Shown piece after piece: positions 1 to 64,000 of a stretch of DNA of 64,000 bases. The notes under the pieces are model-generated. The model did no database searches and was not told where the DNA came from. It worked only from the letters and a program-made list of their open reading frames with translations. The DNA lies in contig WRKJ01000109.1 of NCBI GenBank assembly GCA_009778135.1, positions 1-64,000 of the forward strand. The letters are read 5' to 3'. Each line of letters begins with the position of its first letter. The stretch's first letter is position 1. This stretch comes from Defluviitaleaceae bacterium. GTDB lineage: Bacteria > Bacillota_I > Bacilli_A > MOL361 > Turicibacteraceae. The translations under genes were made by a program, and so were the position numbers.

Positions 1-570
1 GCTTTTGGCGATGCACTGTTTTACCAACCATTTGCTTATCTCATGATGAACAAGCCGCAAGGTTATTTAAGTGCAACGTCAGATGGAAAGCAGGCGACAG
101 TGATGGCATTGTTAGCGGCGTCGGATAGACGCTGGGATCTTTCTATTGCAGGTCGTTTAGATAAAGACACAGAAGGGCTATTGTTATTGACGAATGATGG
201 CCAGTTTTTACATGATGTCATTACACCGAAGAAAAAGGTTTATAAAAAGTATGTGGCACACATTGAAGGCGTATTAACAGAACAAGCCAAATGCGCTTTA
301 GAAACAGGGGTGACCATTAAAGATGGAAAAAACATGACGTTCACAACAGCACCAGCACGGGTGCGGATCCTTGCTGATGGCGAAGTTGAAATTGACATTT
401 GTGAAGGGAAATTTCATCAAGTTCGACGAATGTTTGCCAGTGTGGGATGTCAAGTTGTTTATTTAAAGAGAAAGGCCATTGGGAATTTGATGTTAGATGC
501 TGATTTAAAACTTGGCGCATATCGTCCATTAAGTGAGGAAGAATTACATGAGATTAAAAAAAATACCTAG
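1..570 (+). CDS. rsuA: RsuA-family 16S rRNA pseudouridine synthase (5' end cut off)
   Basis: The reading frame is open from base 1, so the start lies outside the window. The visible 189 residues cover most of the catalytic domain of an RsuA/RluB-type synthase, which isomerises a uridine in rRNA. The signature GRLDKDTEGLLLLTNDG carries the catalytic aspartate. The beginning (LMMNKPQGYLSAT) and the C-terminal EGKFHQVRRMFASVG also fit the family and look closer to RsuA (16S U516) than to RluB. The N-terminal S4-like domain must lie upstream. The gene overlaps the start of trmB by 23 bases, so the two are probably co-transcribed. The exact target base is inferred from family resemblance. Confidence 0.88.
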   Translation, partial: AFGDALFYQPFAYLMMNKPQGYLSATSDGKQATVMALLAASDRRWDLSIAGRLDKDTEGLLLLTNDGQFLHDVITPKKKVYKKYVAHIEGVLTEQAKCALETGVTIKDGKNMTFTTAPARVRILADGEVEIDICEGKFHQVRRMFASVGCQVVYLKRKAIGNLMLDADLKLGAYRPLSEEELHEIKKNT

Positions 571-1189
571 AGCGGGTGCGTACATTGCGGCGTATCCCCA
601 ATTTGCCAGTGTCGGTGGAGAGCTGTTAAAAGGAAAGTGGCAATCGCTTTTTGAAACGGCACAACCCCTTCACATTGAGATCGGGATGGGTAAAGGTGGC
701 TTTATTAATGAAATGGCCAGGCGGCATCCAACCGTGAACTTCATTGGCATTGAGTTGTATGACTCTGTTTTAATGCGTTCCCTTGAGAAGTTAGTGACAC
801 ATCCGGTATCGAATTTAAAACTTTTACATGCGGATGCGAGACATTTAGCACAGATTTTTGATCAGAAAGAGGTGTCTAAAATCTATTTGAATTTTTCTGA
901 TCCGTGGCCGAAAACCCGTCATGAAAAACGTCGTTTAACCCATGAAAATTTTCTAGCTGTTTATCGCGCTATTTTGGTAGAGGGTGGTAGGTTACAGTTA
1001 AAAACGGATAATGCAGCCTTATTCGAGTATTCGTTAGGGTGTTTTAATCAGTTTGGCATGACATTTACGGATATTTCTGTGGATGTTCACGCCAATGAAG
1101 CACGCTATCCGAATCCTGTGATGACGGAATATGAACGTAAGTTTCACGAAAAAGGACACCCGATTTATTTATTAGAGGCAAGTTTTTGA
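548..1189 (+). CDS. trmB: tRNA (guanine-N7-)-methyltransferase
   Basis: Methylates G46 in the tRNA variable loop using S-adenosylmethionine. The 213-residue product has the SAM-binding IEIGMGKGGFI near residue 43 and the TrmB signature DPWPKTRHEKRR starting at D118; the length is typical. ATG 548 was preferred to an upstream in-frame GTG at 533 because GAGGAA sits at a good distance before 548 and MRLKK matches usual TrmB N-termini. It overlaps the pseudouridine synthase gene, giving a two-gene RNA-modification unit. Confidence 0.93.
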   Translation: MRLKKIPRAGAYIAAYPQFASVGGELLKGKWQSLFETAQPLHIEIGMGKGGFINEMARRHPTVNFIGIELYDSVLMRSLEKLVTHPVSNLKLLHADARHLAQIFDQKEVSKIYLNFSDPWPKTRHEKRRLTHENFLAVYRAILVEGGRLQLKTDNAALFEYSLGCFNQFGMTFTDISVDVHANEARYPNPVMTEYERKFHEKGHPIYLLEASF

Positions 1190-1228
1190 AAAAAATGTCT
1201 ATTTTAACTGCTTTATGAAAATAGAGGT

Positions 1229-1257
1229 TTGCAAGGGGCTTTAAGGTATGATATAAT
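1229..1257 (+). promoter_or_regulatory. SigA-type promoter of tig
   Basis: TTGCAA and TATAAT are separated by 17 bases, about 55 bases before the tig start. Confidence 0.75.
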
Positions 1258-1311
1258 AGATCAGTTGGCGCAGGATGAATTGATGTGCCATGGAAAATGG
1301 AGGAATAATGT

Positions 1312-2595
1312 ATGAATGTTACAAGCAAAACAATTGAAACCAATCGCATCGAGTTGACCCTGACGATCACACCTGAAGAACTCGAAAAAGGGTTAGAGAT
1401 TGCTTTTGAAAAAGTGCGTAAAGATGTGACGGTTGAAGGATTTCGTAAAGGAAAGATTCCACGTCGAATGTTTGAGAAAAAATTCGGTGTAGAAGTGTTG
1501 TACGATGATGCTTTAAATGCCATTTTTCCAGACGTTTATGGCAAAGCTTTAGAAAGTGAAGGCATTGACCCTGTTGATTATCCAGAATGGGATGTTAAAG
1601 AAATCTCAAAAGAGGCAGGTGCGATTGCCACTGCAACAGTCTGGACAAAGCCGGTGGTTGAACTGGGTGATTATAAAGGATTAGAAGTCACGCCATTATC
1701 TGAAGCAGTCACTGAAGCAGACATTCAAGCCGAACTGGATAAATTAGCGGGTGCACGCTCGGAAATGGTCATTAAAGAAGGTGCTGCCCAAGAAGGTGAT
1801 ATCGCCATTATTGATTTTGAAGGCTTCAAAGATGGCGTTGCTTTCGAAGGTGGAAAAGGCGAAAATCATTCTTTAGAACTCGGCTCTAATGCGTTTATTC
1901 CAGGATTTGAATCGCAAGTTGAAGGCATGGCTGCAGGAGATGAAAAAGAAATTAATGTCTCTTTCCCAGAAGATTATCATGCTGCTGATTTAGCCGGTGT
2001 GCCCGTCGTGTTTAAAGTGAACGTACATGAAGTTAAAACACGCAACTTGCCAGTTATTGATGACGAATTTGTTAAAGATCTTGATCGTGAAGGTATTGAA
2101 ACAGTCGAAGCGTTAAAAGCTGACCTTACCGACAAGTTAACTGAATCTAAAAAATCAGCAGCTGAAGCGCATTTGATCAATACTGTGATTGAACAAGCCG
2201 TTGACAATGCAACCTTTGATGTACCAGATGTGATGGTTGAAAATGAAATTTCTAATCTGGTACGCCGCATGGAACAACAATATTCACAGCAAGGCATTAC
2301 ATTAGAGATGTTCCTCCAATTTTCAGGACAGACCATGGAATCTTTACGCGAGCAAATGAGACCACAAGCGATTAAAAATGTGGCGCAATCCTTAGTTATT
2401 GAAGCCATCATTGAAAAAGAAGATGTGGAAGTAACAGAAGAAGACGTGGAAAAAGAATTGACCATGATGTCAGAAGCGTACAACATGGAAGTGGCGCAAA
2501 TTAAAACCATGATTCCTGATCTTTCAATGTTAAGAGCAGATGTTAAATCGAGAAAAACAGTGGATTTGTTAGTCGAACAAGCGAAACTTGTTTAA
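1312..2595 (+). CDS. tig: trigger factor, ribosome-associated chaperone and prolyl isomerase
   Basis: Binds the ribosome near the exit tunnel and shields nascent chains. The 427 residues show the three expected domains. The N-terminal ribosome-binding domain contains EGFRKGKIPRRMFEKKFG, close to the GFRxGKxP signature. An FKBP-type PPIase domain follows from about residue 155 (EGDIAIIDFEGF, then the LGSNAFIPGFE region). The C-terminal part is a long helical chaperone domain. GGAGG precedes ATG 1312. The order tig-clpX-lon is the classic Bacilli protein-quality-control cluster. Its own promoter and a downstream hairpin suggest it is mainly monocistronic. Confidence 0.96.
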   Translation: MNVTSKTIETNRIELTLTITPEELEKGLEIAFEKVRKDVTVEGFRKGKIPRRMFEKKFGVEVLYDDALNAIFPDVYGKALESEGIDPVDYPEWDVKEISKEAGAIATATVWTKPVVELGDYKGLEVTPLSEAVTEADIQAELDKLAGARSEMVIKEGAAQEGDIAIIDFEGFKDGVAFEGGKGENHSLELGSNAFIPGFESQVEGMAAGDEKEINVSFPEDYHAADLAGVPVVFKVNVHEVKTRNLPVIDDEFVKDLDREGIETVEALKADLTDKLTESKKSAAEAHLINTVIEQAVDNATFDVPDVMVENEISNLVRRMEQQYSQQGITLEMFLQFSGQTMESLREQMRPQAIKNVAQSLVIEAIIEKEDVEVTEEDVEKELTMMSEAYNMEVAQIKTMIPDLSMLRADVKSRKTVDLLVEQAKLV

Positions 2596-2607
2596 CAGAT
2601 GAAATTG

Positions 2608-2645
2608 AAGGACATGGTTTAGTTGTTAAAGCATGTCCTTTCTTA
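2608..2645 (+). terminator. probable terminator after tig
   Basis: AAGGACATG pairs with CATGTCCTT across a 15-base loop, followed by a short, imperfect T-run (TTCTT). Confidence 0.6.
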
Positions 2646-2742
2646 GTAAGTTTTAGTGCTGGGGGTTATCTGGGTTTAAGAATGACTGAAATAGCATATA
2701 ATGATTAAGTATGAGTTGAAGTTGCAAAAGTAGGTGTAAGTT

Positions 2743-3966
2743 ATGAATGAAAATCAAGAAGTCATTTGTTCTTTTTGTGGAAAGTACCATGATGAAGTCC
2801 AAAAAATAATCGCTGGTCCGAAAGTGTTTATTTGTGATCAGTGTATTAGCATGTGTTCAGAAATTATGGATGAACAACATTTCGATTCATTGAATGAAGA
2901 ATTTGAGCATTTACCTAAACCGAAAGAAATTTTTGAAATGTTAAATGAATACATCATTGGTCAAGATGATGTTAAAAAACTATTAGCAGTTGCGGTTTAC
3001 AACCATTACAAACGTTTGATGTCTAATTGTGAAGATGATGCTGATGTTGAAATTTCAAAAAGCAACATTTTATTAATCGGTGCAACTGGCTCGGGGAAAA
3101 CATTACTTGCGCAAACTTTGGCAAAAGTCTTGAATGTTCCCCTTGCAATGGCAGATGCCACTTCGTTAACAGAAGCTGGTTATGTGGGAGAAGATGTTGA
3201 AAACATTTTATTAAAATTACTTCAAGCAGCTGACTTTGATGTAGAACGTGCAGAACGTGGCATTATTTACATCGATGAAATTGATAAAATTGCGAAAAAA
3301 TCAGAGAATGTCTCCATTACACGCGATGTCTCTGGAGAAGGCGTTCAACAAGCATTATTAAAAATTGTCGAAGGAACGGTTGCCAATGTACCACCACAAG
3401 GTGGGAGAAAACATCCGAATCAAGAATTTATTCAATTAGATACCACCAATATCTTATTCATCACAGGTGGTGCTTTTGCTGGCATTGAAGAAGTGGTGAA
3501 GCGTCGCGTCGGTAAAAAAGTCATTGGATTCGGTTCTGATAGTAAAGCCAATCGCATGACATCAAAAGAGATTTATTCAGAAATTGAATCTGAAGACTTA
3601 TTGAGATTTGGTTTAATTCCTGAATTTATTGGACGCTTCCCTGTTCTAGGTGCTTTATCACCGCTTGAAGTTGAAGATTTGGTACGTATTTTAACAGAGC
3701 CTAAAAATGCACTTGTGAAGCAATACAAAAAGATTTTTAGTTTGGACCGCGTTGAGTTGATTTTTGAAGAAGATGCCATCACGGCCATTGCAGAAAAAGC
3801 CATCGAGAAAAAAACAGGTGCACGTGGCTTACGTTCGATTATTGAAGGGATTATTACAGATATTATGTTTGAAATTCCATCTAATGAAAACATCGAAAAA
3901 TGTGTGATTACAAGAGAAGTGATTTTAGATAAAAAAACACCTGAAATTATCGAAGGTGTTGCCTAA
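2743..3966 (+). CDS. clpX: ATP-dependent Clp protease ATP-binding subunit ClpX
   Basis: AAA+ unfoldase that feeds substrates to ClpP. The N-terminal zinc-binding domain has C9, C12, C31 and C34. Walker A is GATGSGKT at about 113-120, and Walker B is [10 protein letters not shown]. Later come the GGAFAGIE segment and a [13 protein letters not shown] element typical of ClpX. At 407 residues it is slightly shorter than most ClpX proteins. TATAAT at 2697-2702 may be its -10 box, with a poor -35. No clpP is present in the window. Confidence 0.97.
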
Positions 3967-3973
3967 CAAGTGG

Positions 3974-4112
3974 CTAGTGCAGCACAATATAAGTAATTCC
4001 CCTTATTCATGCGTCTCATTTCCAACCACCTTGGTAGGAGTCATCTTCGTTTCCTTGTATTTGAAAATGATACATGTCAATATGGGTTATGACTTATGTT
4101 GTGCTGCACTAG
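3974..4112 (+). repeat. MITE-like imperfect inverted-repeat element between clpX and lon
   Basis: The ends CTAGTGCAGCACAA and TTGTGCTGCACTAG are perfect inverted repeats. Pairing continues inward imperfectly (AATATAAGTAATTCCCC on the left against GGGTTATGACTTATG on the right, then TCATTTCCAA against TTTGAAAATGA). Nearly all of the 139-base unit can fold into one hairpin. It has no ORF. No clear target-site duplication was seen. It may be a non-autonomous mobile element or a structured intergenic RNA. The remaining bases up to the lon promoter show no gene. Confidence 0.65.
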
Positions 4113-4319
4113 ACGTATTTTAACCCCTTGAATAAATCCAACTGTTTTAAACGGCTTTGATGACTTTAATAGCTCGCTTGTGTCTTTAATGATGTCTTGA
4201 AATAGGTGTGAGTTTACCGTTTATCTGAGATTGAAGTGTCTGTTTAAGTTTGTTAGAAGCGTTTGTTTCTCATCGGCCACGGTCATCAAAACATGAGATC
4301 GTTTGCTTAATGAGATGGG

Positions 4320-4349
4320 TTGGAATTTTATATCAAAGTGTGGTAAAAT
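4320..4349 (+). promoter_or_regulatory. SigA-type promoter of lon
   Basis: TTGGAA and TAAAAT are separated by 18 bases. Transcription would start near 4356. Confidence 0.55.
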
Positions 4350-4360
4350 GGTAAGGTATC

Positions 4361-4381
4361 GGAAGCTTAGGCTTCCCTTTT
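4361..4381 (+). promoter_or_regulatory. stem-loop at the 5' end of the lon leader
   Basis: GGAAGC-TTAG-GCTTCC followed by CTTTT begins about five bases after the predicted transcription start. It could stabilise the 5' end or act as a weak attenuator. Confidence 0.45.
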
Positions 4382-4429
4382 GCATAGGGCTGTGATTTTA
4401 AAAACAGTTCTGATGAGAGGTGAAATGAA

Positions 4430-6760
4430 ATGAATATTGATGTAAAACAAAATGAAGAAGTGATCTTACCCTTAATGCCAGTTCGTGGTATTGTCCCTTT
4501 ACCTTATAATGAATTAACGTTAGAAGTGGGGCGTCCTAAGTCAATCGAAGCACTTTTAGCGGCAGAAGAGACTGAAAATTACATTTTACTTTCTCCTCAA
4601 GAAGACGTGGAATCTGGATTTCCTGATAAAAACAGTCTTTATGAAATCGGCTTGGTGGCAAAAATTGTCAATCAAGTTCGTCAGCCTAATGGTCATTATC
4701 GGGTGAAATTTAAAATTTTAATTCGTGCTCAAATTGAAGAAGTCATTGAAACAGAGGGTTTTTTTAAAGCACAAATTTCAACGATGCCGTCGTTCAGTGA
4801 AGAATCAGGTGATGAAGAAGTCATGGGACGCATGTTGCTAAAAGAAATTAATAATCCTTCTAGTCGTCTTTTTTCTCGCTCAATGGAATTGCGTAGAGTG
4901 GTGAAAACAAAGCCATCTTTAGAATTATTGACAGATGTTGCGGCTTTTTCTTTGAAAATAAGTGATGAAAATAAATTTAAATATTTGTCCATTGTTGATG
5001 TGAGTGAACGATTAAATACGATTCTCGAAGACATTGAAGCAGAAAAACAAGCCATTGAGTTGGAAAACAAAATTAACAATGAAATGCGTAAAAACGTTGA
5101 GCAACACCAGAAAGATTATATTTTACGCGAAAAAGTAAAAGCGATTCATAAAGAGTTGGGTGATGAAGCATCAACGAATGCCGCAGTTGAGAAGTTTCGA
5201 ACAAGACTCAAAAAAGCTGGGATGCCAAAGCATGCAGCTAAAAAAGTTGAAGAAGAAATTAAACGTTTTGAAATGACACCGACACAAGCGGCTGATTCTG
5301 GTGTTTTACGCAATTACATTGAATGGATGCTTGATATTCCATGGTCGAAGGTCACCCGCGATAAAAAAGACTTAGCCTTTGCTGAGGAGACCTTGGATGA
5401 TCAACATTATGGCCTTGAAAAAGTAAAAGACCGTATTTTAGAATATTTGGCTGTTAAAGTCATGACAGGGAAAACACCACCCGCGATTCTTTGCTTATCA
5501 GGACCTCCTGGCGTGGGTAAAACATCATTGGCTAAGTCCATTGCCACTTCTTTAGGTCGTAAATTTGTTAAAATGTCACTCGGTGGCGTACGTGATGAAG
5601 CCGAAATACGCGGTCATCGTCGAACATATATTGGTTCTATGCCAGGTCGTATCATTCAAGGGATGAAAAAAGCAGGTACCATTAACCCTGTGTTTTTGCT
5701 TGACGAAATTGATAAAATGGCAAGTGATTTTAGAGGCGATCCAGGTGCAGCCTTACTTGAAGTGTTGGATCCAGAACAAAACGCGAATTTTAGTGATCAC
5801 TATTTAGAAGAAGAATATGATTTGTCAAAAGTGTTATTCATTGCGACAGCCAATGATTTATCGAGAATTCCAGGACCTCTTCGAGATCGTATGGATATCA
5901 TTACCGTCTCAAGCTATACAGAAATTGAAAAGTTTGAAATTGCAAAACGTCATTTGATCGAAAAGCAAATGGAAGCACATGGTTTAAATGAAACGCAACT
6001 TGTTTTTGAGAATGAGTCGATTGTGGAAATGATTCAATACTATACGAAAGAAGCAGGTGTTCGTCAATTAGAACGCACCATTGCAGAAGTATGTCGAAAA
6101 AGCGCTCGTCAACTGTTGATGACGGAAGAAAAATTCACCATTGGGCTGAATGGTGAAAAATTAGTCGAGATGCTTGGCAAACATAAATTTGTTTACAACT
6201 TAGCAGATCAAGAAGATCAAGTGGGTGCAGTGACCGGCCTTGCTTATACACAAGCAGGTGGCGACATTTTGCCAATTGAAGTCGCTTACTTTAAAGGTGC
6301 AGGGAAAATTGTCTTAACAGGAAAGCTTGGAGATGTGATGAAAGAATCTGCTCGCATTGCCGTAAGCTATGTGAGAAGTCGTGCACAAGAATTTGAAATC
6401 GATGAAGAACTTTTTGAAAAAAATGACATTCACATTCATGTCCCAGATGGTGCGACACCAAAAGATGGTCCTTCTGCAGGGATTACCATGACCACTGCGA
6501 TTATTTCAGCTTTTACGGGTCAAAAAGTGCGCCGTGATGTGGGGATGACGGGTGAAGTGACGTTACGTGGACGTGTTGGTGCCATTGGCGGGTTAAAGGA
6601 GAAATCGATCTCTGCGCATCGATCTGGGATTAAAACGATTGTGATTCCGAAAGAAAATGAAAAAGACATTGATGACATTCCCCAAACTGTTCAAAATGAA
6701 CTGACGATTGTACCTGTGACGACGATTGATGAAGTGTTAGCGACTGCGTTGGTGAAATAA
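4430..6760 (+). CDS. lon: ATP-dependent serine protease Lon (LonA type)
   Basis: Cytosolic AAA+ protease that degrades damaged and regulatory proteins. The 776 residues contain an N-terminal substrate-binding domain, a coiled helical region (about 190-260), and an AAA+ module with Walker A GPPGVGKT at 358-365 and a VFLLDEIDKM Walker B. The C-terminal protease domain has the catalytic serine S682 in DGPSAG and lysine K725 in GGLKEKS. The length matches Bacillus LonA. A separate lonB, found beside lonA in Bacillus, is absent. engB starts three bases after the stop, so the two genes are probably co-transcribed. Confidence 0.97.
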   Translation: MNIDVKQNEEVILPLMPVRGIVPLPYNELTLEVGRPKSIEALLAAEETENYILLSPQEDVESGFPDKNSLYEIGLVAKIVNQVRQPNGHYRVKFKILIRAQIEEVIETEGFFKAQISTMPSFSEESGDEEVMGRMLLKEINNPSSRLFSRSMELRRVVKTKPSLELLTDVAAFSLKISDENKFKYLSIVDVSERLNTILEDIEAEKQAIELENKINNEMRKNVEQHQKDYILREKVKAIHKELGDEASTNAAVEKFRTRLKKAGMPKHAAKKVEEEIKRFEMTPTQAADSGVLRNYIEWMLDIPWSKVTRDKKDLAFAEETLDDQHYGLEKVKDRILEYLAVKVMTGKTPPAILCLSGPPGVGKTSLAKSIATSLGRKFVKMSLGGVRDEAEIRGHRRTYIGSMPGRIIQGMKKAGTINPVFLLDEIDKMASDFRGDPGAALLEVLDPEQNANFSDHYLEEEYDLSKVLFIATANDLSRIPGPLRDRMDIITVSSYTEIEKFEIAKRHLIEKQMEAHGLNETQLVFENESIVEMIQYYTKEAGVRQLERTIAEVCRKSARQLLMTEEKFTIGLNGEKLVEMLGKHKFVYNLADQEDQVGAVTGLAYTQAGGDILPIEVAYFKGAGKIVLTGKLGDVMKESARIAVSYVRSRAQEFEIDEELFEKNDIHIHVPDGATPKDGPSAGITMTTAIISAFTGQKVRRDVGMTGEVTLRGRVGAIGGLKEKSISAHRSGIKTIVIPKENEKDIDDIPQTVQNELTIVPVTTIDEVLATALVK

Positions 6761-6763
6761 AAG

Positions 6764-7378
6764 ATGAACATAACGAAAGCAATCTATTTAAAAGGTGCAA
6801 CAGCAGAAATCCATTATCCAGAAGAAGGCTTGCCTGAAATCATGGTAACCGGACGTTCCAATGTAGGTAAATCATCCTTTATCAATTCGTTTACCAACCA
6901 TAAAGCCTTGGCTAAGACATCTGGTAAGCCAGGTAAAACGCAAGTTTTAAACTTCTTTAACATTAGTGATAAAATGCATCTTGTTGACGTTCCAGGATAT
7001 GGCTATGCGAAAGTCAGTAAATCAATTATTGAAGCGTTTGGACAGATGATTGAGACCTATATGACCGTGAGAGAAACGTTGATTTTAGGCATTTTATTGG
7101 TCGACTTTCGTCACGAACCATCAAAAGAAGATGTGGCCATGTATGAACTTTATCAGTATTATGACATGCCAACTTTGGTTATTGGGACGAAGAAAGATAA
7201 AGTGAAGCGAAGTCTTCATGCCAAGCATGAAGAAGTGATACGGGTTGCATTAGGCATGGATGAAGCGGATGTGTTCATCCCTTATTCATCTGAGACGCAT
7301 GATGGGAGAGAGACGGTTCATGAGATCATCGATGATGTGTTAGCACAATATCAAGCACTGGTAGAGGAGAAGAAGTAA
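6764..7378 (+). CDS. engB: ribosome biogenesis GTP-binding protein EngB/YsxC
   Basis: Essential TRAFAC-class GTPase needed for 50S subunit assembly. The 204-residue protein has the P-loop GRSNVGKSS, the G2/G3 region with DVPGYGYAK, and a G4-type GTKKDK. Length and motif order are standard. It lies directly between lon and trpS with 3-base gaps on both sides, so it is part of a lon-engB-trpS transcription unit. In Bacillus the downstream neighbours are hem genes; here they are replaced by trpS. Confidence 0.95.
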   Translation: MNITKAIYLKGATAEIHYPEEGLPEIMVTGRSNVGKSSFINSFTNHKALAKTSGKPGKTQVLNFFNISDKMHLVDVPGYGYAKVSKSIIEAFGQMIETYMTVRETLILGILLVDFRHEPSKEDVAMYELYQYYDMPTLVIGTKKDKVKRSLHAKHEEVIRVALGMDEADVFIPYSSETHDGRETVHEIIDDVLAQYQALVEEKK

Positions 7379-8380
<1,002 letters not shown>

Positions 8381-8411
8381 CCCTTTACAATAAGAAATTC
8401 CGAAACGTAGA

Positions 8412-8457
8412 CGCATACTGATTGGGTATGTCGATGCGATAGGGATTTTTTATTTTT
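8412..8457 (+). terminator. weak terminator candidate after trpS
   Basis: An imperfect hairpin centred on CATAC/GTATG is followed after some distance by the T-rich run ATTTTTTATTTTT. Pairing is poor. Confidence 0.35.
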
Positions 8458-8459
8458 GC

Positions 8460-8490
8460 TTGCATGAGACCTCATCTCTTTTGGTATAAT
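8460..8490 (+). promoter_or_regulatory. extended -10 promoter of the CapA-like gene
   Basis: TTGCAT lies 19 bases before TATAAT. The -10 box is preceded by TGG, forming an extended -10 (TGGTATAAT). Confidence 0.65.
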
Positions 8491-8564
8491 ACAACAAGTG
8501 AGAAAAGCTGATGATTAGAACGTGAGCGATTTTCGACATATTGAAAAAAAAGAGGTGTTAATAG

Positions 8565-9947
8565 ATGGACGTAGATGAAGCAATGGCGCGACAATCTGAA
8601 GCCCGAAAAAGGAGAAAAGTGATGCTGTTAAGGCTCATCAGCCTCATCCCATTAAGTGGCATCGTTTTAGGAATGGTCTTGCTGGGTGGTGGAGAAGTTC
8701 CCAATGAACAGGATGAGTCTGTTATCGTTTATCTCACTGATGATCTAGATCGTGATGATCCGCCGGCTACTTCTGATGATGCAGTTGATGAAGGTGATCA
8801 ACGAGAACCTGTGGAAATACGTCTTCAATTTGCAGGAGATGTTTTCTTGCATTGGGGTCCCATAGAAGCTGCTCGAACGGGTGAAAACACCTTTGACTTT
8901 AGACCTTTTGTCACCCATATTAGACCTTTTATTGATGGTGATTTGGCGATTGTTAACATGGAAGTCCCCGTCGATGCATTTGGTCAGAATGAAGGACTCT
9001 CAAGTTTTCCTTTTTTTAACTCACCATTTGAAATTTTAGATGCTGTGCAGTATGCAGGCTTTAACCATTTAATCAGTGCCAACAATCATTCTTTTGATCA
9101 AGGTTTTCAAGGACTGCTTAACACGGTTGATCGTTTTGAACGCGCAGGGATTTCACACACAGGGATGCATGTTGATTGGGATGACTTTCATACGCCGACA
9201 CTGATTGATGTTAACGGGATTCAAGTGGGTATTCTTGCTTATACAGATTCTGTTAATGGATTAGAATCATTGGTGCCTGAAGCGTCACGTGCTTATGCTG
9301 TTCGTCGATTTAGGTCACATGTTTTAGACGATGTGCCCGATATGATTGCAGATATGGAAGCATTAAGAGAAGCAGGCGCAGAGTTGGTTATTCTTGCTTT
9401 GCATTGGGGAGAAGAATATGGCAATGCACCGACTGAGATGCAGCGCGTCATTGCAAAAGCATTAAGCGAAGCAGGTGCCGATGTGATCATGGGAAAACAT
9501 CCTCATACGGTTCATCCTGTTGAATGGCATGAACGTGAAGATGGCACCCGTACGTTGATCATGTATTCATTGGGTAATTTTATTGCCGATCAGACACGTT
9601 TGACAGACGCTAGTGTTCAAGCACAAATGAGCATGGGCACTGATAATTCCATGGGCATTCCTTTTGCGGGAAGAACACAATTTGGGATGTTGGTGAGCTT
9701 GCAAGTCATCCGAGAAAGCGACGGACGCATGACATTGGAAACAGCAGATGTTGTGCCAACTTTAGCCATGCGTGATTTTAGTGGACAAGTGTTGAGACAT
9801 GTTGATGACGTGACGATCATGCCACTTATCGGTGGAGAACTGCCGATGTTCATCACGGATGAACTGTACCGAACGTGGGGAAGAGTGGCTTACAACCACG
9901 TGGTTGACATTGTGGGAGAAGCATTTATCCGCCAACCAGACGAATGA
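8565..9947 (+). CDS. CapA-family (PGA_cap) membrane-anchored metallophosphatase-like protein
   Basis: The 460-residue protein has a basic N-terminus and one membrane anchor (about 20-42), then an acidic linker and a PGA_cap domain. Diagnostic metal-site-like motifs are LQFAGDVFLHW, NMEVPVD, SANNHSFDQG, ALHWGEEYG, GKHPHTVHPVEW and SLGNFIAD, in family order. The family includes CapA/PgsA of poly-gamma-glutamate synthesis and many uncharacterised surface enzymes. No capB or capC is nearby, so a capsule role is not supported. The catalytic domain should face the outside. It has its own promoter and is followed by the tRNA-Trp promoter. Confidence 0.85.
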   Translation: MDVDEAMARQSEARKRRKVMLLRLISLIPLSGIVLGMVLLGGGEVPNEQDESVIVYLTDDLDRDDPPATSDDAVDEGDQREPVEIRLQFAGDVFLHWGPIEAARTGENTFDFRPFVTHIRPFIDGDLAIVNMEVPVDAFGQNEGLSSFPFFNSPFEILDAVQYAGFNHLISANNHSFDQGFQGLLNTVDRFERAGISHTGMHVDWDDFHTPTLIDVNGIQVGILAYTDSVNGLESLVPEASRAYAVRRFRSHVLDDVPDMIADMEALREAGAELVILALHWGEEYGNAPTEMQRVIAKALSEAGADVIMGKHPHTVHPVEWHEREDGTRTLIMYSLGNFIADQTRLTDASVQAQMSMGTDNSMGIPFAGRTQFGMLVSLQVIRESDGRMTLETADVVPTLAMRDFSGQVLRHVDDVTIMPLIGGELPMFITDELYRTWGRVAYNHVVDIVGEAFIRQPDE

Positions 9948-10001
9948 GTTGACGACTTGATGGTCAAGCGATCATTTTTTTCAAAAAAGTTTAAAAAACA
10001 T

Positions 10002-10030
10002 TTGACATAAAGGCTCAAAAATGGTATCAT
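10002..10030 (+). promoter_or_regulatory. strong promoter of tRNA-Trp
   Basis: Perfect TTGACA, 17-base spacer, TATCAT with TGG before it. Transcription would start near 10037, about 25 bases before the tRNA. Confidence 0.85.
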
Positions 10031-10051
10031 ATCTAAGTACTCATTTTTGAG
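10014..10051 (+). repeat. inverted repeat straddling the tRNA-Trp promoter
   Basis: CTCAAAAATG (10014-10023) and CATTTTTGAG (10042-10051) are perfect 10-base inverted repeats flanking the -10 box and start site. The arrangement fits an operator or is chance. Confidence 0.5.
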
Positions 10052-10061
10052 TCTTCTAAAC

Positions 10062-10135
10062 AGGGGCGTAGTTTAACGGTAGAACTACGGTCTCCAACAC
10101 CGTCAGCGCGGGTTCGATTCCTGTCGCCCCTGCCA
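10062..10135 (+). tRNA. tRNA-Trp (anticodon CCA)
   Basis: The acceptor stem AGGGGCG pairs with CGCCCCT at 10125-10131, followed by discriminator G and an encoded CCA tail. The anticodon loop CTCCAAC presents CCA at 10094-10096. The T-arm GGTTCGATTC is standard. It is a single tRNA gene with its own promoter and terminator. Confidence 0.97.
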
Positions 10136-10164
10136 GTTATGAATTTAGAAACGCATAGAGCGTC

Positions 10165-10195
10165 AAAACGTTGTCAGATCAACGTTTTTTTCTTT
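10165..10195 (+). terminator. intrinsic terminator of tRNA-Trp
   Basis: AAAACGTTG-TCAGAT-CAACG followed by TTTTTTTCTTT. Confidence 0.88.
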
Positions 10196-10264
10196 GACTA
10201 AAAAACAATGTTTAGCATTCGTGTGAACCAGTGCAGCACTAGCTTGGAAAAAGGAGTCATTGTG

Positions 10265-12037
10265 ATGAACCAGTTAATCAAAGATAAATTAGCCTTGTTA
10301 CCTGGTGAACCAGGCTGTTATTTGATGAAAGCGATGTCGGGTGAAGTTATTTATGTCGGTAAAGCGAAAGTCTTGAAAAATCGTGTCAAGTCTTATTTCA
10401 TGAAAGTCCATAATAAACGCACACAGCTTTTGGTGTCAGAAATTGTTGATTTTGAATATATTGTTACAGATAATGAATTAGAAGCTTTAATTTTAGAAAT
10501 GAACCTCATTAAAAAGTATGATCCGAAGTTCAACGTGTTGTTAACGGATGACAAAAGCTATCCGTATATCATGATCACAGCAGAACGTCATCCGAGACTG
10601 CTCATCACCCGTCAAGTAAAAAAAGACAAAGCCAAGTATTTTGGCCCTTTTCCTAATGCCCATGCCGCCAATGAAACGGTTCGCTTGCTCAATAAAATCT
10701 ATCCACTTCGAAAATGTAACAAGCTGCCAGATAAAGTATGTTTATATGCGCATATTGATCAGTGCTTGGCACCTTGCGTGAAAGAAATTGATGCCAGTGA
10801 ATATGAACGCCTGACAGAATCCATTTCGAAATTTTTAAAAGGTGATATTTCAGATGTTAAAAAAGAATTGGAAGTCAAAATGATGGCAGCGGCACAAAAA
10901 CTAGATTTTGAACGTGCTGGCGAGTATCGCGATATGGTGGCACATATTGAATTAACGGTTCAAAAACAACAAGTCTCTTTTGCCGACTTTGAAGATCGAG
11001 ATGTCTTTGGGTTTGCACAAGTCGATGCGTTGATATGCGTCCAAGTCTTTTTTGTCAGAGGCGGTAAAATCATTGAACGGGATGTTTCCATCTTTAATTT
11101 AATTAACGACGTTCATGACGAAGTGACCAGTTTCATTGCGTGGTTTTATCAGCGTGGCAATGTGATGCCGAAAGAGATTTTTGTTTCTGAAGCGTTGGAT
11201 ACAGCGTTATTAAGTCAATATTTACGTGCGAAAGTGATCGCGCCTAAAATTGGGAGCAAAAAGAAATTGGTTGATCTGGCGATGAAAAATGCCCAGGTTG
11301 CGCTTGAACAGAAGCGACAACTGGTCGATCAGAAAATGGAGCGAACAGAAGGCGCCATTGCGATTTTAGGGCGTTTGCTCGGTGTGGCAGCACCCGCTAG
11401 AATTGAAGCGTATGATAATTCTCATCATGCTGGACAGGACGCTGTGAGTGCCATGGTGGTTTTTAAAAATGGAAAGCCGGCTAAAAAAGAATACCGCAAG
11501 TATAAAATTAAATTGGCAGATACAAAAGATGACTATGGCATGATGAAAGAAGTGATTTATCGGCGTTATTTCAAAGTATTAAATGAAACGTTGCAGCCTG
11601 CTGATTTAATTGTTGTCGACGGTGGGATTGGACAAATACGCGTGGTGCGAGACGTGTTGCGTTCACTGGGATTTGATGCCTTGTTAGTGGTCGGGCTAGT
11701 GAAAGATGATAAGCACCGAACCCGTGCATTAATTGATGGGAGAACGGAGCAAACCATTCCCTTTACGCCCCAAGATCGTGTTGCGTTTCATTTGTTGACA
11801 CAGATTCAAGAAGAAGTTCACCGCTTTGTGATTAACTTTCATCGCTCGTCTCATCATACCCGTGCGTTTACTTCTGTCTTAGATGATATTCCTGGGATCG
11901 GACCTAAACGGAAAGCATTGATCATCAAAACGTTTAAAACCGTTGACCAGATGCAATGTGCAACTGATGAAGCTTATGTCAAATTGGGCATTCCCCTTAA
12001 AGTCGCCCAAATGATCAAAGAACAGTTGAATAAGTAA
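10265..12037 (+). CDS. uvrC: excinuclease ABC subunit C
   Basis: Dual endonuclease of nucleotide excision repair, acting with UvrA and UvrB. The 590 residues contain an N-terminal GIY-YIG nuclease (GCYLMKAMSGEVIYVGKAK), a cysteine-containing central part, a UVR domain (MAAAQKLDFERAGEYRD), the C-terminal RNase H-like nuclease (ARIEAYDNSHHAG, LIVVDGGIGQ) and two helix-hairpin-helix motifs (DDIPGIGPKRKALI). ATG 10265 is chosen because AAGGAG ends eight bases before it; an ATG at 10208 lacks a ribosome site and would add 19 unrelated residues. The gene stands alone, with no clear terminator after it. Confidence 0.96.
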   Translation: MNQLIKDKLALLPGEPGCYLMKAMSGEVIYVGKAKVLKNRVKSYFMKVHNKRTQLLVSEIVDFEYIVTDNELEALILEMNLIKKYDPKFNVLLTDDKSYPYIMITAERHPRLLITRQVKKDKAKYFGPFPNAHAANETVRLLNKIYPLRKCNKLPDKVCLYAHIDQCLAPCVKEIDASEYERLTESISKFLKGDISDVKKELEVKMMAAAQKLDFERAGEYRDMVAHIELTVQKQQVSFADFEDRDVFGFAQVDALICVQVFFVRGGKIIERDVSIFNLINDVHDEVTSFIAWFYQRGNVMPKEIFVSEALDTALLSQYLRAKVIAPKIGSKKKLVDLAMKNAQVALEQKRQLVDQKMERTEGAIAILGRLLGVAAPARIEAYDNSHHAGQDAVSAMVVFKNGKPAKKEYRKYKIKLADTKDDYGMMKEVIYRRYFKVLNETLQPADLIVVDGGIGQIRVVRDVLRSLGFDALLVVGLVKDDKHRTRALIDGRTEQTIPFTPQDRVAFHLLTQIQEEVHRFVINFHRSSHHTRAFTSVLDDIPGIGPKRKALIIKTFKTVDQMQCATDEAYVKLGIPLKVAQMIKEQLNK

Positions 12038-12160
12038 CATTGAGTTTTAAAAATACGGTCGTTTCATTGTTTGTTTTTTTATCTTTTTATCGTTTTGGCA
12101 TTTGGATATCGACCTTGATCACTTTGCTGGAAAAGTCGCAAATAAGGGAAAAGAACGAGA

Positions 12161-12187
12161 ACCAAATATATGCTATTTCATAAAATA
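12161..12187 (+). promoter_or_regulatory. candidate sigma-K promoter of gerE
   Basis: AC, 16 bases, then CATAAAATA fits the sigma-K consensus AC-N16-CATANNNTA. GerE genes are sigma-K dependent in Bacillus. The same geometry occurs before the spore-surface candidate at 26.2 kb. Confidence 0.55.
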
Positions 12188-12277
12188 ATAGTAGATACAA
12201 ATAACTTGTCCTGCTTTGGGCTTTTTGTATCATCAGGCTATAAGCCACCTCGACATTCAAGAGGGGGGTAGAGGTAC

Positions 12278-12490
12278 TTGGATAAAAACCAATCAATCTT
12301 AACAAAACGTGAGCAAGAAATTTTTGATTTACTCGTTATTAGCCAGACGACGAGTGAGATCGCGAGCCAACTAGATATTAGTGAAAAGACGGTAAGAAAT
12401 CATATTTCAAATGTTATTTTAAAACTAGGTGTAAAGGGACGCTCCCAGGCGATACTCGAGTTGCTAAAGCTAGGTATAATTGAACTTTAA
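12278..12490 (+). CDS. gerE: GerE, LuxR-type regulator of late sporulation
   Basis: A 70-residue protein made only of a LuxR/GerE helix-turn-helix. It contains LTKREQEIFDLL, ISEKTVRNHISN and LGVKGRSQAILELL, which closely follow the GerE sequence of Bacillus as recalled (74 residues). GerE acts in the mother cell, adjusting sigma-K-dependent coat gene expression. The start is TTG 12278, preceded by AGAGG at a suitable distance; no ATG fits. The lack of any receiver or sensor domain separates it from ordinary LuxR response regulators. A candidate sigma-K promoter lies 91 bases upstream and a terminator follows. Confidence 0.88.
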   Translation: MDKNQSILTKREQEIFDLLVISQTTSEIASQLDISEKTVRNHISNVILKLGVKGRSQAILELLKLGIIEL

Positions 12491-12517
12491 TACACGTTAA
12501 GCGAACGAAAAAAGTGG

Positions 12518-12551
12518 AAAACATCTACAGTTAAAGCTGGGGTGTTTTTTT
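12518..12551 (+). terminator. terminator after gerE
   Basis: An imperfect stem AAAACATCTACAG / CTGGGGTGTTTT is followed by a T-run. Confidence 0.65.
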
Positions 12552-12671
12552 GCTAGGTGTCGTGAAAATCCAATGAGGTTAGTTGCTGATCAGGATTCAG
12601 ATGAATATCGCCTGATGGTGTCACATAGACTGTCTTAACGGATCATTTGAAGTTAAGGGAGTTTGATTTAA

Positions 12672-13829
12672 ATGAAAAAATTAATAGCAGCAGTGATGGT
12701 CATGGTGGTGTTAATGGGCTATTTGACACCGGTTGTATCAGCAGAAGCCTTGGTTGAAAGTGGCAAGTCGGCGGTTCTAATCGAGGTGGAAACAGGTCGC
12801 ATTTTATATGAAAAGAATCATCACGACCCGTTAGAACCAGCAAGTATGACGAAAATGATGCCCATGTATTTAATTTTGGAAGCCATTTCTGACGGTCGTT
12901 TAACATGGGATCAAGCGGTGATTGTGAGTGATCATGCAGCGAGTTTAGGAGGGACACAAATTTATTTAGAACCAGGTGAGCAAATGAGTGTGCGTGATTT
13001 GTTTGCCAGTGTTGCCATTGCGTCCGCCAATGATGCAGTGACCGCGCTTGGTGAAGCTGTATCGGGCAGTGAAGCGGCATTTGTTGAATTAATGAATGAA
13101 CGCGCCAGTGAATTTGGCATGACCAACACGGTTTTTAAAAACCCCACTGGACTTCCTCATGATGCGCATGTGACCACCGCTTACGACATGGCACTTTTAG
13201 GCAAACGATTGATTTTAGACTTTCCTGAAGTCACTGAATTTACAACCCTTTATGAAGATTATGTAAGGGAAAATAGCGATGAACCTTTTTGGCTTGTTAA
13301 TACGAATAAACTGGTGCGTTATGTGGAAGGTGTAGATGGCTTAAAAACGGGTTTCACAGCAGCGGCAGGTTATTGTTTAACCGCAACAGCAAAACGAGGT
13401 GATATGCGCGTCGTTGCTGTTGTGATGGGCGCCCAGCGCTCTGAGCTCCGTAATTTAGAAGTGGCGCGTTTAATTGAACATGCTTTTTCTCAATATGAAT
13501 TGCATCCGCGCTTGGCAGCGGGAAGTGTGGTGGGCACCCGTCATCATATTTTAGTTGAAGGTCGACAATTTGATGTGGTGACGACTGTACCTATCAGTGT
13601 TTTGACAGACGTTAGCACGCATCTTGGAGAAGAAACGCAAGAACTACAGTTAAATGAAGGCATCAATCTTCCGATTCAACCAGGTGATGTGATCGGACAG
13701 TTACTTTATTATGTCAATGGTGATCTGTATCAAACAGTTGATTTAACAGTTGTTGAACCCGTTGAACGCACCACATTTGTGGCATTGTGGACGTACACGT
13801 TGGGGCAACTGCTCTTTGGTGGCCACTAA
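12672..13829 (+). CDS. dacF: D-alanyl-D-alanine carboxypeptidase (DacF-type, PBP5 family)
   Basis: Serine carboxypeptidase that trims peptidoglycan stem peptides. A signal peptide (MKKLIAAVMVMVVLMGYLTP, cleaved after VSA) precedes the S11 peptidase domain. The active-site motifs are S58-M-T-K61, S118-A-N120 and K225-T-G. A C-terminal beta domain and a hydrophobic end (TFVALWTYTLGQLLFG) suggest membrane association. Its place directly before spoIIAA-spoIIAB-sigF matches Bacillus dacF, a forespore gene affecting cortex cross-linking, and this context decides the name. A strong terminator separates it from spoIIAA. Confidence 0.9.
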   Translation: MKKLIAAVMVMVVLMGYLTPVVSAEALVESGKSAVLIEVETGRILYEKNHHDPLEPASMTKMMPMYLILEAISDGRLTWDQAVIVSDHAASLGGTQIYLEPGEQMSVRDLFASVAIASANDAVTALGEAVSGSEAAFVELMNERASEFGMTNTVFKNPTGLPHDAHVTTAYDMALLGKRLILDFPEVTEFTTLYEDYVRENSDEPFWLVNTNKLVRYVEGVDGLKTGFTAAAGYCLTATAKRGDMRVVAVVMGAQRSELRNLEVARLIEHAFSQYELHPRLAAGSVVGTRHHILVEGRQFDVVTTVPISVLTDVSTHLGEETQELQLNEGINLPIQPGDVIGQLLYYVNGDLYQTVDLTVVEPVERTTFVALWTYTLGQLLFGGH

Positions 13830-13845
13830 CATGACCCATTCGCTG

Positions 13846-13875
13846 AAAAACGCCCTCATTATGGGCGTTTTTTTT
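13846..13875 (+). terminator. strong intrinsic terminator after dacF
   Basis: AAAAACGCCC and GGGCGTTTTTTTT pair across TCATTAT. Confidence 0.92.
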
Positions 13876-14033
13876 AAATTACGGGAAATCTATGTGCTTT
13901 TTAACAGAAAGCGACGTCATTAAGTTCGATGAGAAAAAAGAGCTTTTGACTTTAACCGTCGAATGTGTTTAAGGCTTCTGGTGGCTCTGGTAAAATGATG
14001 TGCATTGACTTGAAACAAGTAGGAGGAATTAAA

Positions 14034-14387
14034 ATGAGTATTGGCATTAATGTACAGACGCAAGGCGAAATTATGTTTGTCACTTTAACAGGAGAGCTTG
14101 ACCAAATGACAACTGATCAGGTGAAATTAAGACTGATGACGGCAATGCTTGCCCATGGGATTAAGCACATCGTCTTTAATTTAAAAGGGTTGGCATTTAT
14201 GGATTCTTCGGGCATTGGGATGATGTTAGGGCGTTATAATCAAGTGAAAGCGTTAGGGGGAAAAGTATTCATCATCGGGATGAATCCGACGATAAGTAAA
14301 GTGTTTCATTTGTCGGGACTCCACCAAGTGATGACCGTGATTGATGACGAAAAGCAGATGATGCGTGTTTTAGAGGAGGCCATTTAA
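14034..14387 (+). CDS. spoIIAA: anti-sigma F factor antagonist SpoIIAA
   Basis: STAS-domain protein that releases sigma-F from SpoIIAB in the forespore. At 117 residues it has the same length as Bacillus SpoIIAA. The phosphorylated serine falls at S58 in MDSSGIGMMLGRY, the expected place. ATG 14034 is preferred because AGGAGG lies just before it; an upstream in-frame ATG at 13965 has no ribosome site. The SpoIIAB start codon directly follows its stop. A convincing sigma-H promoter was not found upstream. Confidence 0.96.
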   Translation: MSIGINVQTQGEIMFVTLTGELDQMTTDQVKLRLMTAMLAHGIKHIVFNLKGLAFMDSSGIGMMLGRYNQVKALGGKVFIIGMNPTISKVFHLSGLHQVMTVIDDEKQMMRVLEEAI

Positions 14388-14813
14388 ATGAAAAATGAAG
14401 TTCAAGTGACATTCCCTGCTTTAATTGAAAATGCCAGTTTAGCAAGGTTAATGGTGATGGGGGTGTTAACACCGCTTGACGTGGACACCCAACAGCTGAC
14501 TGAGATCAAAACAGTTGTGTCAGAAGCAATGACCAATGCGATTATTCATGGCTACGAAGGAAATCCGCATGGTTTGATCGAATTGAAAATCGAATTGGAA
14601 GATGATCGTTTAGCTGTGATGATTAAAGATAATGGCGTCGGGATTGATGATGTGGAACAAGCGAAACAACCGTTATTTACAACGAAAGAGGAAGAAGAGC
14701 GCAGTGGACTTGGCTTTATGATTATGGAGTCGTTTACTGATGAATTCCACGTTGACTCTGCACCAGGTGTCGGAACAACGGTTACTTTTGAAAGAAAAAT
14801 GGTGTCAAAGTGA
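14388..14813 (+). CDS. spoIIAB: anti-sigma F factor / serine kinase SpoIIAB
   Basis: GHKL-type kinase that holds sigma-F inactive and phosphorylates SpoIIAA. The 141 residues show the N box (TVVSEAMTNAIIHGYEG), the G1 box (IKDNGVGIDD) and the G2 region (RSGLGFMIMESF). GAGGAGG sits eight bases before ATG. It forms one operon with spoIIAA upstream and sigF 36 bases downstream. Confidence 0.96.
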   Translation: MKNEVQVTFPALIENASLARLMVMGVLTPLDVDTQQLTEIKTVVSEAMTNAIIHGYEGNPHGLIELKIELEDDRLAVMIKDNGVGIDDVEQAKQPLFTTKEEEERSGLGFMIMESFTDEFHVDSAPGVGTTVTFERKMVSK

Positions 14814-14849
14814 ACATGATGTTAGGCAGATTAAAGGAGGGGTGCCAGC

Positions 14850-15554
14850 GTGAAAAAAGAAGAAATTCGTGTGCTCATTGCCAAAGCGCAAGAAGAAGAC
14901 GCTGAAGCACTTGACATATTAGTTAACAACCATGCCGATTTGGTTTGGTCTGTGGTTCACCGCTTTAAATCGATCGGTGGCGATATGGATGATCTTTTTC
15001 AAGTCGGTTGTATGGGGCTATTAAAAGCCATCACGGGGTTTAATGCCACATTTGATACAACCCTCACCACTTATGCCGTCCCTTTAATTATCGGAGAAAT
15101 CAAAGCGTATTTAAGATCTCTCTCTCCTGTTAAAGTCAGTCGTCAAGTGAAAATGAATGCGTATAAAATTGCAATTACCAAAGAGGCATTAACAAAGGAG
15201 CTCGGTCGTGAACCGACAGTTAAAGAAATGGCACAGGAAACAGCGTTAGCAGAAGAACATGTCATCTTAGCGTTGAATGCACCGACGCAAGCGACATCTT
15301 TAGATTACTCAGAAGGTGAGGAAGCACCGTTATTTGAGCGATTAGTTGATCATCAGGAAAAAGTGTTTGACGAGCGGATTATCTTAAAAAAAATTGTGAG
15401 TGAAATTGGGAAAAAAGAGCAGACGTTACTTTATTTGCGTTATGATTTAGGGTTAACCCAATCAGAAGTCGCCAAGCGCTTATCGATGAACCAGGTCTCA
15501 GTTTCTCGTTTAGAGAAAAAAATTTTAAAAACGTTAAAAGAAAAACTGAGTTGA
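14850..15554 (+). CDS. sigF: forespore sigma factor sigma-F
   Basis: First forespore-specific sigma factor. The 234-residue protein has region 2 (DDLFQVGCMGLLKAITGF), region 3 (EIKAYLRSLSPVKVSRQVK, the positively charged stretch typical of SigF/SigG) and region 4 with a helix-turn-helix (GLTQSEVAKRLSMNQVSVSRL). The start is GTG 14850 after AAAGGAGGGG. Its position after spoIIAB identifies it as SigF rather than the close relative SigG. No clear terminator was seen before the SAM riboswitch promoter. Confidence 0.95.
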   Translation: MKKEEIRVLIAKAQEEDAEALDILVNNHADLVWSVVHRFKSIGGDMDDLFQVGCMGLLKAITGFNATFDTTLTTYAVPLIIGEIKAYLRSLSPVKVSRQVKMNAYKIAITKEALTKELGREPTVKEMAQETALAEEHVILALNAPTQATSLDYSEGEEAPLFERLVDHQEKVFDERIILKKIVSEIGKKEQTLLYLRYDLGLTQSEVAKRLSMNQVSVSRLEKKILKTLKEKLS

Positions 15555-15638
15555 ATCCACATGTTCAGTAAGAAAAAGCGAAACACCTGTGAATGGCGAT
15601 CAAAAACAGCTGAAATAAAAATTTTTTATTCAAAACGG

Positions 15639-15667
15639 TTGACGTAGAACCTATTTCATGCTAGAAT
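15639..15667 (+). promoter_or_regulatory. SigA-type promoter of the methionine operon
   Basis: TTGACG, 17 bases, TAGAAT, ending 24 bases before the riboswitch. Confidence 0.85.
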
Positions 15668-15690
15668 GGTGGACAATCAAAAATAAAATA

Positions 15691-15852
15691 ATCTTATCAA
15701 GAGTGACTGAGGGACAGGCCCAGAGACGTCACGGCAAACGGCCGCAAAGCGTTTGTAGCAAGCGAATTCATGCAGTGAATGATGTGCGACAATGTTGACA
15801 ATCGGCACGGTGCCAATACCTGATTGATGGGAGAAGTACGCATAGATGTCTT
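15691..15852 (+). promoter_or_regulatory. SAM-I (S-box) riboswitch with an enlarged P3 arm
   Basis: The conserved S-box elements appear in order: CTTATCAAGAGTG, GAGGGACAGGCCC, ACGGCAAACGGCCG and CGGTGCCAATACC, ending in an AGATGTC segment near the terminator. With high S-adenosylmethionine it should favour termination and lower metA-metI-metC expression. The P3 arm, closed by GCCG/CGGC, spans about 65 bases and is larger than in the commonly known Bacillus examples. P1 pairing is imperfect. Confidence 0.93.
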
Positions 15853-15869
15853 TTAAAGGTGTTGTCGGG

Positions 15870-15902
15870 TCTTTCTACTTGTCGTGGTAGAAAGATTTTT
15901 TT
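15870..15902 (+). terminator. riboswitch-controlled terminator
   Basis: TCTTTCTAC and GTAGAAAGA pair across TTGTCGTG, followed by seven T. Confidence 0.92.
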
Positions 15903-15929
15903 GTTGAACTGTAAAGGTGGTGTCAAAAC

Positions 15930-16079
15930 ATGGTCAACTTGAAGCGGTTAATGTTGGAAACTGATGTTGATAATGTTGTAGAAGAAAAGGGTCATGTCAG
16001 GTATTTTGCTTCAAAAGTAAAGCCACCGTTTTTAAACGTGGTAAAGGAGGTTTTTGAAAATGCCTGTTATTGTACCTAA
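15930..16079 (+). CDS. possible 49-residue leader ORF before metA
   Basis: An ORF starting MVNLKRLMLETDVDNVVEEK lies between the riboswitch terminator and metA. AAAGGTGG precedes its ATG at a good distance, and its end overlaps the metA start by 20 bases in another frame. It has only two methionines, so it does not look like a classic attenuation peptide. It could be translated and coupled to metA, or be chance. The protein was not recognised. Confidence 0.35.
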   Translation: MVNLKRLMLETDVDNVVEEKGHVRYFASKVKPPFLNVVKEVFENACYCT

Positions 16080-16986
16080 TGGGTTGCCTGCCATTGATAC
16101 GTTGGCAAATGAAAACATTACTGTGATCTCTGAATCTCGGGCGAAAAGTCAGGACATCAGGCCGCTTAAAATTATCATTTTAAATTTAATGCCGACGAAA
16201 ATCGCCACGGAAAATCAACTGATTCGTGTGTTATCAAATACCCCTTTGCAAGTTGAGTTAACATTTCTTCAAACAGAAACGCATCAGTCTAAAAATACAC
16301 CACCTGAGCATTTGGAAACTTTTTATCAAGCATTCAATGACATTCGACATGCTTGTTTTGATGGCTTAATTGTAACAGGTGCGCCTGTTGAAACGTTAGC
16401 TTTTGAAGAAGTGGATTACTGGGAAGAACTATGTGACATTTTAACATGGTCAAAGACCCATGTTTTTTCCACGATTCATATTTGTTGGGGTGCGCAAGCA
16501 GGTTTGTATTTTCATCATGGGATACCGAAATATCAAATGGATCGAAAGCTGTCAGGCATTTATCGCCATCAAGTCGAACATCCATGTCATCCGTTAATGC
16601 GTGGCTTTGATGAAACCTTTTTAGCACCACACTCCAGACATACAGAAATTCGCGTTTCAGATCTTGAGCAAAAATCTGAATTGGAAGTCTTGTCAATGTC
16701 ACCGGATGCAGGTGTTTATCTGGTTGCAACAAAAGATTTTAGACAAATCTATCTCACAGGGCATCCTGAGTATGATGCCGAAACGTTGAATTTGGAATAT
16801 TTACGAGATGTCGCAAGAGGGTTGAATCCAGAGCCACCTGTTCATTATTTTTCAACATTACCAGGGCAATCACCTCAAAACCGTTGGCGTGGTCATGCTT
16901 ATTTGTTGTTTGGCAACTGGTTAAATGACGTGTATCAAAAAGTCCCGTATGACATAGAGCAAATTAAAAACATATCGCATAGATGA
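16060..16986 (+). CDS. metA: homoserine O-acetyltransferase (MetA family)
   Basis: Activates L-homoserine for methionine synthesis. The 308 residues show the nucleophile C142 in HICWGAQAG and the family motif VTGAPVETLAFEEVDYWEEL. Residue 111 is glutamate. In characterised MetA enzymes E111 goes with acetyl-CoA (Bacillus cereus type) and glycine with succinyl-CoA (E. coli type), so acetylation is inferred despite the family's succinyltransferase label. ATG 16060 follows AAAGGAGG by nine bases; a TTG at 16054 is less suitable. First of three methionine genes under the SAM riboswitch. Confidence 0.94.
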   Translation: MPVIVPNGLPAIDTLANENITVISESRAKSQDIRPLKIIILNLMPTKIATENQLIRVLSNTPLQVELTFLQTETHQSKNTPPEHLETFYQAFNDIRHACFDGLIVTGAPVETLAFEEVDYWEELCDILTWSKTHVFSTIHICWGAQAGLYFHHGIPKYQMDRKLSGIYRHQVEHPCHPLMRGFDETFLAPHSRHTEIRVSDLEQKSELEVLSMSPDAGVYLVATKDFRQIYLTGHPEYDAETLNLEYLRDVARGLNPEPPVHYFSTLPGQSPQNRWRGHAYLLFGNWLNDVYQKVPYDIEQIKNISHR

Positions 16987-17003
16987 ATGGGAGTCGATGT
17001 AAA

Positions 17004-18116
17004 ATGGCAAATTTAAAAGTAGCATCAAAACTGGCACAAATCGGAAATCGCAGTTGTAGCAAAACAGGTGCCATCAATCCACCTGTTTATTTTTCAACGG
17101 CGTACAGTCATAATGAACTGGGGCATTCCACGGGTTATGATTATACGAGAACGAAAAATCCAACGCGAGACTTATTAGAAGCCACCATTGCTGAATTAGA
17201 AGGTGGTGATCGTGGCTTTGCTTGTAGCAGTGGTATGGCAGCCATCCAAACCTTACTTTCCATTTTTTCTTCAGGTGATGAATTGGTTGTCAGCAGTGAT
17301 TTATATGGCGGAACGTATCGACTCCTTGAAACAGGCTTTAGACGCTGGGGCATGACAGCAACTTATGTGGATACGAGCAAACTTTCAGAGATTGAAGCCG
17401 CTTTGACACCACAGACAAAAGCGATTTTTGTGGAAACGCCAACGAATCCGATGATGATCGAATCAGACATTGAAGCGATTGGAAAGTTAGCGAAAGCAAA
17501 TGAGTTGTTATTGATCGTTGATAACACCTTTTACACACCCATTTTGCAACGACCCATTGAACTCGGAGCTGACATTGTCATTCACAGTGCCACCAAGTAT
17601 TTAGGTGGTCACAATGATGTGTTAGCTGGACTCATTGTGACAAAAGGTGAGCAATTGGGAGAAGACATCTTCTTATTTCATAATGGCGCTGGGGCTGTTT
17701 TAGGTCCTTTTGATTGCTGGTTATTGATGAGAGGCATGAAAACATTGGCGTTACGACTACGTCAACAAGAAGCCAATGCAAAGCAACTGGTCACCTATTT
17801 AACGGATCACCCTTTTGTGACCGATGTTTTTTATCCAGGAAAAGGGGGCATGATTTCGTTTAGAATTCAAATGGCAACAGGCGTAGATCCCTTTTTGAAA
17901 AGTTTATCGCTCATTACATTTGCTGAAAGCTTAGGCGGGACGGAAAGCTTTATTACGTATCCTAAAGTTCAAACACATGCCGATATTCCAGAAGAACTCA
18001 GACTGGCAGTGGGTGTGTGTGACCGATTACTGAGATTTTCAGTCGGTATTGAAGATGTTGCTGATTTAATCGTAGATTTAGAACAAGCATTTGCCCAAGC
18101 AAAACAGGAGGTGTAA
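17004..18116 (+). CDS. metI: cystathionine gamma-synthase / O-acetylhomoserine thiolyase (MetI)
   Basis: PLP enzyme replacing the acetyl group of O-acetylhomoserine with cysteine or sulfide. The 370 residues match Bacillus MetI closely: IGNRS near the N-terminus, FDYVRTKNPTR-like YDYTRTKNPTR, SSDLYGGTYRLLE, the PLP lysine in HSATKYLGGHND, and AESLGGTESFITYP. ATG 17004 after GGGAG is favoured over ATG 16983, which overlaps metA. Neighbouring metA and metC complete the route from homoserine to homocysteine. Confidence 0.93.
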   Translation: MANLKVASKLAQIGNRSCSKTGAINPPVYFSTAYSHNELGHSTGYDYTRTKNPTRDLLEATIAELEGGDRGFACSSGMAAIQTLLSIFSSGDELVVSSDLYGGTYRLLETGFRRWGMTATYVDTSKLSEIEAALTPQTKAIFVETPTNPMMIESDIEAIGKLAKANELLLIVDNTFYTPILQRPIELGADIVIHSATKYLGGHNDVLAGLIVTKGEQLGEDIFLFHNGAGAVLGPFDCWLLMRGMKTLALRLRQQEANAKQLVTYLTDHPFVTDVFYPGKGGMISFRIQMATGVDPFLKSLSLITFAESLGGTESFITYPKVQTHADIPEELRLAVGVCDRLLRFSVGIEDVADLIVDLEQAFAQAKQEV

Positions 18117-18120
18117 CAGC

Positions 18121-19224
18121 ATGGCACATGAAGATTACAGTTTTCAAACGAAACTGTTGCATAATAAATACAAATGGGACGAAACGACAGGTGGGTTGTC
18201 AGTTCCCATTCAAAACGCATCGACGTTTCATCAATTTGACGTGGATGCATTTGGCACCTATGACTATGCACGGAGTCATAACCCAACGCGCCACGCGTTA
18301 GAAGAAACCATTGCTGAGCTAGAAGGTGGCGTGCGTGGTTTTGCATTCGCTTCAGGAATGGCTGCCATTTCAACCGCCTTGTTTTTATTATCAGCAGGCG
18401 ATCATCTCGTCGTAACGGAAGATGTTTATGGCGGGACTTATCGAGTGGTGACAGAAGTTTTAACACGGATGGGCATTGAACATACTTTCGTTGACATGAC
18501 CAATCTTACCGAAGTGAGAAATGCCATTCAAGCAAATACGAAAGCGTTCTATTTGGAGACACCTTCTAATCCAACGTTGAAAGTGACTGACATTGAAGCC
18601 GTGGCTGCCATTGCCAAAGAGATTGATGCGTTGGTTTATATGGACAATACGTTTTTAACACCTGCATTGCAACGACCTTTAGCATTAGGGGCAGATATTG
18701 TCCTTCACAGTGCGACCAAGTTTTTGGGTGGACATAGTGATGTCATTGCGGGTTTGGCTGTTGTGAAAGACAGCGCCCTTGGAAGCAGATTGAAGTTTTT
18801 ACATAATGCATTTGGTTCAGTACTTGGACCTCATGATTCATGGTTGGTGATGCGTGGGATCAAAACATTACATGTGAGGCTTCAAGCATCTAGTGAATCA
18901 GCGAAAAAGATAGCGGATTATTTAAGAAGTCACCCTAAAATTAAGCGGGTTTACTACCCAGAAATAGGTGCTGTTCTTTCTTTTGAGTTAGAAAATTATG
19001 AGGCGCTAAAAACCTTTCATCAACACATTCAAATTCCTGCTTTTGCAGTAAGTTTGGGTGGTGTAGAATCTATTCTATCTTATCCAGCCACGATGTCTCA
19101 CGGTGCCATGCCAAAAGCAGCGCGAGAAAAACGAGGCATTACAGACAGTTTGCTTCGCTTATCTGTTGGACTTGAACATGTGGATGATTTGATTGCAGAT
19201 TTAGCACAAGCATTGGCAAAATGA
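18121..19224 (+). CDS. metC: cystathionine beta-lyase (MetC)
   Basis: PLP enzyme that splits cystathionine to homocysteine, pyruvate and ammonia. The 367 residues match Bacillus MetC in SVPIQNASTFHQ, TEDVYGGTYRVVTEVLTR, the PLP-lysine motif HSATKFLGGHSD and AVSLGGVESILSYPATMSH. After KRVYYP the loop of about 15-20 residues usual in Bacillus MetC is missing and the chain goes straight to IGAVLSFEL, as it does in MetI-type proteins. AGGAGG precedes ATG 18121, four bases after the metI stop. Confidence 0.92.
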   Translation: MAHEDYSFQTKLLHNKYKWDETTGGLSVPIQNASTFHQFDVDAFGTYDYARSHNPTRHALEETIAELEGGVRGFAFASGMAAISTALFLLSAGDHLVVTEDVYGGTYRVVTEVLTRMGIEHTFVDMTNLTEVRNAIQANTKAFYLETPSNPTLKVTDIEAVAAIAKEIDALVYMDNTFLTPALQRPLALGADIVLHSATKFLGGHSDVIAGLAVVKDSALGSRLKFLHNAFGSVLGPHDSWLVMRGIKTLHVRLQASSESAKKIADYLRSHPKIKRVYYPEIGAVLSFELENYEALKTFHQHIQIPAFAVSLGGVESILSYPATMSHGAMPKAAREKRGITDSLLRLSVGLEHVDDLIADLAQALAK

Positions 19225-19299
19225 TAAGGGTTAAACAGTGGGCATTAAAACAATGACAGTCATCAATCAACATGGATTTGAAAGAAGGAGGGGTAAGTC

Positions 19300-20130
19300 A
19301 TGGTCATCACTTATTTTAATGGAACATTTATTGACTTAGATGAGAAAGTGATTCCCATTGAAGAACGGGGACATAATTTTGGTGACGGCATTTACGATGT
19401 CATTCGGGTTTATAACGGCAAGTTTTTTATGTTAGACGCACATTTAGATCGCATTTTTATGAGCGCTGAAGCCATTCACCTCGACTTAAATCGAAGTCGT
19501 AAAGCGTTGACAAATGAATTTATCACGTGTTTTGAAAAGAGTGGTGAAACAAATGCTGACATTTATTTCCAAGTGACGCGAGGCATTGCGACCCGAAATC
19601 ACTTGTTTCCAGATTGTCCAGTTTCGTTAAGCATCATTGTCAGACCCGCTAAAAACTTTCCAACTCATGAAACAAATGCCATCATGTTTCATCCTGACGA
19701 GCGTTGGGCAAATTGTTATATTAAATCACTTAATTTGTTACCGAATTTGCTGGCCAGGCAAGCAGCGGTTTCTCAAGGCTATGTCGAAGCTGTTTTAGTC
19801 AAAGATGGTTATGTGACTGAAGGGTCGTGTACCAGTGTGTTCATCATTAAAGATGGCGTCATGATCGTCACGCCTTTGTCTAAACAAATTTTATCCAGCA
19901 TTACGCGAATGGCAGTGGAGAAAATCGCAAGCAAGTTTCAGATTCCCATTGACTATCGTCATTTTACACCCGATGAAATGAAAGCAGCAGATGAAGCGTT
20001 CATTGTCGGTACATTAATCGAAATCACGGCTGTGACACATGTTGAAGAAGTGGCACTTGGTCGAGGTAAGGTCGGTGAAATCACGAAAAAATTGCAACAA
20101 GGTTTCCATGAGTTGACGTTAGCAGGTTAA
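19300..20130 (+). CDS. dat: D-amino-acid aminotransferase (D-alanine aminotransferase)
   Basis: Class IV PLP transaminase exchanging D-alanine and 2-oxoglutarate for D-glutamate and pyruvate, supplying cell-wall precursors. The 276 residues contain the start YFNGTFIDLDEKVIPIEERG, the substrate-binding VTRGIATRNHLFP (the R-x-H pair of D-specific members), the PLP lysine at about K142 in CYIKSLNLLPN, and VTEGSCTSVFI. Length and motifs separate it from branched-chain and aminodeoxychorismate lyase relatives. AAGGAGGGG precedes the ATG. It follows metC by 75 bases and may be read through from the methionine operon. Confidence 0.92.
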   Translation: MVITYFNGTFIDLDEKVIPIEERGHNFGDGIYDVIRVYNGKFFMLDAHLDRIFMSAEAIHLDLNRSRKALTNEFITCFEKSGETNADIYFQVTRGIATRNHLFPDCPVSLSIIVRPAKNFPTHETNAIMFHPDERWANCYIKSLNLLPNLLARQAAVSQGYVEAVLVKDGYVTEGSCTSVFIIKDGVMIVTPLSKQILSSITRMAVEKIASKFQIPIDYRHFTPDEMKAADEAFIVGTLIEITAVTHVEEVALGRGKVGEITKKLQQGFHELTLAG

Positions 20131-20157
20131 AAGGGTTGGGTTTTAAGCACCTTTTTT
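20129..20157 (+). terminator. probable terminator after dat
   Basis: AAAAGG(G)T pairs with ACCTTTTTT across a 12-base loop, with one bulge. Confidence 0.5.
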
Positions 20158-20180
20158 GTGATCAATCAGGTTAAAAAGAC

Positions 20181-20209
20181 TGGAAAAATAAAGACAAACA
20201 TTGTATAAT
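20181..20209 (+). promoter_or_regulatory. promoter of the unknown 127-residue protein
   Basis: TGGAAA, 17 bases, TATAAT. Confidence 0.6.
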
Positions 20210-20292
20210 GGTTAGCAATTGAACTTAATTGTCAGATGAATGAAAGCTTGTTTAATGGAGAAATTGATCAAGTGGATTTGGAGGAGATGGAC

Positions 20293-20676
20293 ATGGATAT
20301 AAATTCAAATAAAACGATCACTTATGTAGATCCTGCAAGTGGGCGACCTATTTTAAGAGGGATTCATGATCAAGGTGCGAGAAGCTTTGCTGATGAAAAT
20401 ATTAATTTTGCAGAAGTTGTAGAAGCTTTGGATGACATTAGAAGCATTATGGAATCAGACATTTTTATTCGTGCTTTGGGAACACATTATGGGCAATTTA
20501 CCGCACTTTTTAAGCAAGCCAGCTACTTAGCTAACAGTACTGAGAATTTAGATCATATCCTGTCTATTCTCAGTCAAATGCGACGTATTGCGAGACTTGT
20601 TCCTGCAAGTGCGTGTGCTTCTTTTGTGGCGACGCAATTGAAGCCTTTCTTGAAAGAAGAAAGGCATCTTGAGTAA
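20293..20676 (+). CDS. unknown 127-residue acidic protein
   Basis: Not recognised. The product begins MDINSNKTITYVDPASGRPI and continues with a mostly helical-looking chain containing EVVEALDDIRSIMESD and LSQMRRIARLVPASA. There is no signal peptide or membrane segment. ATG 20293 is preferred because GGAGG ends eight bases before it. Upstream in-frame ATGs at 20236 and 20287 are less suitable: the first has no ribosome site, the second is almost on top of it. It has its own promoter and a strong terminator, so it looks like a real single-gene unit. Confidence 0.7.
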   Translation: MDINSNKTITYVDPASGRPILRGIHDQGARSFADENINFAEVVEALDDIRSIMESDIFIRALGTHYGQFTALFKQASYLANSTENLDHILSILSQMRRIARLVPASACASFVATQLKPFLKEERHLE

Positions 20677-20740
20677 CGTGTGTCGACTAAACAGTTAGTT
20701 GTCAACGACCTGGATCAAAGATGATGAACCGCGTATGAAG

Positions 20741-20764
20741 CTCAGCAGAACTGCTGAGTTTTTT
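20741..20764 (+). terminator. intrinsic terminator
   Basis: CTCAGCAGAACTGCTGAG followed by six T. Beyond it, up to the next promoter at 20934, no gene is visible. Confidence 0.88.
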
Positions 20765-20933
20765 ATGTTAATCACATCAAAAATATTAAATGGTAGGTCA
20801 TGAACTCATGTATTTTTATCCCGTATATTTTGGATGGATTCTAAGAAAAATGTCTCATCACGGAATAATTTGCCTTCTTGTGATTTTAAAAAAGAAAACT
20901 TGAAAAAGAAATCGTTTTTATTTAATTTTACTG

Positions 20934-20962
20934 TAGACTTATACGCCGATTGGGTGTATTAT
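20934..20962 (+). promoter_or_regulatory. promoter of the first subtilase
   Basis: TAGACT, 17 bases, TATTAT, about 50 bases before the start codon. Confidence 0.5.
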
Positions 20963-21014
20963 GTTTACATGAGGAGACTGATATCACAGTCAATAATAAG
21001 AAGGAGCGTTAAAG

Positions 21015-24000
21015 ATGATCAAAAAAATAGGGAAAATGGATGTAACAAAAAGTTCCAACAAAGGTTTATGCTTGAAGTCGATTTTTTTGTTGGGGCTCGC
21101 ATGTCTGCTGATCATAAGTCAACTGTCACTGCAAGACATTTTGGCTTATGAACGTGATGCTTTAGCAGAAGCAGTTGTGTTAGCAGATGAGGAGGGGGCA
21201 TTAACTGATGAACAGCACGTCGCTTTAAGTCAAATTATGTTTGAACGTTTGAACCGAGGCTTGGTTGGCTTCTACGGAGATGATGCCTTAAAAGATGACG
21301 ACAGTTTGGTGAGCGTCATTGCTTTATTTGAACATAGTCCTGCAGAAGTTCAAGTGTTAGAAGCACAAGTTGAAGGGATGCAGTGGTCGAAAGAAGAAGC
21401 TGAAGCTGTTGTAGAAGACGATCATACGTTGTTTAGAGCAGAACTAGCTGCTTTACTTGCGTCGACAGCTGAGCGAGGCGTGGTAGCTGATGCCATCGGT
21501 TGGGAATATCGGACTGCACTTAATGGGGTTAGTCTCACTTTACCTGCTCAATTAGTTGGTGCAGTGGCTCAATTTGAAAGTGTACGCGTGGTTTATCCCA
21601 ACGCCATCATTTCACGTGAGCCCGTGACAATTGATGACTTAGAACATGGATTTAGAAACCCTGAAGGGATGGCACCTGGTCGTCAAACGATGCGAGCAGA
21701 TGACATGCATGCGCTGGGATATCGAGGTGCAGGTGTGGTCGTCGCGGTGCTTGATTCAGGCATTGACTATCATCATCCAGCGTTTGAAGGTGCTTTTTTG
21801 ACCTTTGAAGAGATGCGGTTGCGCAACCCGTATTTAACAGAAGAAGAGACGTTAAATGGTTATTTCTTTGGACGTAACTTTGTTGATGATGTGGCCCTTT
21901 TCCCCATGATCGCTAATCCAGAAGCAGCACCTGCTCCCAATGATCCGATGGAAACCACTTATGACTTTTGGCGTGGCACGGGACTTTCAGAATTTGAACC
22001 GGACGCCTCAGGCTTCGGTCGTTTCTTCACTGCTCACGGCACGCATGTTGCAGGCACCATTGTCGGTCGTGACACAGGTGGAGAAGTCGCTATTTTAGGT
22101 GTGGCACCTGAGGCCTATGTCATTGCGTATCGGGTGTTAGGACCGAGAGATATTGGACTTGTTGATGGCGTCGTTGCAGCCATTGAACAAGTGGTATACG
22201 ATCGCCCAGATGTTGTCAACATGTCCATTGGGACACCTGATAATACACCTGCTGGTTTGCCGATTACAACTGCTGTTAACAATGTTCAGCTGACAAACCC
22301 AGACATTTCATTTGTGATTGCAGGCGGCAATGCTGGACCTGATTTTTATACCGTTGGTGCACCTGGAACAGCCAGTACGGCCATTGTCGTTTCCAATGTG
22401 ATTGAAGCCGGTTATGCTGGGATGACCATGGTTCATGAAGGGACTGAACACGAAGTGAGGTTTGATGCCATCTCTGGGCATTTATGGCAATATGATCCTG
22501 CATTGGGTCGTGTCGTTAGTACATGGGAAGGCTTCGTTCATGAAGCAGGTGTTTATCACATCTTTGCGATGCCAGCAATCGATGGCATCGCAGGACTGCC
22601 TGGGATGGGAACCGCTGCTGACTTTGAAGCATTGGTTGAGCGTTATGGCAAAGAAGCTTTGCAAGGTGCTTTTGTCTTCACATTGTTAGGTCCCAACTTC
22701 ATGTCTTCAGCCCAATACGCTTATGAGCTAGGGTTAGGTGGCGTGATCGTGATTAATATCGCCCCTGTTAATGATGCTTCAGCTGCGCCTCCTTTGCCAG
22801 TGCCCCATTTATTTATGGCGTTTGATGACGGACTGATGTTTTATGCACACATGCAAGGAGAGGACCGCTCGACGGTGACATTTTCAAGCTTGCTTTTTGA
22901 ATCCTTGCGATTAAGTGCTTCGTCATCAAGAGGCCCTGTGGCACAAAGCTTTGAAATTAAACCGGATATAGGTGCCAATGGCACGCAAGTTTTATCAGCT
23001 GTTCCCGCTTGGTGGGTTGGCGTAGGGGGAGGTACTGATTACCAATTGGCGTATGCAAGGGTGTCTGGTACATCCATGTCGAGTCCTCATGTGGCAGGTG
23101 CAGTGGCATTGATGATTGAATACAGTCGACAGCATTTCGATGTGGCATGGGAAGCTGAAGAAATTAAAACACGCTTAATGAATACAGCTGTTCCATTTGA
23201 GCAAGGTTTGTATAGTGTGTTTGAGACAGGAGCCGGTTATGTAGATGTTTTTGCAGCGACACATGCTGAAACAGTTGTTTTCGTTGCTTATGACCGGGTG
23301 GCAACCGTTCATGGGATTGCGTTTGAGCAGCAACCGTTTCAAACGACACGAACAGGTTCTTTTAGCTTCGGTGGTGTCAATACCTTTGACGAAGGGGCAC
23401 GTTTAGACCGCACGTTGACGGGAAGCATTGTCAATCAAAGTAACGACCATCAAACTTATGTGATCACGTCCGAATTTATTCAACAGGGGAGACTGGCACA
23501 AGATCCAACTGGCTATGCAACCCTCCACTTTAGTGAAACAACATTAAGTGTTCCATCTGGCGAGACGGCCTATTTTGACGCACATTTGCAGATTGCTTTA
23601 GAAGCACCTCCTGGCTTTTATGAAGGTGTTGTAACGGTGACGCAAGTTGACGGTGAAGTCGTAGCCAGATTACCTTTCGCAGGTGTCCTCATCTGGGATC
23701 CACCGGTTTTACAAGATGTTTACTTGTATCGTCCAGTGATTTCAACAGGCGAATTTGGGCAAAATCCGACAAGTCGCCAATTGGGCTTATTTTATACACC
23801 CAACCATGGTTTCGCTACACAGACTTCTATTGTAAGAGCTGTTGATGGGATCACCGCATATAACTGGTCAACACCTAATTTTGAAGATGCTTTTGTCGGC
23901 TTCGTCGATACAACACTTGTTCAAGAAGCAGGCTTAACATTGGGACAACCACACCGCGCTGTCGTTTTGGACGGCTTTGTCGATCAAGCTGCGCTTGAAG

Positions 24001-24794
24001 AAGACGATTATTTCTTAGTGTTAGAAATTTTCAGACAAGTAGGTGCAGGCTGGGCTTGGGAAAAAGATCTTTTACTCCCATTTTCAGTGGATAATACCCC
24101 ACCAACCCTCAGCGTTGATCCCCTTACAATTTCAGCAGGTGACGTTGTGATAACGGGTCGCGTACAAGATGACGGGTTAGAAAAAGCTGCGCAACAGGCG
24201 CTGACCGTTGATATTTGGTTAGATCAACCTGTGATGAACCAGCAGTTTAATGGCTTATGGCTACACATAGAAGATGAACGACCGATTCGTGTCGAAGTAG
24301 ATCCTGATGGTTATTTCGAGCTCGTATTGGATCAAAGGGTTCAAGACTTGCCTTTTGATGTAACCTTTGTCGCCATCGATCACTACTCAGTGATTCCAAG
24401 GGTTGATGCACGGCTTGGAACGGTTGATCCAACTGAGCTTTGGCAGTGGGAAGCAGCGGACTACTTCGCGTTACCAGGCGGTTTTGTCTATGCAGATGAG
24501 CACTTAAACGACCAGTTACGTTTAGGTGGCCTATTTGGTTTTAATTTACTGGATTTGTTTCATGAACATGTATGGTCAGGGCTTAATGTCACAGAGAAAA
24601 CGTTAACTTTATCTGTTGAGCGACCAACGATCCCAGCCATCCCGCCACTTCCAGAATTACCACAACTTCCGTCACTTCCCCCTTTACCGGGCATTCCATC
24701 TGTCCCAGGGATACCACCGCTACCTGAGCTCCCAAGTTTACCGGGTGTTCCGTCGATCCCAAGCATCCCAAGTTTGGGCTTACCAAGATGGTAA
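21015..24794 (+). CDS. large secreted subtilisin-like (S8) serine protease with proline-triplet tail
   Basis: A 1259-residue secreted protease. A long signal peptide (hydrophobic core SIFLLGLACLLIISQLSL) is followed by an I9-like propeptide and the split S8 domain: D247 in VAVLDSGIDY, H341 in AHGTHVAGT, oxyanion N439 in AGGNAG and nucleophile S687 in SGTSMSSPHVAG. A PA-like insert lies between N439 and S687, and Fn3-like modules follow, as in C5a-peptidase/lactocepin proteases. The C-terminus, from about residue 1204, is a run of P-x-[LIV] triplets ending GLPRW. There is no LPxTG sorting signal. AAGGAG precedes the start. A paralogue lies at 44.4 kb. The substrate is unknown. Confidence 0.92.
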   Translation: MIKKIGKMDVTKSSNKGLCLKSIFLLGLACLLIISQLSLQDILAYERDALAEAVVLADEEGALTDEQHVALSQIMFERLNRGLVGFYGDDALKDDDSLVSVIALFEHSPAEVQVLEAQVEGMQWSKEEAEAVVEDDHTLFRAELAALLASTAERGVVADAIGWEYRTALNGVSLTLPAQLVGAVAQFESVRVVYPNAIISREPVTIDDLEHGFRNPEGMAPGRQTMRADDMHALGYRGAGVVVAVLDSGIDYHHPAFEGAFLTFEEMRLRNPYLTEEETLNGYFFGRNFVDDVALFPMIANPEAAPAPNDPMETTYDFWRGTGLSEFEPDASGFGRFFTAHGTHVAGTIVGRDTGGEVAILGVAPEAYVIAYRVLGPRDIGLVDGVVAAIEQVVYDRPDVVNMSIGTPDNTPAGLPITTAVNNVQLTNPDISFVIAGGNAGPDFYTVGAPGTASTAIVVSNVIEAGYAGMTMVHEGTEHEVRFDAISGHLWQYDPALGRVVSTWEGFVHEAGVYHIFAMPAIDGIAGLPGMGTAADFEALVERYGKEALQGAFVFTLLGPNFMSSAQYAYELGLGGVIVINIAPVNDASAAPPLPVPHLFMAFDDGLMFYAHMQGEDRSTVTFSSLLFESLRLSASSSRGPVAQSFEIKPDIGANGTQVLSAVPAWWVGVGGGTDYQLAYARVSGTSMSSPHVAGAVALMIEYSRQHFDVAWEAEEIKTRLMNTAVPFEQGLYSVFETGAGYVDVFAATHAETVVFVAYDRVATVHGIAFEQQPFQTTRTGSFSFGGVNTFDEGARLDRTLTGSIVNQSNDHQTYVITSEFIQQGRLAQDPTGYATLHFSETTLSVPSGETAYFDAHLQIALEAPPGFYEGVVTVTQVDGEVVARLPFAGVLIWDPPVLQDVYLYRPVISTGEFGQNPTSRQLGLFYTPNHGFATQTSIVRAVDGITAYNWSTPNFEDAFVGFVDTTLVQEAGLTLGQPHRAVVLDGFVDQAALEEDDYFLVLEIFRQVGAGWAWEKDLLLPFSVDNTPPTLSVDPLTISAGDVVITGRVQDDGLEKAAQQALTVDIWLDQPVMNQQFNGLWLHIEDERPIRVEVDPDGYFELVLDQRVQDLPFDVTFVAIDHYSVIPRVDARLGTVDPTELWQWEAADYFALPGGFVYADEHLNDQLRLGGLFGFNLLDLFHEHVWSGLNVTEKTLTLSVERPTIPAIPPLPELPQLPSLPPLPGIPSVPGIPPLPELPSLPGVPSIPSIPSLGLPRW
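24625..24791 (+). repeat. P-x-[LIV] triplet repeat coding region
   Basis: About 16 nine-base units encode PEL, PQL, PSL, PPL, PGI and similar triplets at the end of the first subtilase. Other frames and the opposite strand give spurious repetitive ORFs here. Confidence 0.85.
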
Positions 24795-24830
24795 TGGCTC
24801 ATTTGAAGGTGTGAGTAAAGAAATCCATTA

Positions 24831-24867
24831 AAAATGCAGTGACTCTAAATGAAGTCACTGCATTTTT
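24831..24867. terminator. bidirectional terminator between subtilase and AraC gene
   Basis: A perfect 14-base stem AAAATGCAGTGACT / AGTCACTGCATTTT with A- and T-runs on both sides serves two convergent genes. Confidence 0.92.
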
Positions 24868-25556
24868 CACTTATTTTTCACTTGATTGCGATAAGCTGTT
24901 GGTGTCATCCCAACAAATTTTTTAAAAGTGGCACTGAAATGATTATGATTATTAAAACCGACAGATAATGAAATTTCGATAATGGAATCGTTGGTTTTCT
25001 CAAGTAATCGCTTGCTTTCGTTAATACGTAACCGATTTAAATATTGGCTAAATGTCATCGTGGTATGATTTTTAAAAAGGACGCAGAAATAACACATATT
25101 CAAATTTAAATAATCACACAGTTGTGGCAAATTAATCGCTTCATGGTAATGCGCCTGAATATAGCGGATTCCTTTTTCAATATGCGGATTACATGCCACG
25201 TCACTTGCAATATTTTTTTTAACAATTGAAATTAACAATTCTTCAAAATGCGGTGTCAAATGGCTAGGTTTATAAGGAAATTCACGACTTTCTTGATCAA
25301 AAGACTGATAAGCGCCGATCAAAAAGTAGCCTGTTTGATGAGAGGTTTCATTAAAAGGAAGGACAATATAATGATGCGCATCATCGGTTGTGAGCGTGGT
25401 GATGGCACTTAGATGCTGGCCTTTCATTTTAAAAGGTGGGCCCTTTCTAGCGGTTTTTCCCATCACATCAACTTGCTTTAAATGATCATCTAAAAATTGA
25501 ATGGGGATGTGTGTCGCGTAATAAAAATCAGTTAGAATTTGATTAATGATACTCAT
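24867..25556 (-). CDS. AraC-family transcriptional regulator
   Basis: The 229-residue protein has a C-terminal AraC DNA-binding domain with two helix-turn-helix motifs: INLPQLCDYLNLNMCYFCVLF and, nearer the end, IIEISLSVGFNNHNHFSATFKKFVGMTPTAYR, which matches the family signature. The N-terminal 120 residues look like a small sensory domain and were not assigned. AAAGGAG precedes the start, and a consensus promoter lies about 30 bases upstream. It is convergent with the subtilase gene and has no obvious target in the window; regulation of the adjacent subtilase is possible but unproven. Confidence 0.85.
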   Translation of the reverse strand: MSIINQILTDFYYATHIPIQFLDDHLKQVDVMGKTARKGPPFKMKGQHLSAITTLTTDDAHHYIVLPFNETSHQTGYFLIGAYQSFDQESREFPYKPSHLTPHFEELLISIVKKNIASDVACNPHIEKGIRYIQAHYHEAINLPQLCDYLNLNMCYFCVLFKNHTTMTFSQYLNRLRINESKRLLEKTNDSIIEISLSVGFNNHNHFSATFKKFVGMTPTAYRNQVKNK

Positions 25557-25587
25557 GAGGTGCTCCTTTGAAAAAGTGGTTAGTTAT

Positions 25588-25616
25588 AGTATAGACGCAT
25601 CTAGAAGATTTGTCAA
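25588..25616 (-). promoter_or_regulatory. SigA-type promoter of the AraC gene
   Basis: Reverse strand: TTGACA, 17 bases, TATACT. Confidence 0.85.
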
Positions 25617-25638
25617 ATTCTAACGATGTTTTGAAGCG

Positions 25639-26220
25639 TCATTGACAGGTAAAAATTCTTAAATGAGCAGTGGGATCGATGTTTGAAAGCCTCACTGCTG
25701 CACCTGTATCGTTGATGAGTTTAACAGTGGTTGGCACTTGATTGACTTGAATCAATGCGTGTCCAGTTAACTGACCGCTTGTTGTCGGCAATGTTGAGGA
25801 GGTATGGAATGTCTCATTTACCGTTAAGCCAAAACGAACAAAATCGCACGCCAATGCGTCTTCTACCGCAATCGTCCAGTCAATCACATACATGCCACGC
25901 TTACAAATTTCAATGATGCCTGTTTCAGGGTTATAGCCCATGTAACGACTGTTGTCGCTTAATGATTCATCAAAGATGACAGGATTTTTATCTGGCAGCG
26001 TTCGTTCATCAAGCGTTGTTAATTGAAGGCTGATTCCTTCAATTTGACAATGATGATGTTCGCTTCTTTCATCGCATTGACGAGGAGACGTCGTTCTTTT
26101 TACATGTGATGGATGTGTTGGCGTGGATGCATGCCAACATTTACAACGTTTTCTTACGACCCTACGCTGACAGGATCTACTTGCGATTTGTTTTGAACAG
26201 CCACACATCATTTTCATCAT
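25639..26220 (-). CDS. putative spore-surface protein: Cys/His-rich N-terminus with C1q/BclA-like C-terminal domain
   Basis: About 193 residues. The first 65 are rich in Cys, His and Arg (MMKMMCGCSKQ, KRCKCWHAS, SEHHHCQIEG), as in spore-coat proteins that cross-link or bind metal. The rest is a predicted all-beta domain (FDESLSDNSRYMGYNPETG, then RGMYVIDWTIAV and GHALIQVNQVPTTVKLIND) resembling the jelly-roll heads of BclA/C1q-like surface proteins. There is no signal peptide. A near-perfect sigma-K promoter precedes it, supporting mother-cell expression. ATG 26220 was chosen because GGAGG lies just before it; ATG 26238 lies upstream of that site. The family call is by eye. Confidence 0.65.
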   Translation of the reverse strand: MMKMMCGCSKQIASRSCQRRVVRKRCKCWHASTPTHPSHVKRTTSPRQCDERSEHHHCQIEGISLQLTTLDERTLPDKNPVIFDESLSDNSRYMGYNPETGIIEICKRGMYVIDWTIAVEDALACDFVRFGLTVNETFHTSSTLPTTSGQLTGHALIQVNQVPTTVKLINDTGAAVRLSNIDPTAHLRIFTCQ

Positions 26221-26250
26221 TGATTCCTCCGTTTTCATAACACTTAGTTT

Positions 26251-26277
26251 TATCTTATGCCTAAGCCTATTTTTCGT
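26251..26277 (-). promoter_or_regulatory. candidate sigma-K promoter
   Basis: Reverse strand: AC, 16 bases, GCATAAGATA's CATA-AGA-TA, matching AC-N16-CATANNNTA. It ends about 30 bases before the start of the spore-surface candidate. Confidence 0.65.
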
Positions 26278-26411
26278 GCGTTAAATTGGCATTTATTTCA
26301 TTATTTAATGGTGATACCCGTATTGGTCCGAATAAACGAAATAAATTTAGCGTTTTTAAACATAGAATATGACAGAAAAGGGGTTGAATCAATAAAAAAA
26401 TCAAAAAACAC

Positions 26412-26440
26412 TTTTCATATGGCGCTAATTATGTTATAAT
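26412..26440 (+). promoter_or_regulatory. extended -10 promoter of the small secreted protein
   Basis: TTTTCA, 17 bases, TATAAT with TGT before it (TG-n-TATAAT). Confidence 0.7.
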
Positions 26441-26473
26441 GATTCTTGAATTTGGGATTGAGAGGTGTAACAA

Positions 26474-26740
26474 ATGAAAAAAGTAAATAAATGGATGATT
26501 GCATTGGCTTTAAGTGTCGTTTTAATGACGGCGGGTGCGCCAAGTGTTTCGGCTGCGCCAAGTTTAAATCTGGTGATCGACATACCAACAGTCGTGATTG
26601 ACATACCAGACATTGTGGTTGAGATACCAGAGATCGTATGTGAAGAATATGAAGTGGTGAGAAGACGTTTTGGTCTTGGCATTCTTCAAAGGATTCTTTC
26701 GTTTCTCAACCTGTTAAACCAAGTTAGTATCGCATGCTAA
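26474..26740 (+). CDS. small secreted protein with V-x-IP repeats
   Basis: An 88-residue protein with a clear signal peptide (MKKVNKWMIALALSVVLMTA, likely cleaved after SVSA). The mature part has spaced repeats IDIPTVV, IDIPDIV and VEIPEIV, then a basic VVRRRFG stretch, a short hydrophobic helix and a final cysteine; a second cysteine lies at VCEEYE. GAGAGGTG precedes the ATG. It has its own promoter and two downstream terminators. No family was recognised. The regularly spaced proline motif recalls the tails of the two subtilases in this window, but real relatedness is not shown. Confidence 0.78.
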   Translation: MKKVNKWMIALALSVVLMTAGAPSVSAAPSLNLVIDIPTVVIDIPDIVVEIPEIVCEEYEVVRRRFGLGILQRILSFLNLLNQVSIAC

Positions 26741-26745
26741 AGAAA

Positions 26746-26768
26746 GAGACCTTTTCAGGTCTTTTTTC
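26746..26768 (+). terminator. terminator, first copy of a duplicated hairpin
   Basis: GAGACC-TTTTCA-GGTCTTTTTT. Confidence 0.85.
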
Positions 26769-26833
26769 GTTTATCTTGAGAGATGAGATAAAAATAGCTC
26801 GGCTCATGTTTTGAATGAGACATGACAACAAAT

Positions 26834-26857
26834 GAGACCTTTTCAGGTCTTTTTTTC
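26834..26857 (+). terminator. terminator, second copy of the same hairpin
   Basis: The same hairpin, GAGACC-TTTTCA-GGTCTTTTTTT, 88 bases after the first. No gene lies between the copies. Confidence 0.8.
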
Positions 26858-26911
26858 GTACATCAGTGGGGAAAAAAGTGTGTGTTTAAGCAGGTACTTC
26901 GATTGAAAGCA

Positions 26912-26940
26912 TTGCTATTTTCGCGATCTTCCTTTATAAT
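26912..26940 (+). promoter_or_regulatory. promoter of the MATE gene
   Basis: TTGCTA, 17 bases, TATAAT, about 130 bases before the start codon. Confidence 0.7.
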
Positions 26941-26952
26941 AAAACGAAGGAA

Positions 26953-26970
26953 TTGCATGCAACATGTTGC
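26953..26970 (+). promoter_or_regulatory. overlapping palindromes just after the MATE promoter
   Basis: TTGCATGCAA and GCAACATGTTGC, both perfect palindromes, overlap by four bases downstream of the predicted start site. Possible operator. Confidence 0.45.
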
Positions 26971-27069
26971 GAAACGAAGTCAGTCGTAGCGGTGTAAAAA
27001 TGTGAGCAGTTGAGGTTATCCTTTGTACGCGTTGTCGGCTGGGAGAGGTGATGCTGTTTTAAGGTAGGG

Positions 27070-28437
27070 ATGAATGTGAAAAAGAAAGAATATGACTTAA
27101 CAAGTGGACGTATTTTAAATAAACTGCTGTTAATTGCGGGTCCTGTTATGGCAACGCAGCTCTTTCAAATGGTGTATAATTTAACGGATATGTTTTTTGT
27201 GGCGAGAATTTCAAGTGATGCCGTGGCGGCCACAGGAGCAGCTGGGATGTTTATTTGGTTATCGGTTGCTTTTTTTGTCATTGGTAGCATGGGTGCAGAA
27301 ATTGGTGTTTCACAAAATAAAGGAAAAGGCGATGTGGTGACAGCGAAACGATTTGCTCAGAATGCGCTCTTTATCGCCCTTGTTTTAGGGCTCTTTTTTG
27401 CTGGCATCATGGTCTTGTTTACTGACTTTTTTATTGGATTGATCGGCATTCAAGAAGCACATGTGGCCCGTGATGCAGCCCTTTATTTGCGCATTGTAGG
27501 TGCTGCTTTTCCCATGTTATTTGTCAATAACGCCATTACCGGTGCATTTAATGGTTCGGGAAATTCCAAACTCCCTTTTTATTTGAAAATGATGGGTCTC
27601 GCTGTTAATCTGATCGTCACGCCCTTTTTGATCTTTGTACTTGACTTTGGGATTAAAGGTGCCGCTATTGGAACTGCCATTGGCTATACAGTGACCGGTG
27701 CTTTACTTGTCGTTGCGATTAAACATCCAAAGACATCTCCTTTTCCTGATTTTAGTTTTAAAGCAGTGTGTTGTCCAGACAAAAAGACAGTGCGTCAAAT
27801 TTTAAAGTGGAGCTTGCCGGTTGCCATTGAAAATGGCTCATTTACGATGTTAACCATGTTGATTGTTAATATGATCGCAAACTTTGGCGCAGATGCACTG
27901 GCAACGAAACAAATTGGTGTTCAAATTGAATCTTTAACATGGTTGGTGGGTGGTGGCTATGCAGCTGCCTTGACTTCTTTTGTTGGCCAAAACTACGGTG
28001 CCAATCAAATGGATCGGATTCAAAAAGGCTTTAAAATCTCATTTTTTGTCCAAAGCTTATGGGGGATTTTGGTGACGTTGATCATGTTTTTCGGTGGCGG
28101 TCTCATCTTCCGTCTGTTTACGGATGACCTAACCATTATTGAATCTGGCATTCGCTATTTGCGCATTGCCGCTTTTGTTCAAATCATCAGCTGTATTGAT
28201 GCCATTTGTGCCGGTACATTTCGAGGACTTGGCCAAACAATTCAGCCTTCAGTGACAACCATCACCTTCAACATTTTGCGCGTTTTCATTGCTTTTGCTT
28301 TGTCACAAACAGCCCTTGGCTTATATGGTGTTTTCATCGGTGCGGCGTCAGGGATTTTCTTTCGAGGTCTTGCGATTTTCATCTGGTACGGGCTATATAC
28401 CCGTAAACACTTTAAAAAAATTGAAACGACGGTTTGA
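27070..28437 (+). CDS. MATE-family multidrug/cation antiporter
   Basis: A 455-residue inner-membrane exporter with about twelve hydrophobic segments in two similar halves, as expected for MATE proteins. The N-terminal region (LTSGRILNKLLLIAGPVMATQLFQMVYNLTDMFF, quoted here as spanning residues 8-41) is typical, and the repeat in the second half begins near KKTVRQILKWSLPVAIENG. It belongs to the DinF/NorM-like class that couples export of cationic compounds to Na+ or H+ influx; the substrate cannot be told. Overlapping palindromes after its promoter hint at local repression. The gene stands alone. Confidence 0.9.
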   Translation: MNVKKKEYDLTSGRILNKLLLIAGPVMATQLFQMVYNLTDMFFVARISSDAVAATGAAGMFIWLSVAFFVIGSMGAEIGVSQNKGKGDVVTAKRFAQNALFIALVLGLFFAGIMVLFTDFFIGLIGIQEAHVARDAALYLRIVGAAFPMLFVNNAITGAFNGSGNSKLPFYLKMMGLAVNLIVTPFLIFVLDFGIKGAAIGTAIGYTVTGALLVVAIKHPKTSPFPDFSFKAVCCPDKKTVRQILKWSLPVAIENGSFTMLTMLIVNMIANFGADALATKQIGVQIESLTWLVGGGYAAALTSFVGQNYGANQMDRIQKGFKISFFVQSLWGILVTLIMFFGGGLIFRLFTDDLTIIESGIRYLRIAAFVQIISCIDAICAGTFRGLGQTIQPSVTTITFNILRVFIAFALSQTALGLYGVFIGAASGIFFRGLAIFIWYGLYTRKHFKKIETTV

Positions 28438-28505
28438 CGAACAACGATTCGTTTAATCAACACCATCGGGTTGGAAAATGATCAAAATAGAAAGGTTGGA
28501 TTCAC

Positions 28506-28949
28506 ATGAAAATAATGGTACAGCGTGCCAAAGCTGCTAAAGTGCGCGTAGAAGGGAAGGTTGTGGGACAAATTGAACGTGGATTGATGTTACTCATTGG
28601 GGTGACGCATGAGGATGGGTTAGAAGATGTCACGTATTGTGCGAAGAAAGTGGCGAATTTACGCATTTTTGAAGATGAAATGGGGAAAATGAACCTGTCG
28701 ATTAAAGAAGTCGGTGGCGCTATTTTGTCTATTTCCCAATTCACTTTATATGGCAACACAGAAAAAGGGAATCGACCGAGCTATAGCGAAGCGGCACGCC
28801 CTGAAGTGGCGAAGCCGTTATATGATGCATTTAATGTCATGTTGCGCAACCATGGCATTCATGTTGAAGAAGGTCTCTTTGGTGCGATGATGGATGTTGA
28901 ATTCACAAATGAAGGACCTGTGACATTGATTGTGGCAAGTAAAAAGTGA
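28506..28949 (+). CDS. dtd: D-aminoacyl-tRNA deacylase
   Basis: Hydrolyses D-amino acids wrongly attached to tRNA. At 147 residues it has the standard length, with [14 protein letters not shown] at the start, the catalytic SQFTLYG motif, and the NEGPVT motif near the C-terminus that forms the other half of the active site. GAAAGG precedes ATG 28506. It lies 68 bases after the MATE gene and may be co-transcribed. Confidence 0.95.
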
Positions 28950-29018
28950 AGGTATATGTTTGCGTTAAATGTGTATACTAACGACATGATTTCAATTAGA
29001 AAGTGAGGAAGGCAACTT

Positions 29019-29156
29019 ATGAGCAAGAAAAAAGCAAATTTGACCTTAGATCCAACAACCCATCATTTGGATCCACAACCGGAAGAGCCTTGGTTAGGAA
29101 ATCCTGATGACCATGAACCGACGACAAAAGTGACGAAGGAAACGATCAATCCATAG
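29019..29156 (+). CDS. small 45-residue hydrophilic protein
   Basis: Begins MSKKKANLTLDPTTHHLDPQ and continues with an acidic, proline-rich chain (PEEPWLGNPDDHEPTTK). It has a good ribosome site (GAGGAAGG) seven bases before the ATG, follows dtd closely, and is followed by a strong terminator at 29257. It has no membrane segment or known motif. Function unknown. Its composition suggests a disordered protein. Confidence 0.55.
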   Translation: MSKKKANLTLDPTTHHLDPQPEEPWLGNPDDHEPTTKVTKETINP

Positions 29157-29256
29157 ATCGGGTAGTGAAAGAATTTCGCTTTCATTATCTTTGAGATTCT
29201 TTTCTCTCACGATCATAGACTTATTTCTACATTTTTGGATTATTTCCGAACAAATT

Positions 29257-29287
29257 AGCGACAGTGACAATGTCATTGCCGCTTTTT
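29257..29287 (+). terminator. strong intrinsic terminator
   Basis: GCGACAGTGACA pairs with TGTCATTGCCGC through G-T wobbles, followed by six T. Confidence 0.85.
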
Positions 29288-29528
29288 TGCTACGTGTTGA
29301 AAAAGAATGACGCTGTAACATGAGTACCTAGTACGTAAGCGAGAAAAAACAGACTGTATAAAAAAATTCCATCAAGTGTGCTAGAATAAACTTTAAGCCA
29401 CAAGATGGGATTTGTGTGTCATATGGAAGTCTGCTTGACAATGTCGTTTTACGGATTCAGTCCATGGTAAAAAGTTCTGCAAAAGAGCAGGATTGCGATG
29501 AAAATCCAGCTTAGGAAGGTTATCGAAT
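29288..29528 (+). other. intergenic stretch without a recognised gene
   Basis: Between the terminator and the ABC promoter no ORF with a ribosome site was found. It holds small hairpins only, such as CTGCAAAAGAGCAG near 29479. Confidence 0.6.
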
Positions 29529-29557
29529 AAATAATTGACAATATTTCTAAAATGTGA
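29529..29557 (+). repeat. 29-base direct repeat, upstream copy
   Basis: Matches 32103-32131 at 28 of 29 positions; key core TTGACAATATTTCTAA. This copy supplies the -35 box and spacer of the ABC promoter. Confidence 0.85.
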
Positions 29558-29563
29558 TAGAAT
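29535..29563 (+). promoter_or_regulatory. SigA-type promoter of the ABC cassette
   Basis: TTGACA, 17 bases, TAGAAT. The leader after it carries ATTGGT/ACCAAT as an inverted repeat near 29592. Confidence 0.85.
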
Positions 29564-29641
29564 ACTTCATAAAATGTCAGAAGATGTCAGAATTGGTCGT
29601 ATATAACCAATGAACTGGTAAAAATATGAAGGAGAAAACAG

Positions 29642-30376
29642 ATGCTACACATTAAAAACATCAAATATTCTTACGACAAAAAGAATGTTGTACTAAGTGA
29701 CATGAACTTTGAATTAGAGCAAGGCGAATTCCTAACCATTGCTGGACCAAATGGAAGTGGGAAAACAACGCTCATTAAGTTAATAACGGATTTACTGAAA
29801 ATGAAACAAGGTACGATCAGTATTGCTAGTATGCCGCATGATTTACCTCAAATCAAAAAGAAAGTCGTTTACTTATCCAGTGAAGATTATTTACCAGAAT
29901 TTCTTACAGGATTTGAATATGTCAAAATGCTGTGCGAGATGTATGACTGCCCTTTAAATAAGGAAGCAATGGATCGTTTAGCTCGTTATTATTCCCTTGA
30001 TAGAAAGTTGCATGAACTTATTGAGGGGTATTCACATGGCATGAAGAAGAAGATTCAATTGATGAGTGCTTTTTTGATCGAAGCGCCGCTCCTGATTATA
30101 GATGAAACATTAAATGGGATAGATGTCGAAGCAAAAGAAGCGACAAAATTACTTTTAAAACAGTATCAAAAAAACGGTGGTGCCATCATTTTTTGTACCC
30201 ATGATTTAGAGTTGGTAGAGGAAATTGGCGAACGGGTTATTTTAATTAACAAAGGTGAAATTCACATAGATGGTATGATTCGTGAGTTATTGAATGAGCA
30301 TCAAAGCTTGACGGAAGTCTTTAAACAATTAATCAATTATGAGGAGATGAAAGATGAAATTTCAAAATATTTTTAG
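29642..30376 (+). CDS. ABC transporter ATP-binding protein
   Basis: The 244-residue ATPase has Walker A GPNGSGKTT, signature-like YSHGMKKKIQL in place of LSGGQ, Walker B LLIIDETLNGID, and the H-loop in FCTHDLELVEEIG. The signature and size fit exporters of the ABC-2/bacteriocin-resistance type. AAGGAG precedes the start. Its last 23 bases overlap the permease gene, so the two subunits are coupled. The leader after the promoter contains short repeats that could bind a regulator; none is encoded next to it. Confidence 0.92.
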   Translation: MLHIKNIKYSYDKKNVVLSDMNFELEQGEFLTIAGPNGSGKTTLIKLITDLLKMKQGTISIASMPHDLPQIKKKVVYLSSEDYLPEFLTGFEYVKMLCEMYDCPLNKEAMDRLARYYSLDRKLHELIEGYSHGMKKKIQLMSAFLIEAPLLIIDETLNGIDVEAKEATKLLLKQYQKNGGAIIFCTHDLELVEEIGERVILINKGEIHIDGMIRELLNEHQSLTEVFKQLINYEEMKDEISKYF

Positions 30377-31799
30377 GCTACAAAAATTGTACTATTTATT
30401 CTTCATTCGCCAAGTGTTAAGTATGGGTATTTTGAAAGAGAAATTGTTTCGCATTGTTATCGCTATTTTATTGCTTGGATTATTTGGGATGACATTTTGG
30501 TTCAATTATAACTTATTTGACGGATCATTTGTCTTACCTGAAATTAATTGGGCAAGTCACTTGATTAGAACTCGTATCATTGAAGTTGTAACTTGGACAA
30601 GTGGTGTTTTCCTTTTTATTAAGTTGTTGTTTTTAAAAAAAGGCTCTTTTTTACAATTAACAACACAGCTACCGATTACCAATCGTGAACGTAGCATTTC
30701 ACTTTTATTATTTGAATTATTGATGGTCTTATTCATCGTTTCACTGATAGGAGCATCTTACGTGGCGGCTTTTGTGTTTAGGTTTGGTGTAATGAGCATT
30801 TTCTTGCTCATTACTATAAGTTTCTTTACCTGTGTAACTTTATACCTTATTTTGCAGTTAAGCTATGTGATTGTTTCCTATATTTTAGATGTTGTCAAGC
30901 TGACTAAATTAAAAACACTCGCTGTTTATTTATTCCTCTCTGCTTCATTTATTTGGATTAATCAGAATACTGTAGTTTTAGCTTTAAGAACACCTGTAGA
31001 ACTTGAAAACTTTCATTGGTCAACCTTGTTTCTTTGGTTAAATGATGAAATTCATTTTCTCGCTCCTTTGCTGTTTTTCTTCTTCTCTACGAGTATACTT
31101 GTTTTTCTTGGACTTCTGATTCCAATGCATACATACATTGAAGAACGAGCTTATGCCAATCTCAAATTGCCTTTTCTTAAAAAGTCCACACTGCTCAACC
31201 TTTATTTGTTACAACTTATTCGTCGGGTTGAAAACTATGTAACTGTTGTTGTGAGCTGTGCGCTTTTCTTCTTTTTTCTCATCTATATCATGACAGCTGG
31301 AATGATCAACCCCTTTAATGCAATGATGTTTGTTGCGTTATTAGGACTCTATATTTATATGCAAACGGATAAAATTCGGGTGATGGCTTACAAATTAAAC
31401 TATCGAGCCATGTCTGATTATACAGCACTGATTTTAAGCCAAGTCATTTATCTATTTTTTATTTCAATCCCTCTCTTTTTATTGCATCTCATTGTAAGTG
31501 ATACTTTGTTTCCAATTGACTCTTATTTAAACATCATCTTGAACCTGTTTATTACAATACTAGTCACAACATATGCAGGCATTTTATTTCCAGCTAAAAA
31601 AGAGAATCCTTTTTCCCCTTTGATTGGCACTATGCTCGCAGTCATAGTACTCGGCTCCTTGTTTTACATATCCGCTATCTTAAATTTATCTCATTTTGGC
31701 AATGTTCTTATTCGTTTCATTTTTTGTATCTGTATCATTTTTATGAGCATTGTGGCGCTCGTGAAGTTAAAGGAGGAAACCCGTTATGAAAAATCTTAA
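30354..31799 (+). CDS. ABC transporter permease, unclassified multi-spanning membrane protein
   Basis: A 481-residue protein, very hydrophobic, with about ten or more predicted membrane segments spread over its length (for example IVIAILLLGLFGMTFWFNYN and LFFFFSTSILVFLGLLIP). Genetic coupling to the ATPase identifies it as the transmembrane partner. I did not recognise a named family. The loop RRVENYVTVV before a central hydrophobic block may contact the ATPase. GAGGAG lies upstream of ATG 30354. The AT-rich codon use appears stronger than in neighbouring housekeeping genes. Confidence 0.8.
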   Translation: MKFQNIFRLQKLYYLFFIRQVLSMGILKEKLFRIVIAILLLGLFGMTFWFNYNLFDGSFVLPEINWASHLIRTRIIEVVTWTSGVFLFIKLLFLKKGSFLQLTTQLPITNRERSISLLLFELLMVLFIVSLIGASYVAAFVFRFGVMSIFLLITISFFTCVTLYLILQLSYVIVSYILDVVKLTKLKTLAVYLFLSASFIWINQNTVVLALRTPVELENFHWSTLFLWLNDEIHFLAPLLFFFFSTSILVFLGLLIPMHTYIEERAYANLKLPFLKKSTLLNLYLLQLIRRVENYVTVVVSCALFFFFLIYIMTAGMINPFNAMMFVALLGLYIYMQTDKIRVMAYKLNYRAMSDYTALILSQVIYLFFISIPLFLLHLIVSDTLFPIDSYLNIILNLFITILVTTYAGILFPAKKENPFSPLIGTMLAVIVLGSLFYISAILNLSHFGNVLIRFIFCICIIFMSIVALVKLKEETRYEKS

Positions 31800-32103
31800 C
31801 CGAATTGTAAAATCATTTGTCTTATCGGTTGTTACAACGATTCTTATTTTAGTCGTCATCGCCTTATATTTCTTTAGCACAGTAACTGAGGAAGTGGCTT
31901 CTTTCACAACGTATTTTGGTGCATTAAACGTCAATGTGTTAATAGATGAACCACCATTTGTATTTTCAGTCGACTTTAGTTTAAGTGATCAGCCGACAGC
32001 TATTTGGCTTACGGTTATCATCATTTTTATTTGTTATTATCTAGGAAATGTCTTGTATGCAAACTATAAACAACGTAAGGCTCAATTGAATCATGATAGA
32101 TGA
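31786..32103 (+). CDS. small two-span membrane protein of the ABC cassette
   Basis: A 105-residue protein with two membrane segments (SFVLSVVTTILILVVIALYF and TAIWLTVIIIFICYYLGNVL) separated by an extracytoplasmic loop of about 50 residues, and a basic C-terminus. AAAGGAGG precedes the start, which overlaps the permease stop by 14 bases, so it belongs to the same operon. It may be an accessory subunit or immunity-like protein; no family was recognised. Its stop codon touches the downstream copy of the flanking direct repeat. Confidence 0.78.
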   Translation: MKNLNRIVKSFVLSVVTTILILVVIALYFFSTVTEEVASFTTYFGALNVNVLIDEPPFVFSVDFSLSDQPTAIWLTVIIIFICYYLGNVLYANYKQRKAQLNHDR

Positions 32104-32131
32104 AATAATTGACAATATTTCTAAGATGTGA
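32103..32131 (+). repeat. 29-base direct repeat, downstream copy
   Basis: Copy of 29529-29557 with one mismatch. It keeps the TTGACA but no -10 box follows at the proper distance. Confidence 0.85.
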
Positions 32132-32145
32132 ATGTTTTCGATAAG

Positions 32146-32183
32146 AAAAGACCTCTTTTTCAGTTCTGGAAGAGGTCTTTTTA
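32146..32183. terminator. bidirectional terminator
   Basis: AAAAGACCTCTT and AAGAGGTCTTTT form a long stem with A- and T-runs on both sides, between the ABC cassette and the convergent VanZ gene. Confidence 0.9.
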
Positions 32184-32218
32184 AAAATCTTCAATTCTTG
32201 TAGTGACATTTTCATTTC

Positions 32219-32275
32219 TTGTGGTATCATATGACTGAGACAACCTTTCTGTTTTTAGTGCGTGTGGTAACTATT
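32219..32275 (+). repeat. left arm of a long inverted repeat
   Basis: Pairs with 33345-33404. The core of 25 bases at 32231-32255 (ATGACTGAGACAACC...) is perfect. Similarity continues on both sides with small indels (GTATCA before, GTGCG..GGTAAC..CTATT after). Confidence 0.85.
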
Positions 32276-32282
32276 GTGTGAA

Positions 32283-32861
32283 TCATCTCACATAGCTTTC
32301 GATTTTTTGGAAAAATTTCATTTCTTTTGTAAACATTCCTACTATAAAACCCAATGTATTTCCAATAATATCAGCTAAATCAAAAATACCTAAAGCAAAG
32401 ACATATTGAATGATTTCAACAATTGTGATTCCAACGACAAAATAGACAACTTTCTTTGTGTTAAACATGAAGAGAAATCCAAAAGGAACAAACATCATGA
32501 TGTTTAAAAAAGCTATCCTTGTAAAAAAATCACTGAAAAAAGAAAATAGATGAGTTTCAAAGCCACTTGCACCTACTGTCATGAAGAAGAGCAAATAGCC
32601 TAATACAGAAAAATAGGCTGTATACGAAAGATAAACAGTCCATTTTGGAATTGTTTTCGTGTAGAAACTTTGAATGATGATGTATAACCAAAATGTAATT
32701 ATGAGAATATGCATGAAAGGAATCCAAAAGTCAACTTCCGGAACCGTTCTAAAAAATGTTAATAAAATGGGGTAGAAATAAGCCATATAAATCCATCGCG
32801 AGATGAGGAATGAGATGATGACTAATAACACGTGTATGAAAATTGACTTTATTCGATACAT
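32283..32861 (-). CDS. VanZ-like membrane protein
   Basis: A 192-residue protein with about five membrane segments. The VanZ hallmark is present: NIMMFVPFGFLFMF, then EIIQYVFALGIFDLADIIGN followed by a final hydrophobic helix. VanZ of enterococci gives low-level teicoplanin resistance, but most family members have no known role. It lies 6 bases after the small secreted-protein gene on the same strand, so they form a two-gene unit, and that unit is enclosed by long inverted repeats. An envelope-stress or antimicrobial-protection role is a guess. Confidence 0.88.
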   Translation of the reverse strand: MYRIKSIFIHVLLVIISFLISRWIYMAYFYPILLTFFRTVPEVDFWIPFMHILIITFWLYIIIQSFYTKTIPKWTVYLSYTAYFSVLGYLLFFMTVGASGFETHLFSFFSDFFTRIAFLNIMMFVPFGFLFMFNTKKVVYFVVGITIVEIIQYVFALGIFDLADIIGNTLGFIVGMFTKEMKFFQKIESYVR

Positions 32862-32867
32862 TTTAAC

Positions 32868-33296
32868 TTACCTAGGTCTCGTTACCGATCCACTAATATT
32901 AAAACGTTGAATATTACTCACATTAACCGTACTAAAATGTAGCCAATAAGTTCCCGCTCTTAAATCGCTAGCAAATGTTCCACTGGTTGTTCCAGTAAAA
33001 TTGCTTGTTGCCTCAGTTGTGGAGCCAATGAAAGCATTTCTAATAATGTGAACCCTCATCTGTGTACTTGTAGCAGTATTCGCGTTGTACCTTGTCTGGC
33101 TATGGTGCACTGTAAATCTTGTTCCATTTTGAGCAGCTGTTACTGTCCATTCATTAACAGAACGGAGGTTGTGAATACCTGTGCCATTATATGTTAAAAC
33201 TGTTGTCGTATTAGCATGAACAATTCTAACTACTTGTGGTAAAATAAAACTGAATGCTAGTAGTGTAAATGATAAGAATTTAAGTGTTTTTTTCAT
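32868..33296 (-). CDS. small secreted beta-rich protein
   Basis: A 142-residue protein with a signal peptide (MKKTLKFLSFTLLAFSFILP, cleavage probably after VHA). The mature part is rich in Thr, Asn and Ser, with alternating residues that suggest beta strands (TTVLTYNGTGIHNL, FTVHHSQTRYN, GTYWLHFSTVNVSN), and ends SVTRPR. No cysteine is present. GGAGG precedes the start by nine bases. A promoter lies about 130 bases upstream. It is the first gene of the unit with the VanZ-like gene. No family was recognised. Confidence 0.8.
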   Translation of the reverse strand: MKKTLKFLSFTLLAFSFILPQVVRIVHANTTTVLTYNGTGIHNLRSVNEWTVTAAQNGTRFTVHHSQTRYNANTATSTQMRVHIIRNAFIGSTTEATSNFTGTTSGTFASDLRAGTYWLHFSTVNVSNIQRFNISGSVTRPR

Positions 33297-33344
33297 GTTA
33301 TAAAACCTCCATTTTTTCGAAATACTAACTCAATTTTCCTGTCA

Positions 33345-33404
33345 AATAGTCGTTACCGCACTTATTAGAAAACAGAAAGGTTGTCTCAGTCATTGATACG
33401 ACAA
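33345..33404 (-). repeat. right arm of a long inverted repeat
   Basis: Reverse complement of 32219-32275; perfect core at 33369-33393. It lies in the leader of the secreted-protein/VanZ unit. Confidence 0.85.
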
Positions 33405-33424
33405 CGCTTATCCTAACTTTCAAA

Positions 33425-33454
33425 ATTTTATCATAAGACAGATATGAATGTCAA
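33425..33454 (-). promoter_or_regulatory. promoter of the secreted-protein/VanZ unit
   Basis: Reverse strand: TTGACA, 18 bases, TAAAAT. Confidence 0.75.
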
Positions 33455-33647
33455 TATAAGATAAATGTCAATCGGATTTGACACGTTTATTCCGAAGCAA
33501 AAAAATCTACCAACAGCTAAAGCAATTAAGGCTTATAATTTTGTCAAGTTTTAGCCATATCAAGTGGATTAATATAACTTAATGTGGTATTATCTTAATA
33601 AATCACTCATATTGTAGGTGTTAAGATATGTCGAGTTAAGATGTGAC

Positions 33648-33677
33648 AGTCGCTTTTGATTAGAAAGCGTCTTTTTT
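33648..33677 (+). terminator. orphan terminator
   Basis: CGCTTT/AAAGCG stem with CTTTTTT after it. No gene lies upstream on this strand for 1.5 kb. The rest of 33455-33744 shows no ORF with a ribosome site. Confidence 0.65.
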
Positions 33678-33744
33678 AGGTGGATTGAAAAATGAGGGTT
33701 AAGTGAAGCAAGGTGCTCTTGAGGATGTGAATCATGAGCGAGAC

Positions 33745-33773
33745 TATACTTTTAATGGGAAAAGTGGTATAAT
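33745..33773 (+). promoter_or_regulatory. extended -10 promoter of lrgAB
   Basis: TATAAT at 33768 preceded by TGG; the -35 (TATACT) is weak. Confidence 0.6.
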
Positions 33774-33819
33774 TTTGACGTGCAAAGTCATGTTTCCTTT
33801 TGAAAGTTGAGGTTTTAAG

Positions 33820-34188
33820 ATGAACCATTTAAAACAGTTTGTCATCATTCTCGTTATTTGTTTAATCGGTGAGTTGCTCGTCAATTTCCTTCCGTTCGGC
33901 TTCCCAGGCAATGTGATGGCTATGATGTTACTTGCTGGTCTTCTGGTAAGTCGTGTTGTGAAAGAAGAACAGATTAAAGCAATAAGTGATTTTCTGCTTG
34001 AGACCATTGGTCTTTTTATTGTTCCAGTAAGTGTAGGTGTCATTGAGCATGTTGACTTGATTCAGACAGTTGGCATTCAATTGTTACTCATTTCTCTCAT
34101 TACCCTCGTTGTTACGTTTGCCAGTTGCGCATTCACCATTCGTTTGGTAATCAGCGTGATGAATCTTAAGCAAAAGGAGAAGATTTAA
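33820..34188 (+). CDS. lrgA: LrgA/CidA-family holin-like membrane protein
   Basis: A 122-residue protein with four membrane segments. FPGNVMAMMLLAGLLVSRVVK matches the CidA/LrgA signature around (L/F)PGxVxGMxLL. Such proteins modulate murein hydrolase activity and cell lysis, or export small metabolites such as pyruvate. It pairs with lrgB one base downstream, as always in this system. No LytSR two-component system is nearby, so regulation is unclear. Confidence 0.88.
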   Translation: MNHLKQFVIILVICLIGELLVNFLPFGFPGNVMAMMLLAGLLVSRVVKEEQIKAISDFLLETIGLFIVPVSVGVIEHVDLIQTVGIQLLLISLITLVVTFASCAFTIRLVISVMNLKQKEKI

Positions 34189-34189
34189 C

Positions 34190-34867
34190 ATGAACGCTTT
34201 ATTTGATTTACCACTGTTGGGTATTTTATTATGTTGTGCCGCTTATACATTTGGAACTTGGTTAAATAAAAAAACAGGCTGGGTGATGCTCAATCCATTT
34301 CTGATTGCCATGTTGATGTGTATGGCGTTTTTACAACTAACAGGGATGAGTCTTGAGCAATTTAACCGAGGTGCATCAATCTTGCAGTTCTTTTTAATCC
34401 CTGCAACATGTGCCATTGCTGTTTCGATTTATCGTCAGCGCAAACTGCTAGGTGCTTACTTTTTGCCGGTTGTTCTCGGTTGCTTGGTGAGTTCGCTCGT
34501 TTCAATTGGTGCATCTTATGTCCTGGGGTTTCTCTTTGGCCTTGATGAGGTCATGGTTGCTTCAACGGTTCCTAGCTCAGTGACGGCACCCATTGCCATT
34601 GACATTGCAGTGGGAAGGGGTGGTATTGTACCCATCGCCATTTTATGTGTCGCGATTACCGGGATTGCCGGTGCGATTTTCTCTCCAACATTGATTAAGC
34701 TGTTCAACATAACAGACCCTGTTGAAATGGGTGTTGCTATTGGTGCTTCTTCTCATGTGCTTGGCACTTCAAAAGCGTTAGAATTAGGTGAGGTACAAGG
34801 TGCGATGAGTGGGATTGCCATTGGGATTTCTGGCATTATCACGGTATTTTTAAGTTTACTTATTTGA
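34190..34867 (+). CDS. lrgB: LrgB/CidB-family membrane protein
   Basis: A 225-residue partner of LrgA with about six or seven membrane segments. ASTVPSSVTAPIAIDIAVGRGG and the later GASSHVLGTSKALELGEVQGAMSG are the family hallmarks. AAGGAG lies before ATG 34190. The pair is involved in holin-like control of autolysis or in metabolite transport, depending on the species. Confidence 0.92.
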   Translation: MNALFDLPLLGILLCCAAYTFGTWLNKKTGWVMLNPFLIAMLMCMAFLQLTGMSLEQFNRGASILQFFLIPATCAIAVSIYRQRKLLGAYFLPVVLGCLVSSLVSIGASYVLGFLFGLDEVMVASTVPSSVTAPIAIDIAVGRGGIVPIAILCVAITGIAGAIFSPTLIKLFNITDPVEMGVAIGASSHVLGTSKALELGEVQGAMSGIAIGISGIITVFLSLLI

Positions 34868-34919
34868 GGAAAGTTTGTTGTCATAAGAAGTGTTTTTTGT
34901 AGGAGGTTGATATGACGTC

Positions 34920-35513
34920 ATGAAATATTATATGTTGGATAATCACGATTCTTTTGTCTATAATTTGGTTGCTTATTTTAAAGCGTTGGGACATGAAGTG
35001 GTGGTTGAAAATGTGAAAGAGGCTCATATTTTAAATTTAAAAGAAGCGGCAATTAAGGGGATTATTATTTCTCCTGGACCTGGGACGCCTGCACAGGCTA
35101 AGATGGCGAATGAATTACTTCAACTTTATGGAGGTAAAATTCCGATTTTAGGGGTTTGTCTCGGTCATCAAGTGATCGGTCATTGTTATCAATCTGTTGT
35201 TAAAAAAGGAAAAAAGCCTGTTCATGGCAAAATTTTTACGATTAAAAATACAGGGAAGCATCTGTTTTACAACTTACCTGAAAGATTTAACGTCACACGT
35301 TACCATTCACTGGTCATTGATCCCAACACATTGCCTGACGTATTTGAGGTTGATGCTGTGACAGAAGACGGTGACATTATGGCGATTTCGCATCAGCAGT
35401 TGCCGATTTATGGTGTTCAATTTCATCCAGAAGCCCTTTTAACGGAATATGGACATGAACTACTAGAAAACTTTAATCAAATTTGTGAAAAGTGGTGGGA
35501 AAATGAAGCCTAA
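34920..35513 (+). CDS. pabA: aminodeoxychorismate synthase, glutamine amidotransferase subunit
   Basis: Class I glutamine amidotransferase delivering ammonia to PabB. The 197 residues have DNHDSFVYNL at the start, the catalytic C80 in GVCLGHQVIGH, and the His-Glu pair in GVQFHPEALLTEYG. PabA cannot be told from TrpG by sequence alone; the pabB-pabC-folC neighbours point to folate synthesis, and no trp genes are present. AGGAGG lies 13 bases before ATG 34920, which is long; a nearer ATG at 34912 runs into a stop. Confidence 0.92.
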   Translation: MKYYMLDNHDSFVYNLVAYFKALGHEVVVENVKEAHILNLKEAAIKGIIISPGPGTPAQAKMANELLQLYGGKIPILGVCLGHQVIGHCYQSVVKKGKKPVHGKIFTIKNTGKHLFYNLPERFNVTRYHSLVIDPNTLPDVFEVDAVTEDGDIMAISHQQLPIYGVQFHPEALLTEYGHELLENFNQICEKWWENEA

Positions 35514-36825
35514 AATTAAAAAATTAGCACATTACAGATCAATCGCAGATATTTTTTCGCTTTACCAAACAGAACAAGATGTTTCGCTCTTAGAGTCTGC
35601 GCTTGAAAATCAGTTGGGTCAATATTCCATCATCGGTCGGAGTCCTTATCATAAAGTTGTCAAAACAAATGAGGCCATCTATCTCGACGATGAGAAAAAA
35701 GAAGTTGATTTCGCCACTTATGTTAAAGCTTATTTCAAAGAAAATCATCAACTCAATGAGACGGGTCTGCCCCTTGTTTCAGGCGCGATTGGGTATTTTT
35801 CTTATGATTATAACCGAAATAAACAAGGTCAAATTCCTGAAGCGATGTTGATTTTTTATGATGAATTTATCATTGAAGATCATGAGCATCGCATCATCTA
35901 TTTGATTGCCAATGGGAAAAATAAAGATGCTGACTTGGCTTTGCAAGCGTTAGAGGGAGAGATTAACCAGGTTGAAATCAGTCAACATAAAGACGTTCAA
36001 GAAAAAACGTTAAAAGTGACCTGTCATTTTGAAAAAGAAGCTTATTTAACAGCGATCGAAAAAATGATGGCTTACATTGTTGAAGGGGATATTTATATTG
36101 CGAATATGACCCAACAGTTATGGCTTCAAAGTTCGGTGTTGCCTTATGACTTATATGAGATACTCAGAGCTCATAACCCAGCACCTTTTGCTGCGTATTT
36201 GAACTATGCAAATTTTCAAGTCGTTTGTGCGTCGCCAGAACGGTTTATTCAAATCAAAGGGCGTCACATTGAAACAAGACCGATTAAAGGAACGAGAAAA
36301 AGAGGAACAACGGTCGCAGAAGATGTACAAATGATGGCAGAACTTCAACATTCTGAGAAAGATAAAAGTGAATTGTTAATGATTGTCGATTTGGAACGGA
36401 ATGATTTAAATAAAATATGCAAGCCAGGTAGTGTACGCGTGGAAGAGCTTTATAAAATTGAGTCTTATGCAACAGTTCATCATTTGGTGGCAGAAGTGAA
36501 AGGTGAACTAGAAGCGCATGTTGATGTGATGGACATGATTCATGCCACTTTCCCCGGTGGTTCTATTACAGGCGCACCTAAGCGCCGTGCGATGGAAATC
36601 ATTGAAGCGCTTGAACGTGATGATAGAGGGCTTTATACAGGCACCATCGGTTATTTTTCTTTAAATGGTGATTGTGACACCAATATTGTCATTCGAACAG
36701 CGATTTATCAAGACTCGGTTTATCAGTTAGGGGTTGGTGGTGGGATCACGTACGAATCTGAAGTCATGGATGAATACGAAGAGACGTTACAAAAAGCAAA
36801 GGCATTTTTAGATGCCCTTTCTTAA
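35503..36825 (+). CDS. pabB: aminodeoxychorismate synthase component I
   Basis: Converts chorismate and ammonia to 4-amino-4-deoxychorismate. The 440-residue protein has the chorismate-binding signature TRPIKGTRKRG with lysine K262. PIKGT is typical of PabB, while anthranilate synthases have PIAGT, so the assignment is firm. FPGGSITGAPKRRAMEIIEALE is the second core motif. ATG 35503 overlaps the pabA end by 11 bases; a GTG at 35485 is a possible longer start. It forms an operon with pabA, pabC and folC. Confidence 0.93.
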   Translation: MKPKIKKLAHYRSIADIFSLYQTEQDVSLLESALENQLGQYSIIGRSPYHKVVKTNEAIYLDDEKKEVDFATYVKAYFKENHQLNETGLPLVSGAIGYFSYDYNRNKQGQIPEAMLIFYDEFIIEDHEHRIIYLIANGKNKDADLALQALEGEINQVEISQHKDVQEKTLKVTCHFEKEAYLTAIEKMMAYIVEGDIYIANMTQQLWLQSSVLPYDLYEILRAHNPAPFAAYLNYANFQVVCASPERFIQIKGRHIETRPIKGTRKRGTTVAEDVQMMAELQHSEKDKSELLMIVDLERNDLNKICKPGSVRVEELYKIESYATVHHLVAEVKGELEAHVDVMDMIHATFPGGSITGAPKRRAMEIIEALERDDRGLYTGTIGYFSLNGDCDTNIVIRTAIYQDSVYQLGVGGGITYESEVMDEYEETLQKAKAFLDALS

Positions 36826-36841
36826 TGGAAAGGAGACAACC

Positions 36842-37558
36842 ATGATGCTACAATCGGATCAAGGCTATTATTTTGGTTTGGGGGTCTTTGAAACCATTCG
36901 AGTCAAAGAGAAGAAAGGACTTTTACTCGGGCAACATCTGCAACGTTTGAATAAAGGGTTGGACACATTAGGCATTAAAACAGTGATGACCGATGAGCAA
37001 GTCGAAGCTTATCTTGATCAACAGGGCGTCGACGTCGGCGTCTTGAAAATTGCTGTTTCAGAGAAAAATATCGACTTTTCTACACGGATATCGCCATATA
37101 CATCACAGCATTATCAAACAGGTTATCAACTGATGGTAAGCTCGATTTTAAGAAATGAAACATCGCCGCTGACTTATCTCAAATCACTTAACTTTGGTGA
37201 TAACATCTTAGCCAAACAACACGCACAGCAACATCACTATGATGACGCATTGTTTCTCAATACGAAAGGATGTGTGACAGAAACAACATCGTCTAATATT
37301 TTCTTTGTGAACGGCGATGTGATCCACACGCCATCGGTTAAAAGTGGGCTTTTGCCTGGCGTTATGAGAGAGGTGATTTGTCAGCACGAACATGTGATTG
37401 AAAAAGAAATAACAATGGGAGAAGTGTCCTGTTATGACGCCTGTTTTCTGACCAATTCCATTATGGGGATCATGAAAGTGACAGCCATTGGTGATGTGAA
37501 GTTTAACAAAGATGATCACGTTATCAGGCTTCAAAAGACCTATCAAGCATTTTATTAA
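36842..37558 (+). CDS. pabC: aminodeoxychorismate lyase
   Basis: Class IV PLP enzyme releasing 4-aminobenzoate and pyruvate. The 238 residues include GYYFGLGVFETIRVK, the PLP lysine in TYLKSLNFGDNILAKQ, and CVTETTSSNIFFV. AAAGGAG lies six bases before ATG 36842; an upstream in-frame ATG at 36812 is inside pabB. Its place between pabB and folC decides the function against other class IV transaminases. Confidence 0.9.
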   Translation: MMLQSDQGYYFGLGVFETIRVKEKKGLLLGQHLQRLNKGLDTLGIKTVMTDEQVEAYLDQQGVDVGVLKIAVSEKNIDFSTRISPYTSQHYQTGYQLMVSSILRNETSPLTYLKSLNFGDNILAKQHAQQHHYDDALFLNTKGCVTETTSSNIFFVNGDVIHTPSVKSGLLPGVMREVICQHEHVIEKEITMGEVSCYDACFLTNSIMGIMKVTAIGDVKFNKDDHVIRLQKTYQAFY

Positions 37559-37580
37559 TCGCATTAAAAGGGAGATGCAA

Positions 37581-38861
37581 ATGACGTATCAAGAAGCAAG
37601 ACAGTATTTAGCAGACATATCGCCTATGGGCATTACATTGGGGTTAGCACGCATTAAAAACTTATTAAATGAACTTGGAAATCCACAAGATGATTTGAAA
37701 TTTATTCACATTGCCGGTACAAATGGAAAAGGCTCTGTTTTGGCGTACACGTCGACCATTTTAGAACGAGCAGGCTATCGGGTCGGACGTTATGTGTCAC
37801 CGACTGTTCAATCGTATCGTGAACGCATCCAACTTAACCGAACCCCCATTTCAAAAGAAGATTTTTCTCTACAACTTTCGAACATAAAACAAGCCATTGA
37901 AAGGCTATTAGCAAAAGGGTTGGGGCATCCTTCCGTTTTTGAAATCGAAACCGTCCTAGGGTTTCTTTATTTTAAAGCACAACATTGTGATGTGGTGGTG
38001 ATGGAAACAGGGATGGGTGGTGCTGATGATGCGACCAATGTGATTAAGCATCCCCTCGTTTGCGTTTTCACAACTGTCAGTCGAGATCATATGACATTTC
38101 TTGGAGACAGCCTTGCTGAGTTGACGCGAGCGAAAGCAGGGATCATTAAAGCAGGCGGACAAGTCGTTTATGGCAAATTACCGTTAGAAGCTGAGGAGAT
38201 TATTCAACAGACAGCACAGCAATTTAACAATCCCATTTATCAAGTGGCGCTTGATCACATTGTTTTACAACATGCTGATGAGCGGTTCGTGCAGACATTT
38301 GCGTATAAAGGGTTGGAAAATATCACCATTCAATTGCTAGGAAAACATCAAATAGAAAATGCGACATTGGCCATTGAAGCCGTACGTTCATTACATGGTC
38401 ATGGATTTAATATCACAGATGCTCATATTAAAAAAGGACTTTTTGAAACGAGATGGTTTGGACGTGTGACAGTTGTGAAAGAAAAAAATCCTGTGATCAT
38501 TGTCGATGGTGCGCATAACCAAGAAGCGGTAAGTGCGCTTGCTCAAACATTATGTGATCTTTTCCCAGCTGCAAAGATCGTGGGTGTGATGGGCGTTTTT
38601 AAAGATAAAGAAATTGAGGCGATGCTCATGGAAATTAAACCTGTGATGCGTGAAATTCATGCCATTTCTTTGCCTGATGAGCAGCGAACATTAGCTGCTC
38701 ATGCCTTGCAAAAACAGGTGCAAAAGATGGGTCTAAGTGCGCAATCTCATGACACATTGGCAGCTGCTTTGCAAGCGGCAACTCGTGACGCAGATGTTGT
38801 CGTCGCCTTTGGCTCATTGTCTTATTTAGGAGACGTTTTAGACCATTTTAACAGATGTTGA
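37581..38861 (+). CDS. folC: folylpolyglutamate synthase / dihydrofolate synthase
   Basis: Mur-ligase-like enzyme that adds glutamate to dihydropteroate or folates. The 426 residues show the P-loop HIAGTNGKGSV, METGMGGADDATN, VSRDHMTFLG and VDGAHNQEA. GGGAG precedes ATG 37581; the longer frame from 37512 overlaps pabC and lacks a ribosome site. Last gene of the pab operon. A dihydropteroate synthase gene is not in the window. Confidence 0.93.
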   Translation: MTYQEARQYLADISPMGITLGLARIKNLLNELGNPQDDLKFIHIAGTNGKGSVLAYTSTILERAGYRVGRYVSPTVQSYRERIQLNRTPISKEDFSLQLSNIKQAIERLLAKGLGHPSVFEIETVLGFLYFKAQHCDVVVMETGMGGADDATNVIKHPLVCVFTTVSRDHMTFLGDSLAELTRAKAGIIKAGGQVVYGKLPLEAEEIIQQTAQQFNNPIYQVALDHIVLQHADERFVQTFAYKGLENITIQLLGKHQIENATLAIEAVRSLHGHGFNITDAHIKKGLFETRWFGRVTVVKEKNPVIIVDGAHNQEAVSALAQTLCDLFPAAKIVGVMGVFKDKEIEAMLMEIKPVMREIHAISLPDEQRTLAAHALQKQVQKMGLSAQSHDTLAAALQAATRDADVVVAFGSLSYLGDVLDHFNRC

Positions 38862-38936
38862 CGCAATGAATGATATCAAAACAAGCGGTATGTTTGCAAT
38901 GTCATAAAATAGAGATAGCGGAAAGGAGATTTTTAA

Positions 38937-40103
38937 ATGTTAACGACAGAATTGAAAAGTATTCATGAAGAAATGATTGAAATGAGACGACATCTGCATA
39001 TGAATCCAGAGCTTTCATTTCAAGAAGTAAAGACGCCTGCTTATATTGTCGCCTTTTTAAAGCAACATGGGATTGAAGTGCGTGAAAAAGTCGGTGGAAG
39101 AGGGGTTGTTGGAACGATTAAAGGTGATCAGCCTGGTAAAACAGTTGCGTTAAGGGCTGATTTTGATGCGTTAGCCATGGATGATGAAAAAGATGTGCCT
39201 TATCAATCGAAAGTAAAAGGTGTTAACCATGCATGTGGTCATGATGGACATACAGCGACACTGTTGGGTGTTGCGAAAGTGTTGTCACAACATACCCATT
39301 TAATTAAAGGAGAAGTCCGTCTGATTTTTCAATTTGCTGAAGAAGTACCACCTGGTGGTGCCATCGACATGATTGCAGATGACTGTTTATTAGGTGTCGA
39401 CGCCATTTTTGGGACGCATTTATCTAGCCGTTTGCCAGTTGGTGCATTTAATTATACCATCGGTCCGATGATGGCATCAGCAGACAAGTTTACCATTGAA
39501 CTCTTTGGTAGAGGTGGACATGGTGCTGCACCGCATCAAACAGTGGATCCCATCGTGTTATCTGCACAGTTAATCACCATGATGCAAACTGTCATTAGCA
39601 GGCGAATCAACCCCATTTCACAAGGTGTTCTGACTTTTGGTAGCGTACACGCAGGCTCGGCTTTTAATGTGATTCCAGACAAAGCGATGCTCATTGGAAC
39701 AGTTCGAACATTTGATAAAGAGGTTCAGCAGCTCATAACTGAAGAAATGGAAAAAATAATCAAAGGTCTTTGCGACGCTGCTGGTGCGACTTACACGTTT
39801 GAGTATACGAAAGGCTATCCAGCATTGGTTAATCATGAACAAGCAACCAAACTGTTGATCAAGAGCTTAGAAAAAATCGTCCCTAAAGAAAAAATCATTG
39901 AAATGGATCCGATGATGGGTGGGGAAGACTTTGCTTATTATTTAGAACAGGTGCCGGGCACATTTTTTAATACGGGTGCTAGAAATGATGAAAAAGGGAT
40001 CACTTACCCGCATCATCATCCTAAATTTGATATTGATGAGGATAGTTTGTTATATGCAGCACAAGCTTTGGTCACGGTTGCACTTGATTATTTGAATCAG
40101 TAA
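38937..40103 (+). CDS. M20-family amidohydrolase (N-acyl-amino-acid amidohydrolase type)
   Basis: A 388-residue metal-dependent hydrolase of the M20D group. The motifs are MRRHLHMNPELSFQE, LRADFDALAM, the metal-binding ACGHDGHT, FAEEVPPGG and the C-terminal MMGGEDFAYYLEQVPG. Members include hippurate hydrolase, N-acetyl-diaminopimelate deacetylase and auxin-conjugate hydrolases; the substrate cannot be told here. AAAGGAG precedes the start. It stands alone downstream of folC. Confidence 0.9.
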   Translation: MLTTELKSIHEEMIEMRRHLHMNPELSFQEVKTPAYIVAFLKQHGIEVREKVGGRGVVGTIKGDQPGKTVALRADFDALAMDDEKDVPYQSKVKGVNHACGHDGHTATLLGVAKVLSQHTHLIKGEVRLIFQFAEEVPPGGAIDMIADDCLLGVDAIFGTHLSSRLPVGAFNYTIGPMMASADKFTIELFGRGGHGAAPHQTVDPIVLSAQLITMMQTVISRRINPISQGVLTFGSVHAGSAFNVIPDKAMLIGTVRTFDKEVQQLITEEMEKIIKGLCDAAGATYTFEYTKGYPALVNHEQATKLLIKSLEKIVPKEKIIEMDPMMGGEDFAYYLEQVPGTFFNTGARNDEKGITYPHHHPKFDIDEDSLLYAAQALVTVALDYLNQ

Positions 40104-40163
40104 ACAAGATTTTGATGAAGCTAAAAAAATGAACTTATTTTTGTAGACTTTATTCAAATATGC

Positions 40164-40192
40164 TTGACTTTCTTGCAAATTTATCGTAAAAT
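40164..40192 (+). promoter_or_regulatory. promoter of the GNAT-like gene
   Basis: TTGACT, 17 bases, TAAAAT. The predicted transcription start near 40199 makes a GTG there an unlikely start codon. Confidence 0.8.
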
Positions 40193-40228
40193 GAGGGGGT
40201 GAATAATGAGTTTAAAAGCTGGGAGTTG

Positions 40229-40912
40229 ATGTGCGTGTTGGCTAAGATGACTGACTTAACAACTGATATAAAAGAAGCAGACTTAACAGCATTTGAGTTT
40301 GATTGGACGAGAAAGTCCTGTGAAGAAAGTGTTATTTATGGCGCAACTGTAGCGGATGAACTTGCTGGGTTGGTTGAATTTGAACGCGTGGAAAAAGAAC
40401 TTTATTATTTCATGCATTTAATCGAAGTTGCCCCCGTTTATCGTGGAACAAGCGTTGCTGGGGAACTTCTCGCTTTTATTGGAAAAAATGCTTTAGAAAA
40501 TGGTTGTGATGGTTTTGTTGTGTTTGAAAGTAAATCATTGCTGTATGCGTACTACATTGATAAATATGGTGCGAAACCACTGAAAGGGAGAAGACTTCAT
40601 TTCGATGAAGCAGCGACAAGAAGGTTAATACGGGTTTACTTAGAAGTCAATTACACACGAGCAGATCTTTTAAAACCACCGACCATTGTTTCTGAATCAA
40701 GAAATGTCACCTATGCTGAAGCTTCTCAAACATGTCCACGTTGTGCTGAGGTCATTGCAAAAGGTGACGCACATATTCAAAAATATGGCCATGGTGTGAT
40801 ACCTAATGTGAATCGAAATGAATTGACGGGCTTACGCTATATCCCAGCAATTGAAGCGAAACTCGGGCGTCAAATTACCGATCGTGAATGGGATAACATG
40901 TCTATCAGGTAA
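40229..40912 (+). CDS. GNAT-like acetyltransferase domain protein
   Basis: About 227 residues. The middle (LIEVAPVYRGTSVAGELLAF, then FVVFESKSLLYAYYIDKYGA) follows the GNAT pattern of an acetyl-CoA loop and a terminal strand-helix. A C-terminal extension carries a CPRC pair and a long tail without recognised motif. A GTG at 40199 would sit at the predicted transcription start, so ATG 40229 or GTG 40235 behind GGGAG (40221-40225) is favoured; GTG 40235 has the better spacing. The substrate is unknown. Confidence 0.65.
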   Translation: MCVLAKMTDLTTDIKEADLTAFEFDWTRKSCEESVIYGATVADELAGLVEFERVEKELYYFMHLIEVAPVYRGTSVAGELLAFIGKNALENGCDGFVVFESKSLLYAYYIDKYGAKPLKGRRLHFDEAATRRLIRVYLEVNYTRADLLKPPTIVSESRNVTYAEASQTCPRCAEVIAKGDAHIQKYGHGVIPNVNRNELTGLRYIPAIEAKLGRQITDREWDNMSIR

Positions 40913-41044
40913 CAGGTTGCTTCGCTTGGCAATCACATGAAAAGAAGGCGCAAAAGGGTTTAACATGATGGAAGTGCGTGAAGCGAAAGGCTGGGTGGCT
41001 TTTGTCGCTCAACCTTTAATTTAAAGAGAATGGAGTTTGAAAAA

Positions 41045-41557
41045 ATGAGTACATTAACAAACAATTTACCCGTTGCAAATCTGTCTGGATATGGCATTGA
41101 TCACACGGATGTCCCTTTTTTACAATTAGAAATGAAAGACGCTGTTGCTTTGATTCAAGATGAAACGTTTAATGGGATTCTTTATTTTGGGTTTCCTGGT
41201 TGCCCGTGGTGTCGTGCTGCGGTTCCGATTTTAAATGAAGCAGCCAAGGAGACGGATACAACCATTTATTATGTTGACCGAAGCCACGGGTTAAGGACGG
41301 AAACGTTTAAAAAATGGGATTTAGAAATGGCGACATGGTTAGATACACAAATTTTCATGAAAAAAATGGGTGATGTTCCCAATATTTACGTCCCCCAAAT
41401 CATTCATTTAAAAGCAGGGAAAGTGGTTGATAGTCAACGCAGTGTGTTTGATAAAGATTCGCGTGATGATCGAAGCTTAGGTGTTTTTGATGCGCACGCA
41501 CAACGTGAGTTATTGAATCGTTATACCGCCATTTTTTCTCAAGTGTCTTTGGGATGA
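41045..41557 (+). CDS. thioredoxin-like protein with CPWC motif
   Basis: A 170-residue protein with a thioredoxin-like fold: GILYFGFPGCPWCRAAVPIL contains the redox pair C53-C56, and NIYVPQIIHLKAGKVV supplies the cis-proline loop (VPQ). There is no signal peptide, so it is likely cytosolic. CPWC resembles bacteriocin-transport-accessory-type and glutaredoxin-like proteins. GGAG within an upstream in-frame ATG (41030) serves as ribosome site for ATG 41045, which decides the start. Its redox partner is unknown. Confidence 0.82.
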   Translation: MSTLTNNLPVANLSGYGIDHTDVPFLQLEMKDAVALIQDETFNGILYFGFPGCPWCRAAVPILNEAAKETDTTIYYVDRSHGLRTETFKKWDLEMATWLDTQIFMKKMGDVPNIYVPQIIHLKAGKVVDSQRSVFDKDSRDDRSLGVFDAHAQRELLNRYTAIFSQVSLG

Positions 41558-41616
41558 TGACGGGTAAAAAAATAGCGTATGCGTTAAAATGACGTCATGT
41601 ATGACATAAAAAATCC

Positions 41617-41636
41617 GTTTTAGTCCAAACTAAAAC
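41617..41636 (-). terminator. hairpin with reverse-strand T-run
   Basis: GTTTTAGT-CCAA-ACTAAAAC. On the reverse strand a six-T run follows shortly after, so it looks like a terminator in that direction, although no reverse-strand gene lies directly upstream of it. Confidence 0.4.
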
Positions 41637-41683
41637 CGTCTCAATGATTGATTAATCATTAAAGCGTTTAAAGGAGGATTTAC

Positions 41684-42553
41684 ATGTCACATACATTTCC
41701 AAAGCATGCGCCAGGACAAACCCAACCGGTTCAACCTGGCATTGAATCTGAGATGAATCCATTGCCGATTTATGAAGCTGCTGATGACGAGAAAAAAGAT
41801 GGGAAATTAAAGGATAAAGTCGCCATTATCACAGGTGGAGACTCAGGCATTGGTCGTGCTGTTTCCCTGGCATATGCAAAAGAAGGCGCAAAAGTGGCGA
41901 TTGTGCATCACCCGAGAGAAGTTGATGATGCAGCGGTTGTTAAAAATAAAATCGAACAGATCGGTGGGCAATGTTTGTTAATTGAAGCAGATTTAACGCA
42001 ATCGACTGTTGCAACTGAAATTGTTTCGAAAACAAAGGAAGCTTTTGGTCAGGTCAATATTCTGGTTAATAATGCGGCTGTTCAATATCCGCAAAAGAAC
42101 ATTGCCGACATTACGGATAAAGATCTACATGACACATTTGCCGTTAATTATTTTGCAACATTTTATTTGACGCGAGCGGTTGTCCCTCATTTAACAACTG
42201 GAGATTGTGTGATTAACACCACGTCTGTAACGGCGTATGAAGGGAATGAACAACTTTTAGATTACTCGTCAACCAAAGGTGCATTGCGTGCTTTTACGCA
42301 GTCGTTGGCGATGAATTTGGCGAAAAAAGGGATTCGTGTTAATGCAGTGGCACCAGGTCCCATTTGGACACCGCTTATTCCAGCTTCATTTGATGAGAAG
42401 AAAGTGGCTGAACATGGCACCAAAGTGCCATTGGGAAGAATGGGACAGCCCGTTGAACTAGCAGGTTCTTACGTGTTACTTGCGAGTGCTGAAGGTTCTT
42501 ACATGTCAGGAACCACGATTCATGTGAATGGGGGTACCATTACCGATAGTTAA
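41684..42553 (+). CDS. SDR-family oxidoreductase (YhdF/YdaD-like)
   Basis: A 289-residue short-chain dehydrogenase with the nucleotide-binding ITGGDSGIGRA, the NNAAVQYPQ motif, the catalytic serine in NTTSVTAYEG, and the Y-x-x-x-K pair in YSSTKGALRAF. The N-terminal extension (FPKHAPGQTQPVQPGIE) is typical of the general-stress SDR group such as YhdF and YdaD of Bacillus. AAAGGAGG precedes the start. No sigma-B promoter was recognised. Confidence 0.92.
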   Translation: MSHTFPKHAPGQTQPVQPGIESEMNPLPIYEAADDEKKDGKLKDKVAIITGGDSGIGRAVSLAYAKEGAKVAIVHHPREVDDAAVVKNKIEQIGGQCLLIEADLTQSTVATEIVSKTKEAFGQVNILVNNAAVQYPQKNIADITDKDLHDTFAVNYFATFYLTRAVVPHLTTGDCVINTTSVTAYEGNEQLLDYSSTKGALRAFTQSLAMNLAKKGIRVNAVAPGPIWTPLIPASFDEKKVAEHGTKVPLGRMGQPVELAGSYVLLASAEGSYMSGTTIHVNGGTITDS

Positions 42554-42585
42554 ATCAATCAGCTTAAAGAAGACTAACAGCATCT

Positions 42586-42624
42586 AAAAAGGGCTATCTC
42601 GTTTATCAATGAGATAGCTTTTTT
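42586..42624. terminator. bidirectional terminator
   Basis: GCTATCTC and GAGATAGC with flanking A- and T-runs between two convergent genes. Confidence 0.92.
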
Positions 42625-42643
42625 AGTTTTAAGTGCGTTGATT

Positions 42644-43969
42644 TTAACCACGGTCGTGAGGCATGCCTAGCCATAAAGGTGCACTCATTCTATGTTCCAT
42701 TTGTTTTCTTAAGCACGTATTGCTTATCAACGTTTCAATGGCTTTTAAGAAGCAATCAACATCAGCTTCATCGTTGTAAATCCCAAAACTGATGCGCACC
42801 ATACCTGTCGGTGCTTTACACGGTGAAGTATTTGTTTCACCTGTTAGGCGACGGACGTAAGGATGCGCACAAAAGGCAGCTTGGCGAACAGCAATGGCGT
42901 AATGACTTGCTAAAAAATCGGCCACCGTTTCAGGGTTGAAACCTTCAATGTTAAATGTGATAAGCCCGACGCGATCTGAGATGTTTTTCGTGTCACCATA
43001 AAGGATGACATCAGGAAATTGCTTGAGACCGGCCAGTGTTCTTGCTAACAAACGTTGTTCATGAGCTTCAATCAATTGAAAACCAATGTTTTTCAGGATG
43101 TCCATCGCTTCTAACATACCGACCACACCAGGATAATTAGGTGATCCTGCTTCATAGTTGTCAGGCGCTGGTAAATAAATCACGTCATCATCACAAACAG
43201 CTTGAACCATACCACCGCCATAAAATTGTGGCAAATGTGTATTTAATACGTCTGTTAGACCGATAATGGCGCCACCACCAAAAGGTGAGTACATTTTATG
43301 AGCTGAAAAAACAAAGAAATCAATGTTTTCTTCGGGTGTGTCTCCTTGCATGCTAAAAGCACGATGTGCCACAATTTGAGCACCATCAACGATGATTTTT
43401 GCACCGTATGCATGCGCCAGTTTAGCAATGGCATGGACATCATTGACATAGCCTGTCACATTCGAAGCAGCTGTTACCGTCACATATTTAATGGCACCTT
43501 GGTAAACTTCCAGTAAGCGTTCGATATCTTCTATGATCAAACGACCTTGCGCATCAACCTCCGCATAAACGACTTGTGCGCGTTCTCGCCAAGGCAAGTC
43601 ATTGGCATGATGTTCCATCCGTGTGGAGAGCACGATGTCTTGATCACTTTGAATAAGGGCTGAAGCTAATTTGTTCATCCCATCTGTTGTCGAATTGGTA
43701 TAAATGACAGTATAAGCTTCACTGGCATTGACAAATGCTTTAACAATGTCTCGCCCAGCTGCGTAGACTTTTGTGGAATGTGCTGACTTTTGACCTTTTC
43801 CACGACCAATGGAGCCATAGTATAGTAATTGTTTATCAATTTCTTTGACAACCTTTTTAAAAGCAGGGGTTGTCGCTGCGTTATCTAAATTAATCGCTGG
43901 TATCATCGTCCCGTTTTGAAGCTTAACGGGTGTATCTAAGCCGACGATCATATCACGAATACAATCCAT
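42644..43969 (-). CDS. cysteine-desulfurase-family class V aminotransferase
   Basis: A 441-residue PLP enzyme. It has LDNAATTPAFKKV near the N-terminus, the STRMEHHANDLPW histidine region, and the PLP lysine in FSAHKMYSPFGGG. The segment AVRQAAFCAHPYVRRL contains a cysteine in the place of the catalytic loop of SufS/Csd enzymes. It is longer than usual and ends in a poorly conserved tail. The neighbours are not iron-sulfur cluster genes, so it is not assigned as NifS, IscS or SufS. AAGGAGG precedes the start. Confidence 0.82.
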   Translation of the reverse strand: MDCIRDMIVGLDTPVKLQNGTMIPAINLDNAATTPAFKKVVKEIDKQLLYYGSIGRGKGQKSAHSTKVYAAGRDIVKAFVNASEAYTVIYTNSTTDGMNKLASALIQSDQDIVLSTRMEHHANDLPWRERAQVVYAEVDAQGRLIIEDIERLLEVYQGAIKYVTVTAASNVTGYVNDVHAIAKLAHAYGAKIIVDGAQIVAHRAFSMQGDTPEENIDFFVFSAHKMYSPFGGGAIIGLTDVLNTHLPQFYGGGMVQAVCDDDVIYLPAPDNYEAGSPNYPGVVGMLEAMDILKNIGFQLIEAHEQRLLARTLAGLKQFPDVILYGDTKNISDRVGLITFNIEGFNPETVADFLASHYAIAVRQAAFCAHPYVRRLTGETNTSPCKAPTGMVRISFGIYNDEADVDCFLKAIETLISNTCLRKQMEHRMSAPLWLGMPHDRG

Positions 43970-44206
43970 TTGAAAACCTCCTTGTTTCTATTCTTATCTA
44001 TATGAAACAGGTGACTTTTTAGTGACGGCACCTTCTTAAAGGGTCGTCAACTAAAGGCATGTATCCGTTCGATTTCAGCATGCTTTTGTGCACAAAAGGG
44101 TGAAATTTTATGAGGGTCATTTGAGGATTTGAAAACGATTTCTTGATTAAAAACGGTATTTTGTTGTGAAAAAAATGCAAGAGAGAGAAAAAATATCGAA
44201 ATTCAC
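43970..44206 (+). other. divergent intergenic region before the second subtilase
   Basis: No ORF with a ribosome site was found. It must contain the reverse-strand promoter for the desulfurase-family gene, but no convincing pair of boxes was found. Confidence 0.5.
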
Positions 44207-44235
44207 TTGACTTTTAACTGAAAAATCTGTACAAT
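44207..44235 (+). promoter_or_regulatory. promoter of the second subtilase
   Basis: TTGACT, 17 bases, TACAAT, leaving a leader of about 120 bases. Confidence 0.8.
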
Positions 44236-44361
44236 TTTTCGTTAAAACCTAAGCAGTGTTCTTCAATGTTTATTTTAAGCACATTTTCGTTTCAAAGTTG
44301 ACCATTTGTGTGATTGAAATAAGCAGGATTGACGCTCGAAAATGAAGGAGATGGGTAAGGA

Positions 44362-47300
44362 ATGAAAGTGTCTCATTGGTTTAAAAGAAACTTGAAAGCA
44401 ACCTTAGCTTTTACGATGCTCTTAAACGTTGGACCGGTGCAAACAGTGGCACAGGTTCAAGGGAACGAAACATCGAGTTTGAATCAGTATCAGTCAGATG
44501 TTCTACGTGAAATCAGACTAGAAAGAGCGTTACATCAAGGTCTTGTAGGATTTGAAGGGGATTATGCCCTTTCAGATGATGCTGATCCTATTGGTGTCAT
44601 TGTTGTTTTCGAAACAGCACCCGCTCATGTTCAAGTTGCTGAAGCAATGGATGAGGGTGCGTATTTAAGTATGGCAGCGGCAGTTGCTTATGTGGAAGAG
44701 GCTCATGTAGCCTTTGCCGATGAGTTAACTGATTTATTTGAGTCCGTGTTAACAGCTGAAGCTTACACAGTGAAGCAAGCATATCGTTATGCGATTAATG
44801 GTGTTTCGATGGTTGTACCAGAAAATCTAGTAGAAGAAATTGCGATGCTTGATGAAGTACGTGCGGTTTTTCCGGATGAAATCATTCAGTTGAATCCAAT
44901 TGATGAAGGAGACATTGAAGAAGCAATTGCTACGCATGTGGCATCACTTGAAGCGCGTGCGGAAGATCGGAATCCACAAGGGATGTATCCAGGTCGTAGG
45001 CGAATGAATGCGGATCAATTACACGCGGAAGGTTACTTAGGTCGAGGTGTTTTAGTCGCAGTTATTGATACAGGAATTGATTATCGACATCCTTCATTTC
45101 TCGGTGCTTTTCCTTCTATTGAGCACATGCATGAACGAGGGGCAACCCACATCAATGAGGATGCTTTAACTTGGATTGGTTGGCTTGGTGCGCCAGGAAA
45201 TGCAGATGATCGCAGTGATGTTTTAGATCCAGATTTTGATGGACCTTTTCCAGGTGTCCCTGATGGTGTTGCAGTGCCAGAACATCATTTCAACGTCTTC
45301 CAATATTCAAATGAACCCATTTGGTATGGCAACTATCGTTTCTTGGGTCGTAACTTGATGGAAGGCTTCCATACGATTATTCCTGCGTATGATTTCAGTC
45401 ATTATTATCCGATGGAAACATTCCCAGGAACACCTGTTCCACTACATCATGCAGCTTCTGGGTTCGCAGCCCAAACTTCTCACGGAACGCATGTAGCTGG
45501 AACCATTGTCGGTCGTGATACTGGACGAGACAATGCGATTTTAGGTGTGGCACCAGAAGCTTACGTGATTGCTTACCGTGTTTTAGGACCAGGTGGTGGT
45601 TCAATGACAACGGTGTTACGTGGGATCGAATGGTCTTACATTGACCGCGCTGATGTGGCTAATATGTCACTTGGTGGTGGCTCTGCAACAACCAATGCGA
45701 TTACAGGAACTGCCATTAATCAGTTAATGCTGTCGCAAGATCATCAAATTACATTTGTCATTTCTGCAGGTAATTCAGGTGCAGGTGCCAATGGCTTCAA
45801 TACGATTACAGATCCGGCTCCTGCAACAAAAGCCATTTCTGTTGCAGCGTTCCAAGATACCATTTATGATGCGTTTGAACCTTATGCTGTTTCCTTTAAT
45901 GGGGTAAGCAATGATATCGTTGGTGAATTACTGCCTGTTACCAACAATGCGGCATCTTTACGTGTCGATAATGGTCATTTGATCAGTGAAATGGACGGCT
46001 TCCCACAAGATGGTAACCATCGCATCTTCGTGATGCCAAGGACTGAAAATAGCGCAAGTCCTGTTGGTGAGCCAGGATCGGGAATCGCTGAAGATTTTGA
46101 TTTATTGGTGGCAACTTATGGTGAAGATGCGTTGCAAGGTGCGTTTGTTCTCGTTCGTCGTGGTTCGCCATTCGTTGATATTTCTGCTCAGGCACATGCC
46201 AGAGGGTTAGCGGGTGTGATCACCATTAACGGTCTGGATCAAGTACCGCCATCTTCGCAAGGGATCAGTACCACTTGGGTACCGATGTTTAGTATTGAGC
46301 ATCCTGACGGTTTTGAATTGGTTGCAGATATTGCTGAATCAGACGTAGATTATGCCAATTTTCATTTAACAGGTGGCTATGTTATCGTACCGGCTTTAAG
46401 GCTTGCTAACTTTTCGTCTCGTGGACCGATTTTAATTTCGTATGAAATTAGCCCAGATATTGGTGCGCATGGGGTGAATGTTTGGTCTGCTAATCCACGC
46501 TGGCATGGTGTAGGTTATGCGTCTTCGAGTGGGACATCGATGTCAGCACCTCACGTTGCCGGGGCTGTGGCATTACTCCTTGATTTTAGCCGTGAAAATG
46601 GTGAACAATGGCGCAATGAAGAAATCAAAGTTAGATTGATGAATACGGCAATTCGTTTAGAACCAGGGCATTTTACAACAGCAGCACAAACGGAAGCTGA
46701 CATCCGTGGTTCCGTGTTTGATACCGGTGCTGGACAAGTTGATGTTTATGCGGCAGCCTTTGCTTCAAGCTTTGTCTATGTCACTTACGACCGTGTCGTT
46801 TTAGACCCACGTATTGCTTCATTTATTGATCCGTTTAATGATCAAGACTTTGCTGGAGATGATGCGTTTGCGTCGACAAGAACAGGTTCATTTAGTTTTG
46901 GTGGTGTGAGTCGTTTCTTGCCAGGTCAAGAAGAAGTTGGTTTAAATCGGACGCTTCCAGCAACGATTGTCAATACAAGTGATGAAGCAGTGACTTACGA
47001 TTTACAAATTGAATGGATTAATTATGACCATTCAAGAAATCAAGATGCAGAGGCGCAAGGGGTTACTGTCAGTTTAAGTACGACATCATTAACAGTGCCT
47101 GCGCATGGAACTGGAAGCTTTAATGCTAACATGGTTATTCCAAGTACAGCAGCGTTGGGTCATTATGAAGGGTTCATTAATGTTTTAGCCAATGGAGAAG
47201 TGATTGCAGCCATGCCATTTGCAGGTGTGATGGCAGACAGACCACCTGCTATGCACAGCATGCGTTTATATCGTCCGGTTATTTCTACAGGTGAACATGC

Positions 47301-48663
47301 ACAAACGGAAGCAAGTCGTGAACTTGGGATGTTCTTCACACCAGAATCAAGTCTGACAATGCGTTCATGGATTTTTGAAGCAACTGAAGGTTTAACGCGT
47401 GATAATTGGATGGATCCTGAATTTGCTGATTATTTGGTTGGATTTGCGGGTGCGAATGAGTTACCTGTCGCTGCTGCACCTGGCCATCATATTTTTTATC
47501 CGCCAGTGCCAGAAAGCAATCCAGGAACACGCTTAACGATCGGACAAACGCATCGTGCGGTTATCTTTGACGGTTTATATTTACCAGTAGACGAGATTTC
47601 TGCTTTATATGTCGAGTCAAGTGACACGCATGATCCAGGTCTATTAGATCAATTAAACTTCATTCATCGTCAAACTGAGGATGCAACTTGGCAGCTTTTA
47701 TCAGAAGGTGATTTCATCATCGTTCTTGAAGTCTATGAAGGCGGTTGGACATGGGCATTTGATGAAGTATTTGCATTCTCAGTCGATAACACACCTGTTG
47801 AAATCAGAGATGTCGCTGTCAATGGAATTGCAGTAGAAGCTTATGAACTGACGATAACTGACGATACTGTTTCAACGCTTACAGGTAATGTTTTTGATCA
47901 GTGGTTAGCTGATGCTGTTGATGCCAATGTCACGTTTGATATTTGGACAAATGAATTCAGATATGTGAGTGCTGAAAACAATCTGGCTGTCTTTGTACAA
48001 GTTGATGCGCAAGAAGCGATTCCTGTTCGCGTTGATGCACAAGGTAACTTTGAAATTGAGTTGACGGATCTAGAAATTGGTTCAGAAGTCACGATTTTTG
48101 CGACAGAAGGTTACAGTGCGATTCCAGCATCAGATCGTTTGCTTAGCACCATTCCAGCAAGACGTACACCACTGTTGAATGTTCCAGGTGTTGGCGGTGG
48201 ACAAAATATCTTGCCAGGTGCTGAAGAAGCTGTCATTTTTAGAACACTTGAGTTCCAAGAAACTTTCCAACCAAATGGTTTCTTAGCCGTTGATTCAAGC
48301 TTAAATGACGCTTTAAACTTGGCACAGCGTTTGGCTTATGCGCCTGGTTTAATGGGTGAAGACAATGCTGAAGCACGAAATCAACATGTGTGGTCAGGCC
48401 TTAACTTAGCTGCATTCACTTTTACGGTTATTGAAGAAGTGCCGCCAGTGTTGCCAACACGACCACCCATGCCAGCTTTACCAGAACGCCCATCAGTACC
48501 GGATGTGCCAAGTCTTCCAGCACTGCCAGGTGTTCCAGGATTACCGCCTCTTCCAGATGTTCCACCGGTACCAGAATTGCCAGGTCTACCAGCTTTACCA
48601 AGTTTATCAGGTCTTCCCGCAATACCTGCTGTCCCAAGATTTCGTTTACCAGGCTTGCGATAG
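44362..48663 (+). CDS. giant secreted subtilisin-like (S8) protease with proline-triplet tail, paralogue of the 21-kb gene
   Basis: A 1433-residue secreted protease. After a signal peptide and I9-like propeptide the S8 domain shows D236 in VAVIDTGIDY, H374 in SHGTHVAGT, oxyanion N471 in SAGNSG and S726 in SGTSMSAPHVAG. Long inserts lie between D236 and H374 and between N471 and S726, the latter PA-like. The C-terminal half has Fn3-like modules, a conserved HVWSGLN motif shared with its paralogue, and from residue 1361 a P-x-[LIV] triplet tail ending RLPGLR. There is no LPxTG signal. GAAGGAG lies before the start. Substrate and anchoring are unknown. Confidence 0.92.
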   Translation: MKVSHWFKRNLKATLAFTMLLNVGPVQTVAQVQGNETSSLNQYQSDVLREIRLERALHQGLVGFEGDYALSDDADPIGVIVVFETAPAHVQVAEAMDEGAYLSMAAAVAYVEEAHVAFADELTDLFESVLTAEAYTVKQAYRYAINGVSMVVPENLVEEIAMLDEVRAVFPDEIIQLNPIDEGDIEEAIATHVASLEARAEDRNPQGMYPGRRRMNADQLHAEGYLGRGVLVAVIDTGIDYRHPSFLGAFPSIEHMHERGATHINEDALTWIGWLGAPGNADDRSDVLDPDFDGPFPGVPDGVAVPEHHFNVFQYSNEPIWYGNYRFLGRNLMEGFHTIIPAYDFSHYYPMETFPGTPVPLHHAASGFAAQTSHGTHVAGTIVGRDTGRDNAILGVAPEAYVIAYRVLGPGGGSMTTVLRGIEWSYIDRADVANMSLGGGSATTNAITGTAINQLMLSQDHQITFVISAGNSGAGANGFNTITDPAPATKAISVAAFQDTIYDAFEPYAVSFNGVSNDIVGELLPVTNNAASLRVDNGHLISEMDGFPQDGNHRIFVMPRTENSASPVGEPGSGIAEDFDLLVATYGEDALQGAFVLVRRGSPFVDISAQAHARGLAGVITINGLDQVPPSSQGISTTWVPMFSIEHPDGFELVADIAESDVDYANFHLTGGYVIVPALRLANFSSRGPILISYEISPDIGAHGVNVWSANPRWHGVGYASSSGTSMSAPHVAGAVALLLDFSRENGEQWRNEEIKVRLMNTAIRLEPGHFTTAAQTEADIRGSVFDTGAGQVDVYAAAFASSFVYVTYDRVVLDPRIASFIDPFNDQDFAGDDAFASTRTGSFSFGGVSRFLPGQEEVGLNRTLPATIVNTSDEAVTYDLQIEWINYDHSRNQDAEAQGVTVSLSTTSLTVPAHGTGSFNANMVIPSTAALGHYEGFINVLANGEVIAAMPFAGVMADRPPAMHSMRLYRPVISTGEHAQTEASRELGMFFTPESSLTMRSWIFEATEGLTRDNWMDPEFADYLVGFAGANELPVAAAPGHHIFYPPVPESNPGTRLTIGQTHRAVIFDGLYLPVDEISALYVESSDTHDPGLLDQLNFIHRQTEDATWQLLSEGDFIIVLEVYEGGWTWAFDEVFAFSVDNTPVEIRDVAVNGIAVEAYELTITDDTVSTLTGNVFDQWLADAVDANVTFDIWTNEFRYVSAENNLAVFVQVDAQEAIPVRVDAQGNFEIELTDLEIGSEVTIFATEGYSAIPASDRLLSTIPARRTPLLNVPGVGGGQNILPGAEEAVIFRTLEFQETFQPNGFLAVDSSLNDALNLAQRLAYAPGLMGEDNAEARNQHVWSGLNLAAFTFTVIEEVPPVLPTRPPMPALPERPSVPDVPSLPALPGVPGLPPLPDVPPVPELPGLPALPSLSGLPAIPAVPRFRLPGLR
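48442..48660 (+). repeat. P-x-[LIV] triplet repeat coding region, second copy
   Basis: Encodes triplets such as PAL, PSL, PGV, PGL, PDV and PEL at the end of the second subtilase, less regular at the start (PTR, PER) and end. Confidence 0.85.
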
Positions 48664-48680
48664 TCGTTTACTAAAAGACA

Positions 48681-48717
48681 ACAATAAAAACACTAGTTTA
48701 GCTAGTGTTTTTATTGT
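48681..48717. terminator. bidirectional terminator
   Basis: A 16-base stem ACAATAAAAACACTAG / CTAGTGTTTTTATTGT lies between two convergent genes. Confidence 0.93.
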
Positions 48718-48726
48718 ATTAAGCCG

Positions 48727-50220
48727 TTACATGTATGCTTTGAGAAATTCAATGTCGATTTCTGGGTAAAGGACATCATTTTCAAGTAATGTTTGGACCC
48801 GTTGCTGAGCTTCTGAGATGACTTTTTCAGACAATTCGTATTTAGCTTTGCTGTAGATGCCTTTTGCTTCGATAAATGAGGGTTTAACTTGCTTTAAGAC
48901 GGTTGCCACAATATCGGCAATTTCCGTCATTTCAGATGTCCCCATGCCAAGTGTTGTTAATGCAGGTGTTCCAAAGCGAAGACCACTGGTAAACCACGGT
49001 CCTTCTGGATCAAATGGAATGGTGTTTCGATTTAATGTAATCCCACATTCGCGTAGCGCTGATTCTGCTTGTCTACCGGTTAAGCCTAACACACCCACAT
49101 TGACAAGGACGATGTGATTATCAGTCCCGCCTGTTAAAACAGTGATGCCTTTGTCTTGCAATGCCGCTGCAAAAGCGCGTGAATTTTCAACGATTTTAGC
49201 CGCATATGTTTTGAATTCAGGTTGACTGGCTTCTTTAAACGCCAATGCTTTCGCTGCCATCACATGAGGAAGGGGTCCACCTAAGACATGGGGACAACCT
49301 TTGTCAACCAGTTCTGCAAATTCCGCCGTTGCAAGGACCATGCCACCACGTGGGCCTCGCAATGTTTTATGAGTGGTTGTCGTGATGATATCTGCGTATT
49401 GGGTGGGGTTATATTTTCCGGTGAGGACGCCACCTGCGACCAGACCTGCAAAGTGAGCCATGTCAACCATCATGACGGCACCAACCTCATCTGCATATTG
49501 ACGCATGCGTTCATAATCAATGTTACGGGTATAAGCACTAAATCCGATTAAAAAGATCAGCGGTTTAACTTCATGAAGCAGTGTACGTAAATGGTCATAA
49601 TCAAGAAGACCTGTTTCTTTATCAACCGTGTAGTTATAAACGTCAAACATTTGGGCAGATGCATTGTGGCGATAACCATGCGTTAAATGGCCGCCAGAAT
49701 ATAAGTCGAGTCCGAGCAAACGTTGATTTCCCATTTCAACGCGAATTTCATCCCATTCTGCTTTTGTCAAATGAAGGAGGTTGGTCTTTTCTAATTTTTC
49801 TAAGATCGGTCCTTGGACGCGCTTGCGTAAAATAGCCCAGAATGCCACCAAGTTGGCATCTGCACCTGAATGAGGTTGTACATAAGCATGGTCAACACCA
49901 AACAATGCGCAAGCTTCTTTAACTGCCAAGCCTTCAATGTCATCTACATTGTCACAACCGGCATAAAATCGATTGTTCACGTAGCCTTCTGCATATTTAT
50001 CCGTTAATAAATTTCCCATTGCTGCTTGAACAGGCAAAGATGAGAAATTTTCACTGGCGATCAATTTTAAATGAGAACGTTGATCGATCAACTCTTGTAA
50101 AATGCCTTTTGCAACTTCTGGATAGGACTGATGAACCAAATTTAAATTTGCAACGAAAGAAGCCATAGCGGCATTCACCTTGCCAGTCGCTAAGTAATCT
50201 GTTAACATATCATTTGCCAT
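48727..50220 (-). CDS. glyA: serine hydroxymethyltransferase, long form
   Basis: PLP enzyme interconverting serine and glycine with tetrahydrofolate. The core motifs are LIASENFSS, YAEGYVNNRFYAG, SGADANLVAF, VDMAHFAGLVAGG and the PLP-lysine motif TTTTHKTLRGPRGG. It has about 497 residues, against about 415 for common bacterial GlyA. The extra length includes an insertion between SGADAN and GGHLTHG (roughly residues 130-180) and a longer N-terminus. Similar long forms are known from chlamydiae. ATG 50220 is chosen; a GTG at 50229 is close behind the ribosome site. A clear promoter precedes it. Confidence 0.93.
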   Translation of the reverse strand: MANDMLTDYLATGKVNAAMASFVANLNLVHQSYPEVAKGILQELIDQRSHLKLIASENFSSLPVQAAMGNLLTDKYAEGYVNNRFYAGCDNVDDIEGLAVKEACALFGVDHAYVQPHSGADANLVAFWAILRKRVQGPILEKLEKTNLLHLTKAEWDEIRVEMGNQRLLGLDLYSGGHLTHGYRHNASAQMFDVYNYTVDKETGLLDYDHLRTLLHEVKPLIFLIGFSAYTRNIDYERMRQYADEVGAVMMVDMAHFAGLVAGGVLTGKYNPTQYADIITTTTHKTLRGPRGGMVLATAEFAELVDKGCPHVLGGPLPHVMAAKALAFKEASQPEFKTYAAKIVENSRAFAAALQDKGITVLTGGTDNHIVLVNVGVLGLTGRQAESALRECGITLNRNTIPFDPEGPWFTSGLRFGTPALTTLGMGTSEMTEIADIVATVLKQVKPSFIEAKGIYSKAKYELSEKVISEAQQRVQTLLENDVLYPEIDIEFLKAYM

Positions 50221-50263
50221 TTTTACCACACATCCTTTTATCCGCTTTCAAATAATCGTCATA

Positions 50264-50292
50264 ATTATACGATTTTTAACGCTTAAAAGCAA
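50264..50292 (-). promoter_or_regulatory. promoter of glyA
   Basis: Reverse strand: TTGCTT, 17 bases, TATAAT. Confidence 0.8.
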
Positions 50293-50396
50293 GTTTAAAA
50301 ACGTTATATTTGAAAAAACTTTTTGATGAAATGAACAGCAGATGCGCTTCAACCGTGATCGGGATGAAATGAACAGGCCAAAATCTATGGTAGCAG

Positions 50397-50425
50397 TCGT
50401 CAATCAGTGGATTTTATGCTATAAT
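50397..50425 (+). promoter_or_regulatory. extended -10 promoter of the alarmone synthetase
   Basis: TCGTCA, 17 bases, TATAAT preceded by TGC. Confidence 0.7.
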
Positions 50426-50473
50426 AAAAGATGTATTTTCAACTTAATCAGTGCGTTTTGGAGGAAGGGTTGT

Positions 50474-51217
50474 ATGTCGATTCGTTTTAGTACAGAAGAA
50501 TTTTCAAAATTAAAAGAGCTTTTATTAATTTATGAGTGGGGGCATCGGACCCTGTTAACAAAACTGGCCATTGTTCATGAAGATTTTGAGAACTTCCATG
50601 ATGACAATCCCATTGATTATATTCGTGGGCGAATCAAAGCACCTGAAAGCATTGCAGAAAAACTCGATCGGCTTGGATTTGAAATTACGGCTCACAATGC
50701 CAAACAGCATATTTCTGACATCGCAGGTGTTCGCATTATTTGTCCCTTTACGCGAGATATTTATCAGTTAGTTGAACTGATGCGTTCAATGCCAGATATT
50801 CAAATTCGAAGAGAAAAAGATTATGTCATGAAACCGAAGCCAAGTGGTTATCGCAGCTATCACCTCATCGTTGAGATTCCAGTTTTTCATTCAGGTCAAA
50901 CAGATCAAGTGGCCATTGAAGTTCAAATTAGAACGGAAGCCATGAATTTTTGGGCAACCCTCGAACACGCAGCACGCTATAAATACGAAGGCGACATTCC
51001 AGCTCATTTAAGTGATGAATTGGTCGTATGTGCTGATAAAATTGCAGAACTTGATCATCGCATGTTTTTGATTCATGAAAATATTATGGGACATTCAGAT
51101 GAAATTACAGCTGAAATGCTGGATGATAAATCGTCGAAAAAAACACAGCAAAAAACGTTGCGAACGCGAGAATTACGCCGCAGTTATCGTAATTTTTCAC
51201 GGATTTTGAAGGATTAA
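50474..51217 (+). CDS. relQ: small alarmone synthetase, RelQ/YjbM type
   Basis: Makes (p)ppGpp from ATP and GTP or GDP. The 247-residue protein has only the synthetase domain: IDYIRGRIKAPESIAEKL, the DIAGVRIICPF motif, KPSGYRSYHLIVE and the EVQIRTEAMNFWATLEH signature. No HD hydrolase, TGS or ACT domain is present, which separates it from Rel. ATG 50474 follows TGGAGG; a longer frame from 50342 overlaps the promoter. The C-terminus is longer and more basic than in Bacillus RelQ. Confidence 0.92.
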   Translation: MSIRFSTEEFSKLKELLLIYEWGHRTLLTKLAIVHEDFENFHDDNPIDYIRGRIKAPESIAEKLDRLGFEITAHNAKQHISDIAGVRIICPFTRDIYQLVELMRSMPDIQIRREKDYVMKPKPSGYRSYHLIVEIPVFHSGQTDQVAIEVQIRTEAMNFWATLEHAARYKYEGDIPAHLSDELVVCADKIAELDHRMFLIHENIMGHSDEITAEMLDDKSSKKTQQKTLRTRELRRSYRNFSRILKD

Positions 51218-51237
51218 AAGAAGTAGGAGGTCATCAG

Positions 51238-51430
51238 ATGAAACAACAGTTACAAGAAAGATTCATTCGCTATGCCAAAGTCGACACGCAAGCGGACATG
51301 ACAAACCCCCAATTTGTTTACAGGTGGTGAAAACTTTCACGGGAAATTCGAATTTATCTCGATAGATGCCATGGAAAAAGCAACAAAAACCATTGCTGAA
51401 ATCACTAAATTATTTGCAGAAAGAGGATGA
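51238..51430 (+). pseudogene. pepT: pepT (peptidase T) relic with large internal deletion
   Basis: The first frame reads MKQQLQERFIRYAKVDTQAD, matching the PepT N-terminus, and then breaks. From about 51306 another frame reads [17 protein letters not shown] and [20 protein letters not shown], matching the PepT C-terminus and stopping at 51428-51430. PepT is normally about 410 residues, so some 340 codons are missing and the two ends are out of frame. AGGAGG still precedes the start. The relic can yield at most a 30-residue peptide. mtnN starts five bases after it. Confidence 0.88.
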
Positions 51431-51434
51431 AAAC

Positions 51435-52121
51435 ATGATTGGGATTATCGGTGCCATGCAGCAAGAAGTTGAAATTTTAAAAGCAATGATGAACATTCAA
51501 CATGTAGAAAAAGTCATGCATGTGGCGTTCACAGTCGGTACATTACATGATAAAGAAGTGGTGTTGCTTGAAAGTGGAATTGGTAAAGTCAATGTTGCGG
51601 TTGCGACAACGTTGTTAATGGAAAAATTTAAGCCAACTTGTGTGATTAATACAGGGTCAGCTGGTGGTATTCAGGAAACGGCTGAAGTGGGAGATGTTGT
51701 GCTGAGTGAAACAGTTGCGTATCACGATGTGGATGTCACAGGGTTTGGTTATGCTTTCGGACAAGTTCCTGGGCTACCAGCTGTGTTTGAAGCGGATCCT
51801 CAGCTCATCTTAAAAGTTGAAGACGTGCTAAAAAAAGCAGGTGTTCGATATTTTAAAGGTCAAATTGTAACGGGTGATGCGTTTGTTCATCACCTTGAGC
51901 CATTGAATAAGATTAAAGAAAATTTCATTCAAGCGGTCGCTTTAGAAATGGAAGCAGCAGCAGTCGCACAAGTCTGTCATTTAGCAGATGTTCCCTTTGT
52001 TGTTGTCCGTGCATTATCTGACATTGCTGGAAAAGCATCTCATCTCTCTTTTGAGGAATTTTTGCCAACAGCAGCCGAAGCTTCTTCACAGATGGTTGCA
52101 GCTTTGGTTAACATGTTGTAA
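51435..52121 (+). CDS. mtnN: 5'-methylthioadenosine/S-adenosylhomocysteine nucleosidase
   Basis: Cleaves methylthioadenosine and S-adenosylhomocysteine, recycling products of SAM use. The 228 residues show GIIGAMQQEVEILK, LESGIGKVNVAV, NTGSAGGIQ, IVTGDAFV, ALEMEAAAVAQV and VRALSDIAG, all characteristic. ATG 51435 with AGAGGATG upstream is used; an in-frame ATG at 51366 lies inside the pepT relic. It may be transcribed together with relQ. Confidence 0.95.
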   Translation: MIGIIGAMQQEVEILKAMMNIQHVEKVMHVAFTVGTLHDKEVVLLESGIGKVNVAVATTLLMEKFKPTCVINTGSAGGIQETAEVGDVVLSETVAYHDVDVTGFGYAFGQVPGLPAVFEADPQLILKVEDVLKKAGVRYFKGQIVTGDAFVHHLEPLNKIKENFIQAVALEMEAAAVAQVCHLADVPFVVVRALSDIAGKASHLSFEEFLPTAAEASSQMVAALVNML

Positions 52122-52202
52122 ACAGATGATGATGTATAAGGCGACAATCAATCATGAGATTAGAAAATGATAGCAATTCGAATTTAATGTGAGGTGAATA
52201 AT

Positions 52203-53681
52203 ATGATTAAAAACTATCAAAAATATGTCATTGCGTCAATCCTTGTTATGATCTTATTAGGGGTCATGATGTACAAAATACCTACCCATGATACGCATGA
52301 GGTGATCTGGCAACCTGAACAACCTGAGTATGCGGCCCAACCTCGGTATATTTTCATGTTTATCGGTGATGGAATGGGGATGAATCATCGGACGTTAGCA
52401 GAAGAGTATAGACGTTGGCGAGCTGGGGATCCTAGCTATCTGTTAGCGATGAATAACATGACGATTTCTACCATGCTTTCTACAAGGGGATTAAACCGAT
52501 TGATTCCTGATTCTGGTGCAGCTGGGACAGCACTTGCCACTGGCGTTCAAAGCCAAAATGGTGTCATCAGCATGAATGAAGATCGAACACAACCGTTGCG
52601 AACCATTTTACAAGCTTTACAAGATGAAGGAATGGCAGTTGGATTGGTAACGGATGTGGCAGTTACGCATGCAACCCCTGCTACTTTTGGCGCAAATGTC
52701 CCCAATAGGAGGCATCAAACTGATATTGCATTGCAGTATTTTGAAAGAGAAATTGATTTTATTGCTGGTGGAGGTAGAAGGTATTTTTTACCAACGGAAG
52801 TAAATGGTAGGCGTACTGATGATCAAGATTTAATTGAAGCATTTTATGACATTGGCTATACGATCAACTTAAATTTAGATGATTTTTTAGCAACCAACTT
52901 TTCTGAAAGTGATCGCTTTTTAGGCCTTTTTGCTTCTAATGCCTTATCAAGTGCAATCACACAAACCAATCAAGGACAAACGACACCAACACTCGCACAA
53001 CTTACACAAGCTGGTATTGATGTGCTTTCAAATGATGAAGAGGGTTTCTTCTTGATGGTAGAAGGTGGGCTCATTGATACAGTTTCTCATGTAAACGATA
53101 CAGCATCAGTGTTACACCAAATTCTAGCATTTGATGAAGCCATTCAAGTAGCGATTGATTTTTATCACAAGCATCCTGAGGAGACATTGATTATTGTGAC
53201 TTCTGATCATGAGTCAGGTGGATTAGGATTGAATGCGATCAATTTTGAAAACATTGAGACCATTACGACCTCTTTTAATAGCGGGATAAAACCGTATCTT
53301 TCTGAAGGTGATTGGCGTGGTTTGCAAGATGCCATAGCAGAACATTGGCATCTTGAATTAACTGATTTGGAAATAGAAATGTTGCGAGATAGATTTGAAC
53401 ATCTTTCTACACTGGATATTTCAGAAGCATTTGGGTTAGAATCTGATGATTTAGATGATGATGATTTAGCCTATATGTTAGAAATTGGCGGACATGTTGT
53501 TGCGCCTGTTTTGTTTGATGAAACGGGTGTCACTTGGTCAGCACAAGGACATACAGCTGCTCATGTGCCGCTTACGGTGATGGGCGTTGGCAGTGAACGT
53601 TTTTTATCTGTACAACATCTCGTTGATGTTCCTAATGTTTTGGCAGACAAGATGGGTGTGAGGATCGGTTTAAGCAATTAA
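52203..53681 (+). CDS. membrane-anchored alkaline phosphatase
   Basis: A 492-residue phosphomonoesterase with an N-terminal membrane anchor or uncleaved signal (YVIASILVMILLGVMM). The phosphatase core has FIGDGMGMNH (metal site), the nucleophile S104 next to D103 in PDSGAAGTALATG, HATPATFGAN, EGGLIDTVSHVND, TSDHESGGLG and GHTAAHVPL. ATG 52203 with GAGGTG before it is preferred to GTG 52194. It should act outside the cell to free phosphate. No Pho-box-like control element was recognised. Confidence 0.92.
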   Translation: MIKNYQKYVIASILVMILLGVMMYKIPTHDTHEVIWQPEQPEYAAQPRYIFMFIGDGMGMNHRTLAEEYRRWRAGDPSYLLAMNNMTISTMLSTRGLNRLIPDSGAAGTALATGVQSQNGVISMNEDRTQPLRTILQALQDEGMAVGLVTDVAVTHATPATFGANVPNRRHQTDIALQYFEREIDFIAGGGRRYFLPTEVNGRRTDDQDLIEAFYDIGYTINLNLDDFLATNFSESDRFLGLFASNALSSAITQTNQGQTTPTLAQLTQAGIDVLSNDEEGFFLMVEGGLIDTVSHVNDTASVLHQILAFDEAIQVAIDFYHKHPEETLIIVTSDHESGGLGLNAINFENIETITTSFNSGIKPYLSEGDWRGLQDAIAEHWHLELTDLEIEMLRDRFEHLSTLDISEAFGLESDDLDDDDLAYMLEIGGHVVAPVLFDETGVTWSAQGHTAAHVPLTVMGVGSERFLSVQHLVDVPNVLADKMGVRIGLSN

Positions 53682-53706
53682 ATCTTCACCTAAAAAATGA
53701 GTAAAA

Positions 53707-55299
53707 TCACCCCTGAATATCCCGCTTCCGATAGCTTAGAAACCCGACCCCTGTCACAGCAATCGCAACAATCAACAGTGAAATAAGCGCCAACCATTCA
53801 ATGTCTTCCGCTGGATATGGTGCCACATGCCCAAAAGGTGTTAAGTCACGTAACCATCGAGGTAGATCAAGCAGTTCTGCCAAATAGATGATCATAAAGC
53901 TATAGCCTAAGTAGACCCAAGCTAAGCCAGTCCAATTGGGACAGACCCCGATTAAAAAGATGACAATGCCAAGCATGACCCAAAGGGCAGGAAGATACAC
54001 CATCATGGCTGTTAAAATCGTGCCAAAGCCAATGGGATCAGCCATAACGGCGGAACTGGTGACGAAAAGACCAAAGGCAATCAGAAATAGCATGACTGGC
54101 GCAAAGGAAGCAGCAATTTTTGTATAGCTAAATAAAATGTCATATCGTGAAACAGGACGCGCAAGCAATTGCTCTAGCCTGTTTTTCTTTTCTTCACCTT
54201 TTAACTTTAACGCAAGAGATAAAACAGGAATGGTGGCAATCAGTGCCATGATAACCAGGATAAAAGACATAAATCCTGCGATCAGTTCTGCACCTTCTAA
54301 CCCAACAAAAATATGTTGAAACAGGTCATTACTGGCAACAAAGGTTTCAATGTCACCAAAGATAGCCCCGTAAGATGCACCTAAACTAATGGCAGTTAAT
54401 CCCCAGCCGATCAATGTGCCTTTTGTAAGCTTGAGGGTTAAACCAAAATGCGTTTTTAACAACCAGCTTCCATGATCTTTTCCAGGACGTGCTGCAATTA
54501 AACCAGCGCCTAAATCTCGCACACCGTTTAAGTAAAGGGCGAATGCACCAATGACACCGGCAGTGATCATGAGCACACCAATTGGCCACCAGTCATTCGT
54601 CACAAAAGCGTGGGTTCTGAAGATGATGCCAAGCGGAGAGAGTCGGGCAAGGAAGTCAGTATGGAGATCACCAATGGCACGAAGTAAGTAGGTGAGCCCT
54701 AAAAAAGCAAAACAATAACTTAACACAGACCGATTATTAGCAGACAGTTGTGCAAATAAAGCTGTAAAAGCAGCGAAAACAAGCCCTGTTGTTCCGATGA
54801 TGACACCAAAGAGAAGGGCACCTTGAAAATCTGTTAGATCAGTTCCAACTGCACCTACTTCAAGGCCAACGATCCCGAGACTGATGCCGATGGCTAACGC
54901 TAAAACCACATTGACGACCCCGACAGTTAAGTAAACAGCTTTTAAGGGCGTCGTCCTTTCGATAGGCAAAGACCTAAGTAATTCCAAACGCCCTTCTTCT
55001 TCATCGGCACGGGTGTGACGGGTGACGATAAAAATATTCATCAAGGCAACAGCAATCGCAGTCATGACTAACATGCTTTGGACAAAAAGGGCAGCGACAG
55101 TTTCATCATCAAGCGGGCCGAGCATGGCAATCATCGCTGGATTTTCAAGGGTCATCACCATCCCCATTAATTCTTCCTGGGTGCCAAACAACCCATTATA
55201 AGCAATAGCAACCCCTGTTACAAGCGTGATGAGTCCAATGAGCCATCCGAGCAGTTGGAATCGATCTCTTTTGATCATCAACTTGGCTAATTGCAACAT
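53707..55299 (-). CDS. ABC exporter permease (YxdM/antibiotic-export type)
   Basis: A 530-residue membrane protein with roughly twelve hydrophobic segments in two similar halves. Each half has the pattern seen in large ABC-2 exporter permeases: RLELLRSLPIERTTPLKAVYL in the first half and KKNRLEQLLARPVSRYDILFSYT in the second. It overlaps the ATPase gene by 13 bases. With the TetR gene upstream, it forms an inducible exporter, probably for a toxic or antimicrobial compound. The substrate is unknown. Confidence 0.85.
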   Translation of the reverse strand: MLQLAKLMIKRDRFQLLGWLIGLITLVTGVAIAYNGLFGTQEELMGMVMTLENPAMIAMLGPLDDETVAALFVQSMLVMTAIAVALMNIFIVTRHTRADEEEGRLELLRSLPIERTTPLKAVYLTVGVVNVVLALAIGISLGIVGLEVGAVGTDLTDFQGALLFGVIIGTTGLVFAAFTALFAQLSANNRSVLSYCFAFLGLTYLLRAIGDLHTDFLARLSPLGIIFRTHAFVTNDWWPIGVLMITAGVIGAFALYLNGVRDLGAGLIAARPGKDHGSWLLKTHFGLTLKLTKGTLIGWGLTAISLGASYGAIFGDIETFVASNDLFQHIFVGLEGAELIAGFMSFILVIMALIATIPVLSLALKLKGEEKKNRLEQLLARPVSRYDILFSYTKIAASFAPVMLFLIAFGLFVTSSAVMADPIGFGTILTAMMVYLPALWVMLGIVIFLIGVCPNWTGLAWVYLGYSFMIIYLAELLDLPRWLRDLTPFGHVAPYPAEDIEWLALISLLIVAIAVTGVGFLSYRKRDIQG

Positions 55300-56183
55300 G
55301 ATGCATCCCCCCCTTGATAATGTGCCATAAACAACGTTTCCAAGCTAGGGGGTGAACTTTGAAGGTCGATGATATCAAAGGTAGCCAAATGTGAAAGGAT
55401 TAAACCCAAATCATCACGATCGACCTGAAAAGTCGTATGATCATCTTGGATTTCGACTTCATGAATCCCTGTCAAACCGTCTAAGGATAAAGGTGTTTTC
55501 GTTTTCACTTTAAGGTGCATTCGGGTTAAGTGACGAAGTTCAGCAAGGGTGCCATTTTCAATGATTTTCCCTTCTCGAATAATGGCGACACGGTCACAGA
55601 GCTTTTCGACTTCAGATAAAATATGACTCGATAACAAGACGCTTTTTCCCGCTGCTTTTACTTCTAACACACAGTCGTGAAAAACCTGTTCCATCAAGGG
55701 GTCTAAGCCAGAAGTCGGTTCGTCAAAGAGATACAAGTCAGCATCCGTCGTGAAAGCAGCAATCAAAGCGATTTTTTGTCGATTGCCTTTAGAGTAAGTC
55801 CGACATTTTTTAGTGGGATCTAATTTGAAGCGGGAAATCAAGGCGTCACGACGGGTCTTGTCGCTGCCCCCTCGTAGATGGGTTAATAAATCAATGACTT
55901 CACCTCCTGTTAAATTGGGCCATAAAGTCACATCTCCTGGGACATAAGCTAAGCGCTTGTGAATGGCAACGGCATCTTGCCAAGCATCTTGACCGAAAAT
56001 AGTCACAGCGCCAGCGGTTGCTTGATAAATGCCAAGTAAAGTCCGAATGGTCGTCGTTTTTCCTGCGCCATTAGGTCCGATAAACCCGAGTACTTCACCT
56101 GCTTCGATTTTCAAATTGACGTCATGTAAAGCAGTGAATGCACCAAACTTTTTTGTTAACTTTTTAACGTCTAACACGCTCAT
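55287..56183 (-). CDS. ABC exporter ATP-binding protein
   Basis: A 298-residue ATPase with Walker A GPNGAGKTT, the signature-like YSKGNRQKIALIAAF, Walker B DLYLFDEPTSGLDPL and the H-loop SSHILSEVEKL. A C-terminal extension of about 80 residues is typical of drug-export ATPases such as DrrA. The start lies two bases after the TetR stop, so regulator, ATPase and permease form one operon. Confidence 0.92.
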   Translation of the reverse strand: MSVLDVKKLTKKFGAFTALHDVNLKIEAGEVLGFIGPNGAGKTTTIRTLLGIYQATAGAVTIFGQDAWQDAVAIHKRLAYVPGDVTLWPNLTGGEVIDLLTHLRGGSDKTRRDALISRFKLDPTKKCRTYSKGNRQKIALIAAFTTDADLYLFDEPTSGLDPLMEQVFHDCVLEVKAAGKSVLLSSHILSEVEKLCDRVAIIREGKIIENGTLAELRHLTRMHLKVKTKTPLSLDGLTGIHEVEIQDDHTTFQVDRDDLGLILSHLATFDIIDLQSSPPSLETLFMAHYQGGDASCCN

Positions 56184-56185
56184 TT

Positions 56186-56842
56186 TTAATTCATCTCCTT
56201 ATAAAATGATTTTTTTAACAGGTCCAAATAGGACTCTAGTTGAGGTAAAATCCGGTCGTATTCAGCTTGATAACTTTCAACTGTTGGGTATTTTTTCATG
56301 ATTTGATCACCAAAGCCAGTCGCTGTCCACATGACAATTTGAAGGGCTTTGTCGACATCCAAATCGTCTTTAAACAAAGTACGATCAATACAGCTAAAAA
56401 ATGACTCATTTTCTAATTTCCAAAAGGCTTGTCGCATCTGAGCGCTTTTTTCTTTTAACGGTTCGAATTCAGCTTCTTCACTGAGCTGAACGGTCGAAAA
56501 GAAATCGAACAAAGTAGGGTGTTCATAAGAAAAATGAACTTTCACTTGAATCATTTGGCTGAGTCGTTTAAAAAAGTCGCGTTCATTTTCATCAATTTGA
56601 TTGAAAAATTGGGTGATGATCGTTTCGATGGCATGGTTGAAGATAAAATGAAGCACTGTTTTTTTGTTCCCAAAATAGTGAAAAAGCAACCCTTTTGAAA
56701 TGCCTGCTTCTTTTGTCATGACATCTGTTGATGCATGTTTATAACCTTTGCAAAATTCTTTCATGGCTACTTGAATCAACTGTTGGTACTTTTCGTGATC
56801 CATGGCAGTCACTTTTTGTAAGACGTCTTCTAGGTCTAACAT
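56186..56842 (-). CDS. TetR-family repressor of the ABC exporter
   Basis: A 218-residue regulator with an N-terminal helix-turn-helix (STDVMTKEAGISKGLLFHYFGNKK) in the TetR form and a ligand-binding C-terminal part without identified ligand. It is the first gene of the operon with the exporter. Two almost identical inverted repeats overlap its promoter and are the likely binding sites, giving autorepression released by the exported compound. AAAGGATG precedes the ATG. Confidence 0.9.
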   Translation of the reverse strand: MLDLEDVLQKVTAMDHEKYQQLIQVAMKEFCKGYKHASTDVMTKEAGISKGLLFHYFGNKKTVLHFIFNHAIETIITQFFNQIDENERDFFKRLSQMIQVKVHFSYEHPTLFDFFSTVQLSEEAEFEPLKEKSAQMRQAFWKLENESFFSCIDRTLFKDDLDVDKALQIVMWTATGFGDQIMKKYPTVESYQAEYDRILPQLESYLDLLKKSFYKEMN

Positions 56843-56877
56843 GATTGATTCATCCTTTCATTTGACTGATGCGTTTG

Positions 56878-56900
56878 TGATTGACTTAATTAGTCAATCA
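56878..56900. promoter_or_regulatory. TetR operator, start-site copy
   Basis: TGATTGACT-TAATT-AGTCAATCA, a perfect 9-base inverted repeat over the predicted transcription start. Confidence 0.8.
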
Positions 56901-56902
56901 TT

Positions 56903-56931
56903 ATTATAGCTTGATTGACTTGAATAGTCAA
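56903..56931 (-). promoter_or_regulatory. promoter of the TetR/ABC operon
   Basis: Reverse strand: TTGACT, 17 bases, TATAAT. The -35 box lies inside one operator, and the start site inside the other. Confidence 0.88.
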
Positions 56932-56932
56932 T
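56914..56932. promoter_or_regulatory. TetR operator, -35 copy
   Basis: ATTGACT-TGAAT-AGTCAAT, a perfect 7-base inverted repeat with the same half-site as the copy at 56878. Confidence 0.8.
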
Positions 56933-56972
56933 AGAGTTTGATGAAATAAGCGTGAATGTTGCGTGACAGAGA

Positions 56973-57001
56973 TGGCAATCTGTGACGAAATTTGCTATAA
57001 T
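56973..57001 (+). promoter_or_regulatory. extended -10 promoter of the TPM-domain gene
   Basis: TGGCAA, 17 bases, TATAAT preceded by TGC. Confidence 0.65.
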
Positions 57002-57122
57002 AAAAAGGGAGATGTGTTAGCGTGCGTTAACGCGTACTGTTTATCACCATTGAAAGACGTATAGGAATCTACGAATCTCTCATAATAAAGACAGACAGCA
57101 TCACGATGATAAGGAGACTGTT

Positions 57123-58088
57123 ATGAAAAAAATAAGCTATTTTACATGGATATGCCTCATTTTCACGCTACTTTTTTTACCGGTTGTTGCGCATGGATCT
57201 GTACCAGAGCGAGCTGCCAATTATGCGGTAACAGATTTAGCCCACTTATTTAGCGAGACAACGATTAGCTATTTAGTCAGTCAAAATGAACAATTATTTG
57301 AATCAACCGGAGGAGAAGTTGTTTTCTTAACGGTTGAACAACTTCCAGAGGGTCAAAGCATTCGTGAATTTTCTCGAACGGTTTTTAATGCATGGGGCGT
57401 TGGATCGGTTGAAAATAATAATGGGATTTTGATTGTCATTGCTGATTTAGAGGGTGAAGCTTATATCACCATTGGTCAAGGATTAGAGCAGCATTTGTCA
57501 AACAACCAGTTAAATCACGTGTTAGAACAGTATTTCACCCCTCATTTTGCAGTGGGTGATGATGATTTAGGCGCAAGGCAATTGTTTGATGTGTTATCAG
57601 CTGAGGTTACTGAAGCATTTCCATCAGGAGCTGGCATCGTTCAACAATCACCGGTTACAACTGCTGCAACGCAAGGAGAAAATAACCTATTTGGCAATCG
57701 AACCCTGATCATCATTGTCGTCATTGCTTTCATTTTTTTCCTAAGTTTTTCAAGACGTCGGCGAAGACCGATGATGATGGGAGGCGGAATGGGATTTGGT
57801 CGACGTAGAAGAGGTGGATTCGGCTCTTTTGCTGGGGGCTTTCTTGCAGGTAATCTGCTAAGTCGTCGACATGCCAATCGAAACATGCGTCATCAACCTC
57901 CCTATCGTCAACCTCAATCACCAACGTTCACAAGAAGTACGCCACCAAAAGCGTCAACGAGTCGTGGCGCTGGTGTATCTGTTAACAGGGCGACACGGAG
58001 TCAAGGACGTCCTGCTCGTCCCTCGACACCACGAAGTGGCAGCGGTGGTTTTTCAAGAGGGGGTTCAACGCGCCGGGGTGGTAGATAA
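57123..58088 (+). CDS. TPM-domain membrane protein (YgcG family)
   Basis: A 321-residue protein with a signal peptide, an extracytoplasmic TPM domain (NYAVTDLAHLFSE, GGEVVFLTVEQLPEG, NNNGILIVIADLEGE), one membrane segment (LIIIVVIAFIFFLSF) and a long basic C-terminal tail rich in Gly, Arg, Ser and Pro with GGGMGFGRRRRGGFG. YgcG/TPM proteins are common and often sit near envelope or photosystem-repair functions. The Arg/Gly-rich tail here is unusually long and probably lies in the cytoplasm. AAGGAG precedes the start. A predicted phosphatase-like role is unproven. Confidence 0.85.
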   Translation: MKKISYFTWICLIFTLLFLPVVAHGSVPERAANYAVTDLAHLFSETTISYLVSQNEQLFESTGGEVVFLTVEQLPEGQSIREFSRTVFNAWGVGSVENNNGILIVIADLEGEAYITIGQGLEQHLSNNQLNHVLEQYFTPHFAVGDDDLGARQLFDVLSAEVTEAFPSGAGIVQQSPVTTAATQGENNLFGNRTLIIIVVIAFIFFLSFSRRRRRPMMMGGGMGFGRRRRGGFGSFAGGFLAGNLLSRRHANRNMRHQPPYRQPQSPTFTRSTPPKASTSRGAGVSVNRATRSQGRPARPSTPRSGSGGFSRGGSTRRGGR

Positions 58089-58110
58089 AACCTCAAAGGA
58101 TAAGGAAACG

Positions 58111-58254
58111 ATGGAGTCGAGCGTCAAAGTTGGACTTCTTTTTCGCACGTTGTCTGATGAAGCAATGCGACAGTTGATCCTTTCAATGTGTATGTATGGC
58201 AAAAATAATCAGATATTGTCAAAAACACAAATAAAAAATTTTCATCTTATTTGA
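58111..58254 (+). CDS. possible 47-residue ORF before topA
   Basis: ATG with AAGGATAAGG before it; reads MESSVKVGLLFRTLSDEAMR, then LILSMCMYGKNNQIL. Its last bases overlap the -35 box of the topA promoter. It could be a real small protein, a decayed gene or chance. Confidence 0.3.
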   Translation: MESSVKVGLLFRTLSDEAMRQLILSMCMYGKNNQILSKTQIKNFHLI

Positions 58255-58279
58255 CAAAATTAAGGGTTTAAGGTAAAAT
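58251..58279 (+). promoter_or_regulatory. promoter of topA
   Basis: Perfect TTGACA, 17 bases, TAAAAT. Confidence 0.85.
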
Positions 58280-58323
58280 GAAACTAATTTAATTTTTTGA
58301 GTTTGTGAAAAGGAAGGTTTAAT

Positions 58324-60405
58324 ATGTCGAAAAAATTAGTTATTGTAGAATCGCCAGCTAAAGCGAAGACCATCGAAAATTATTTAGGAAAGGACTATGT
58401 CGTGTTATCCAGTGTTGGACACATTCGAGACTTAGCAACGACAGGTCCAGGTGGTCTTGGTGTTGATGTTGAAAATCAATTTGCAGCCAATTATAAAAAT
58501 GCGACGGGTAAATCAAAAGTGATTAAAGAGCTGAAGCACGCAGCAAAAAATGCTGAGTTTGTTTATCTGGCAACCGACCCTGATCGTGAAGGTGAAGCCA
58601 TTAGTTGGCATTTGGCAGATGTGTTGGAAGTGGATGTTGACCTAAAGAACCGTGTCGTTTTTAATGAAATTACAAAAAATGCCGTCGTTGATGCCTTTAA
58701 AGCACCACGTAAAATTGACATGGATTTGGTACGTTCTCAAGAAAGTCGGCGCATTGTTGACCGGATTATTGGGTTTAAATTGTCGAAATTGTTGCAAAAT
58801 AAAATTAAGAGCAAAAGTGCTGGACGCGTGCAATCGGTTGCTTTGCGTTTGATCGTTGAGAAAGAGCGCGAAATACAAGCGTTTATTAGTGAAGAATATT
58901 GGCATATTCACGGTATTTTTGGTGCGGCTCATGCTCAAATTGAAGCCGAGTTAACTAAATTTGAAGGCAAAAAGCTAGCAATTGCGAATGAAGCAGAAGC
59001 CATGACACATGTTCATGCACTTGCAGCACCTTATGTGATTGATAAAATTGAGAAGAAAAATCGTAAAAAATCGCCAAAACCACCTTTTATTACGTCTACT
59101 TTGCAACAAGAAGCAAGTTCTAAACTTGGGTTTAATGCGAGAAAAACGATGTCGACTGCTCAGAAACTTTATGAAGGTGTCAGTGTCGGTGGCGAAGCAG
59201 TTGGATTAATTACGTACATGCGAACAGATTCGACGCGCTTATCTGATTTATTTGTGGGTGAAGCAAAAGATTTTATCGGTCAACAGTATGGTGAGACATT
59301 TGTTGGGAAAGGGACAGGTGCTGGAAAGAAAAGTAAAAATGCGCAAGAAGCGCATGAAGCCATTCGACCCTCTTCTGTTATGCGGACACCTGAGTCCGTT
59401 AAGTCTCATTTAAAACCGGATGAGTTTAAGCTTTACAAGTTGATTTGGGAACGTGCAGTTGCTTCTTTGATGGCAGATGCGATGGTTGAAGCGACGTCGA
59501 TTGATATTACATCTGGTGCGTATAACTTTCGAGCCAATGGTCAAATTTTAGTGTTTGATGGTTATTTAAAAGTATATAGCTTTGAAAATACAAAAAATGA
59601 AATGTTACCAACTGATTTAACCGAAGGGATGGAAGTCATGAATCAAAGCATGACACCTACGCAACATTTTACGCAGCCACCCGCCCGTTATTCAGAGGCA
59701 CGTTTAATTCGCGAGATGGAAGAACTTGGCATTGGGCGTCCCTCTACATATGCGCAAACGATGGATACATTAAAAGCACGCGGCTATGTGAATTTAGAAG
59801 AGCGACGCTTTAAACCAACAGAACAAGGTATTTTAACCAGTGATAAATTAGAAGAATTTTTCTCCAATTTAATTAACGTTGAATACACGGCGAAAATGGA
59901 AGATGATTTAGATGAAATTGCACGGGGTGAAAAAGTCTGGCATGTTGAATTAAAAGATTTTTATGATCGATTTATTCCATTGGTTGAACATGCGACTGAG
60001 AACATGGAGAAAATTGCACCAAAAGAAGTGGGAGAAGACTGTCCAGACTGTGGACATCCACTTGTCGTTCGCCGTGGTCGTTATGGTGAGTTTGTTGCAT
60101 GTAGCAACTACCCAGCGTGTACCCACATTAAAAAAGATGCGACAGAAGGTGTGACAGAAGATACGGGAACAGGCGTAACGTGTCCTAAGTGTCAAGAAGG
60201 AGAAGTGGTGCTCAAACGTTCGAAACGCGGTCGCATTTTTTATGGCTGTAATCAATATCCAAAATGTGATCAAGCTTATTGGAACAAGCCCATTGATCAA
60301 ACATGTCCACACTGTAAAGGCTTGCTTGTACTAAAAGGTAAAGATGAAAAAATCACATGTCCAAATAAAGCATGTGATGATAAGCATGAGCCTGTACAAG
60401 CTTAG
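58324..60405 (+). CDS. topA: DNA topoisomerase I
   Basis: Type IA topoisomerase relaxing negative supercoils. The 693 residues start with a Toprim domain (LVIVESPAKAKTI, ATDPDREGEAISWHL). The catalytic tyrosine is Y298 in GLITYMRTDSTRLS. Then comes GIGRPSTYAQTMDTL. The C-terminus has three zinc-ribbon units beginning CPDCGHP, CPKCQEG and CPHCKGL; the third is closed by CPNKAC. AAGGAAGG precedes the ATG. nrdG follows after 40 bases and may be co-transcribed. Confidence 0.97.
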   Translation: MSKKLVIVESPAKAKTIENYLGKDYVVLSSVGHIRDLATTGPGGLGVDVENQFAANYKNATGKSKVIKELKHAAKNAEFVYLATDPDREGEAISWHLADVLEVDVDLKNRVVFNEITKNAVVDAFKAPRKIDMDLVRSQESRRIVDRIIGFKLSKLLQNKIKSKSAGRVQSVALRLIVEKEREIQAFISEEYWHIHGIFGAAHAQIEAELTKFEGKKLAIANEAEAMTHVHALAAPYVIDKIEKKNRKKSPKPPFITSTLQQEASSKLGFNARKTMSTAQKLYEGVSVGGEAVGLITYMRTDSTRLSDLFVGEAKDFIGQQYGETFVGKGTGAGKKSKNAQEAHEAIRPSSVMRTPESVKSHLKPDEFKLYKLIWERAVASLMADAMVEATSIDITSGAYNFRANGQILVFDGYLKVYSFENTKNEMLPTDLTEGMEVMNQSMTPTQHFTQPPARYSEARLIREMEELGIGRPSTYAQTMDTLKARGYVNLEERRFKPTEQGILTSDKLEEFFSNLINVEYTAKMEDDLDEIARGEKVWHVELKDFYDRFIPLVEHATENMEKIAPKEVGEDCPDCGHPLVVRRGRYGEFVACSNYPACTHIKKDATEGVTEDTGTGVTCPKCQEGEVVLKRSKRGRIFYGCNQYPKCDQAYWNKPIDQTCPHCKGLLVLKGKDEKITCPNKACDDKHEPVQA

Positions 60406-60445
60406 ATCTTCGAATGTCAATGCGCTTTGAAAAGGTCGTGATAAC

Positions 60446-60952
60446 ATGTATTATGCCCAAATTAGAAAATACGACACTGCAAATGGGCCTGGTATTCGGA
60501 GTAGCCTGTTTGTTTCAGGTTGCACGCATACATGTAAAGGATGCTTTAACGAGGCGTATAAAGACTTTCGTTACGGTCAACCCTGGACGAAGCAGGTTGA
60601 AGATGACTTCATTGACATGATTAAAAGCGAAGAAATCAAAGGGGTTACGATATTAGGTGGTGAACCGATGGATCAACTTCATGATGATGATTTGTTAACG
60701 TTCGTTAAGCGGGTTAAAACTGAAGTGGGTAAGCGCATCTGGATCTACTCAGGTTATACGTACGAACAACTGCTTCAACATGATAAACGTCGGAACATCC
60801 TTTCTTTTTGTGACGTATTGGTTGACGGCCTGTTTATCTTTGCTCAAAAAGACCTCAGGTTGAGATTTAGAGGTAGTCGTAACCAACGGATCATTGATAT
60901 TGGACGGTCATTTGAAACGGGTGATGTACAGCTATGGGTCGGTTACGAATGA
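60446..60952 (+). CDS. nrdG: anaerobic ribonucleotide reductase activating protein
   Basis: Radical-SAM enzyme that generates the glycyl radical on NrdD. The 168 residues show the iron-sulfur cysteines C26, C30 and C33 (CTHTCKGC), the SAM-binding GGEPMDQ, and NGPGIRSSLFVSG typical of NrdG. nrdD, usually the upstream neighbour, is not in the window, so nrdG is separated from its partner. Its presence indicates growth under anoxic conditions. AAAGG precedes ATG 60446. Confidence 0.93.
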   Translation: MYYAQIRKYDTANGPGIRSSLFVSGCTHTCKGCFNEAYKDFRYGQPWTKQVEDDFIDMIKSEEIKGVTILGGEPMDQLHDDDLLTFVKRVKTEVGKRIWIYSGYTYEQLLQHDKRRNILSFCDVLVDGLFIFAQKDLRLRFRGSRNQRIIDIGRSFETGDVQLWVGYE

Positions 60953-61019
60953 AAGTGAGCATTTACCTTGTCATCGCATGACAAAAATAGGATCAAAAAG
61001 CATGTCGTTACGGTCATTT

Positions 61020-61043
61020 TAAAAGTCACATTTGTGGCTTTTT
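61020..61043 (+). terminator. terminator after nrdG
   Basis: AAAAGTCACA/TGTGGCTTTT stem with a short loop, ending in a T-run. Confidence 0.65.
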
Positions 61044-61097
61044 CATTGAAATCTCAGTGATCATGAAGACCCGACATGCAGTAAGGAGTTTGACACA

Positions 61098-61724
61098 ATG
61101 AAAGGCTTTAAATTAGAAGGTGTGACGGTTAAAGATGTTGTGACTTATCCTGATTTAGAAATTAAAGGCGGCATGACAACTTTTATTACGGGAGCAAGTG
61201 GCACAGGGAAAAGTACACTGTTAAAATTATTAAATGGCATCTTAACGCCGACAACAGGGACGGTTTACTACGGGGGTTGTGAGGTGTTAACTGTTGATCC
61301 GATTAAGTTGAGACGTCAAGTCTTGCTAGTGAGTCAATCGGCCGTTTTATTTGAGTCACAGTCGATCAAAGAAAATTTCCACCTTTTTTTTGACTATCGT
61401 GAAAGCGTCCCACCGAGTGATGAAGACATTCAAGCTTGTTTAAACAGGTGTGCCATTGACATCTCATTAGACAAACAAGTTTACGGACTGTCGGGTGGAG
61501 AAAAGCAACGGGTTTTTGTTGGCATTCATTTGGCATTAGGGTTTGACGTGTTGATGATGGATGAGCCGACCAGTGCCTTAGATGAAAAGAATGGGGATCT
61601 CTTGCTGGCTCAGCTCAAGTCATACTGTGAAGAACAAAGAAAAACGCTTATCGTGGTTTCGCATGACAAAGAACTTGTCGACCGTTTTGCAGATGAAGTC
61701 ATGACATTAGGAGGGATGCCGTGA
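61098..61724 (+). CDS. fetA: ABC ATPase of a FetAB-type transporter
   Basis: A 208-residue ATPase with Walker A GASGTGKST, signature LSGGEKQRV, Walker B VLMMDEPTSALDE and H-loop VVSHDKELV. The short length and the UPF0014 permease that follows match FetA (YbbL). FetAB of E. coli is an iron exporter that raises oxidative-stress resistance; the metal role here is inferred. Its stop overlaps the fetB start. Confidence 0.85.
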   Translation: MKGFKLEGVTVKDVVTYPDLEIKGGMTTFITGASGTGKSTLLKLLNGILTPTTGTVYYGGCEVLTVDPIKLRRQVLLVSQSAVLFESQSIKENFHLFFDYRESVPPSDEDIQACLNRCAIDISLDKQVYGLSGGEKQRVFVGIHLALGFDVLMMDEPTSALDEKNGDLLLAQLKSYCEEQRKTLIVVSHDKELVDRFADEVMTLGGMP

Positions 61725-62491
61725 TGCCAGACTTATTAAATTTACAACAGTTTGCGCTGATTTATGTGTTGCTCGTTGTTATTTTAGTCATCATGAAAAA
61801 ATGTAACATCAATCAGTCAAAACTTGTGATTGTGGCAAGTGTGCGGATGACGGTTCAACTCGTGTTAGCAGGCGTGGTTTTGACTTATATTTTCGCTTAC
61901 CCGCATCCGTTATTGACAACTGTTTACCTCATTGCCATCACAGGATTTGGCATTCAGATGATTTTGGCTAGAAACCGAGCACTTAACAGAAAGTTCAAGT
62001 TGATCATTGGTGTGTCCACCGTGACAACTGGGTTGATCATCCTTGCTTTTTATATCATCATCGTTCTCGATGATCACTTTTTTAATCCGCAATTGACCAT
62101 CCCTTTAAGTGGGATGATCATGGGGAATGCAGTGAGTGGTGTGGCACTTGGGTTAAAGACATTTGAAGAAAATTTACAGGCAAAGCGTCACCAAATTGAT
62201 GTGTTGATCAACATGGGTGTGACGCCGCAGAAGGCGTTGTTACCTTTAATTAATCAAGCGATTGAAACGGCGATACTGCCGACGATCATCACCATGACGA
62301 GCATGGGGATTATCAAACTACCAGGCATGATGACGGGACAAATGATCGCGGGTGCCATGCCGATGACAGCCATTCTTTATCAAATTTCAGTGATTATTGC
62401 CATTGCTGCGGTTACTTGTTTATCCGTGTTTTGCACGTTATATTTTGGTTATCGCACGTTATGGAATGAACGGAATCAACTGTTGATTTAA
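61724..62491 (+). CDS. fetB: UPF0014-family permease of a FetAB-type transporter
   Basis: A 255-residue membrane protein with about seven hydrophobic segments. The family motifs include SVRMTVQLVLAGVVL, SGMIMGNAVSGVALGL, RHQIDVLINMGVTPQKAL, and LPGMMTGQMIAGAMP near the end. It is the membrane partner of the ATPase just upstream. ATG 61724 after GGAGGG was chosen; a GTG at 61721 is possible. Confidence 0.88.
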   Translation: MPDLLNLQQFALIYVLLVVILVIMKKCNINQSKLVIVASVRMTVQLVLAGVVLTYIFAYPHPLLTTVYLIAITGFGIQMILARNRALNRKFKLIIGVSTVTTGLIILAFYIIIVLDDHFFNPQLTIPLSGMIMGNAVSGVALGLKTFEENLQAKRHQIDVLINMGVTPQKALLPLINQAIETAILPTIITMTSMGIIKLPGMMTGQMIAGAMPMTAILYQISVIIAIAAVTCLSVFCTLYFGYRTLWNERNQLLI

Positions 62492-62511
62492 CAAAAGGTT
62501 GACGTTTCATA

Positions 62512-62540
62512 TTGAACAAGAAAAGGTCATGTGGTACAAT
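62512..62540 (+). promoter_or_regulatory. promoter of ktrB
   Basis: TTGAAC, 17 bases, TACAAT preceded by TGG. Confidence 0.75.
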
Positions 62541-62579
62541 TAAAAACGAAGTAAAACCGGCTTGTTAAGGAGATGCATC

Positions 62580-63983
62580 ATGTACAACAAGGTCATAAAA
62601 GAGATCAAGAGACGAAATTTGATCTCTCCAACACGACAACTTATTTTGAGCTTTTTGCTGGTTATTTTAATCGGTGCCATGGTTTTATCCTTACCCATTT
62701 CAAATCGAAATGATCAGTTGTCATTCGTGAATCATTTGTTTGTCGCCACTTCTGCAACTTGTGTGACAGGACTCTTTCCGATTAACATTCGCGAACAGTA
62801 TACCATTTGGGGACAACTGGTTATTTTGGTCTTGATTCAAATAGGTGGACTCGGTTTTTTAACGTTGTTGTATGTGCTATTGAGCAAAATTCAGAAAAAA
62901 TTATCTTTGAGACAAAAAATGGTTTTACAAGAAATGCTCAATCAGTCTTCTATTAGTTCGTCGTCTTTAATGGTTCGACGGATTTTGGCTTATACATTCA
63001 TGGTTGAAGCCATTGGCGCTTTGCTTTTAATGGTCATCTTTATCCCCAGATATGGTGGTTTAAGGGGGAGTTATTACAGCGTTTTTCATGCCATTTCAGC
63101 TTTTTCAAATGCAGGGATTGATGTCTTTGAGCAGACGTATTTAATGGCTTATGGCCATCATCCTTTTTTCCTGTTCATCACAGGTAGCTTGATTGTACTG
63201 GGTGGTCTTGGATTTATGGTTTGGTTTGATCTTGTCCAACATTTAAAAGGTCAACGGGGTGATCTCCATCGTTTTCGCGTGCGACGTCTGTTTTTGAAGC
63301 TGAGTTTGCATAGCAAAGTGGTCGTTATCATGTCTGTCGTTCTTATTTTAAGCGCTGCTTTGATTGTCTTTTTAACTGAAAGAAGTAACCCGCAAACACT
63401 TGGTCATTTGTCCGCTTTGCATCAAGTACAACAGAGTTTCTTTTTATCTGTTTCTACGAGAACAGCAGGTTTTTCAACATTTCCCATTTATGAATTACGT
63501 CAAGGCACGACTTTGATTTTAGGGTTGTTCATGTTCATTGGTGGCTCTCCTGGTTCAGCAGCAGGTGGGATTAAAACGACGACGTTTATGATAACGGTTT
63601 TGATGGTATACAACATTTATAAAGGAGAAAAAGAAGTTCATGTTTTCGGAAAAAGGATTCAAAAACGACTCATCATTCGCTCTTTTGCCATTGTTTTAAC
63701 TGCTTTTGTTGTGATCTTTGCCGCGTTGGTCATCCTTAGTTTTAGTGAACCAGCACCACTTTTTGACTTGAGTGTCGAAGTGATTTCAGCATTTTCGACC
63801 GTTGGTTTTAGCCGCCAATTGACACCGACGCTTTCTGTTGTTGGCCAATTGGTCGTGATGGCTTTAATGTTGATTGGTCGCGTAGGTCCCATCACGATGC
63901 TCATCTCTTTTGTTAACAAATCGCATCAACAACGTGAGAAAAAAGAGCTGCGTTATCTGGATGGCGATTTGTTACTTGGGTAA
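62580..63983 (+). CDS. ktrB: potassium uptake protein KtrB (Trk/Ktr family)
   Basis: A 467-residue potassium/sodium channel-like subunit with four M1-P-M2 repeats. The four selectivity-filter regions are visible in order: SATCVTGLFP, SNAGIDVF, STRTAGFST and STVGFSRQ. AAGGAG lies seven bases before ATG 62580. The regulatory KtrA subunit is normally the next gene; the window ends 17 bases after the ktrB stop, so its presence cannot be judged. Confidence 0.9.
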   Translation: MYNKVIKEIKRRNLISPTRQLILSFLLVILIGAMVLSLPISNRNDQLSFVNHLFVATSATCVTGLFPINIREQYTIWGQLVILVLIQIGGLGFLTLLYVLLSKIQKKLSLRQKMVLQEMLNQSSISSSSLMVRRILAYTFMVEAIGALLLMVIFIPRYGGLRGSYYSVFHAISAFSNAGIDVFEQTYLMAYGHHPFFLFITGSLIVLGGLGFMVWFDLVQHLKGQRGDLHRFRVRRLFLKLSLHSKVVVIMSVVLILSAALIVFLTERSNPQTLGHLSALHQVQQSFFLSVSTRTAGFSTFPIYELRQGTTLILGLFMFIGGSPGSAAGGIKTTTFMITVLMVYNIYKGEKEVHVFGKRIQKRLIIRSFAIVLTAFVVIFAALVILSFSEPAPLFDLSVEVISAFSTVGFSRQLTPTLSVVGQLVVMALMLIGRVGPITMLISFVNKSHQQREKKELRYLDGDLLLG

Positions 63984-64000
63984 AAGAAACAGACAAATGA

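Follow-up and report, generated by a model that had tools for sequence, protein, structure and literature searches.

Why should a pair of genes lie between long inverted repeats? In the 64-kb stretch of DNA analysed here (the window), arms at 32231-32255 and 33369-33393 are complementary at 25 of 25 positions across a spacing of 1,113 nt, and with gaps allowed their similarity extends over about 53-60 nt (87% for 32219-32271 against 33352-33404). The 25-base pair is the longest exact inverted repeat of the window. The longest in 25 Markov simulations, each of 64 kb with the dinucleotide make-up of the real window, was 17 bases. Thus, the arms of about 57-60 bases with a perfect 25-base core reported in the initial annotation are confirmed. 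The genes between them are likewise as first described, one VanZ-like and one for a secreted protein:

32283-32861, minus strand: VanZ-family membrane protein of 192 aa (PF04892, 34 bits against a gathering score of 30.1)
32868-33296, minus strand: secreted protein of 142 aa with a signal peptide and a predicted 8-strand beta sandwich

A whole-genome search located the arm once more, on contig C97, where this third copy forms the 5' leader and the start of a 447-aa transposase. The initial annotation was to fall if the arms occurred nowhere else and the locus was conserved in all relatives; since the arm does recur in the genome, it did not fall on that count. Further fragments of the element elsewhere in the genome were limited to chance-level matches, the arm was not found in the plasmids searched, and a 20-mer of it was not found in the viral contigs searched.

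The C97 copy belongs to an intact insertion sequence (IS) of 1,634 bp (28273-29906), bounded by the terminal inverted repeat CTCAACTTTCGCA at both ends and by a 7-bp target duplication, TTCTTAA. Against NF049925, the NCBIfam model for the IS4 family, its transposase scored 516 bits (cut-off 250); it carries the YREK motif Y(2)R(3)E(6)K as YGYRWNIEIFFKCNK at residue 318. Published criteria for the ISPepr1 subgroup are ends of the form YT-AA-YTT---A, direct repeats of 7-8 bp and a size of 1,500-1,600 bp (PMC2266710 Table 1). The C97 ends read CT-AA-TTT---A and agree with this pattern, as does the length of the duplication, while the element is slightly larger than the published range. Judged by sequence, the C97 element is therefore of the IS4 family, and its ends, duplication length and YREK motif fit the ISPepr1 subgroup.

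Related IS in G006, Alicyclobacillus, Geobacillus and Enterococcus hirae share the same terminus, and most of them have a leader hairpin at the same place. The 3' half of this inverted repeat holds the likely ribosome-binding site of the transposase. Predicted leader folds reached -14.6 kcal/mol in C97, -24.7 in Alicyclobacillus and -19.2 in Geobacillus; in G006 the repeat was identified by eye, and folding was uninformative for E. hirae. The IS10 and IS50 leaders impose an analogous block on transposase translation from read-through transcripts. By this analogy, the leader hairpin would block translation of the transposase from such transcripts.

Both window arms align with this leader segment:

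32187-32273, minus strand: left arm, IS4-family leader fragment (93% identity to the C97 IS, E 1.4e-30)
33328-33404, plus strand: right arm, IS terminus-like sequence and leader fragment (84% identity to the C97 IS, E 7e-12)

The left arm corresponds to nt 148-234 of the 1,634-nt IS and so includes transposase codons 1-15 (MIPQEMKMSLQELKI, 32230 to 32186, minus strand). On the right, 33337-33404 corresponds to IS nt 135-202 on the plus strand, and directly inside that arm ACTCAATTTTC (33328-33338) matches the IS terminus at 10 of 11 positions, with a chance probability of about 3e-4 within 25 positions. Homology thus runs past the arms as first delimited, reaching 32187 at the left arm and 33328 at the right one. 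The early description of a unit free of transposase held insofar as no complete transposase lies inside and nothing of one is left in the unit beyond codons 1-15; those codons, overlooked at first, lie in the left arm itself. The relics are mutually inverted, with the transposase starts pointing outward and the IS left ends facing the cargo. By alignment, both arms are IS4-family insertion-sequence fragments. As pieces of an IS leader segment, the arms look like regulatory RNA; Rfam at gathering score gave no match at either. Elsewhere in the window, a SAM riboswitch (S box) lies at 15691-15833 on the plus strand.

Taken together, these results make it probable that the arms descend from two ISPepr1-type IS4-family copies in opposite orientation, each cut down to the transposase promoter and leader-hairpin segment and flanking a horizontally acquired pair of genes for a secreted protein and a VanZ-family protein. 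In the history that we infer, IS copies would have inserted on both sides of an imported pair, or would have carried the pair as a composite element, and the transposase bodies of both would then have been lost. What is left would be an operon that can no longer move, read from a promoter immediately beyond the right relic, and pairing of the arms in its mRNA would be a by-product of their IS origin. The predicted promoter is the best in the region and does sit just outside the right arm:

33425-33454, minus strand: predicted promoter of the two-gene operon, TTGACA-18-TAAAAT with a TG extension (11 of 12 consensus positions)

Of the 1,634 bp of the element, nearly the same 70-90 bp survive in the two relics. 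Random decay of two copies would not be expected to produce this; it counts against the IS-relic reading and is the strongest remaining reason for considering a functional role. Moreover, the 25-bp core shared by both window arms differs from the C97 IS at two positions. The two bases that the arms share against C97 may go back to a common source variant, or the core may have undergone gene conversion or been under selection.

The initial annotation offered a cargo-carrying non-autonomous element as one explanation. Its mobile-element origin stood, but outer termini, target duplication and further copies did not. Terminal inverted repeats are lacking at the outer ends of the unit: the clear terminus is the one at 33328, which faces inward, and no outer IS end was found on the left side. 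Flanking sequence offers one other candidate:

33799-33811, minus strand: possible second IS terminus CTCAACTTTCAAA with 2 mismatches, tentative, overlapping the lrgA ribosome-binding region

A match of this quality is expected by chance in about 0.5% of cases within 500 bp, and its overlap with the lrgA ribosome-binding region means that it may be a chance match. No convincing repeat was found as a target duplication (ATACTAA against GTTTTAA at the possible right relic), and no second copy of the unit was found elsewhere in the genome. The search for empty sites, also proposed at the outset, gave none, with no relative preserving the site in colinear form: the permease on the left flank is unmatched in relatives, and in G002, a relative from the family, the context of lrgAB differs from that in the window. 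Within G002, an lrgB-like sequence interrupted by several stop codons lies at 6962-7631 of contig C173 (L049-L051). The missing left outer end, target duplication and empty site count against the IS-relic reading too. By the standard of a composite transposon, two inverted relics do flank a cargo, both of them incomplete. The unit is an immobile relic, the wreck of a mobile element and not a working switch. The pair may have become bracketed through decay of a composite element, through two separate insertions, or as the cargo of an IS231-like element.

The last of these, a modular element like IS231 or the mobile insertion cassettes (MICs), is unlikely but survives best among the rivals. Here the pair would have been carried between the left terminus of a single IS and its transposase, which was later lost. 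The cargo would lie on the transposase strand, 33799-33811 would be the terminus, and the right arm would be an independent relic or would have arisen by inverted duplication. The vanZ gene, read on the minus strand, does stop some 10 bp short of the IS leader and transposase start, a position between left end and transposase at which IS231 elements carry passengers (PMC2266710), and the terminus-like CTCAACTTTCAAA lies upstream of the operon on that strand. However, this putative terminus may be fortuitous, given the lrgA overlap, a target duplication is again missing, and an inverted right arm with a terminus of its own is left unaccounted for.

Rather less likely still is a selected long-range RNA structure, in which the arms would pair the 5' and 3' ends of the mRNA and control its stability or translation, as in fold-back mRNAs. 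A second feature bears on the transcript ends:

32146-32181, unstranded: perfect 12-bp stem, T/A-flanked, a possible bidirectional terminator read from the sequence as an inverted repeat

This stem lies between a 105-aa gene on the plus strand and the left arm, and was not flagged by the terminator scan. With the predicted promoter and this possible terminator just outside them, the arms would lie near the ends of the mRNA. Their core is perfect over 25 nt, the duplex has a predicted energy of -70 kcal/mol, and 33415-33352 is paired with 32201-32271 when the complete mRNA is folded to its minimum energy. The earlier suggestion that the two ends could pair is thus borne out by strong predicted pairing. 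The long-range switch built on it is not: leaving the 3' arm out of the fold does not change the predicted unpaired probability at the first gene's ribosome-binding site, which is inaccessible in both cases, and a translational switch is therefore not supported. The arms are also fully accounted for as IS sequence. Pairing between them may nevertheless affect mRNA stability.

An invertible cassette switched by recombination between the arms, also raised at first, is highly improbable and was dropped: inverted repeats do bracket the operon, but no recombinase gene adjoins the unit, the promoter lies outside it so that inversion would only silence the operon, the arms are otherwise explained, and nothing else speaks for it.

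Relatives of both proteins encoded between the arms, searched separately by tblastn with the limits used, were found in the same three records only among 72,556 plasmids, all from Streptococcus: two 6.9-kb plasmids of S. suis and one 4.65-kb mobilizable plasmid of S. equi. An IMG/VR contig also carries relatives of both genes. In the records examined, identity to the window pair is 35-38% for the secreted protein and 37-39% for VanZ; over its full length, VanZ is 36-39% identical to its counterparts on the three plasmids. The two genes are adjacent in every record examined, plasmids and IMG/VR contig alike (window 32283-33296; L062 605-1606; L063 3580-4646; L064 635-1636), and their relative orientation varies, being on the same strand in the window, convergent in S. 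suis and divergent in S. equi. One S. suis plasmid, pT15_2 (L062, 6.9 kb), encodes Rep_1 and a second protein with a Zot-domain annotation; it is possibly a filamentous-phage-like element of a Gram-positive host.

By contrast with these distant replicons, the pair was absent from all family relatives searched, and neither gene had a close counterpart in genus or family; absence from the same-genus genome is weak evidence, given its completeness of only 75%. The further VanZ genes found in the class had no such secreted neighbour within the flanking stretches examined. A profile match to the secreted protein in G142 fell in an unrelated long protein resembling alpha-glucosidase and was taken as chance. 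We read the secreted-protein and VanZ genes as a mobile pair, probably acquired horizontally.

The 192-aa protein belongs to the VanZ family, scoring above the gathering threshold of PF04892, and scored 27.8 bits against the vanZ-A model, far below its cut-off of 250. VanZ (PF04892) is known for lipoglycopeptide protection, and most proteins of the family have no assigned function (PMC7146870). Its partner had no match in Pfam, PHROGs, PADLOC or PDB sequences. AlphaFold modelled it as a beta sandwich (pLDDT 74.6, from a two-sequence alignment), and Foldseek returned generic beta-sandwich matches only, with PDB TM-scores to the query of about 0.5 or less. As these matches are generic, no function was read from the fold.

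The cargo probably acts at the cell envelope. The function we infer as likeliest, though it falls a little short of an even chance, is that of a secreted antagonist accompanied by a VanZ-type protein for immunity or protection; the listed titles and abstracts offered nothing pertinent on VanZ as bacteriocin immunity. More tentatively, the pair may be an undescribed mobile two-gene cassette, joining a secreted antagonist or envelope protein to VanZ immunity or protection, which travels on small plasmids of streptococci, mobilizable ones or ones with Rep and Zot domains, and has entered this genome. If so, the existence of such a cognate partner would point to a role for VanZ proteins in nature. 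On unrelated replicons a VanZ subgroup is found with a secreted companion, and this companion is a concrete candidate, open to testing, for the target of such proteins. The repeats themselves are ordinary IS debris and the enclosed gene pair is the more interesting lead.

How does this locus compare with known elements? The C97 element shares with the ISPepr1 subgroup (PMC2266710) its end pattern, 7-bp duplication, YREK motif and a leader before the transposase, whereas the window keeps leader fragments only and nothing self-mobile. IS231/MIC231 elements and mobile insertion cassettes resemble the window in combining IS4-family ends with non-transposase cargo; however, in MICs the terminal repeats are outermost, whereas the one clear terminus at this locus lies innermost, and a target duplication is lacking. 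In Tn10 and Tn5, as in the window, cargo lies between two inverted IS4-family copies (IS10 and IS50, respectively). The transposase starts of Tn10 and Tn5 are at the outer ends, whereas those of the window are on the cargo-facing side and both copies are relics. Finally, the window VanZ-like protein and described VanZ (PMC7146870) are both membrane proteins above the Pfam cut-off, but known vanZ accompanies vanHAX whilst the window gene is paired with that of a secreted protein.
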